From positions 1 through 38,659 of the forward strand of contig CASEKF010000008.1 of NCBI GenBank assembly GCA_949288455.1: 38,659 nucleotides of DNA, in the 5' to 3' direction. Positions 1-38,659 of this stretch are shown piece after piece. Position 1 is the stretch's first letter. Every line of letters starts with the position of its first letter. Origin of the DNA: an uncultured bacterium. GTDB taxonomy: Bacteria > Vulcanimicrobiota > CADAWZ01. The position numbers and the translations under genes were made by a program. The notes under the pieces are model-generated. The model did no database searches and was not told the DNA's origin. It saw only the letters and a list, made by a program, of their open reading frames with translations.

Positions 1-1
1 T

Positions 2-1954
2 CAATCCGTCGGCGCATTTCCGGAACAGGTCGGCAGTCAATCAGGCATACATAACAATATGGAAAGTTCCTATTATGGAGCCCCGGATACGGTGAGATTA
101 TCCAGAGTGTCTCCTAAGTCTTTCGCTGACGTTTCTAAATCAGCAGCTCTTCAAACTGATATATCTCAAACTTCTTCGAATTATAATGCTAAAACGTCCG
201 AATTGCATAAAACATCTTACTTGCTTAAGGGACTTGAATCTAAAGGCAGCGTTATAATACCCTCTCCTAAAAAAGCTGAAGAGCGGTATAAATCGGCTTT
301 AGCTTCGGGACAAATTCAGGGTAATATACAGAAATCTCAAATAGACGTTTCTTCAAACAAAAAAGTAGACTTAGCCGAAGAGTTTGAACAGTGGGCCGGT
401 AAAGATTTAGCTTCGTCTTCCGGGTTATCTCCTAAACAACGCGCTTTACGCGCATTAAGAAGTAAAATTTTTGGAGGAACTTCCGCTAAATCAGACGGAT
501 TGAAAGAACATAAGAGTGACTCTGAATCGCTTAGCGCTAATTCATATTCTAATGATTCTCAGGCGTCTCGCGTTTATAAAACGAAAACTACCGTATACAT
601 TATTCCCGATAATAAACCTTCGATTGATAAAAATAAGGATATCTCCGCTCAAAATAGCAAAAATAATATAAAAGAAAAGGACTCGCTTCCCGACTTTAGA
701 GATCCGGCGTCTCTCAAAGCCGTTGCCGAGGCCGCTTCAAGAACTGAAGAAATAACGCGGCAAGTCGTAAAGAAAAAAGACGAATCGTCTTTTTTGAAAG
801 ACGAAGATTCTGTATCTAAATCTGAAAAGAAAGAATATGATATTACGGATTATTCCAAACAGAGAAACCAAGAATCGTCTCTATTTTCCGAGAGAAGATT
901 TATGTCTTTCTCACAAAATCAAAAAGCCGTAAACGAAGAGGCGGCGCAAAAACAGGCGACCGCAGATATGCATAATGCCGAAGAGCCTTTGCAGAAGGAA
1001 CTGTTGAAAAATCAGACTGCTAAAACTTCAAAATCCGCTAATACTCAGTCTAACGCTTCGTCTTTGCAGACGTCATCTCAAGCGCAGCAAGGACTTCAAG
1101 CTAAATTAGCTGAAAAAGGAAGAACTTTGCAATTTGCTAAAATTGCCAGAGACGCTATCGTGAATAATTCTCAGACGTCTTCCGTAGTAAGAGCAAGACA
1201 GGAAATCGCGGCCGCTTATCATGCTCCCGTAAGCATGGAGTCTACTTTGAAGAAATCGAAGACAGATATTTGGAGCGGAGATGAAATAGCCGCTAAACTC
1301 TTGTTTATTCTGATGAAATCTTCTAACGAGACTACTTACGAGCATAGCGGCAGAGTTATCGATCTTTCGGCGGAGTTGGCTGAGGCGATGGGATTGAGAG
1401 ACCCTCAGTTCTTAATGGAATTGAAACAGAGCGCAGCTTTTCATGATATAGGAGAATTTCAGTTCGATCTTGATTCTCCGTCCCCTGAAGTGAAACAATA
1501 TCTGTCTGAATATATGAATTCAGACGAAATTAAAGACGGCGGTTTTTTGCACGATATAGGCAAAGTGTTTATTCCTGCCGAAATTTTGAATAAAACTTCG
1601 GAATTGACGCCGGAAGAGTTTGAAATCATAAAGAAACATCCTATAATAGGAGAAAATATGTTGAAAGGTATTCCCGGACTCGCTCATGTTTTGCCTGTTG
1701 TAAGACATCATCATGAACGCTGGGATGGACAAGGGTATCCGGATGGCATTGGAGGAGAAGATATTCCGTACCAGGCAAGAATTATATCGTTGTGCGATTG
1801 TTTCGACGCTATGGTTTCGGATCGTCCTTATAGAATGGGTATGAGCCTTGACGAAGCTATAGCGCAGATAAAAGAAGGCGCCGGAAAACAGTTCGATCCT
1901 CTTTTGGCTAACGTTTTTGTCGAAATGGTTCAAAAGAAATATTCGGTAGCCTAG
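2..1954 (+). CDS. HD-GYP domain protein (5'-partial at window edge)
   Basis: Probable cyclic-di-GMP phosphodiesterase of the HD-GYP family. The reading frame is open to the first bases of the window, and the first ATG (position 59) has no Shine-Dalgarno sequence, so the true start probably lies upstream. Residue numbers here count from that ATG. Residues 1 to about 400 are rich in Ser, Lys, Gln and Ala, look disordered and resemble no domain I know. No membrane segment is visible. The HD-GYP domain fills about 425-631, with HSGRV, an HDIGE at 462-466, a second HDIGK at 498-502, HHHERWDG, GYP at 559-561, and a DAM..DRPYR segment. In the family HDIGK normally occurs once and is followed by IP..IL. 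Here that order follows the second copy, so the first copy looks like an extra half-motif before a roughly 35-residue insertion. Family assignment is secure. Activity and ligand are inferred. Confidence 0.9.
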   Translation, partial: QSVGAFPEQVGSQSGIHNNMESSYYGAPDTVRLSRVSPKSFADVSKSAALQTDISQTSSNYNAKTSELHKTSYLLKGLESKGSVIIPSPKKAEERYKSALASGQIQGNIQKSQIDVSSNKKVDLAEEFEQWAGKDLASSSGLSPKQRALRALRSKIFGGTSAKSDGLKEHKSDSESLSANSYSNDSQASRVYKTKTTVYIIPDNKPSIDKNKDISAQNSKNNIKEKDSLPDFRDPASLKAVAEAASRTEEITRQVVKKKDESSFLKDEDSVSKSEKKEYDITDYSKQRNQESSLFSERRFMSFSQNQKAVNEEAAQKQATADMHNAEEPLQKELLKNQTAKTSKSANTQSNASSLQTSSQAQQGLQAKLAEKGRTLQFAKIARDAIVNNSQTSSVVRARQEIAAAYHAPVSMESTLKKSKTDIWSGDEIAAKLLFILMKSSNETTYEHSGRVIDLSAELAEAMGLRDPQFLMELKQSAAFHDIGEFQFDLDSPSPEVKQYLSEYMNSDEIKDGGFLHDIGKVFIPAEILNKTSELTPEEFEIIKKHPIIGENMLKGIPGLAHVLPVVRHHHERWDGQGYPDGIGGEDIPYQARIISLCDCFDAMVSDRPYRMGMSLDEAIAQIKEGAGKQFDPLLANVFVEMVQKKYSVA

Positions 1955-2027
1955 CTCCTTGAGGCGGCTAAGACCTGAAAATTGTCTTGGCGCGCAAAAG
2001 ATTCTTGGCAAATATAAGTTAGTTAGT

Positions 2028-2060
2028 AAACAGGCCGTAAAGCTTTGCGGCCTGTTTAGT
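2028..2060 (+). terminator. Rho-independent terminator after HD-GYP gene
   Basis: A perfect 10-bp stem (2028-2037 pairs with 2048-2057) encloses a 10-base loop that can fold further. The arm ends in TTT. It lies about 75 bases after the HD-GYP stop codon and is the only clear structure in the spacer. Confidence 0.75.
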
Positions 2061-2299
2061 TAATTGGAAAAATATTTAACGTTTTAGGGAGAGATGATTG
2101 CTTCAAAAAGATTTAGCGAAGATATCAGTGATAGTTTTCGCCGCTAATATATCAGCGTGGCAGATTGGTTATAACTGTCATCATTATGAATAACTCTGAA
2201 GCTTTGCCGTGAAATGGATATAACTTTAGCAATTATTTGGCATTGATGAAGAAAAACAAATTTTATAGAAAAATTAAGGAATTTATTATTTGATTAATC
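2061..2299. other. Intergenic stretch, no gene seen
   Basis: Together with 1955-2027 this makes a 345-base spacer between two convergent genes. Apart from the terminator at 2028-2060 I see only AT-rich sequence and very short open frames without convincing ribosome binding sites. Confidence 0.5.
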
Positions 2300-2956
2300 T
2301 TATACTTGGTCGGTTGTATCGTTAAATTTCGAATATCTGATCAACTTTCTTTGAAAAGCGGCTCCGTCATACTGTTTTTCCCATAAAAGAGGCTTAAATA
2401 TCGCTTTCCCTTTTCCTATTTTTTTAACCGCTCCTACGAGGCTTTTCTGCCCAGGAACTTGTAAAAGAGGAATTACGTCTTTATTTTCGATCGCTCCGTA
2501 TAAATTTTCTCCTATCGATATAATAAAAATTGCCGCTCTTCTTACGCTTCTTACCGGAGGAGCTCCTTGTATTGCCGCAGCTCCTATTGCGGCTCCTAGG
2601 GTTTTCCCTCCTCCGAATTCAGCTTCCATTCCTTTCGTTTCAAGCCCTTTGATAGTCATAGGCGTATTTTTCATCCCGAAAATAGAAGCTATGCGGCTGT
2701 CGTAAAACCATACCGTTCCCCCGATTTTTATATAGTCTAATATCGCTTTTTTATTTTCTTCAGATAAGTTGTTCTCGCTTGTTATTTGCAAGGCTATAAA
2801 AGGGAATTCTGAAGTTTTAGATATTTTGTCTTTTAAATTTTTTGACAGTCCGTCGGTTATAACCAAAGGTTCATATTTTGTTTCGGCAAAACAAATATGA
2901 AAAGATAATGATAAAAATAAAGTTAAGATTGTAAGATATACTAGACGAGATTTCAT
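2300..2956 (-). CDS. Secreted hypothetical protein (218 aa)
   Basis: I do not recognise this protein by name. It begins with a clear Sec signal peptide (positive MKSR, hydrophobic core, likely cleavage after CFA near residue 24), so it is exported. Residues about 66-93 (helix, then IGGTVWFYDSR) resemble the segment of class I glutamine amidotransferase-like folds where a helix leads to a Gly-Gly turn and a strand. No catalytic Cys-His-Glu is evident, so it would be a non-enzymatic relative if this is right. A Gly/Ala-rich stretch (GGGKTLGAAIGAAAIQG) lies at about 114-130. The start has a good AAAGGAA site. It is transcribed alone, divergently from the peptidase operon at 3253. Exported status is fairly sure; function is unknown. 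Confidence 0.7.
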   Translation of the reverse strand: MKSRLVYLTILTLFLSLSFHICFAETKYEPLVITDGLSKNLKDKISKTSEFPFIALQITSENNLSEENKKAILDYIKIGGTVWFYDSRIASIFGMKNTPMTIKGLETKGMEAEFGGGKTLGAAIGAAAIQGAPPVRSVRRAAIFIISIGENLYGAIENKDVIPLLQVPGQKSLVGAVKKIGKGKAIFKPLLWEKQYDGAAFQRKLIRYSKFNDTTDQV

Positions 2957-3252
2957 AAAGTTTCCTTTAGATTATTATTTCACAATTTGCTTTTTATGAT
3001 GCGTAAATTGAATTTTATTTCAAAGTCTCTACATTTTATTCTATGCGAGGCGGACTTTTTCCCCTTAGAGTCGTTTTATGGTTTGTGAGAAGTTCTTAAG
3101 GAATCAGGATAAAATAATCTTTTGTTTTTAAAAGGGAAAAATACTTTGCGCTTATAAATATTTTAAGAATAGGAAGAAAACTCGCGCTGCCGAGGGGGTA
3201 GAGGAGCTTTCTTGTATATTAACAGATAAAACTATTTGAAAGGATTATTATT

Positions 3253-5322
3253 ATGCTTAAATTTTTTTCTCAGTTATTGGCCGGAGCTTGCATAGCCGGA
3301 ATTTTAGCTCTACCGGCCTTTGCTGAAGAAGGTATGTGGACGTTTGATAATCTTCCTTTAAAGGAAATGAAGCAAAAATATAATTTTGAGCCGTCTCAAG
3401 CATGGATAGATAACGTGAGATTATCAAGCGTTAGGTTTAACGACGGAGGCAGCGGCTCTTTTATAACTTCAACAGGGCTTGTTATAACAAATCATCATGT
3501 GGCGGTCGGTCAGCTTCAAAAGATGTCTTCCGAATCCAAGGATTATGTAAAAGACGGTTTTTACGCTTCTTCAAAGGAGCGGGAAGTTAAATGCAAAGAT
3601 CTTGAATTGAACGTTCTTGTAGGTATGGAGAACGTTACCGATAGAGTGTCCGCTTCCTTTAAGGGACTTTCCGGAGAAGAGGCCATAAAGGCGAGGAAGG
3701 CGGCTATAGCGGCTATTGAAAAAGAAAATTTAGATAAAACAGGATTGCTCTCGCAGGTCGTTACTTTATATTCGGGAGGAGAGTATTGGCTGTATACGTA
3801 TAAAAAATATCAAGACGTAAGGTTGGTAATGGCTCCTGAGAAGCAGGCGGCTTTTTTTGGAGGAAGTTCGGATAATTTTACTTATCCCAGATATGATCTT
3901 GATTACGCGATATTTCGCGTTTATGAAAACGGCAAGCCTGTTAACAACGCGAATTTTATGAGACTTAATCCGGATGGACCTAAAAACGGCGATCTTGTTT
4001 TTATATCCGGACACCCCGGAACAACTTTAAGAGATTTGACATATTCCCAGATTCTTTTTAATAGAGACGTTTCTTATCCTGTCAGACTAGGGGCTATAGA
4101 GGCCGCTTTAAAGGATCTTTATAAATATTCGGCTAGGGGGGAAGAAGAAAAAAGAAGAGCAGAGACAAATATTTTTTATCTTGAGAACTCCAAGAAAGCT
4201 CTTGGCGGGGAATATGAGGGACTTAAGAACCCTAATTTTACCTCTAATCTTAAAGACAAAGAAGAACTTTTTAGAAACGCCATAGCCAAGAAACCCGATA
4301 TATTAAAAGAACTTGGCAGCTCTTACGAGGACGTTGACAAAGCCGTAAAACTTTTGAGAACTCAGTATGACAAGCTTGCGTATAGGCCTATTTCGGGGAA
4401 TAAGCTTCCAAAACTGGCTCTTTCGATCGTATTTTACGTAACTGAAACGGCGAAGCCTGACGGAGAAAGAATTAAAGGGTATCATGACTCTCAGCTGGAT
4501 ACTTGGCGTTATATAAATTTTTCTCCGGCCCCTATTTATGATGATCTCGAGGAAGTTATGCTTCTTACGGATCTAAATTTGGCTCTGGAGAAACTTGGAA
4601 AAAACGACGAGGCCGTGAAAATTATTTTAGACGGTAAAACCCCGGAGGTTAGGGCGAAAGAATTGATAGCCGGCTCAAAGCTTAAATCTGTCGAATATAG
4701 GAAAGAATTGGTAAAAGGAGGCTACGAAGCCGTTAAAAAGAGCGACGATCCTCTGATTCAAATGGCCGTTAAATTAGCTCCTATTGTTCATAGACAGATA
4801 AAATGGCAGGAAAAGGAAGTAGAATCCCTGCTGGTTCCCGCCTCTGAAAAAATTGCCGCCGCTAAATTTTCCGTTTACGGAAAAAGTATTTATCCCGACG
4901 CTACTTTTACTTTGAGGCTTTCTTACGGAACCGTGAAAGGATATGAAATGAATGGAACCGTAGCTCCCCCTGTCACGACATTTTACGGTCTCTTCGATCG
5001 TTACTTCGGGTTCGGAGGAAAAGGAGATTGGGCGCTTCCATCTTCAGTAGCCAAGAACAGAGATAAAATTGATCTTTCCGTTCCGGTGAATTTTGTCTCC
5101 GATAACGATATTACGGGAGGCAACTCAGGCTCTCCAGTGATAAATAGGAATGGAGAGGTCGTAGGAGTCGTTTTCGACGGGAACATAGAAAGTCTGCCCG
5201 GAAGATTTATCTATGACGGCGAAGCCAACAGAGCCGTTTCCGTTCATTCTTCTGCGATTATAGAGTCTATGAGAAATATTTACGAAGCGGACGAGTTAGT
5301 AAAAGAAATTTTGGGACGCTGA
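3253..5322 (+). CDS. S46 family dipeptidyl-peptidase (DPP7-like)
   Basis: Serine exopeptidase of MEROPS family S46, which removes dipeptides from peptide N-termini in the periplasm. The Sec signal peptide ends at about residue 24 (PAFA|EE). Chymotrypsin-type catalytic residues are visible: TNHHV with H81/H82, the NFTYPRYDLDYAIFRVY block with the probable catalytic Asp at 217, and GNSGSP with Ser625. Length (689) fits the family (about 700-720). In Porphyromonas gingivalis enzymes the residue 18 positions after the catalytic Ser (Gly673 in DPP7, Arg673 in DPP11) sets P1 preference. The equivalent here is Gly643 in FDGN, so I infer a DPP7-like preference for hydrophobic or broad residues rather than Asp/Glu. 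The GAAAGGA ribosome binding site supports this start. It is the first gene of an apparent operon, 34 bases before adenosine deaminase. Confidence 0.93.
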   Translation: MLKFFSQLLAGACIAGILALPAFAEEGMWTFDNLPLKEMKQKYNFEPSQAWIDNVRLSSVRFNDGGSGSFITSTGLVITNHHVAVGQLQKMSSESKDYVKDGFYASSKEREVKCKDLELNVLVGMENVTDRVSASFKGLSGEEAIKARKAAIAAIEKENLDKTGLLSQVVTLYSGGEYWLYTYKKYQDVRLVMAPEKQAAFFGGSSDNFTYPRYDLDYAIFRVYENGKPVNNANFMRLNPDGPKNGDLVFISGHPGTTLRDLTYSQILFNRDVSYPVRLGAIEAALKDLYKYSARGEEEKRRAETNIFYLENSKKALGGEYEGLKNPNFTSNLKDKEELFRNAIAKKPDILKELGSSYEDVDKAVKLLRTQYDKLAYRPISGNKLPKLALSIVFYVTETAKPDGERIKGYHDSQLDTWRYINFSPAPIYDDLEEVMLLTDLNLALEKLGKNDEAVKIILDGKTPEVRAKELIAGSKLKSVEYRKELVKGGYEAVKKSDDPLIQMAVKLAPIVHRQIKWQEKEVESLLVPASEKIAAAKFSVYGKSIYPDATFTLRLSYGTVKGYEMNGTVAPPVTTFYGLFDRYFGFGGKGDWALPSSVAKNRDKIDLSVPVNFVSDNDITGGNSGSPVINRNGEVVGVVFDGNIESLPGRFIYDGEANRAVSVHSSAIIESMRNIYEADELVKEILGR

Positions 5323-5356
5323 TTTTCAATTTTAAAATTAGGAGGAAACTAATTAT

Positions 5357-6571
5357 ATGGAAAATAAAATACCTATGAAAATAGATAAGGAAGATCCTCT
5401 TTATAAGGAAATTTTAGCTCTCCCTAAAACGGATCTTCACTGTCATCTGGACGGTTCTTTGAGACTCGATACCGTCGTAGAACTTATAAGCGAGCAGGGA
5501 GTTAAATTTCCGGTGGATAGAAAAGAGCTGGAATCTCAGCTAATCATGGACGATATGATATATTCTGCGGATAAGTCGCTTGTAAGATATTTGAAAGCTT
5601 TTGACATAACCACTTCTTTAATGCAGACGGAAAGCGCTCTTGAACGAGTCGCCTATGAGCTTGCCGAAGACGCGGCTAACGAAAATGTAAAATATCTTGA
5701 AGTAAGATTCGCTCCTATTCTGCATACTAATCAGGGCCTGACTATGGAGCAAATTACCTCCGCAGTTTCAAGAGGCCTTGCGAGAGCCGAAGAAAAATAC
5801 GATATAGTAACAGGCATAATCATATGCGCGATGCGTCATTATTGCAAGTGCGGCATAGAAGACAATCTTCTTAAATCTTTGCCTTATACGGATAATGAAA
5901 AAGCCTCGGTTCTTATGGCTAATCAGACGGCTAAACATGCCGTAGAAATGGCTAAGAAAGATCATCATATAATAGGCTTTGATCTTGCCGGAGGAGAAAA
6001 AGATAATCCTGCTAAGCGTTACAAAGAAGCTTTTACGGTCGCGACCAGCGGTCATGTCCCCATCACTATACATGCGGGAGAAGCTTTTGGCCCTGAAAGC
6101 ATTCAACAGGCCGTAGTTGACAACCACGCCAAGAGAATAGGACATGGCACTAACCTTTATAAAGACGAACTTTTGATGACATTCGTTATGAATGAGAGGG
6201 TCCCTCTGGAGGTTTGCATAACGAGCAATCTTCAGACTAATCCTGAATTTACTAGATACGAGGATCATCCATTAAAAACCTACATGGATAACCGCCTTAG
6301 AACTACAATATGTACTGATAATCGTCTTATGTCAAACACTAACGTTACTAAAGAGCTTTATATCGTCGCTAAAGCTTTTAATTTGGATCTTGATCATATC
6401 AAAATTTTGATTTCTCATGGATTTAACAGCGCTTTATATAATTGTTATTTTCCTAATTCCGCAAATTCGTATAAAGCCATGCGTAAATTGCGCTCTAGAG
6501 TAAACGCTATGCTTAATTACAGAGACGCGTTGGACAATGTAAACGAGGCTTATAAAAGTCGTTTTGAGTAA
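5357..6571 (+). CDS. add: Adenosine deaminase
   Basis: Cytoplasmic zinc enzyme that converts adenosine or deoxyadenosine to inosine or deoxyinosine in purine salvage. The metal-dependent amidohydrolase motifs are in order: TDLHCHLDGSL (zinc ligands H28 and H30), HAGE (H239, catalytic E242), RIGHGT (H263), and a C-terminal TDN (zinc ligand D321). The usual sequence at the last site is TDD; here the second Asp is Asn322 within TDNRLMSNT. From memory, some actinobacterial-type deaminases share this form. At 404 residues it is longer than the usual 330-350. A strong AGGAGG site precedes the ATG. It sits 34 bases after the peptidase and 36 before the TROVE gene, so the three are probably co-transcribed. 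Substrate preference for adenosine is inferred from the family. Confidence 0.92.
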   Translation: MENKIPMKIDKEDPLYKEILALPKTDLHCHLDGSLRLDTVVELISEQGVKFPVDRKELESQLIMDDMIYSADKSLVRYLKAFDITTSLMQTESALERVAYELAEDAANENVKYLEVRFAPILHTNQGLTMEQITSAVSRGLARAEEKYDIVTGIIICAMRHYCKCGIEDNLLKSLPYTDNEKASVLMANQTAKHAVEMAKKDHHIIGFDLAGGEKDNPAKRYKEAFTVATSGHVPITIHAGEAFGPESIQQAVVDNHAKRIGHGTNLYKDELLMTFVMNERVPLEVCITSNLQTNPEFTRYEDHPLKTYMDNRLRTTICTDNRLMSNTNVTKELYIVAKAFNLDLDHIKILISHGFNSALYNCYFPNSANSYKAMRKLRSRVNAMLNYRDALDNVNEAYKSRFE

Positions 6572-6607
6572 TTTGTGTTTTTAGTTTGTTGTCTTTAAGG
6601 AGGAATT

Positions 6608-7930
6608 ATGTCTAAATTGAACGCAAAGAGCGGCGGCGATTTAAAACGGCGAACTTACGAAGGAGCTTCCGGCGGAAATTTATCTTCCGTAGAAATTTTG
6701 AGGCGTTCCGTTATGTCTTGCTTGCTTTGGGAAGGAGAATTTTACGAATCCGGAACGACGATTTCAAAACGTATTTCTTCTTTAATTTCCTTGGTTGCTC
6801 CCGAAGAAGCTATGGCCATTGCGGATGAAGCCAGAAACAAGATGAACGTTAGACATGTACCTCTTTTAATTGCCAGGGAGATGGCAAGATTGCCTAAACA
6901 TAAGGCTTTTGTTGCCGAAACGTTAAAAAAAATAATTCGCCGCCCCGACGAAATGACAGAATTTCTAGCTCTTTATTGGAAGGATGGCAGACAACCTTTA
7001 TCTTCGCAGGTAAAAAAAGGTTTGGCGTCGGTATTCGGCTCTTTCGACGAATATCAGATGGCAAAATATAATAGAAGAAAAGACTCCGTCTCTTTTAGAG
7101 ATCTTATGTTTTTAGTTCATCCTAAACCTGAGGGGAAAGAGAAGGAAGACCTGTTTAGACGCTTAGCCGCCGACGAACTGCAAACGCCGGATACTTGGGA
7201 GACTGCTCTCTCTAGAGGAGACGACAAAAAAGCGACTTGGACAAGACTTCTTTTAGAAGGTAAGTTAGGCGATTTAGCTCTTTTAAGAAATTTGAGAAAT
7301 ATGCTTTCCGTTGGAGTTGATATCGGAATCATCAAGTCTGCTTTAAAAAAGATTCATTCGGAGAAGATTTTGCCGTTTAGGTTTATAAGCGCCGTCGCTT
7401 GCGCTCCTGAACTAAAAAGCGAACTTGAAGAAGCTATGCTTAGTTCTTTAGCTGAATTTAAGAAATTAAAAGGACTAACGGCGATGATGGTAGACGTATC
7501 GGGGTCTATGTTTTCTTATTTGTCTACCGGATCGGCTATGTCTAGAATGGACGCGGCGAACGCTCTTGCGATTATGATTCGCGAAATCTGTGAAAACGCT
7601 TATATATTTACTTTTTCTGATAGATTGGCGTCTATTCCGCAGAATATCAGAGGTTTTGAACTTATTTCGGCTATCGGCGCTTCGCAGAAAAATTCAGGCA
7701 CGTATCTTGGATTAGCCGTTAAAACCGTGAACGATATGGAAAATTACGACAGAATTATAGTCATAACTGACGAACAGTCTGCCGATCCTATTCCTTCTCC
7801 AAAAACCAGAGGATATATGATCAATTTGGCGTCCTGCGAATACGGTATAGGATATGGGCCTTGGATCCACATCGACGGCTGGTCTTCGGCTGTAGTTCAA
7901 TATATTTCCGAATATGAGAAAACTTTCTAG
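6608..7930 (+). CDS. TROVE/vWA domain protein, Ro60 (Rsr) homologue
   Basis: Bacterial relative of the Ro60 autoantigen, a ring-shaped protein that binds misfolded or Y-type noncoding RNAs and in Deinococcus (Rsr) works with polynucleotide phosphorylase in RNA degradation. The N-terminal TROVE part (about residues 20-285) is alpha-helical HEAT-like and has the recognisable REMARLPKHK and FRDLMFLVHPKP segments. The C-terminal von Willebrand A domain (about 288-435) has an intact MIDAS: DVSGS with D296, S298 and S300, a later SGTYLG Thr, and VITDEQSAD. The length of 440 is shorter than human Ro60 (about 538) but usual for bacterial forms. An AAGGAGG site precedes the ATG. It is the last gene of the peptidase-add operon and ends at a strong terminator. 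I found no Y RNA-like sequence in the adjacent spacers. Confidence 0.92.
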   Translation: MSKLNAKSGGDLKRRTYEGASGGNLSSVEILRRSVMSCLLWEGEFYESGTTISKRISSLISLVAPEEAMAIADEARNKMNVRHVPLLIAREMARLPKHKAFVAETLKKIIRRPDEMTEFLALYWKDGRQPLSSQVKKGLASVFGSFDEYQMAKYNRRKDSVSFRDLMFLVHPKPEGKEKEDLFRRLAADELQTPDTWETALSRGDDKKATWTRLLLEGKLGDLALLRNLRNMLSVGVDIGIIKSALKKIHSEKILPFRFISAVACAPELKSELEEAMLSSLAEFKKLKGLTAMMVDVSGSMFSYLSTGSAMSRMDAANALAIMIREICENAYIFTFSDRLASIPQNIRGFELISAIGASQKNSGTYLGLAVKTVNDMENYDRIIVITDEQSADPIPSPKTRGYMINLASCEYGIGYGPWIHIDGWSSAVVQYISEYEKTF

Positions 7931-8003
7931 GTAGAACTTAATAAGATAGCGTTTTTTCTTTAATATTAGACATAGTAATTTATATAATATTTATTTTAAA
8001 AGT

Positions 8004-8044
8004 ATACTAAAAGCCGAAGAAACATAGTCTTCGGCTTTTAGTAT
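8004..8044. terminator. Bidirectional terminator between TROVE gene and STAS gene
   Basis: A perfect 17-bp inverted repeat (8004-8020 with 8028-8044) and a 7-base loop lie between two convergent stop codons. On the plus strand the 3' arm contains TTTT; on the minus strand the hairpin is followed by T-rich sequence. It should end both operons. Confidence 0.85.
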
Positions 8045-8066
8045 GTTCGTAGAATTTTTCTTCGTT

Positions 8067-8414
8067 TTACAGTTCGGCGTCTCTTAAGGACGATTCGGTA
8101 TCGGGATATATTCTTATGACTTTGCTTAACCCGGCAATGTCGAATATTTTATTGATTTCTTTATTTGCGCTTACCAGAAAAATTTGACCTTTGAGAGAAC
8201 TTATTTTTATATGGGCCGAAGTTATCGCGCCAAGACCGCTACTGTCAATATGAGAAGCGTGCGTCAGATCTATTATAAGTTTTCGAGTTCCCTTAGATAT
8301 AATTTTAGCGAACAGTTTTTTTAGTTCGCTATAAGAAACGTAATCTATATCTCCAGTTAGTTCTATATATAATATATCCGGCTTGATAGTTTTTACTTCT
8401 TTAAGTATTTTCAT
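8067..8414 (-). CDS. STAS domain anti-sigma factor antagonist (SpoIIAA/RsbV-like)
   Basis: Single-domain STAS protein of 115 residues, the usual size. Members bind partner kinases or anti-sigma factors and are switched by phosphorylation of a Ser in the IDSSGLG motif, here residues 56-62 with Ser58/Ser59. The ATG has a good AGGAG site 8 bases upstream. The first 14 bases overlap the end of the membrane zinc-ribbon gene, so the two are translationally linked. No HATPase kinase or PP2C phosphatase gene is in the window, so the partner is unknown. It is the last gene of the minus-strand run and stops just before a shared terminator. Confidence 0.9.
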   Translation of the reverse strand: MKILKEVKTIKPDILYIELTGDIDYVSYSELKKLFAKIISKGTRKLIIDLTHASHIDSSGLGAITSAHIKISSLKGQIFLVSANKEINKIFDIAGLSKVIRIYPDTESSLRDAEL

Positions 8415-9219
8415 TTTTTTTCTCCTTTTTTGGGGATACCTTATTTTGGGATTGATTAGATATATTAATATCGTTTTTTATTAAAATCAACATAGGCGAA
8501 GCTATAAAAAGCATAAAGCCCGCGGCTGAAAGCCAAATGAAAATAGGTCCTAAAAGGGTTAAGGCGGCGAGTAAGCATAACAGGCTTGGATTTATTGAGT
8601 AAAAACATTTAGACCATCTGGATATAGTCGTTATATTCCCGTTACATTTTGAACATTTCTTTCCTAGAAATCGTCCATGCCATGGGCAATAGTTTTTTAA
8701 GCCTATTACTTCCTGAGGGACTGCAGGTTCATGATCTAAAATTTCTTCTATAAGACGCACGGTATCCGGCATTTGCATTTCATAAGGATTATTGTCTATT
8801 TCTATAATATTTGTCTGCGGCGGTTGTCCCTGTCTTAAAATAATTTTTCTTGGAAAAAGTTGTTTATTGAATATAGACGAGTCGTATATTATCGTCGCTT
8901 TTTTTAAGTCTTTCCAGGCAAAAAAATATTCTTTGCCTAAAAAAGAAATTTTTAATCCTTTTCTTGACGAATCTATTTTTATTGAGTTGAGTTTCAGTCT
9001 TCTAAAAAGTTTTGCAATTGGAATCATAACCATAGCGATAAAAAGCAGACCTTGAAAGTAAGGCGTTAAAGCCGGAGTTATGTTTACGTGAGTTTGGTTT
9101 GGAAGCTCGTCCCATTTGACTGCCAACACAATAAAGAACCAGGCGACTATACTGAATGCGCTTCCAAAATTATTCATTATTGACTTTGCTTTATTTTCGT
9201 TATATTGATATTTTGCCAT
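8401..9219 (-). CDS. Membrane protein with zinc-ribbon-like motif (272 aa)
   Basis: I do not recognise a named family. Two hydrophobic segments lie near residues 19-35 and 53-71, and a longer hydrophobic region at 210-248 can form one or two more. Between them, residues 75-170 look like a mixed-strand cytoplasmic domain of the bacterial PH-like kind (short strands, FAWKDLKKATI). Next comes a CPWH...CSKC motif (C178, H181, C189, C192) that could bind zinc. An AAGGAAA site overlaps the end of the preceding secreted-protein gene, only 3 bases away, and its own end overlaps the STAS gene. The pairing suggests a membrane sensor or scaffold for STAS signalling. That role is inference only. Confidence 0.75.
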   Translation of the reverse strand: MAKYQYNENKAKSIMNNFGSAFSIVAWFFIVLAVKWDELPNQTHVNITPALTPYFQGLLFIAMVMIPIAKLFRRLKLNSIKIDSSRKGLKISFLGKEYFFAWKDLKKATIIYDSSIFNKQLFPRKIILRQGQPPQTNIIEIDNNPYEMQMPDTVRLIEEILDHEPAVPQEVIGLKNYCPWHGRFLGKKCSKCNGNITTISRWSKCFYSINPSLLCLLAALTLLGPIFIWLSAAGFMLFIASPMLILIKNDINISNQSQNKVSPKKEKKNENT

Positions 9220-9222
9220 ATG

Positions 9223-11037
9223 TTATTTTCCTTCAAAAAGTATATATCCATATGCCGGAATTCTTATTTTTCCGTCCGGAGGCAATTGCGATTTTACGGT
9301 TTTAGCTGAGCTTGAAACTGTATATGCCTCGCGCGGGATAAAATTGCGTTGCGACAGTTCGGAAGCTTCATATATAATTTCCTTATTATAAAAGCTTTTT
9401 ATTATAGCCGCTTTTTTCCCCGAAGGAGATACAAAAATTTTTCTTTGGGTAAGAGGTTGAAGTATTACGCAGTCTATAGAAGCCGCCTTGCCTAACAGCA
9501 GTCCGCTGAATTTTATTCCCATACTGTGAAGTCCCGGAAGCAGAGGGCGTCTTTCCAAAACTTCCTGCATAAACATATATGCGCTGTCTGAGGAACCTCC
9601 AAGCGGCACGCTATAAATTTTATCTCCGTCTATTCTCATGAGAATGGACGTAGATGCGCCGAATCCTTTCTGCTTTAAATAGCATAAATGGAAAGCGTAA
9701 TAATCTTCTTCGTCAATTTGAAATTTTAGCCAAAATGAATTTTCGCGCTTTATAGCCACTAGTTTACCTTTGTTTTTGCCGGGGTAATCGATTTCTTCTA
9801 TATCATAGTTTTTTCTGACCGCTTGGCCTTCTTCCGCTTGGAGGATTATAAACGCATGAATAGTTGGATCGGCAGAGTATAGTCTATAATCCCAAGCCGG
9901 GGTTTTGTAGATGGCGACTAACGCGGAAAGAGCGGCTATTGAAGCTTCGAGAGAAGTGTCCTTGGAAGCTCCGTCTTTCGTTAGAATCGTTTTGGTTTCT
10001 CCAGTTTTTTCGTCGTATATATTCTCCCCGGATAAGTTGCCCGTATAAAACCAGGAACATGCTAAACCTGAAAGTTTTGAGTAAATTTCGTCTTGTACGG
10101 CCTCGGCTAAAGCCGCTAAATTTTGTGTGAAGATATTAGCCCCTTGAGGAGTTTGAGGGTAAATAATGGGAGCCGGAGCCATGCCGCATATTGGCCCATA
10201 TGACGAAAGAAGATAAGCGTAAAGATTGTCGGCTTCCAGTTTTGCCGACAGTACGTAAGATTTTTCTTTAAGAATTTTGCTTGCCTCCGCTAAAGCCTTT
10301 ATTTGGTAATTTGACGAAAGAGCGAATAGATGAGGTCTATCCGAGCTCTCGTAATGGGCGCAGTATGGAAATTCGTCGCGTTTTAAATCCGTGAATTCTT
10401 TTACTCCTTCGGCGAGCATTCTTATATAAAAATTACGTGAGTCAGACGGTTCAAGTTCGCACAGGCCTAAAATATAAATAGAGCTTACGTCGCCTCGCCC
10501 GTCTACAAGCCATAGAGGCGTTCTTACTCCGTTGATTTCATTAAAAGTTGATTTTTGAAAGTTTTCTTTTAACGGAGCTATTTTTGTTTGTATAGTATCC
10601 GCAAGGATTTCGTCTACGCGCTTCTGAAGATTTTCGGGCAGTTCGTTTCTGTGTTTCGCTAAGGCTAGAAACGCTTCGGCCGACGTTATGCCGCCGGCGT
10701 TTTCGTCTGAAGATTCGCTCTGCCTAAAGACTCCGCCGTTTTTATACGTTTCTACCAGAAACTCGATTAAATCCGTTTCTTTTATGTCGGCTGCCAGTCC
10801 TTTTGCTCTACATTCGCTCAGAAGAACGGAGAGATTCGCGATCGTTTTCGTTTTGATTTCGTTTTTATCGTTCGAGTATAAAGCGAGATTTTTATATATA
10901 ATTCTGTATTTTTTTATAGCTTCGAAATTTATGTCGTCGTTTGTTTTAGCGTATACGTATTTCGAGGTATGAAACGAGACTAAACATAAAATTAAAAAAA
11001 CTGAAAATATCGTAGGTTTTAAAATCTGGAATAACAA
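9223..11037 (-). CDS. Large secreted hypothetical protein, TTG start (604 aa)
   Basis: Function not recognised. A hydrophobic N-terminus (about residues 8-30, likely cleavage near YVYA) indicates export. Residues about 40-390 are mostly amphipathic helices with Trp/Tyr/Gly-rich loops (TPLWLVDGRGD, ACSWFYTGN), which recalls the alpha/alpha-toroid of glycoside hydrolases and lyases. From about 420 on the sequence is strand-rich and may form a beta-sandwich. No catalytic residues can be assigned with confidence. Translation must start at TTG: no in-frame ATG lies before the signal sequence, and a strong TAAGGAG site sits 6 bases upstream and overlaps the aroA stop codon. It is therefore coupled to aroA. 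A polysaccharide- or peptidoglycan-related role is possible but unproven. Confidence 0.75.
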   Translation of the reverse strand: MLFQILKPTIFSVFLILCLVSFHTSKYVYAKTNDDINFEAIKKYRIIYKNLALYSNDKNEIKTKTIANLSVLLSECRAKGLAADIKETDLIEFLVETYKNGGVFRQSESSDENAGGITSAEAFLALAKHRNELPENLQKRVDEILADTIQTKIAPLKENFQKSTFNEINGVRTPLWLVDGRGDVSSIYILGLCELEPSDSRNFYIRMLAEGVKEFTDLKRDEFPYCAHYESSDRPHLFALSSNYQIKALAEASKILKEKSYVLSAKLEADNLYAYLLSSYGPICGMAPAPIIYPQTPQGANIFTQNLAALAEAVQDEIYSKLSGLACSWFYTGNLSGENIYDEKTGETKTILTKDGASKDTSLEASIAALSALVAIYKTPAWDYRLYSADPTIHAFIILQAEEGQAVRKNYDIEEIDYPGKNKGKLVAIKRENSFWLKFQIDEEDYYAFHLCYLKQKGFGASTSILMRIDGDKIYSVPLGGSSDSAYMFMQEVLERRPLLPGLHSMGIKFSGLLLGKAASIDCVILQPLTQRKIFVSPSGKKAAIIKSFYNKEIIYEASELSQRNFIPREAYTVSSSAKTVKSQLPPDGKIRIPAYGYILFEGK

Positions 11038-11047
11038 TTTTTTCTCC

Positions 11048-12316
11048 TTATCGACATGATATGCTCTTTAATGTCTTTTGAAATTCCGGAAACGAGACTT
11101 CGGAACACTCAAGTCCTCTTATAAAAGACGCGCTTTCGGCTCTTGTAGCGGCTATAGCTAAACTCATGGCTATTCTGTGATCGCCATGCGAGTCGACGAT
11201 TCCGCCTTTAAGAGTTTGTTCGCCTTCAATTTCAAATCCGTCCGGCAATTCTTTTATAAAAGCTCCAAGTTTCGTAAATTCCCGAGTTATCGCTTTAATT
11301 CTGTCGCATTCTTTTACTCTAAGTTCAGAAGCTCCGGTAACTTTAGTTTGTCCTCGCGCAAAAATCGCGGCGACGGCCAGTAAGGGAAGTTCGTCTATTA
11401 TCGACGGAATATCCTGATCTCCTATTGATATGCCGCGCAATTTGCTGGAATATGCCGTGATGTCGCATATAGGTTCGTCCGCTTCATTTTTTCGCATGCA
11501 AGAGATTTCAATATTGGCTCCCATTCGCTTTAGAGCCTTTAATAATCCTATTCTTAAAGGATTTACGCCTACGTTTTTTATAGTGACTTTACCGTTTTGC
11601 GATATTATCGCTCCTAAAATAAAAAATGAGGCCGAAGAAAAATCTCCGGGTATAGTTACGGAAAAATTGTTCATAGCCTGAGAACCGACGACTTCTATCT
11701 CTTCTCCGCGTTTGACTGCGGCGGCTTTAGAGAGAACCAGAAGTTTTTCTAAATGATCTCTGGTCGGTTTTTTTTCAATATACGAAGATTTTCCTTCCGC
11801 AATCAACGCGGCAAATAAAAAGCAAGATTTTACTTGAGCGCTGGCTGTCCGCTGCGTATAGTTTATTCCGGTCAGTCGCGCAGGATAAAATTTTAGCGGG
11901 GGACCATAGTTTGACGAATGAGAGATCTTAGCTCCCATTTCCGTTAAAGGTTCGATTATTCTGCGCATAGGTCGTTTTAACAAAGACTCGTCCCCGGTTA
12001 TTGAAGAAGCGAAAGGCTGAGCGGCTAATACGCCTGATAGAAGTCTTAAAGACGTTCCTGAGTTTCCCGCGTTTAATTCGTATGCGGGCTTAGCCGGAAG
12101 CCCCGTTATGCGACAGTCTTTTTCTGAAATATCTATTCTGGCTCCTAAAGCCCTCAAACATCTAATCGTTGAGTTTGCGTCTTGAGAAAGCGGAATATTT
12201 TTTATAATAGAGGTTTTGTCAGATAAAGCCGCTAGTATAGCCGCTCTGTGAAAAATAGACTTGTCTCCCGGAACGTCTAAGTCGGCTTTAAAAGATTTTA
12301 AAGGCCGTATTTCCAT
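11048..12316 (-). CDS. aroA: 3-phosphoshikimate 1-carboxyvinyltransferase (EPSP synthase)
   Basis: Cytoplasmic enzyme of the shikimate pathway that joins phosphoenolpyruvate to shikimate-3-phosphate. The family signature is present at residues 16-25 (PGDKSIFHRA with K19, S20, R24), followed by NAGNSGTSLRLLSG, GDESLLKRPM, and the C-terminal ELRVKECDRI and DGHDHR-like (SHGDHRIAMS) segments. Length of 422 is normal. The usual PGDKSISHR motif has Ser where this protein has Phe22. The start codon follows the RNase J stop directly (TAA then ATG), so it depends on coupling to that gene. PGDKS resembles the class II form, often linked to glyphosate tolerance, but I would not assert tolerance from this. 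Confidence 0.95.
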   Translation of the reverse strand: MEIRPLKSFKADLDVPGDKSIFHRAAILAALSDKTSIIKNIPLSQDANSTIRCLRALGARIDISEKDCRITGLPAKPAYELNAGNSGTSLRLLSGVLAAQPFASSITGDESLLKRPMRRIIEPLTEMGAKISHSSNYGPPLKFYPARLTGINYTQRTASAQVKSCFLFAALIAEGKSSYIEKKPTRDHLEKLLVLSKAAAVKRGEEIEVVGSQAMNNFSVTIPGDFSSASFFILGAIISQNGKVTIKNVGVNPLRIGLLKALKRMGANIEISCMRKNEADEPICDITAYSSKLRGISIGDQDIPSIIDELPLLAVAAIFARGQTKVTGASELRVKECDRIKAITREFTKLGAFIKELPDGFEIEGEQTLKGGIVDSHGDHRIAMSLAIAATRAESASFIRGLECSEVSFPEFQKTLKSISCR

Positions 12317-14086
12317 TTATTTTCTTTTTTTACGCTTTTTCTTTAATATGTCAGAGCGTATTTCTAGAACGGAAGATATGACCGTAGGCTTGCGCTGCGT
12401 TCTTTTTGAAAAAAAACTTCTTATTTCCGTTCTTATCGCGTTATTAAGATCTTCCAGATTTTGTATGGAAGCGTTGTAAAAAATGTCGGATATGTCTTTA
12501 ACCGCGTCGTGAAGTATTTCTTCCGCTTCTTTTTCATATATGAGCCCTTTGGTATAAAGAAAAGGGCCTTGTAAAAACAATTTTGCTTTTAAGTCCGCTA
12601 AGCCTGTTATAAAACATACGCCGCTCTCGGCCAAGTTTAGCCGTTCGCGAAGAACCGTTCTGCCTATATCGCCTATTCCATAGCCGTCTACCATAGTTTC
12701 GCAAAGTTTAATAGAGCCGATTTGTTTTATTCCGTGAGGAGATATCTCCAGTACCGCTCCGTTTTCGCAGCATATTATTTTTTCGTCTTTATAGCCAAGC
12801 TCTTTCGCTATGCGCCTATAACTCATCTGATGTCTATGTTCGCCGTGTATTGGCATTAAGTACTCCGGTTTAGCTAGAAGAATAAGCGCTTTCAAATCTT
12901 CCTGATTTCCATGACCGCTTGCATGTACGTATATATTTTGCTCTTTCATGGATTGATTTTCATATATTACGTTTGCTCCGAGTCTGAAAAGAGAGTTAAT
13001 ATTTTTATACACGGCGGCTTCGTTTCCCGGGATAGGGGAGGCTGAGATTATGACCGTGTCGCCTTTATGAATTTTAACCCATTTATGAGCTCCGTTAGCT
13101 ATTGAAGACACTGCGGAGAGAGGTTCTCCCTGAGCTCCCGTAGCTATGATTAACGTTTCTTCTTCCGGCTGTTCGTCTATATCTTCCATTTTTATGAAAA
13201 TATTCTGAGGAATATTTATATAGTCAAGTTCTTTCGCGATAGAAATTGTAGTTTCAAGACCTTTTCCAAGTATGCATATTTTTCGTTTATGCTTCATTGC
13301 CAGGTTCATTATTCCTTTTATTCTGGGGAGAGAGGAAGCGAAGGACGTTATTATGATTCTGCCCGGACATTTTGCGAAGATTTTATCCAGAGATTCGTTG
13401 ACGGCTTGTTCCGTCGTGGAAAAGCCGGTTCTTTCGGCGTTGGTGCTGTCTGACAGCAGCAGTCTGACCGGCTTGTCGGAAAGGCGGGCGTAAAAATCAA
13501 GTTCTTCTTGAGCGTTGGTCGTAGATTTTTTAAAGTCTCCGCTGTGAATTATCCTGCCGCAATTCGTATCTATTATTAACCCGTAACATTCCGACAGACT
13601 GTGAGTTACGCTGTAAAATTCTATCGTAAAATCCATAGACCGCAGCTTATCGCCCTCGTTGACTTCTATAAGCTCGGAGCTTTCTTCTAGAACGGCGTTG
13701 GCAAGTTTTACTTTCACCAGCTCGAGAGTAAGCCTGCTTCCGTATACCGGAGCGTTTATCATTCTTAGAATATAAGGAAGAGCTCCAATATGATCTTCAT
13801 GACCATGAGTAAGAATTATTTTGGATATTTTATCCTTCTTAAGGAGCAAATATCTTATGTCTGGCATTACGTAATCGATTCCAGGCATATCGTCGTCCGG
13901 AAACGTTATGCCGGCGTCTATAATTATTATTTCGTCTTTTGACTCAAGCGCCATCATATTTTTGCCTATTTCGCCTATGCCGCCTAACGGAATAATCCAA
14001 ACGCTGCCTTTCGGAGGCCCTTCTTTGATAAAAGGTTCTATTTCGGGCTCTTCGTCAAATATACTGCAAGTGTAGTATTTTTTCAT
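12317..14086 (-). CDS. rnj: Ribonuclease J
   Basis: Metallo-beta-lactamase/beta-CASP nuclease with 5'-to-3' exonuclease and endonuclease activity in mRNA decay and rRNA maturation. Residues: the THGHEDHIG zinc motif at 93-101 (H94, H96, D98, H99), a distal His/Asp set (SVTHSLSECYG, HSGDFK), the beta-CASP region with ATGAQGEP, and a PIHGEHRH segment. Length is 589, slightly over the usual 550-560, partly from an N-terminal extension of about 27 residues and a Lys/Arg-rich tail that may contact RNA. An AAGGA site precedes the ATG. It lies 13 bases after dapA; a dapA-rnj link also occurs in Bacillus subtilis (dapA-rnjB). Confidence 0.95.
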   Translation of the reverse strand: MKKYYTCSIFDEEPEIEPFIKEGPPKGSVWIIPLGGIGEIGKNMMALESKDEIIIIDAGITFPDDDMPGIDYVMPDIRYLLLKKDKISKIILTHGHEDHIGALPYILRMINAPVYGSRLTLELVKVKLANAVLEESSELIEVNEGDKLRSMDFTIEFYSVTHSLSECYGLIIDTNCGRIIHSGDFKKSTTNAQEELDFYARLSDKPVRLLLSDSTNAERTGFSTTEQAVNESLDKIFAKCPGRIIITSFASSLPRIKGIMNLAMKHKRKICILGKGLETTISIAKELDYINIPQNIFIKMEDIDEQPEEETLIIATGAQGEPLSAVSSIANGAHKWVKIHKGDTVIISASPIPGNEAAVYKNINSLFRLGANVIYENQSMKEQNIYVHASGHGNQEDLKALILLAKPEYLMPIHGEHRHQMSYRRIAKELGYKDEKIICCENGAVLEISPHGIKQIGSIKLCETMVDGYGIGDIGRTVLRERLNLAESGVCFITGLADLKAKLFLQGPFLYTKGLIYEKEAEEILHDAVKDISDIFYNASIQNLEDLNNAIRTEIRSFFSKRTQRKPTVISSVLEIRSDILKKKRKKRK

Positions 14087-14099
14087 ATTGTTCCTTATG

Positions 14100-14996
14100 T
14101 TAATTATTTTTTAAACGCTTTATAATTTCTCTTAATTTTTCTATCAGACTTTCGTCCGCTCCCGTCAAAGGAAGTCTTGTTTCTCCCGCGTTAAAGCCCG
14201 TTATTTTAAGCGCGGCTTTAACCGGAATAGGATTAGTAGTTTCAAATAAAACTTTAAATAAAGGCAGTAATTTTAAATGCAGTTGAAGGGCTTCTTTAAC
14301 GCGCCCTTTTAAAAATTCTTCGATCATGGCGTTTATTTTGACCCCGGCTATGTGTGACGCCACGCTTATGACTCCGGAAGCTCCGCAGGCGATCATTGGA
14401 AGAGTGAGCGAATCGTCGCCGCTGTATATTTCGAACGTTTTATTTTCCGTTATGTTCATCATTTCTGATAAGGCGGAAGTTTGATCTAAATTTCCGACCG
14501 CGTCTTTAACCGCGCATATATGCGGGAAGTCCGAATGAAGTTTCTTTATCGTTTCGTTGGATATATTGACTCCGGTTCTTCCGGGTATATTGTAAAGGAT
14601 TATCGGAATTTGGCATTCTTCGGCAATTTTTGCAAAGTGTCTGTAAAGTCCTTCTTGAGGCGGTTTATTATAGTAAGGAGCTACCAGAAGCAAGGCGTCC
14701 GCCCCTTCATCAATGGCTCGTTTAGACTTCTCTACGGTCGTTTTGGTATCGTTTGTCCCGGTTCCCGCTATAACGGGAAATCTATCTTTAGCCGCGTTTT
14801 TTACCGCTCTTAAAAGTTCCGTTTGTTCATCTTGCGTAAGCGTCGGAGATTCTCCCGTAGTTCCGCATACCAAAATGGCGGAAGATCCTTCTTCGTATAA
14901 TTTTAACGCTAATTCTGCCCCTTTGGCCGAGTCTAGTTTGCCATGCTTGTCAAACGGAGTGACCATAGCGGTTATAACATGTCCGAATTTTTTCAT
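14100..14996 (-). CDS. dapA: 4-hydroxy-tetrahydrodipicolinate synthase
   Basis: Schiff-base aldolase that condenses pyruvate with aspartate semialdehyde, the first step of the lysine and meso-diaminopimelate branch. Hallmarks: CGTTGESPTL (residues 44-53), YNIPGRTG with the proton-relay Tyr135 and Arg140, and the Schiff-base Lys164 in AVKDAVGN. Length 298 is normal. A strong GGAGG site precedes the ATG. It is followed after 13 bases by RNase J. The 95-base gap upstream, after the NadE fusion, contains no obvious terminator. Confidence 0.96.
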   Translation of the reverse strand: MKKFGHVITAMVTPFDKHGKLDSAKGAELALKLYEEGSSAILVCGTTGESPTLTQDEQTELLRAVKNAAKDRFPVIAGTGTNDTKTTVEKSKRAIDEGADALLLVAPYYNKPPQEGLYRHFAKIAEECQIPIILYNIPGRTGVNISNETIKKLHSDFPHICAVKDAVGNLDQTSALSEMMNITENKTFEIYSGDDSLTLPMIACGASGVISVASHIAGVKINAMIEEFLKGRVKEALQLHLKLLPLFKVLFETTNPIPVKAALKITGFNAGETRLPLTGADESLIEKLREIIKRLKNN

Positions 14997-15091
14997 AACT
15001 TCCTCCGATAGTTCCTTTTTATATCAATTTTTCTAGCAGCGCTTTTGAAGTTTATCTTTCGCCTGGCGTATCCCTTGCAAGTCTTGGTATT

Positions 15092-16357
15092 TTAAAGCTC
15101 AAAAACCGGAGGAGGTATGATTTTATGTCTTCCGGCCGCATGCATCGCGTCTATTTTTGCTTTTATTTGTTCGTCTTGGCATACGCCTGTTTTTATGTAT
15201 TCATTTAGGATTTTGTAGGAGAACCCTATTTTTTCTTCGTCCGTTTTGCCGCTTAGGCCGTCCGAAGGAGTCTTTCTGGTAAATTTTTCAGGAAGTCCTA
15301 AAGCGTCTCCGAGAGCTATGACTTCTTCCGTAGTTAAATTTCCTATAACGTTTAAATCGAAGGCTCCGTCTCCCCATTTTGTGAAATAGCCTATATATTT
15401 TTCGCTTAAGTTGCCCGTACCGCAAACTAAATATCCTCTGTTTTGAGCGGCGGCATATAACGCCGTCATTCTTAGCCTGGGAGCCATATTTATTTTGGAA
15501 GCTTCGTTTAAAGGAGTTCCGAAGGCTTTTAAAATTCCTTTGTAAGCTTCTTCTATGTTGACCGTTATGTTTGGAATCTGCAGATATTCGCATAAGTCTT
15601 TGCTATATTCTATGTCAGGTTGGATTCCGTTTGGCATGAGAACGCCTAGGACGTTGTTTCTCCCCACGCTTTCGACTAGCAGGGCGGCCGTAACGGAGCT
15701 GTCTTTTCCTCCTGAAATACCTACTGCGAACCCGTTGCATCGCGTCTCTTTTTTAATTCGTTTTATCCATTCCTTCATTTCTTCAAGGATTATTTCCGGA
15801 GTTTTGACGTCCGATTTTCTGCGGACGACTTCTATTTGCATGGATTCCATAACGTCCAGAGCTTTATAATGGGCGTCTTTTGAAATCCCTGAACAACATG
15901 ACGCGTCTATTGTTATTTTAGCTTCCGGAAAAGCCGCTTTTAATATGGCGGCGTTTGATATTACGCATATTTCGGTGACTACGCCGCATATTTCTATTTC
16001 GTCGGGTATTTGCAGACTTGCGGATTTTATTACTTCGGGGAGTTGAAGAGAGCCGAATTGATTTTTTTTAATTTTAAAAATTCGTTTTTTATTTTTTAAC
16101 AGGTTTTCCAGATCTCCGTAAAGCTCAGCTCCTTCGGAACCTTCGAGACAATGGGGGACGGGGAGTTTCAAGCCTTCCTGAGTATTCAGGTAATTTTCGT
16201 TATGAACGTCGTAAGTTATAAAAATCTCTCGTTTATCTTTTAGCGCTTCAGAAATTTTTTCTTTTATGTTATTTAATAATTTAACGGCTTCGGCAGAAGC
16301 CAAAGAACCCGTCGTGAAATCGCGTTGATAATCTATTAAAACTAAAATTTTTCTCAT
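15092..16357 (-). CDS. Fusion: nicotinamidase-like cysteine hydrolase + NH3-dependent NAD synthetase
   Basis: Two domains in one chain. Residues 1 to about 182 are an isochorismatase/nicotinamidase-type cysteine hydrolase. They carry the catalytic Asp9 in IDYQRDF, a putative metal site YDVH (D50, H52) and LPVPHC (H69), a catalytic Lys at 96 or 98, and nucleophile Cys131 in GVVTEICV. Residues about 190-421 are the ATP-pyrophosphatase domain of NAD synthetase with the SGGKDS P-loop at 215-220, a CGTGNLSEKYIGYFTKWGD block and a GLSGKTDEEKIG segment. NadE amidates nicotinate adenine dinucleotide to NAD+. Glutamine-using NadE has a nitrilase domain; here a different amidase occupies that N-terminal place. 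A nicotinamidase would release ammonia and make nicotinate, so both products feed NAD synthesis. A GGAGG lies 12 bases before the ATG. First gene of the minus-strand run. Domain calls are firm; channelling is inference. Confidence 0.92.
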   Translation of the reverse strand: MRKILVLIDYQRDFTTGSLASAEAVKLLNNIKEKISEALKDKREIFITYDVHNENYLNTQEGLKLPVPHCLEGSEGAELYGDLENLLKNKKRIFKIKKNQFGSLQLPEVIKSASLQIPDEIEICGVVTEICVISNAAILKAAFPEAKITIDASCCSGISKDAHYKALDVMESMQIEVVRRKSDVKTPEIILEEMKEWIKRIKKETRCNGFAVGISGGKDSSVTAALLVESVGRNNVLGVLMPNGIQPDIEYSKDLCEYLQIPNITVNIEEAYKGILKAFGTPLNEASKINMAPRLRMTALYAAAQNRGYLVCGTGNLSEKYIGYFTKWGDGAFDLNVIGNLTTEEVIALGDALGLPEKFTRKTPSDGLSGKTDEEKIGFSYKILNEYIKTGVCQDEQIKAKIDAMHAAGRHKIIPPPVFEL

Positions 16358-16557
16358 GTATAGAGGAATCCTCCGTCTTAGTAATCTCTCCGGTGGTTTT
16401 AAAATTTTCTTGTTATTCCATAAAAACCCTTCATTATAATATTTTCCTTAATATTAATATCGGCAAGAACGGTTTAAGGCGTAGCTTTATGACAAATTCG
16501 CAAATCTTTATGACATTTTCTTTAAATAAAGTTAACAAAATTGTAATAGAGCGGAGT

Positions 16558-16563
16558 TATAAT
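16558..16563 (+). promoter_or_regulatory. Possible -10 box for the EF-hand protein gene
   Basis: A consensus TATAAT lies 53 bases before the start codon at 16617, within a 259-base divergent spacer. No good -35 hexamer is at the right distance, so this is a weak call based on one box. No convincing small gene is visible in the spacer. Confidence 0.25.
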
Positions 16564-16616
16564 AAAGCCATAATCAAAAAGTTTTTAAAAAGAAAGTTTT
16601 AAGGAGGATTAAAGAA

Positions 16617-17600
16617 ATGAAGAAACTTATAGGTTTAGTTATCGCCGGAGTTTTCGTATTTGGAGCTGTCTCGGCTATCGACGCGGCGACCGTAAATAGG
16701 GTTCAGACTAAGCAGGTTATTAATACGACGCATAATACCACTACGGTTGAAAATAGAATTTTTAAAGGCTATGCGGCGCATGCGTTCGGCACTTTCTGGG
16801 ATAACGACTGGGATAACGCTTCGATAAAACGCGTATCGATGTCCGATACCGAGAAGCAAAATCTTCAAAATAGGCAGTTTTCTGCCGGAACTACTTGGTA
16901 TTACGACGCTGAGAATGACATTGTTTCGACTCAGCCTTTCGAAAATTGGAGCGAACAAGAGTATTCTACGTCTTCAGCTACTAAGACATACGTGAAAGAC
17001 GGCGTAATGGTTACCGAGGTAAGCACCAATTTATTAATAGAGACTACCGATCATGTTTATCAGGTCGTATTTGACGGATATGATTCTTCTCCTATAGTTC
17101 TCGACGTAAACGGCGATAAGCTGATAGACGTCGCCAACAGAGAATGGACAAAACATGCTCCCAAATTCTATGGCGCATACGCTAAATTCTTTGATATCAC
17201 CGGAGACGGCAGCGCGGATTATACCGAATGGGTCGCTTCTAACACCGGAGACGCTCTTTTGGTAATGCCTGAAAACGGCGAAATAACAAGCGCTCTTCAG
17301 CTTTTCGGAACTGCCGGCGGATATACCGACGGTTATGAAAAACTCTCTATCGTATGCGATAAAGATAAAAACGGATGGGTTGAGGGAGAAGAGCTTGAAG
17401 GACTCGCTCTTTGGATTGACGGTAACAGCGACGGTATAGCTCAGCCCGAAGAAATAAGAACTCTCGAAGAATTCGGAATATCTTCCATCTCTACCGCTCA
17501 CAACAATTATACGGGCATTTATAAAACTTCTGACGGCGAAACTAGAGTAAGTTGGGACTGGTGGCCTTGCGTAGCTCAGTGCCGCAAATTTGAGAAATAA
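16617..17600 (+). CDS. Secreted EF-hand-like calcium-binding protein (327 aa)
   Basis: Exported protein with a Sec signal peptide (MKKLIGLV, core to about residue 22, likely cleavage after DAA). Its C-terminal half carries four acidic loops of the DxDxDG kind: DVNGDKLID, DITGDGSADY, DKDKNGWVEGEE and DGNSDGIAQPEE. The arrangement, ending in a SALQLFG segment, resembles the calcium-binding module found near the C-terminus of many RTX-type secreted proteins, but no RTX nonapeptide repeats or enzymatic domain are present. The N-terminal half is Thr/Trp-rich and unrecognised. A very strong AAGGAGG site and its own terminator at 17625 suggest a well-translated single-gene transcript. Calcium binding is inferred from the loops. 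Confidence 0.75.
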   Translation: MKKLIGLVIAGVFVFGAVSAIDAATVNRVQTKQVINTTHNTTTVENRIFKGYAAHAFGTFWDNDWDNASIKRVSMSDTEKQNLQNRQFSAGTTWYYDAENDIVSTQPFENWSEQEYSTSSATKTYVKDGVMVTEVSTNLLIETTDHVYQVVFDGYDSSPIVLDVNGDKLIDVANREWTKHAPKFYGAYAKFFDITGDGSADYTEWVASNTGDALLVMPENGEITSALQLFGTAGGYTDGYEKLSIVCDKDKNGWVEGEELEGLALWIDGNSDGIAQPEEIRTLEEFGISSISTAHNNYTGIYKTSDGETRVSWDWWPCVAQCRKFEK

Positions 17601-17624
17601 AATTTCGCAAGTTTAGGTTTTTTT

Positions 17625-17653
17625 AAGGAAGAGACTTTAGTCTCTTCCTTTTT
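17625..17653 (+). terminator. Rho-independent terminator after EF-hand gene
   Basis: A perfect 12-bp stem (17625-17636 with 17639-17650) and a minimal 2-base loop are followed by a T run. It lies 25 bases after the stop codon. Confidence 0.88.
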
Positions 17654-17690
17654 AGCGTTAACTAAAGTTAAGGAAAGGAATTCGCTCATT

Positions 17691-18821
17691 ATGATAAAAA
17701 AGCTTATTGTCGCGTCGTTTCTTATTTGTCTTTGCGCGTCTTTAATTTTTGCCGAAGACGCGGCAAAAATTAAAGATCTGTCTTATTCGCATCTTCAGTC
17801 TATTCTAAAAGATAAGACGTTTTCCGGCGGAGACATCAAGCATTTTGCTGAAACCGGCAATTTGTTTATAGTGGCCAGAGACGTTAAAACGAAAAAATTG
17901 TCCTGGCGAGTTTATAACCCTTATTCCGGTAAAATTTTGAAAGAAGGAGCCTGTCCTTTTGTAGAATATACGGCCGTTAATATAAATTCGCCCGGCACAA
18001 AAGCTTTAGTTTTCGGAAGATATCCTACCGCGGTTTGGGCGCTTGATATAGAGAGCGGCAAATGGGAACAGGGATATAAAAATCCGGTTAAATCCGGATT
18101 GGCCATAATTCCAATCTCTTATCCCAGCGCTATGGGAAATTCGTTTAGATCGATTTTTGATTTATGGAATGACGATCATGCCGTTAAAGATACGTTTATA
18201 GTAGCGATAAATCCGGAACCGTTTAAAATAGAGAGAATCGCGTCTCTTCCAAATTTGAAGAAAGAAGCTTTGAAGCTTATTAAAATTGGAGAAGGCGAAT
18301 CGTTTGTTTCTGGAATGTCTACCGCTTCTTCTACGGGAGATTTGCTTTTTGTCCTTGAAAACGGTCAGGTTAGAGAAAAACGTAGAGAAATTTTGTTTTT
18401 GAGAAAAAACAGCGGAGAGATCTCAGTAATCGAAGACGTGAAAGGCAAGAAAATACTGCCCTTAGATATCGAAGAGAGTTCGATTTTGTACGCAGTCGGA
18501 GGAGGTAAAGATCAAAAAGCTACCGACGTATTTATGTCTACGTACGCTATGGATAAGACTCTAGTTTTTAATAAAGGCAACGCCTTAGCGGGATCTATTC
18601 TTAAAGACGGCAATTTTATGATTTATTCTTCCGAAACGGCCGGCAATTACGTTTATTTTGGAAAAGCTGGAAATATGCAGCGAATTTTAAGATCTGCCGA
18701 TCCAGACGCTAAGATAGGTATTCTTCCGGACGCCGGCAAATTTTATATGATTTGTAAAGATAAATATTCATATTACGCGATTCCTACGACAACATCGTCA
18801 AAAGAAACCGGAAGCAAATAA
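17691..18821 (+). CDS. Secreted hypothetical protein, possible beta-propeller (376 aa)
   Basis: Family not recognised. The N-terminus is a clear Sec signal peptide (MIKKLIVASF, likely cleavage after IFA at about residue 21), so the product is periplasmic or outside the cell. The rest is strand-rich, with recurring short patterns of the type LFIVARDVKTKKLSW, ALVFGRYPTAVWALDIESG and LFVLENGQVREK. These look like irregular blades of a beta-propeller, but no canonical WD or NHL repeat is visible. An AAGGAAAGG site precedes the ATG. It follows the EF-hand gene's terminator by about 40 bases, so it is probably transcribed separately or by read-through. Confidence 0.65.
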   Translation: MIKKLIVASFLICLCASLIFAEDAAKIKDLSYSHLQSILKDKTFSGGDIKHFAETGNLFIVARDVKTKKLSWRVYNPYSGKILKEGACPFVEYTAVNINSPGTKALVFGRYPTAVWALDIESGKWEQGYKNPVKSGLAIIPISYPSAMGNSFRSIFDLWNDDHAVKDTFIVAINPEPFKIERIASLPNLKKEALKLIKIGEGESFVSGMSTASSTGDLLFVLENGQVREKRREILFLRKNSGEISVIEDVKGKKILPLDIEESSILYAVGGGKDQKATDVFMSTYAMDKTLVFNKGNALAGSILKDGNFMIYSSETAGNYVYFGKAGNMQRILRSADPDAKIGILPDAGKFYMICKDKYSYYAIPTTTSSKETGSK

Positions 18822-18891
18822 CGAAAAATGCGAAATTGTGGCAGTCGTCCATATGGATAGTTGGATAAAAAACGTATTGTTTATGGGCGTG

Positions 18892-18979
18892 CAAAGATAA
18901 AAATGAATAAACGCAATATGCCGGGAACGATTAACATGAACCATGCCCGGCATATTGCGTTTATTCATTTTTATCTTTG
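18892..18979. repeat. Perfect 34-bp inverted repeat with 20-base loop
   Basis: The arms at 18892-18925 and 18946-18979 are exact reverse complements over 34 bases, separated by a 20-base loop at 18926-18945. There is no T run after either arm, so it is not an ordinary intrinsic terminator. It lies in the 278-base spacer 18822-19099, about 70 bases after one stop codon and 120 before the ABC transporter gene. The spacer holds no other structure that I see. Candidates are a MITE-like palindromic element, an RNA hairpin (processing or stability) or a cruciform site. Confidence 0.9.
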
Positions 18980-19099
18980 TCGAATGAAGCGTTCCGCGCA
19001 GGTACGCATGGATTTTCGGTTAGTTTTAGGCTTGTTGCAGACTTAAAAGAAAATTAAATTATATTAAGCGTTCGGATCTTTAAAAGGGATTTAACGGGC

Positions 19100-19894
19100 T
19101 TGTTAGAAGATTATAAAATTATGGAACATCATATTTCTGAGAGCGCGGTGTCAGTCTCCGGCGTTTGTAAATTTTTTTATACTGCTAAAGGCATATTCAA
19201 AGCTCTGGACGGGATCTCATTTTCAGCTTCAAAAGGAGAAATTCTAGGCATAGTGGGGCCTAACGGAGCCGGGAAGACGACTCTTTTACGCATTATATCG
19301 GGTCTTATAACTCCTACTAGCGGAAAAGTGTCTTTATTTGGCAAAGATAATTGCGTATATGCCGAAGAAAATAAGCTTAGGATAGGTTTTTTATCAGGTG
19401 ACACGGCTTTATATGAGAGGCTTACCGGTCTGGAAGTTTTAACTTTTGCCGCGGAGTTATACGGTATGACTAAAACCGAAGCTTTAAAGAGAGCGGAGTA
19501 TTTCGCCGAACTACTTAATTTTAACGGAATAGAAAAAAGGATTTGCAAAAATTTGTCTGCCGGGGAAAAACAGAAAATTTCCATAGTAAGAGCCATGATT
19601 CACGATCCTGATCTTCTGATACTTGACGAAGCTACAAACGGTTTAGACATCTTGGCCGGAAATCATATACTCTGGTTGGTAAAAGAGGCGAAAAAGCAAG
19701 GTAAAACCGTATTATATTCGGCTCACAATATGGATGAAATAGAAAAATTGTCCGACAGACTTCTTTTTCTGTTTTCAGGTCGTCTAATCGAATCGGGGAC
19801 GGTAGACGAGATACGTTCTAAGCATGAAGGTAAAGACTTAACGGAATGTTTTATGGATATTATAAATTATGAAAATAAGCTTAAAAAGAATTAA
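19100..19894 (+). CDS. ABC transporter ATP-binding protein (NatA-like)
   Basis: Cytoplasmic ATPase subunit of an ABC exporter. The motifs are complete: Walker A GPNGAGKTT (about 53-61), signature LSAGEKQK, Walker B LLILDEATNGLD with D-loop, and the switch His in YSAHNMDE. The overall sequence resembles NatA/CcmA-type exporters. The start is uncertain: TTG at 19100 has an AGGGA site 10 bases upstream, while an in-frame ATG at 19121 has only a weak AGAAGA. It overlaps the permease gene by 26 bases, so the pair forms one unit. Substrate cannot be predicted; NatAB of Bacillus exports sodium, and relatives export antibiotics or peptides. Confidence 0.93.
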   Translation: MLEDYKIMEHHISESAVSVSGVCKFFYTAKGIFKALDGISFSASKGEILGIVGPNGAGKTTLLRIISGLITPTSGKVSLFGKDNCVYAEENKLRIGFLSGDTALYERLTGLEVLTFAAELYGMTKTEALKRAEYFAELLNFNGIEKRICKNLSAGEKQKISIVRAMIHDPDLLILDEATNGLDILAGNHILWLVKEAKKQGKTVLYSAHNMDEIEKLSDRLLFLFSGRLIESGTVDEIRSKHEGKDLTECFMDIINYENKLKKN

Positions 19895-21092
19895 AATAAT
19901 TTTTTGTAAAGAAATGACTGAGATTTTTAGAAATGTCAGTTTATTTTTTATTTTGATCGTTTTTCCCGCGGTAGTTTATCCGTTCGTTATAAGCTATATA
20001 GGAGAGACCGCCCAAAAAGAACAGAATAAATTAGATATGTCCATAAGCAGAATATATCTGCGAAACGACGCGAAAGTTCCTTATGTTGAAGAATATTTTT
20101 TAGAGGACGACAAAATTACGCTGGTTGAAACGCCGAATTCCAAAATTGGCAAGGATTGCGATTTAACCGTAAAATTTGAGAAATCTCCCGATTTATTTAA
20201 GACGGAATATGAAAATTATTCCGTAAAAGTGACTTACGATTCCACAAGTAAAAAATCGACGAAAGCTTTAGAAAGAGCCGAACTCATTTTGAAGGATATT
20301 ACAAAGGAAACGCTCTATTCCAGGATTGAAGAAAAACAAATCGATATAGAGATTCTTTCTCCTTTCTCTATAGGTAAAATTAATTTAGCGTCAAAACATG
20401 ACATAGTTTCCGACATGCTTGCGGATGTTCTCCCTTTTATGATTATCATTTTCATTATGTCCGGAGCCTTACAGATAGCCGTAGATATTACGGCGGGAGA
20501 GAAAGACAGAAAAACGATACAGACTCTTTTAATGTCCTGCGTTTTAAACGGCGAAATCGCCGTCGCTAAAATTTTAGTGGTAGCTTCCTCAGCTTTAATA
20601 TGCTGCTTCTCAAATTTTTTAAGCATTTGTTTAGCCGTGAGGTTTGCGCCTTCTTCTTTTAGCTATATTCAATATCTTTCTTTTCCAGTTTCAGCTTTAT
20701 TTACCTGTATCGCGTCTCTTCTTCCTTTGATTTTGTTTATAGCAGCTTTGCTTGTATTAATAGGCATAGCCGCTAAGAATCAAGTTGAGGCGAGCCTTTA
20801 TTCTATGCCTGTCTTGATGTTCGGGATGTTGGCTTTGATATCTTCTTCGGCGTCAAGCGCAGAGTCTTTTAACTTTTTGTCTTGTTTGATCCCGGTGTCT
20901 AACTCGGCCGTTTCTATAAAACTGATCATGACTTCGTCTTCGGGATCTTTGTATATCGCCGCTTCTATTTTATCAAATCTCGTTTATTCTTTTTTCATTG
21001 TTTTTTTGTGCGTCAAAGCTTTTCAAAATGAAAACGTTGTGTTCTACGGCGTGTCCGGTTTACTTCATTTTAAGAAAAGCCGCCGATTATAA
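19869..21092 (+). CDS. ABC-2 type permease (NatB-like)
   Basis: Membrane subunit partnering the preceding ATPase. The N-terminal pattern (KEMTEIFRN, then a hydrophobic helix at about 22-42) and a large polar extracytoplasmic loop of about 145 residues, followed by five or six hydrophobic helices from about 190 on, fit the NatB/ABC-2 permease plan. The cytoplasmic-side motif AGEKDRKTIQTLLMS is typical of the family. Translation starts inside the ATPase gene. Its stop codon overlaps that of the convergent pseudopilin gene (shared bases 21087-21092), so no terminator separates them. Confidence 0.88.
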   Translation: MKISLKRIKIIFCKEMTEIFRNVSLFFILIVFPAVVYPFVISYIGETAQKEQNKLDMSISRIYLRNDAKVPYVEEYFLEDDKITLVETPNSKIGKDCDLTVKFEKSPDLFKTEYENYSVKVTYDSTSKKSTKALERAELILKDITKETLYSRIEEKQIDIEILSPFSIGKINLASKHDIVSDMLADVLPFMIIIFIMSGALQIAVDITAGEKDRKTIQTLLMSCVLNGEIAVAKILVVASSALICCFSNFLSICLAVRFAPSSFSYIQYLSFPVSALFTCIASLLPLILFIAALLVLIGIAAKNQVEASLYSMPVLMFGMLALISSSASSAESFNFLSCLIPVSNSAVSIKLIMTSSSGSLYIAASILSNLVYSFFIVFLCVKAFQNENVVFYGVSGLLHFKKSRRL

Positions 21093-23663
21093 TTTATTGT
21101 AATATACCGAAGTAAAGTTTACGGGCGGAGCGCCGTTATAATTGGCTACGAACGCTTGTACGTCGGAGGAGTCGTATACTACGCTGAAATTCTTACAGTC
21201 GTTAATTACTATATCTCCGCATCCTATTCCAAGAAGAGAAACCGAGTCGGAAAGGCCGACTCCGGATCCCGGATTGGAGCCGGAACTTGGATCGGCTCCG
21301 TAAGATACCAGCGCTCCGTTTATTGTGAAGTCTTCTCCGCCTCCGTCTGCGGCAAAACCTCCGCATGTATATATTACTCCGCTGAATGTTGCCGGAGAAC
21401 GCTCAAAAAACGAAATTAGATCTGCGGAAGCCGGAGTCTTATATATTGTATCCGTGTTTCCGTTTTGCTTCGTTTTAATCTCGGTATTATAATTCCTCTC
21501 TACGTTGTTTTTCACCAGCATTTCCGCTTCGTAACGGCTGTAGCCGTAACCTTGTGTCATAAGCTTAAGAATCGAAACTTCTTCTCCCGCTTTCAGCTTT
21601 TGGGACGTAGAATTTGCGGTTACTTTAAGCAGGTCTTCATTTGTTATTTTAATTTTTTTATCCAATATTTTGCTTACTAATGCATCAATGCTGCTTCCTT
21701 GGATATTAATCATCGCTTCTTTTAATCTGTTATATAAATTGTCGATATTGTCTATTTGCCGAACATGTCCCATTTTTACGGAACCTTTTGCATATATTGC
21801 CAGATTGCTCGTATTATAGTCGCTGTCTTGCGAGTTTATTTCGCTTCCCGCTTCCATAAATACGGAATTCCCTCCCAGCACTTGCCCGTTTCCCGATAAT
21901 TTGCCTTTTATTATTACCGGGCCTTCGCTGTATATCGTTACGGCCTGTTCTCCGAGTTTTGACGAGAGAATGGACGTTTTGGAAGTAGATTTGAAAATCA
22001 ACATATTTTCAAAGTTATCGGGAAGATGCTTGCTTCCAAGTTTTACGTTGGCGTTTACGCCTATTAAAGGCGTAAGCAGAGAATTATCAGAGCCTTCGTT
22101 GTCTTTTTGTAAAGTCAAAAAAGATATGCCCCCGGAGCCTTCCACTTTTACGGAGTTTTTTATCTCGACTATCGGCGTCAGCTTATTGTTAATAAGAGCG
22201 GTCTCTATCGAGAAGTTTTCGTCGTTTGACATATCCTGCGCAAAATAGGCGAATACGTTGTCGTCTTCAAGTATTTCATGTTGGTTTTGTCGCGTAAATA
22301 TGTTTCCGTTTTGCGCGGTTATTGAAGGTTCAGAAGGTTCTTTATTGTTTTCAGGATCCTCTTTCCATGCAGCAAGCTGTTCCCAATATTTATTCAGTTC
22401 ATCGTCGAACTTTTCTTTATCCGTCTCCGCTTTTATCCTGGCGTTTAGTATTTCCTGGATTATATTCGTACTTTCAGTGTCCTGGCTCGCTTCGCCCTGA
22501 GCGTTCGCGTATTCTCCGGTAGGAAGAAGATAATTATTGTTCGATATGTAGTACAGTTTATACGCGTTTTTTTGTTTATGCCATATCGCCGCGTAAGTTC
22601 CTGATTTTATAGAATTTAAGTTCAGTTCGCTTATCGAGTCCTGGATCTTGCCCCATGGCATAGACGGGAAAAGTTGTCCGTCGTATTTATCCACTTTTAT
22701 TCCGTATTTTCTCGCGATATAATTTGTCGAATCGTTATCCGAAGTCGTTATACTGGAGTTTTTCGTTTCGTTGGAATCTTCCAGGTTAAAAGTCGATCCG
22801 TAATATATCGTGCCGTCCTCTATAACGCAGGGAAATTTGTATTTTTCTGTTATTTCGGGATCAGGCGTTCTGGTAAGACTGAAATTGCCTTTGCAATAGA
22901 CTTCGGGTTGGGAGGTAGATTGCCTGGATATGCTAAAAATCGAACCTGTTCCGAGAATGTTTACTTTAATATCGCCTCCGGCGTATACGCCGGCTCCGAA
23001 AATATTGGAATTGTCGGCTATGATAAGATTCTCTATTATCGTTTTGTAAATGCCGCTTCTGCCTTCCGAAGCTATATATATTCCGGGCGAAGCTATGACG
23101 GCTTTATGCGATTTCGGTTTTGAGCATACTTCGATATATTCGTTATTAAATTTATCTAACGCGCTGTCGTCTTGTTTTACTCCTCCGGCCGTATCTTTTA
23201 TATCTATTGACGAATAAGAACAGTATGAAATATTCGCGGGTTCTTGAGGAAAAGAATCAGGAACTATGGATTGAATTTTTTCGCCTTCTATATCCCCGTC
23301 TTTTTGTGTTTTTTTCTTGGAAAAATATATTATGAATTCGGCAAAGTGTTCTTCCGATTTGCCATGGACTAAAAAACCGTCTCCATATTTCGTTTCATTT
23401 ACGGTAAAAGAGCCAAAGGTAGTCGGCTCGTATACGGATTTTGACGAGTCGAACGGCCAGCCTAAATTTTGTTTTAGCCTGTATTTACAATATTCGATGC
23501 CTGATTCCGCAGCCCATCGGCTCTTTACTTCGCCCGTAAATTTTTTAGTGAGAAAAAAACTTTCGTGCATGTTTTTTACCGCGCCGATTAGAAATATTGT
23601 TATGAAAGACGCGGCTATAATAACGTATATGATAAAAATTCCTCGTTTTTTTAACGCTTTCAT
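21087..23663 (-). CDS. Giant GspK/PilX-like minor pseudopilin, copy 2 (858 aa)
   Basis: Minor pilin-like protein with a single N-terminal membrane helix (about 9-31) after a short basic leader; the likely prepilin cleavage is at G8|I9. Position 5 of the mature chain is Tyr, not the Glu found in most type IV pilins. Lack of Glu5 is typical of GspK, the tip subunit of type II secretion pseudopili. The WAAESGIEYCKYRL segment matches the PilX/GspK N-terminal region. The ectodomain of about 820 residues is much larger than GspK (about 320) and contains strand-rich, beta-helix-like stretches (SPGIYIASEGRSG, GKLSGNGQVLGG, GVIYTCGGFAADGG). It is clearly paralogous to the gene at 26683-29079. The GGAG site is good. 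It follows a GspJ-like gene by 21 bases. Confidence 0.82.
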   Translation of the reverse strand: MKALKKRGIFIIYVIIAASFITIFLIGAVKNMHESFFLTKKFTGEVKSRWAAESGIEYCKYRLKQNLGWPFDSSKSVYEPTTFGSFTVNETKYGDGFLVHGKSEEHFAEFIIYFSKKKTQKDGDIEGEKIQSIVPDSFPQEPANISYCSYSSIDIKDTAGGVKQDDSALDKFNNEYIEVCSKPKSHKAVIASPGIYIASEGRSGIYKTIIENLIIADNSNIFGAGVYAGGDIKVNILGTGSIFSISRQSTSQPEVYCKGNFSLTRTPDPEITEKYKFPCVIEDGTIYYGSTFNLEDSNETKNSSITTSDNDSTNYIARKYGIKVDKYDGQLFPSMPWGKIQDSISELNLNSIKSGTYAAIWHKQKNAYKLYYISNNNYLLPTGEYANAQGEASQDTESTNIIQEILNARIKAETDKEKFDDELNKYWEQLAAWKEDPENNKEPSEPSITAQNGNIFTRQNQHEILEDDNVFAYFAQDMSNDENFSIETALINNKLTPIVEIKNSVKVEGSGGISFLTLQKDNEGSDNSLLTPLIGVNANVKLGSKHLPDNFENMLIFKSTSKTSILSSKLGEQAVTIYSEGPVIIKGKLSGNGQVLGGNSVFMEAGSEINSQDSDYNTSNLAIYAKGSVKMGHVRQIDNIDNLYNRLKEAMINIQGSSIDALVSKILDKKIKITNEDLLKVTANSTSQKLKAGEEVSILKLMTQGYGYSRYEAEMLVKNNVERNYNTEIKTKQNGNTDTIYKTPASADLISFFERSPATFSGVIYTCGGFAADGGGEDFTINGALVSYGADPSSGSNPGSGVGLSDSVSLLGIGCGDIVINDCKNFSVVYDSSDVQAFVANYNGAPPVNFTSVYYNKL

Positions 23664-23684
23664 ATTTTTTCTCCGTTTCTTCGG

Positions 23685-24533
23685 CTATCTGATATTTTTG
23701 GGATATATGTCCCAACTCAGCTGTTCAAGGTATCGAGAGCCCGGTTCTGTCGTAAAATCCGTTTCTCCGTAGACTATGTCTTTATTTGCGTTTTCTTTTC
23801 TTGCCGTCGACAATGTTAAACTTATGCGTTTGCGAGTGATATCGGCAGACATATCAAGAATATTTCTGGCTATTATTTTTTTTGATTCGAATTCAAATAA
23901 TTTTCTTTTTCCGTAACCTTCTATGTTATACTCTTTGTCGTCGGGAAAGTTTCCGTCATAGTTTAAGATATAAGAGGATATATCGTCGGCTAATGCGTTT
24001 AAAGCTCCGGATAACATGTAAGCGTCTGCGGAACCTTTATATTTGTAAATTAATTTTATAACTTGTTTGTCGGAGCAGAAACGAAAAGGAGTCGCTAAGC
24101 CGTATCCGGTTCCGGCCTTCTTGCAATTTTTACAGTCCGGATTGGCGCATATCAGGTAGTATAAGCATACTCTTATATAATAAGGTTTCTCTCTTGAGCA
24201 TTGACATACGCCTTCTTGGTCGGTCGGCAGCGGAAAAAGGAGCCATCTTGCGGAAGTATATTTGTTTTCGTCCAAATAATATCTGCAAAAAAATATATTA
24301 GATAATAATAAATCTTTGTTTAGGTTATTGTAAGCTACAAGAAAGTTGCGGTTGACAGTCTGTTTTTGATCTTGTACTTCGAATGATTTGAAGAAATCCG
24401 AAGACAAACCGAACAATATCATAGTTACTACGGCAAAAACCGTTGCGGCTATCATTGTTTCGAAAAGACTGAAGCCTTTTTTTATTTTACGCGCATAAGT
24501 TTTATTGATCTTAGCAGTCATAATAATATTCAT
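23685..24533 (-). CDS. GspJ/PilW-like minor pseudopilin, copy 2, Cys-rich (282 aa)
   Basis: Type IV pilin-like protein. Basic leader, then prepilin peptidase site KKG20|F21SLFE with the conserved Glu at mature position 5, and a hydrophobic helix to about residue 42. The downstream FFKSFEVQDQ pattern matches the paralogue at 29110-29907. It differs by a cluster of Cys residues (83, 110, 112, 123, 129, 134, 137, 153) that could form disulfides or bind metal. The start may be at 24533 or at the in-frame ATG 24521; neither has a strong ribosome binding site. It overlaps the end of the glutamine synthetase gene by 23 bases, so it is probably translationally coupled to it. Confidence 0.83.
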   Translation of the reverse strand: MNIIMTAKINKTYARKIKKGFSLFETMIAATVFAVVTMILFGLSSDFFKSFEVQDQKQTVNRNFLVAYNNLNKDLLLSNIFFCRYYLDENKYTSARWLLFPLPTDQEGVCQCSREKPYYIRVCLYYLICANPDCKNCKKAGTGYGLATPFRFCSDKQVIKLIYKYKGSADAYMLSGALNALADDISSYILNYDGNFPDDKEYNIEGYGKRKLFEFESKKIIARNILDMSADITRKRISLTLSTARKENANKDIVYGETDFTTEPGSRYLEQLSWDIYPKNIR

Positions 24534-25908
24534 AGTCTGCCGCCTGGGGTTTTAAAATTATAGCTTCTTTCTTCTTCGCTTTAATATGATCAGTCAAGAT
24601 ATTTTCAGGAAAAACTTCGCCTTCTCGAAGGAATAAGTTGTCTGCCTCTAAAGCTTCCGCAGCTTGAAGAAGATCGGCGGGAAGCAGTTTAACTCCGTTT
24701 TCTTCTAAATTTTCAAAATCGAATAGGTTGCCTTCCGTCGGTCCAAAACGCTCTCGATCCGAGGATTCTTTTAAGATCCCGTCGCATCCGGCCATTATTA
24801 AAGAAGCGAAAACAAGATAAGGATTTCCGGAAAAGTCGCTCGCTCTATATTCAAACCGTTTTTCTTCCGGAGTTTTAGCGTAAGCCGGAATTCTAACGGC
24901 CGCCGATCTGTTTCCTAAAGAGAACACCGCCGCTATAGGAGCTTCGTATCCTCCGGTTAATCTTTTGTATGAATTTACGCTTGGATTACAAAAAGCGCTC
25001 AAAGCTCCGGAATGTCTTAAAAGACCCGTTATAAATTTTATCGCTGTTTGGCTGAGGCCGGCGTATCCGGAGGAATCGTTAAATATGGGCTTGCCGCCGT
25101 CGAATGCTTTAAAATGGACGTGAAATCCGTTTCCGGGAGCTCCATAGATAGGTTTTGGCATAAAAGTAGCCGTCAGAGAACGCCTTTTAGCATAATTTTT
25201 CACCGCATATTTTATTTTCATCGAGTTATCGGCCATTTCTAAAGGTTCTCCGAATTCCGTCTCAATTTCCAATTGTCCCGGACCTCCGGCTTCATGATGG
25301 TGATATTTCAGCTTAATTCCCATTCTTATTAGCTCTTTTGACAGCCCCTGCCTGAACGAAGCAAATTTATCCGCCGGTTGATCGGCTTGATAAGCGTCTT
25401 TTAGACCCGGTTCGTAACCGTCCAAAGCCTCGGCTCCCTCCGGAGTTATATACACGAACGAGTTAAACGGTCCGTCCTTGAAAGAAACTTGACGAAAAAC
25501 GTAAAATTCGTATTCCGGACCTAAGAGCAGTTTATCGCTAATGCCCAGAGAAAGAAAATATCGCGAGGCTTTTTTTAATATTAGTCTTGGATCGCCCGAG
25601 AAAGGAGTTTCGTTATCGTCCGCTTCGTAAAATTCGCATATGAACGATAAAGTAGGCAGATCGCAAAAAGGATCCAGAAAAGCGGATTGCAAAACGGGTT
25701 TTAAAATCATATCGCTTTTCGATACTCCTTTAAATCCGTAGTTGGAACCGTCGCATCCCAGTCCTTTTTCAAAAAGACGTTCGGAAACGCTTTCGCCGGG
25801 AATCGTAATATGCTTCCATCTGCCTTTTATATCGCACGCTTTAAAATCAACGCTTTCAATTTTGTTCGAGCTGATAAATTGTATAGCTTCTTTGGAACTT
25901 GTAAACAT
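24511..25908 (-). CDS. Type I glutamine synthetase
   Basis: Makes glutamine from glutamate, ammonia and ATP in the cytoplasm. Family landmarks: CDGSNYGF with Asp53, EYEFYVF (E132, E134), the GPGQLEIE metal segment, GNGFHVHF with H263/H265, NPSVNSYKRL, RSAAVRIPAY and FEYRASD (E353, R355). Length of 465 is normal for GSI. The adenylylation loop of the enterobacterial enzyme (NLYDLPPE) is replaced by GNLFDFEN, with Phe396 where Tyr would be modified, so regulation by adenylylation is unlikely. The AAAGGAA site is adequate. The gene sits inside the pseudopilin locus and overlaps the next pilin gene. I have not given it the symbol glnA because members of this family also include gamma-glutamylpolyamine and other ligases. 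Confidence 0.88.
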   Translation of the reverse strand: MFTSSKEAIQFISSNKIESVDFKACDIKGRWKHITIPGESVSERLFEKGLGCDGSNYGFKGVSKSDMILKPVLQSAFLDPFCDLPTLSFICEFYEADDNETPFSGDPRLILKKASRYFLSLGISDKLLLGPEYEFYVFRQVSFKDGPFNSFVYITPEGAEALDGYEPGLKDAYQADQPADKFASFRQGLSKELIRMGIKLKYHHHEAGGPGQLEIETEFGEPLEMADNSMKIKYAVKNYAKRRSLTATFMPKPIYGAPGNGFHVHFKAFDGGKPIFNDSSGYAGLSQTAIKFITGLLRHSGALSAFCNPSVNSYKRLTGGYEAPIAAVFSLGNRSAAVRIPAYAKTPEEKRFEYRASDFSGNPYLVFASLIMAGCDGILKESSDRERFGPTEGNLFDFENLEENGVKLLPADLLQAAEALEADNLFLREGEVFPENILTDHIKAKKKEAIILKPQAADYEYYYDC

Positions 25909-25932
25909 TGGAAGTAATTCCTTTCTAAAACG

Positions 25933-26673
25933 TTACTGCCTTATAAATTTCTTTTCTTTAACGTCGTAAACTCCTCTTAATATTTCTTCTCCGTTTTTCC
26001 TGAGTTCGAAAATAGCCGAACCTTCTTTTAAAATTGCAAACTCCGGAAGAACCCATTCCGGAGAACTCCATCTTCCGTTTATTGCCGCGGTAAATCCATG
26101 CCCTCCGAAAGGATAAGGATCGGTAAAATAGCCTCCGAAACCTGACGCTATAGGTATTACGCAGAGATGTGCGTTTTCAGCTTGAAACCTGATTATTCCG
26201 ATTTCCTCCATATCTTCGCTGAAAAGCGAACCAGGATAGTCCAGTCGCAGACCGTAGTAAAAGTCTATCGGAGTCCTGTAGTGAACTACGTCGCTGCATA
26301 TCGATACGAAGCCTTTAGGAGCTTTGTATTTTCCTGAAAGGTAGTCTTCGATTTTATCTGAAGATATGATTTTTTGAAGCCAAGTCGACGAAGTTGGAAT
26401 AAGCTGTTTTTTCCTTATTTTTAAAAGTCTGTCGAAATCTTCGCGCTTCATGGATGCTGCCGTTCTGGACTGAAGGTCTAAAAAGTAGTCCATAGTCATA
26501 TGTTCTTCTTTTAGAGCCGTTTCTATCGTTTCGGGAAAACCTCCGCGAAGCGCGAAAACGTCTTGAAGCGATAAAGGTTCAAGTTTATCTTTCGCTTCCG
26601 CAAATCCGGTTAAGATAAACGAAAAAAGAGCCGCTGTTATAATTATAACTTTTAAATTTATTCTATTGGTCAT
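25933..26673 (-). CDS. Secreted hypothetical protein in pseudopilin locus (246 aa)
   Basis: Not recognised. Sec signal peptide at residues 1-27 (cleavage likely after AEA), so exported. The body has a helical N-terminal part (residues 30-110) and a Gly/aromatic-rich C-terminal part (SGFGGYFTDPYPFGGHGF, RWSSPEWVLPEF) that looks strand-rich. It follows the giant GspK-like copy 1 after only 9 bases with an AAGGGTGA site, and precedes glutamine synthetase by 24 bases. It is therefore in the same transcript. Its place suggests a secreted cargo or accessory protein of the pseudopilus, but this is inference from context. Confidence 0.65.
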   Translation of the reverse strand: MTNRINLKVIIITAALFSFILTGFAEAKDKLEPLSLQDVFALRGGFPETIETALKEEHMTMDYFLDLQSRTAASMKREDFDRLLKIRKKQLIPTSSTWLQKIISSDKIEDYLSGKYKAPKGFVSICSDVVHYRTPIDFYYGLRLDYPGSLFSEDMEEIGIIRFQAENAHLCVIPIASGFGGYFTDPYPFGGHGFTAAINGRWSSPEWVLPEFAILKEGSAIFELRKNGEEILRGVYDVKEKKFIRQ

Positions 26674-26682
26674 TCTTCACCC

Positions 26683-29079
26683 TTAAGGCAGCCTTTCAAA
26701 ATATACTTGTTTAAGATTTGTAATTAAGGGAACTTCGTAATTTTCAACGAATGTTTTCAGATCTGTTTCGTCATATAGCACGGTAAAATTAGAACAGTTA
26801 TTTATCTCTATGTTTCCCGGAGCTATGCCTAAAAGAGATGTCTGTGAGATTCCGGCTCCTGAACCCGGAGTCGGAGTAGACGAGGGATCTCCTCCGTATG
26901 AGATCAAAATGCCGTTTAAGGTAAACGGTCCGTTTTCCATGTCGGCTGAAAAACCTCCGCATGTATATATGACTCCGCTGAAAGACGAAGGCGCTTTTGT
27001 TGAGGCAATTATTTCCGAAACGTCGTTGGGCATGTAGTAAACCGTCGTTTTTTGGGCTTGATGAGGAGACTTAATAGTTTTTGTCCTATAGTTTTGCTCG
27101 ACTAACTTGTATACTATCCATTCCGCTTCTCGTTTAGAGTAGCCGTAAGCTTTAGTCATAACCTTTTCCAGCGTTGGAAAGTTTTCTATTGAGATCGCGT
27201 TATGGATGTCTAAATCATTTATGTTGACTTTACTCCGCATTATGGATTGGACGATACTATGCAGGCTGCCGCCTGTTTCCCCTGCCGCGAGAGACTTCAT
27301 CTTATTGGTGAGTCCGTTTAGATTCTGCTTGTTCCCTGACGCCGTATATCCCATTTTGACGGAACCTTTGGCATATATCGCTATTTGACTTGAAGTTTCT
27401 TCTTCGTACTCGGGATCGTCATTCTGATTGTCGTTTCGATTTATGTTTAATTCGCTCCCCGCTTTAAAAAATATGCTTTCGCCTCCCAGAATTTGTCCGT
27501 CTCCGGTCAGTTTTCCTGATATTGATATTGGAGCTTGAGAATATAAAGTCGAAGGTATATGCTTGAATTTTGTCGTGAGGATAGAGCATAAAGATTCGCC
27601 GTCATATTGACGTTCTTTATATTCTTGTTCTTGGCCGAATTTTAATTCAAGAGGCAACGAAGATTGTCTAATCTTATGAGTGATAATCGGAGTCTGGGGA
27701 TTCGCGGCTGCTCCGGGCAGACTTGGAGGCATATTTTCGGAATCGACGTATGTTTCCAACCTTATAAACGACAATCCGTTTGCCGAGCCTCCTTCGGCTT
27801 TTACTGAGCTTTTAAGATAGATTACCGGCGTGTCGTTGTTATTATTTTTTGGCAAATCGACGTAAATTTTTCCATAATCTTCAGAATTTTGCGGCACTTT
27901 ATAAAATCCGTTTCCTTGAAGCATGGTTTCCATAGACGTCTGATCTAAATTAGGTCCAATCTCCATAACAAGTTGCGTGCCGTCGTAAGAATGGTAGTTC
28001 TCGCTGTAATATAAGTCGTATTTTCCGGTTTGTACGTTCTTAAGAGTCGCGTAAGTGCCGAGAGGCATAGAATTAGTTATTTCGTTTAAAGAAGATTCGG
28101 ATATGCTCTCCCATTTGACCGCGGGGAATTTATTGGAAGCGTTGTACTTTTCTATGTTTACTCCGTATTTTTTTGCAAAATTAAAAATTTGCGAGTGTTG
28201 CGTAGATGAAAATTGATCTTCAGCGTTTATTGTATCTCCCGATATATCGACTCTCGTTCCGTAATATATGGCTCCGTCGTCTACAGAACATGGATAAAGA
28301 TAGCCTGAAGACGCGTCGCCCTCAGGATCCTGATCTCTGTTGATCGAGAATGTGCCTTTACAAAATACGTCCGCTTTTGCGCTTGTCGTTTGAGCTACGG
28401 AAAACACCGCTTCGCTTCCTTTAAGACGTATGTTCATATCGCCTCCGGAATATACGCCGGCGCTGAAAAGGCTTAAATTGTCGGGTATGAGGAGTTTTGC
28501 CGTAGCGCATCTGTAAGCTCCGGAGCGTCCTTCCGAAGCTATGTATACGCCCGGAGATACTATCGTAGTTTTTTTATTTGAGGGAGTTTGAGATATTTCT
28601 ACGGTTTCGTCGTCAAAATTGCCGTCATATTCGTGGACGTTTTCTTCCGTGATAGAATTAAAAGACCAGTAATTAACCGATTTGCCTTCCGGATCGGAAT
28701 TTACTATTGAAACATACCCGTCTTTAGGTTCTTTTTTGTTTGAAAAATATATCAGAAATTCTGAATCTTCGTCTTCTGAGACGCCATGTATCGCGGCTAT
28801 ATTGCCAAAACGTTTTTCTCTAACGGTATAAGTTCCGAATTGTTCCGTCGTTTCGGGAGTTCCGAAGGGCCAGGCGGCGTTTTGCTGAATCCTGTAAAGA
28901 GCGTATTCATGACCTGAGGCAGAGGCCCAGTAAGCTTTAGTTTCTCCAAAAAATTTGGCGCTCTGGAATATCCCGTTATGTACGTTTTGAAGAGCGGCGG
29001 TCAAAAAAGTAGCTAATAGCGTTATGGTAAAGAGAACGTATATTATGAAAAAACCTTTTTTTTCCGAAGTTTTCATCAT
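26683..29079 (-). CDS. Giant GspK/PilX-like minor pseudopilin, copy 1 (798 aa)
   Basis: Paralogue of the protein at 21087-23663. Leader MMKTSEKKG, probable prepilin cleavage G9|F10, then a hydrophobic helix to about residue 31. Mature position 5 is Tyr, again lacking the usual Glu5, as in GspK. The two proteins share SPG(I/V)YIASEGRSG near residue 170, a (G/A)IYYG segment, (I/V)GGxSxFxxAGSE-type turns, IAIYAKGSVKMG, and GVIYTCGGF with a Ser/Pro-rich (PSST..PGSG) loop near the C-terminus. They are diverged but alignable over their full length. ATG with an AAGGGA site, 30 bases after the GspJ-like gene. Likely sits at the pseudopilus tip. Function in secretion or adhesion is inferred. Confidence 0.82.
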   Translation of the reverse strand: MMKTSEKKGFFIIYVLFTITLLATFLTAALQNVHNGIFQSAKFFGETKAYWASASGHEYALYRIQQNAAWPFGTPETTEQFGTYTVREKRFGNIAAIHGVSEDEDSEFLIYFSNKKEPKDGYVSIVNSDPEGKSVNYWSFNSITEENVHEYDGNFDDETVEISQTPSNKKTTIVSPGVYIASEGRSGAYRCATAKLLIPDNLSLFSAGVYSGGDMNIRLKGSEAVFSVAQTTSAKADVFCKGTFSINRDQDPEGDASSGYLYPCSVDDGAIYYGTRVDISGDTINAEDQFSSTQHSQIFNFAKKYGVNIEKYNASNKFPAVKWESISESSLNEITNSMPLGTYATLKNVQTGKYDLYYSENYHSYDGTQLVMEIGPNLDQTSMETMLQGNGFYKVPQNSEDYGKIYVDLPKNNNNDTPVIYLKSSVKAEGGSANGLSFIRLETYVDSENMPPSLPGAAANPQTPIITHKIRQSSLPLELKFGQEQEYKERQYDGESLCSILTTKFKHIPSTLYSQAPISISGKLTGDGQILGGESIFFKAGSELNINRNDNQNDDPEYEEETSSQIAIYAKGSVKMGYTASGNKQNLNGLTNKMKSLAAGETGGSLHSIVQSIMRSKVNINDLDIHNAISIENFPTLEKVMTKAYGYSKREAEWIVYKLVEQNYRTKTIKSPHQAQKTTVYYMPNDVSEIIASTKAPSSFSGVIYTCGGFSADMENGPFTLNGILISYGGDPSSTPTPGSGAGISQTSLLGIAPGNIEINNCSNFTVLYDETDLKTFVENYEVPLITNLKQVYFERLP

Positions 29080-29109
29080 TTCTAAATTCCCTTCGCAGGT
29101 CTGTGATTT

Positions 29110-29907
29110 TTAGTTTTTTGAGGTTAAAATCCAGTCTCTTGACTCTAAGAATTCAGAGTTTGACAGATCTGTGTCGCCTATGGCGACTCGTTTGTTGATT
29201 TCTTTGAGCTTAACGACTTTTATTGAAAATCGTATGTTGAGCGAATTTTCTTCAATCATATTTTCTAAATCTAAAATATTGGAAGATATTATTTTAGCGT
29301 CTGAGAATTGAAAAAGTCCCTCAAACCTTACGCCGTTAACGTTACAATTTAAGGACTCCGGATAGCGCAAGCTTACCTTGTCGTTCTCGATAGGGAGAAG
29401 AATACCGCTTAAAGATTCAAAAAAACCGTAAGCTCCTTTTGCGAATATATTTCCTTCGGAACTGCCGGAGTAATCATAAGTTAACCTTATCAGTTTTTTA
29501 TGCGGACAATATTTGAACGGTTCTTCATAATCATCGTCTGAACAGCCGTCTTGTGGAATATCGAGGTAATAGACTATTATTTTATTCCAATATAATTTGT
29601 TCTTGCCGCCTTGTATTAAGCCTGAAGAATCCGAGGGGGAAGGTAGAAAAAACCATCTGTTTTTCCTGTGAGTTCCTTCCGTTTGGTATGTATAAAGATA
29701 ACGTAAATCAGACATAATTACGTCGCGTTGGATCGCTTTATACGCTTTTAAAATCTCAGAGTTTGCTTCCTGTTCCGCAGTTTGATAAGCGAAACTTTTA
29801 AAGAAAGACGAAGTTAAACTGAACGTCGCTATCACTATTATTGAAAAAATCGTGGTAGACAGTAACGTTTCCAAAAGAGTGAAGCCGTTTTTTTCGCCTT
29901 TTTTCAT
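29110..29907 (-). CDS. GspJ/PilW-like minor pseudopilin, copy 1 (265 aa)
   Basis: Pilin-like protein with leader MKKGEKNG8|F9TLLE, Glu13 being mature position 5, and a hydrophobic helix to about residue 30. The FFKSFAYQTAEQEANSEILKAYKAIQRD region matches copy 2 at 23685-24533. Its size and position between a GspI-like and a GspK-like gene fit a GspJ/PilW role. It has few Cys compared with copy 2. It overlaps the previous gene by one base (TGATG), so the two are translationally coupled. Confidence 0.85.
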   Translation of the reverse strand: MKKGEKNGFTLLETLLSTTIFSIIVIATFSLTSSFFKSFAYQTAEQEANSEILKAYKAIQRDVIMSDLRYLYTYQTEGTHRKNRWFFLPSPSDSSGLIQGGKNKLYWNKIIVYYLDIPQDGCSDDDYEEPFKYCPHKKLIRLTYDYSGSSEGNIFAKGAYGFFESLSGILLPIENDKVSLRYPESLNCNVNGVRFEGLFQFSDAKIISSNILDLENMIEENSLNIRFSIKVVKLKEINKRVAIGDTDLSNSEFLESRDWILTSKN

Positions 29908-30329
29908 CAGTTAATTACCTTTAGCGTGGTGATTTTTATATCTTTGTTCGTAGGCTTAGTTAAAAAATCGGGCGATGTCGATACCGTTATCGTTATTTGC
30001 TTCATGCCGGGGAACCCGGGCTGAGTCTGTCTGACCGTAACGTCTTCTATATGAAAATGGTATTCAATATCCGCATAAGTTATTTGCCCCGTTAACGCCT
30101 TGTCGTTTCCCGTAGCGTCGCTTTGAAATTTTTTTTGAAATTCTTCGTCTCCGGCTAGATATGTTTCAAGAATACTGTTAGCCGCTATAACGCTTTTCGA
30201 ATTCTCATTTACTCCTCGGCTGCTTTTCATAAGAGTCGTGATTACTCCCAAAACAGAAAAAACGACTAGATTTATAAGAAAAAGCGCAATCGCAAGCTCA
30301 TGAAAGCTGAATCCGCGTTCTTTTTTCAT
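29907..30329 (-). CDS. GspI/PilV-like minor pseudopilin (140 aa)
   Basis: Small pilin-like protein, first of the locus. Leader MKKERG6|F7SFHE has the conserved Glu at mature position 5 (residue 11), followed by a hydrophobic helix (ELAIALFLINLVVFSVLGV). Size and order match GspI/PilV. The ATG has an AGGAG site 9 bases upstream and a sigma70-like promoter at 30404-30432. No second GspI-like gene accompanies the copy 2 module, so this one may serve both tips. Confidence 0.84.
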   Translation of the reverse strand: MKKERGFSFHELAIALFLINLVVFSVLGVITTLMKSSRGVNENSKSVIAANSILETYLAGDEEFQKKFQSDATGNDKALTGQITYADIEYHFHIEDVTVRQTQPGFPGMKQITITVSTSPDFLTKPTNKDIKITTLKVIN

Positions 30330-30403
30330 CTTATGAGCTCCTATAAAATCGTAACATTTTGCCTGGTAAATCGTGTAGTTAATAAAGTTATGTCGTTTAT
30401 AAA

Positions 30404-30432
30404 ATTATAATTGAAAGAATCTATTTATTCAA
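30404..30432 (-). promoter_or_regulatory. Sigma70-like promoter for the pseudopilin locus
   Basis: Read on the minus strand: -35 TTGAAT (30427-30432), a spacer of exactly 17 bases, and -10 TATAAT (30404-30409). A 5' leader of roughly 70 bases would follow before the GspI-like gene. The region also has AT-rich dyad symmetry, so part of it could form a hairpin instead. Confidence 0.5.
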
Positions 30433-30466
30433 TAATTTATAAAAATCTGACGATCTCAAGCTTTCG

Positions 30467-31177
30467 TTACTTCATGGTTATTTTATATGTCTGATACAAA
30501 CACAGAGCCGACAGAACCAGCCACAGAATTCCAATGGGAACGCTTAAAAAAGGCATCCCGACAGAAGAAGCTATAGCGTAAGAATCGCTGCTCGAAACCG
30601 TTCTGAAAATTAAGTCTTCGGGGATATCCAGGAAGGCGTATAAACAAGAAACGACTCCGATATATTTTAAAATAAGATCGTTAAATTCTTCCGAAAGTTT
30701 GCGTCCTGAGAAAATCATGAAAATTCCAAAAAGGCCCGTAAATATTACCGTAAATAAATCTCTCATCCATAAAACTAAAACTATTAACATTATTGAGCCG
30801 ATAACTATATTGATAGTTTTATTATATTTCGTACGAATGGCTAAAAAAAGCAGAAGACAACCCCATAAGATGCTTCCAAGATATCCTGCGCTCGCTATGA
30901 ACGTTCTGATCGGCCAGAATGAACTGCTGGTATGATAGCATACTCCGCCTATTAGAGGACTGATTTCTATATGCGAAATAGTTCCTCCCGTAACAATAGC
31001 CGCAAGACCATGGCTTATTTCATGTAAAAAGACCACGAATAATTTGATTGGATAAATTATAAATGACAGAAAGCCTAAATGAAGAGGCGCCAGAATCCTA
31101 TTGTCCCAGATTAAAAAAGTTATCGCAAGCATTATCGCGATCGTCGTTATTGTTTTTTGTTTTTCAGCTTGGTTCAT
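30467..31177 (-). CDS. M50B-like membrane metallopeptidase family protein (236 aa)
   Basis: Polytopic membrane protein with a zinc-metalloprotease HEISH motif (H52, E53, H56) at the start of a hydrophobic segment, followed by GGTISHIEISPLIGGVCYH. This arrangement fits the M50B-like group related to site-2 proteases. Five to six hydrophobic segments can be seen. The third zinc ligand (an NPDG-like motif) is not obvious, so catalysis is uncertain. GGGAG site before the ATG. It follows the phosphohexomutase after 95 bases and is probably co-transcribed with it. Substrate unknown. Confidence 0.78.
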   Translation of the reverse strand: MNQAEKQKTITTIAIMLAITFLIWDNRILAPLHLGFLSFIIYPIKLFVVFLHEISHGLAAIVTGGTISHIEISPLIGGVCYHTSSSFWPIRTFIASAGYLGSILWGCLLLFLAIRTKYNKTINIVIGSIMLIVLVLWMRDLFTVIFTGLFGIFMIFSGRKLSEEFNDLILKYIGVVSCLYAFLDIPEDLIFRTVSSSDSYAIASSVGMPFLSVPIGILWLVLSALCLYQTYKITMK

Positions 31178-31272
31178 AAGTTCGCTCCCTCAATTTTTAA
31201 TGTTCCCATGGAAAATTTTGAAAAAAGAGGCGTTAGCCGGCGTTAAGCGCGTAGAGCGGAGTTTAGCCGCTT

Positions 31273-33684
31273 TCAGTCCATAGTATTTATATAACTATCG
31301 TATAATTCGCCGGTTCTGCCGTCTATAACGGCAAAACCTTCGTTAAAGATTTTCTTCATAAGTTCCTTGTCCGAGCCGTCGAAATATACTTTAGATTTAG
31401 CGTCTGTTCCCGAGGGGCGAAGACATATGTCCTTTATTTTGCTTTCGTCTGAAAACCAGAATTGAAGACCGTCAGACCAGACGTCGATATTTTCCAGATA
31501 TTTAAGTTCTTCTTTCATAACCGGCAAAGCTTCCGTTAGCAAAGTTTTTACGTCGTCGATTGATATCTTGTATCCTGAAACGGAGTATTCGCCCGTTTTA
31601 AAAGCTAAGGCCAGTTTTCTGAAAAATCCGTTGAAGGCGTCGCGCTGCTTTAAGCCTTGCTCTTTAGCCTTGGCAAGCTCGGCAGGGTCGATTATGGCTT
31701 CGTTATAATGGATTATGTCTCCCCGGAATTCCATCCTGTTTTTGATATTGTTATTGACGAATATTTCTCTTAAATAATTATGAAGATATATCTTCGAGCC
31801 GTCGTTTTCAGCTATGCTTTCAAGATATCTTCTGGCTTGGAGCGCGATAGCGGAAATACAGGCTTCTCCGCTTGATTTCTCTCGCATGGCTATTACGTAT
31901 TCGCCTAAAACGTTATATATTGGGTTTCTGGGGCCTCCTATTTTTCCGCCGCTTTCTTCCCCTGCATGATGAAGTTTTGGATTTTTGCCCAATATGATTT
32001 CATGCCCTAATTCATTTTTAACGGAAAAACTTTCGCCTTTAGATTCTCGCATAGCGTTTTCAACGCTTTTTTCGATAGCCGCTATTTCTTTAAAGCCAAC
32101 CGGAACTTTTAACACGGGAATGGAATTATTTTCAGCCCATTCGTCCCAGGAAGCGGCGGAAACGTAAGTGTGAATATCGAAGTTAGAATATTTGTCCCAA
32201 AGACCGTCTTTTTTAGATTGGGTTAAATCGTTGTCGGCTATCATTAAAAACAGCTGGTTAGGGGAGAAAAGAGCGAGAAGTCTTCCGTCTTTTTGTTCGT
32301 TAAAAACTACGCCAAGATCGATAAGAGCTTCTTTTTCAGAACTTGGCAAAAGTTGGCATGCTACGAACCTGTCTACGTCGGGATCCACGTTGAAAATTAG
32401 CTGGCCGTTCGGAGCTTCGCGCAAAAGCTCGTCGTAACCGGCGGTTTCTATTACTTTAGGAACGCTGGCGTCGACCGACATATGCGTTACTTCGAGCTCT
32501 TCGGAATTCTTTTTCTTAGATACGGCAAAACCGATGTTGTGGAAGAAAGGATCTTCTTCCGTCCTTATTAGGCCGTTTTCAAAAATTTGGAAAATACCTA
32601 ATTCTTTAAGTATGGAAGATATAGTTTTATAACCCGCTCCCCCAAAAAAATCGAGTTTCAAACGAAGCCCTTTTCCGGCGGCTTCTTTTATCATTTTCAG
32701 CGTTTGTTCCGAAGCCGGCCCTTGACGGAGATAACTGCAATATAATTTAGCTGAGTTTTCGTAATTTATCGTTCTCATAATATGAGGATCGTTTCTTTCG
32801 GAAAGCTTAATCTCATAGCCTCCTGCTTCTATTTGATCGTATATTTCCTCCATTTTTTCGACGATCTTTTCATAAGTATCAGGAAGATATTGAGCTCCGT
32901 CAAAGGCAAGAATTTTGTCGCATTGTTTTTGAGGGGCTCCATGACTGGACGTGAAAAAATCTCCTCCGGACAGCCCTAGTATGAAAATCAGAAAAGACCA
33001 CATAAATATAGAAGACGTGTCCGTGCAGTCGTCTTTTTCCGTAGTGAAAACGTAAAGGCCGTTAGCGGCGTATATTCTCGACGTTAGAGAAACGTATTCC
33101 GGCGTATTTGCTCTTACTTCGCCTCCCACTATCCTAACCGGATTTTTTCTTACGAATTCTATTATAGAGGCTAAAGGCATTTTAAAAATTAACTCGATAG
33201 TTTGTACGTTGTTGGTTCCTAGAGCTTCTTTTATTTCTTCTTCGGTCTTAACTTCGGTTACGCGCATACGTTCGGGATGTATCTCTTTTACTAAAAGAGA
33301 TAAGGCTTCGGCTAAAATGGCTATCATGTATTCGTTTATACGATATCTGTGATCCCATGGACAGACGACGTTCTGATTCTCTCTGACGCCTCCGGTAGAC
33401 ACCTTAGCTTCTTTTTTAAAAGCTTCGATCTGTTCTTTTAATCTTATTTTTTTTGCTAACTCCGGAGTTACGAGCAGGGAAGAAGATTCGGCGGAATCAA
33501 GATCGAAAGGAGGGGAGTTTCTTATTTGGAAGTTGCCCTTTTCCCATTCTAGGAGACTCTGGTCTGTCTGATATATGTAATATTCGCGCATTTCTCTTAA
33601 GGTCATGTCTTTCGAGACTTTATTTAAGTGAGGCTGAGACGGATCAAAGTTAAGCAGTTTGCTTGTAAAGGTTTTTGTCCGCAT
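31273..33684 (-). CDS. Large phosphohexomutase (phosphoglucomutase/phosphomannomutase family, 803 aa)
   Basis: Family that moves phosphate between C1 and C6 of hexoses through a phosphoserine. The four landmarks are present in order: STGGVRE (residues 96-102), TSSHG with phosphoserine Ser247, metal loop DPDVDR (434-439), sugar loop EESGG (576-580), and phosphate loop RPSGT (756-760). Ordinary members have 450-600 residues; the extra length here is a ~90-residue N-terminal extension and longer spacing between motifs, mainly about 100 residues between Ser247 and the metal loop and about 170 before the phosphate loop. All motifs look intact, so it is probably active. TAAGGAG precedes the ATG. 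Sugar substrate cannot be set by eye. Confidence 0.88.
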   Translation of the reverse strand: MRTKTFTSKLLNFDPSQPHLNKVSKDMTLREMREYYIYQTDQSLLEWEKGNFQIRNSPPFDLDSAESSSLLVTPELAKKIRLKEQIEAFKKEAKVSTGGVRENQNVVCPWDHRYRINEYMIAILAEALSLLVKEIHPERMRVTEVKTEEEIKEALGTNNVQTIELIFKMPLASIIEFVRKNPVRIVGGEVRANTPEYVSLTSRIYAANGLYVFTTEKDDCTDTSSIFMWSFLIFILGLSGGDFFTSSHGAPQKQCDKILAFDGAQYLPDTYEKIVEKMEEIYDQIEAGGYEIKLSERNDPHIMRTINYENSAKLYCSYLRQGPASEQTLKMIKEAAGKGLRLKLDFFGGAGYKTISSILKELGIFQIFENGLIRTEEDPFFHNIGFAVSKKKNSEELEVTHMSVDASVPKVIETAGYDELLREAPNGQLIFNVDPDVDRFVACQLLPSSEKEALIDLGVVFNEQKDGRLLALFSPNQLFLMIADNDLTQSKKDGLWDKYSNFDIHTYVSAASWDEWAENNSIPVLKVPVGFKEIAAIEKSVENAMRESKGESFSVKNELGHEIILGKNPKLHHAGEESGGKIGGPRNPIYNVLGEYVIAMREKSSGEACISAIALQARRYLESIAENDGSKIYLHNYLREIFVNNNIKNRMEFRGDIIHYNEAIIDPAELAKAKEQGLKQRDAFNGFFRKLALAFKTGEYSVSGYKISIDDVKTLLTEALPVMKEELKYLENIDVWSDGLQFWFSDESKIKDICLRPSGTDAKSKVYFDGSDKELMKKIFNEGFAVIDGRTGELYDSYINTMD

Positions 33685-33710
33685 ATTTTAACTCCTTATA
33701 ACGTTTTTAC

Positions 33711-33738
33711 GTATTGATAATTCTGGGTATTGATAATT
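33711..33738 (-). repeat. Two 12-bp direct repeats upstream of the phosphohexomutase
   Basis: The 12-mer GTATTGATAATT (plus strand) occurs at 33711-33722 and 33727-33738, a 16-base period. It lies 27-54 bases before the start codon of the phosphohexomutase. Tandem half-sites here could bind a regulator, but chance in AT-rich DNA cannot be excluded. Confidence 0.5.
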
Positions 33739-33796
33739 TCTTTTAAGGTTCGAAACTTTCCTTTTTAGATCTCGGTCATCGCTTGATTTTATAATA

Positions 33797-33828
33797 AAAG
33801 GCTAGACAGAATATTCTGCTTAGCCTTT
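33797..33828 (-). terminator. Terminator after asnS
   Basis: An 8-bp outer stem (33797-33804 with 33821-33828) and a second stem of 5 bp around an inner loop form one long hairpin. On the minus strand it is followed by TTTATTATAAAA. It lies 25 bases after the asnS stop codon. Confidence 0.75.
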
Positions 33829-33853
33829 AGTATTAAGTCGAAATGTCAAAAGT

Positions 33854-35143
33854 TTAAGGATACAATCTTGTCAGCATTCTGGGATAGGGGATAGTTTCTC
33901 TTAGATGCTCTATACCGCAGACCCAGGTTATCGTTCTTTCTATGCCTATGCCGAAGCCGCTATGAGGCACGCTTCCGTATCTTCGTAAATCCAGATACCA
34001 TTCGTAAGCGTCTTTAGGCAGTTTATGTTCTTCAATACGTTTTAACAGCTCTTCGTAGTCTTCAATACGTTGACCGCCTCCGGTTATCTCCCCATATCCT
34101 TCCGGGGCCAGCATATCGACGCTGAGAGACAGATTTGGATCTTCCGAATCAGGTTTCATGTAAAAGGCTTTGCATTTCGCGGGATAACGATGTACAAAGA
34201 CCGGCTTGTCAAAGTTTAGAGATAAAATACTTTCCTCGTCGGCTCCGAAATCCTCGCCCCATGGAAGTTCGTTCCCTTTGGATCTTAATAATTTGATAGC
34301 GTCGTTATAGCAAAGCCTTGGAAATGGAGCTTTGATAGCTTCTAATTTGGAGATATCTCTGCCGATAGATTTTAAGTCCGCTTTGTTTAGCTCCAGCAGG
34401 CGGCTAACCATGTAAACTATCATATTTTCTTCGAGTTCCATCAGATCGTCTATCGTAGCGAAAGCAATTTCAGGCTCCAGCATCCAAAATTCCATGAGAT
34501 GCCTTCTCGTCTTGGATTTTTCAGCGCGGAAAGTAGGGCCGAAGCTGTATACTTTTCCAAACGCCATGCAGTTAGCTTCGTTATATAGCTGTCCGCTTTG
34601 CGAAAGATAAGCTTTTTTATCGAAATAGTCGGTCTCAAAAAGAGTAGTAGTTCCTTCGCAGGCCGCCGGCGTAAGAATGGGAGTATCCATTCTGAGAAAC
34701 CCCTCTTGCCTCAAAAAGTCTTCGCAGGCTCTGATCACCGTATTCCTTATTTTCATGATGGCATGTTGCCTGGAGGATCTCAGCCATAAGTGTCTGTGCT
34801 CCATTAGAAAATCGACGCCATGTTCTTTAGGAGAAATCGGATACGGTTCCGATAAATGTATTATGTCGAAATTCTCTACGCTCAGTTCGTATCCTCCTGG
34901 GCTTCTTTCGTCCTTTTTTACGCGTCCCGAAACTATTACGGAACTTTCTTGAACGACTTTTTGCATTTTTTCGAAACATTCCGGAGATAATTGTGATTTA
35001 ACGCCTACCGCTTGAATTATTCCGGAACCGTCCCGTATCTGAAGAAAAAATATTTTTCCGCTGGAACGCTTGTTGTACAGCCAACCTTTTATTCTGACCG
35101 ATTGACCTTCGTATTCGCCTATTTTATCTATTGTTACGTCCAT
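33854..35143 (-). CDS. asnS: Asparaginyl-tRNA synthetase
   Basis: Class IIb aminoacyl-tRNA synthetase that charges tRNA-Asn. An N-terminal OB-fold anticodon-binding domain (about 1-100, with [12 protein letters not shown] and [10 protein letters not shown]) is followed by the catalytic core with motif 2 [19 protein letters not shown] and motif 3 [15 protein letters not shown]. The C-terminal sequence IRETIPYPR-like ([11 protein letters not shown]) is typical of AsnRS rather than AspRS. I place the start at 35143 because it has a GGGGAG site and matches the family's N-terminus; an upstream in-frame ATG would add 22 residues without homology. Length then is 429. It ends at the hairpin at 33797. 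Confidence 0.93.
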
Positions 35144-35278
35144 AAAAAACTCCCCTGTATTAAAAAAATGAAAGCTTAGCCGTTTCGTTAGGAAGGCTAA
35201 AGCAAACAAAATAAATTTTTGAAGACTAACTTAAGTTAAAACTCGACGTTATTTAGGGTTTAAAGTAGATAGCGTAAA

Positions 35279-36658
35279 TTATTTATGAGATAAATAACGC
35301 CCGGCTACGTCATACGTCGACGTATGCGTTATTTCGGTCTCTACTATGTCTCCTTCGGCTATCTTAGCGGATCCGCCGTCTAAAAGCATTAGAGCGTCAG
35401 CTTCGGGAGCGTCCCACTTTGTCCTTGCGATCCATAAATTCCCGTCAGTCAATTTTTTATCTGAAAACTGAAGGGCAAATTCCTTCATAGTCCTTTTATC
35501 GTATTTGGAGTCTATTATCGCTTGAGTTTTTGAACCTTTGCGCTCCTTGGTTATAGAGGAAGAAATTTTTGCCTGCGTACGTATGATGTCGTCTAGCCGT
35601 CTGGATTTTACTCCCGCCGTAGTTTTTTCTCCCAGAGCGAAAGCTTCGGTGCCTTCTTCGTCAGAATAGGAGAAGAATCCCGCTCTGTTGATTTTTGCCG
35701 TTTGTATGAACTTTTTTAATTCTAAATATTCTTCGTCTGTTTCTCCGGGAAATCCGACTATAAACGACGAGCGTATGGATATAGACGGCATTTTGTCCCT
35801 GAGTTTTCGGATAAGTTCCAAATATTCTTGTCCGCTCCCTGCGCGCCTCATTCTTTTTAGAACGCTTGGAGAAGAATGCTGCATAGGGAGATCTAAATAA
35901 TGAAGCGTCTTTTCTGAATTTGCCATAAAGTCAGGCAGATTTCCGGGCATGGAAAACGGATTTATATATAAAAGCCTTATCCATTTTATTCCTTCTATTT
36001 TTTCCAGAATTTTTAAAAGATCTACGAGCGTTTGCTTTTTGTAAAGATCTACTCCGTACATGCCTACGTCTTGAGCTATGATTTGGAGTTCTTTTACGCC
36101 TTTGGAAGCGAGATCTTCCGCCTCTGCGCCGATATCTTCAAGAGTTCGGCTCCTGTAATTGCCTCTTATCGAAGGTATCGCGCAGTAAGCGCATTTATGA
36201 CTGCAGCCGTCAGATATCTTTAGCCAAGCCCAGTGTTTCGGAGTCGTGAGAAATCTGCCTGAATATTCGCCGCAGGTTTTGGGAGTATAAGAGAGATTTA
36301 AACTTTCTCCTCTTTCAGCTTTTTCTAAAAAATTCACGAGTTTCGATAAGTCTCCGATTCCAAACCAGCCGTCTACTTCCGGAAATTCCTGCGAGACGCT
36401 CTGAAAATATCTTTTTGGATAACATCCGCCGGCAAAAATTTTGAATCCAAATCTCTTCTTCTTTCTTATAAATTCTTTTATTACTTCTCGGGTCTCTTTT
36501 TTTGCCGATTCTATGAAAGCGCATGTCATAATAAGGACGGCGTCGGCTTGATTTTCCGAGTTTGTCAACGAGTGCCCGCTTTTTAATAAATCGTCGATAA
36601 TCGTTTCCGAATCCACTAAATTTTTAGCGCACCCTAAACTGACTATATAAAATTTCAT
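35279..36658 (-). CDS. rimO: Ribosomal protein S12 methylthiotransferase
   Basis: Radical-SAM enzyme that adds a methylthio group to an Asp of ribosomal protein S12. N-terminal UPF0004 domain with cluster Cys residues C10 (LGCAKNLVDSE), C46 and C79; radical-SAM motif C152xxxC156xxC159; C-terminal TRAM domain from about 390. GCAKNLVDSE is diagnostic for RimO over MiaB. I use the ATG at 36658, which shares its first base with the last base of the preceding lipoprotein stop codon (TAATG) and is preceded by GGAGAG. A longer frame upstream would add 40 unrelated residues. Length 459. Confidence 0.94.
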   Translation of the reverse strand: MKFYIVSLGCAKNLVDSETIIDDLLKSGHSLTNSENQADAVLIMTCAFIESAKKETREVIKEFIRKKKRFGFKIFAGGCYPKRYFQSVSQEFPEVDGWFGIGDLSKLVNFLEKAERGESLNLSYTPKTCGEYSGRFLTTPKHWAWLKISDGCSHKCAYCAIPSIRGNYRSRTLEDIGAEAEDLASKGVKELQIIAQDVGMYGVDLYKKQTLVDLLKILEKIEGIKWIRLLYINPFSMPGNLPDFMANSEKTLHYLDLPMQHSSPSVLKRMRRAGSGQEYLELIRKLRDKMPSISIRSSFIVGFPGETDEEYLELKKFIQTAKINRAGFFSYSDEEGTEAFALGEKTTAGVKSRRLDDIIRTQAKISSSITKERKGSKTQAIIDSKYDKRTMKEFALQFSDKKLTDGNLWIARTKWDAPEADALMLLDGGSAKIAEGDIVETEITHTSTYDVAGRYLSHK

Positions 36659-37389
36659 TACCGTTGACTCTCCGACATTTGATATTCCGCAATCTCTGAG
36701 TTTATGTTTATCTCTCGTTTGTCCGTCTCTATGATCTTCGTCGAGCTTTTTATAAGCCCTATTCCCATAGCGTACCATTTTGATTCTTGAATAGAGAGGC
36801 TTCCGTCTATTAATATTATTATTGAGTCTACTCGCGTCGAAACTTTATGTTCGTAATTAGTTCCCGCGTTTATTATGTCGCTTTTAGTTATCTTAAAGTA
36901 TGCGTTCGCTTTGCCAAAGCCGGTTTCTCCGCTCCAAGTCCAATCTTTTACTGCATTATCTTCGCCAGGAAGAATCATCATAGGAGGAACTACCGCCGTA
37001 TATTTATCCTGCAGTGCGGTTTGAACAAGCTTCACGTCGCCTTTTTCACAGATATAATATTCTTTTCTGAAGCGGTCCGAATATGAGTTTACTCCGTATG
37101 ACATTACGCTGCTCTTAACTCCTTTTAATATTTCGAAACCGTCTGCGGAAACGTCTGTTGTCAGCTCTTTGGAACTTTTTTCTTCGCTTAATTTAACTTC
37201 GTCAGGCGTTTGAGCGTCGCCTAACGTCGAATTTTGGGAAAAATCCCGTTCCGTTATGGTCGTTTTATATGTCCATTTGGAGCCAGGAGACATAGGATAA
37301 AATAAATTTGATTCATCTCTTTGTTTGCATCCTTGAGCGGTAAATGTCAAAGCCGCCGCTAGAATAACTAAAAGCGCAATTTTTTTCAC
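36658..37389 (-). CDS. Lipoprotein, GTG start (243 aa)
   Basis: Exported lipoprotein of unknown function. The signal sequence MKKIALLVILAAALTFTAQG ends at a lipobox Cys21 (AQGC). The remaining 220 residues are strand- and charge-rich with a WTYKTTITERDF segment, a WTWSGETGFGKA segment and a terminal SIQESKWYAMGIG stretch. Their pattern suggests a beta-barrel or lipocalin-like fold, which is not certain. The start is GTG with a strong AAGGAG site; it is the only start that places the signal peptide first. It overlaps rimO by one base and is translationally coupled to it. Confidence 0.78.
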   Translation of the reverse strand: MKKIALLVILAAALTFTAQGCKQRDESNLFYPMSPGSKWTYKTTITERDFSQNSTLGDAQTPDEVKLSEEKSSKELTTDVSADGFEILKGVKSSVMSYGVNSYSDRFRKEYYICEKGDVKLVQTALQDKYTAVVPPMMILPGEDNAVKDWTWSGETGFGKANAYFKITKSDIINAGTNYEHKVSTRVDSIIILIDGSLSIQESKWYAMGIGLIKSSTKIIETDKREININSEIAEYQMSESQR

Positions 37390-37485
37390 TTTTTAGCTCC
37401 TTGTAAGTAGTATAATTGTTAATTCGCGCTCGGACGATAAAAAAATAAATGCAATTTTATAAATTTGCGATCGCCGCACAGAAAA

Positions 37486-37534
37486 AACAGCTTTTTTAAA
37501 AACGTCGCTTTTACGAAGTTTAACAGCTTTTTTA
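37486..37534. repeat. Two 13-bp direct repeats in spacer
   Basis: The sequence AACAGCTTTTTTA occurs at 37486-37498 and 37522-37534 in the 148-base spacer between the site-2 protease and the lipoprotein gene. It may be part of regulation or a chance A/T-tract repeat. Confidence 0.45.
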
Positions 37535-37537
37535 TAG

Positions 37538-38146
37538 CTAAGGCAAAAGAATATTAGTCAGGAATATGAACGGATATTTGATAACGTACCCTCCTAACAA
37601 GATAGCCGCCGCTATTCCTATATATATATAATTCGGATTTGCCGCTTTATATTCTAAATCGTCTGCCGTTCTGTCAGGAAGAATTCCTAATAAAATTTTA
37701 AAGCCGTCTAGAGGAGGAATCGGCAGGCAGTTGAAAAGTCCCAGACCAACGTTGACATATACGAATACTCGCAGTATTCCGCTTAGTATGCCCGGACCCG
37801 ATAAGTGTATTAAAACTGCCGCCGTAATCGCAATAATAAAGTTTGATATCGGACCGGCCAGAGCCGTCAAAGGGAGGCTGACTCTGGGATTGTCAAGTCT
37901 TTCTTTAACGACCGGAACCGGCTTAGCCCAACCCATAGCGCCATATCCGGCAACCGTAGTGATCAGTAGCAGCAAGGTCCCTATAGGATCGAGATGCGCA
38001 AGCGGATTCAAAGTTAGGCGTCCTTCATATTTCGCCGTAGGATCTCCGAAAGTCCATGCGGCGTAACCATGCGCCAATTCGTGAACTGTGAGAGATATTA
38101 AAATAACAGGTAAGATTATAAGTACGTTTAGAAGAATTTCTACCAT
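37538..38146 (-). CDS. Site-2 protease family membrane metalloprotease (M50)
   Basis: Membrane zinc protease of the short M50 subgroup (no PDZ domain), about 202 residues. HELAH at 22-26 (H22, E23, H26), then the NPLAHLDPIGT and GWAKPVPV motifs, and LPIPPLDGFKIL with Asp147 as the probable third zinc ligand. About six hydrophobic segments. I choose the ATG at 38146 because the family's start is a short hydrophobic helix before HELAH; a 16-residue longer version begins at 38194 without a ribosome binding site. These enzymes cut within membranes; substrate is unknown. Confidence 0.88.
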   Translation of the reverse strand: MVEILLNVLIILPVILISLTVHELAHGYAAWTFGDPTAKYEGRLTLNPLAHLDPIGTLLLLITTVAGYGAMGWAKPVPVVKERLDNPRVSLPLTALAGPISNFIIAITAAVLIHLSGPGILSGILRVFVYVNVGLGLFNCLPIPPLDGFKILLGILPDRTADDLEYKAANPNYIYIGIAAAILLGGYVIKYPFIFLTNILLP

Positions 38147-38194
38147 TCTGTTTTTCCCGTTTATAAGCGTAATAAGCCTGATTTTTATGTACAT

Positions 38195-38500
38195 TTTTTC
38201 TATGAAAAGATGCGATCTTCCTTCATAACTTTAGCCTTTGAACGCCGACTTAATACCTTTAGAGAGAACTCTCTTGAGAACGGCCTTAAGCTTTTTTCAT
38301 CCTTTAATCCGTAGGCGCATTGAGCTTTTCCTGTTTCAGAATCGCAATATATATCGTATTATAAGAGAGATACCGGTACAAGCGATACGCCGGACCGGTA
38401 TTAAAATAACTTAAAAAATAAAGATTTTCGTACGATCGGCATATGTTCCAATAAAAACTTGAATATTTAGGAACCGCGTATCGTTTGCCTAGATTTATCC
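38195..38500. other. Intergenic spacer with an 8-bp inverted repeat
   Basis: The 306 bases between ComM and the site-2 protease hold no gene. The only clear structure is ATACCGGT (38370-38377) with its complement at 38394-38401, a 16-base loop between. On the minus strand it is followed by TCTCTCTTATAA, so it may be a weak terminator for ComM, or an operator or promoter element for the protease gene. Confidence 0.45.
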
Positions 38501-38659
38501 TTATAATAGTTTTAATTTAGTTCTGTCTATATTTCTATATTGTGCCGCTTCCGCTATATGATGTTCTTCAACGATTTCTTTCTCTTCTAAATCGGCTATA
38601 GTTCTGGCGGTTCTAAGGATTTTGCTGAAAGTTCTTGCCGTAAATCCTGAGTTTTCCAT
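38501..38659 (-). CDS. ComM/YifB-type Mg-chelatase-like AAA ATPase, C-terminal end
   Basis: Only the last 52 codons are inside the window; the frame is open at the right edge. The fragment matches the Mg-chelatase C-terminal domain of the ComM/YifB family, with the pattern [20 protein letters not shown] and then [11 protein letters not shown]. In naturally competent bacteria ComM is a helicase-like ring that drives branch migration during transformation. The Met at the window edge is internal. With pseudopilins nearby, a competence link is possible but cannot be claimed. Confidence 0.82.

Follow-up and report, generated by a model that had tools for sequence, protein, structure and literature searches.

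A gene joining a cysteine hydrolase to NAD synthetase

The window analysed here is one contig of 38,659 nucleotides from a genome of 2.13 Mb (70 contigs, 98.9% complete). A single ORF of 421 codons on its minus strand occupies exactly positions 15092-16357; it begins with ATG and carries a Shine-Dalgarno-like GGAGG about 10 nt 5' of the start. The features of the gene and of its downstream neighbours are as follows.

15092-16357, minus strand: gene of the 421-aa fusion protein, a cysteine hydrolase resembling nicotinamidases joined to an ammonia-dependent NAD synthetase (NadE); assigned from the ORF, Pfam and orthologues
15818-16357, minus strand: hydrolase (isochorismatase-family) domain, residues 1-180, with D9/K98/C131 and D50/H52/E61/H69; assigned from PF00857, alignment to 3o90 and conservation in 55 sequences
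15095-15790, minus strand: NadE domain, residues 190-421, with the conserved ATP-pyrophosphatase signature SGGKDS at 215-220; assigned from PF02540, TIGR00552 and conservation
14100-14996, minus strand: dapA (dihydrodipicolinate synthase family), the next gene downstream; PF00701
12317-14086, minus strand: RNase J, following dapA; PF22505 and PF17770

The Pfam isochorismatase family PF00857 matches residues 4-179 of the encoded protein (2.9e-22) and the NAD synthase family PF02540 matches residues 191-402 (9.2e-53). The C-terminal half also scores above the NCBIfam cut-off for NadE, TIGR00552. These are the only two domains found by Pfam; a nitrilase or glutaminase domain was not detected in the chain. 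The sequence-only reading, which had described an isochorismatase-type amidase joined to NadE in one chain, with an unrelated amidase in the place taken by a nitrilase in other NadE enzymes, is thus an accurate description of the protein. The residues it had singled out (D9, D50, H52, H69, C131 and the SGGKDS motif at 215-220) are all at the positions given.

The same fusion is present in all four genomes of the source family that were examined, which represent three genera. The three orthologues (G001-G003) are about 420 residues long and 59-60% identical to the window protein; the join is therefore not an assembly error, and a frameshift or sequencing artefact is likewise ruled out. Outside this family the fusion was not found in the phylum (149 phylum genomes in all): other NadE matches cover the NadE part only, and relatives of the hydrolase domain are remote there, about 19-29% identical. 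The gene order fusion, dapA, RNase J is common to all four family genomes; neither dapA nor the RNase J gene has an evident link to NAD.

Several other genes in the window deserve a brief description. Divergent from the fusion gene, at 16617-18821 (plus strand), are two secreted-looking proteins of 327 and 376 aa that have no Pfam match. Two similar-looking proteins of 858 and 798 aa with prepilin-like N-termini, also devoid of Pfam matches, are encoded at 21087-23663 and 26683-29079 (both minus strand), and smaller prepilin-like genes adjoin both. A Ro60-like protein (TROVE domain PF05731 and a weak vWA part) is encoded at 6608-7930 (plus strand); the window contains no Y-RNA-like Rfam match and indeed no Rfam element at all.

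The hydrolase domain and its active site

In a profile search with the hydrolase domain, the best matches were solved nicotinamidases and related hydrolases. Alignment to the nicotinamidase of Streptococcus pneumoniae (SpNic, 3o90) places its catalytic triad Asp9/Lys103/Cys136 onto D9/K98/C131 of the window protein, and its zinc site Asp53/His55/Glu64/His71 onto D50/H52/E61/H69. The roles of these SpNic residues have been described (PMC6271260). All seven equivalents are invariant in 55 of 55 sequences, including the catalytic lysine K98 and the fourth metal ligand E61, which the sequence-only reading had missed.

The predicted structure of the fusion protein has a pLDDT of 94.4, indicating confidence within the domains, and a pTM of 0.75, indicating moderate confidence in their relative placement. 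Foldseek matched the model to SpNic (3o93, TM score 0.83 by target) and to structures of ammonia-dependent NadE. The likeness to PncA nicotinamidases (SpNic; Pyrococcus horikoshii, 1im5) thus extends to the fold and, for SpNic, to the triad and all four metal ligands. The window hydrolase differs from PncA in being fused to NadE and in belonging to a Clostridia-type subgroup with the motif T-x-E-G-x-x-L-P-V-x-H-C. We know of no characterised enzyme among its close relatives in this subgroup.

The domain scores far below the NCBIfam nicotinamidase cut-off (PRK11609; 23.6 bits against 174), but this model stands for a subgroup of the E. coli type, with no S. pneumoniae-type enzyme among the sequences scored on it, so that the result limits the label and not the function. 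The name nicotinamidase therefore rests on the active-site residues and the genomic context. On these grounds, the assignment of the N-terminal domain as a nicotinamidase is well supported, if not proven.

The synthetase half resembles single-domain, ammonia-dependent NadE enzymes (P. horikoshii, 2e18; Francisella tularensis, 3fiu) over the whole domain and its motifs, with 32-33% identity and a model that agrees; these enzymes lack the N-terminal hydrolase domain. Glutamine-dependent NadE, such as the Mycobacterium tuberculosis and human enzymes, likewise combines an ammonia-releasing amidase and a NAD synthetase in one chain. The amidase of the window protein, however, has an unrelated fold and a different presumed substrate, and a tunnel like that of the glutamine-dependent enzymes would be hypothetical here. 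A survey of more than 800 genomes found NadE to be either glutaminase-fused or single-domain (PMC3376133); the window protein fits neither class. We found no published description of a nicotinamidase-NadE fusion among the open-access papers searched. Neither half of the protein is unusual in itself; what is new is that the two are combined, and that this apparently happened twice (see below).

NAD salvage genes and the origin of the fusion

Of NadA, NadB and NadC, the search covered NadA, and it was found in none of the four family genomes. By comparison, 64 of 98 sampled genomes, a sample that includes these four, contain NadA, as does the nearest genome outside the family. Nicotinate phosphoribosyltransferase (PncB) is encoded in three of the four family genomes, among them that of the window, the exception being a genome that is 69% complete; NadD is encoded in all four. 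None of the four genomes encodes an isochorismatase-family protein besides the fusion, and no second NadE was found in that of the window. Because nadA is absent, pncB and nadD are present, and the fusion is the sole isochorismatase-family protein and sole NadE found, the organism seems to depend on niacin salvage, with no nicotinamidase or NAD synthetase evident other than the fusion. The PncB of the window's genome (G000:C45, L113 433-2187) is 584 aa long, about 100 aa longer than the NCBIfam models (440-488 aa), to which its matches are split over several stretches; the G002 protein is equally long.

The closest stand-alone relatives of the hydrolase domain are mostly in Clostridia and are up to 48% identical. 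Of 100 genes that lie on the same strand as a close stand-alone hydrolase gene and no more than 300 nt from it, 17 were identified as nadE, pncB or nadV, whereas 364 genes at distances above 2.5 kb include none (Fisher p = 1.5e-12, calculated from counts that are not fully independent, as the genomes are related). Nudix and PRPP-synthetase-like genes also recur beside these hydrolases. Of the 80 close relatives, many lack a recognised NAD gene in the neighbourhood. The Clostridia clusters of the hydrolase gene with nadE, pncB or nadV resemble the window in that two such proteins are encoded side by side on one strand, but they consist of separate genes. Several genomes have the hydrolase gene and nadE in tandem and in the same frame, with a single stop codon between them (L122-L126; G154, G155). 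One Clostridia locus (L103, 6001-8851) combines a nicotinamidase-like gene and nadE, which belong to the four-step route of nicotinamide salvage, with nadV of the two-step route and a PRPP-synthetase-like gene.

A true hydrolase-NadE fusion also occurs in four genomes (G289, G540, G564, G565) of one Clostridia order, of which 31 genomes were examined. A fifth candidate, G558 (L156), came up as a single open frame, but a TGA separates its two genes and it was left out of the count. Downstream of the fusion gene, G289 and G540 carry an NMN-adenylyltransferase-like gene; in G540 this precedes a nicotinate phosphoribosyltransferase-like gene that is truncated where the locus ends. Between them, the three G540 genes would suffice for the whole four-step conversion of nicotinamide to NAD. 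The G564 and G565 fusions (L154, L155) have a longer interdomain linker with several cysteines (e.g. CGQESCQVKSEAAECGG), as opposed to the short linker of the window protein.

The two fusion groups stay apart in the tree of either domain. Neither domain alone rejects a single origin of all fusions (AU p 0.10 and 0.16), but the concatenated alignment does so with an AU p of 0.00045, a somewhat flattering value given that the hypothesis was framed after seeing the single-domain trees. It thus appears from the sequence comparisons that the join between hydrolase and NadE was made twice in evolution, which hints at a benefit of bringing the two steps together. The window's fusion group branches with L103, a long branch in the tree and a Clostridia record in which the hydrolase gene, nadV and nadE are neighbours. 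The most likely origin of the window fusion, in our inference, is a hydrolase/nadE cluster of the Clostridia type that was transferred into the family and then fused.

Possible functions of the fusion protein

Making NAD from nicotinamide in four steps seems wasteful, as an amide is removed and ATP is then spent on restoring it (PMC9316036). The fusion protein is very probably a bifunctional enzyme of this route that combines the activities of PncA and NadE; we infer both activities, and any benefit of the fusion, from the data described above. C131, helped by D9 and K98, would attack the amide of a nicotinamide molecule held by the metal at D50/H52/E61/H69, and nicotinate and NH3 would be released. 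PncB and NadD, whose genes lie elsewhere in the genome, would convert nicotinate to nicotinic acid adenine dinucleotide, which the NadE domain would activate with ATP and amidate with ammonia, yielding NAD. The first step, which removes the amide, would be tied by the fusion to the last, which restores it, in a 1:1 ratio and in one place. The suggestion made from the sequence, that a nicotinamidase is paired here with NadE in a single salvage route, has gained strong support from the active-site residues, the neighbouring genes, the pathway content of the genomes and the second, apparently independent fusion.

As for the join itself, it is quite possible that adjacent salvage genes simply lost the stop codon between them, giving equal amounts of the two enzymes and no new mechanism. 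Such a nearly neutral event is compatible with the enzymology proposed above for a bifunctional enzyme, and the tandem genes of close relatives, several of them separated in frame by one stop codon, show what its starting point could have been. It sits less easily with three genera having kept the fusion at about 60% identity, or with the apparent second origin elsewhere. A more elaborate explanation, raised already in the sequence-only reading, is that the hydrolase domain is not just one half of a bifunctional enzyme but the ammonia source of an amidotransferase, comparable to the nitrilase domain of glutamine-dependent NadE, and that its NH3 would reach the synthetase inside the protein or its dimer. 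NH3 is indeed the product of one site and a substrate of the other, in a 1:1 ratio (PMC9316036), a fused amidase and a tunnel are used by other NadE enzymes (PMC3376133, PMC6946656), and there are two lineages of the fusion. The protein would then be a second, separately evolved ammonia-coupled NAD synthetase, with nicotinamide instead of glutamine as the source of amide nitrogen, and with that nitrogen kept inside the complex and put back last. We consider both the coupling and this view of its evolution unlikely. NAD has also to be made from nicotinate, which brings no NH3 from the first domain, and free ammonium must therefore be usable; the PncB and NadD steps separate the two reactions in time; and Clostridia with separate genes evidently manage without a fusion. 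Coupling is not required, as the pathway would work with free ammonium.

The remaining explanation questions the substrate. Isochorismatase-family folds serve several substrates, such hydrolases are diverse, and three of the four family members have weak matches to biuret hydrolase. The domain could then act on another amide, for instance another pyridine carboxamide or a ureide, and supply or regulate NadE or be joined to it for some other reason. The completeness of the SpNic active site and metal site, the strong association with NAD salvage genes and the status of the domain as the sole such protein in a genome with pncB and nadD and without nadA make this explanation improbable, and we rank it lowest. 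The reading of the protein as a combined nicotinamidase and NAD synthetase also lends support to the name nicotinamidase for a large group of cysteine hydrolases from gut Clostridia that are so far uncharacterised. The fusion is a compact system for testing the coupling of ammonia or of flux. The presence of the deamidating and the reamidating enzyme in one protein, with apparently two separate origins, points to coordination of the two steps.
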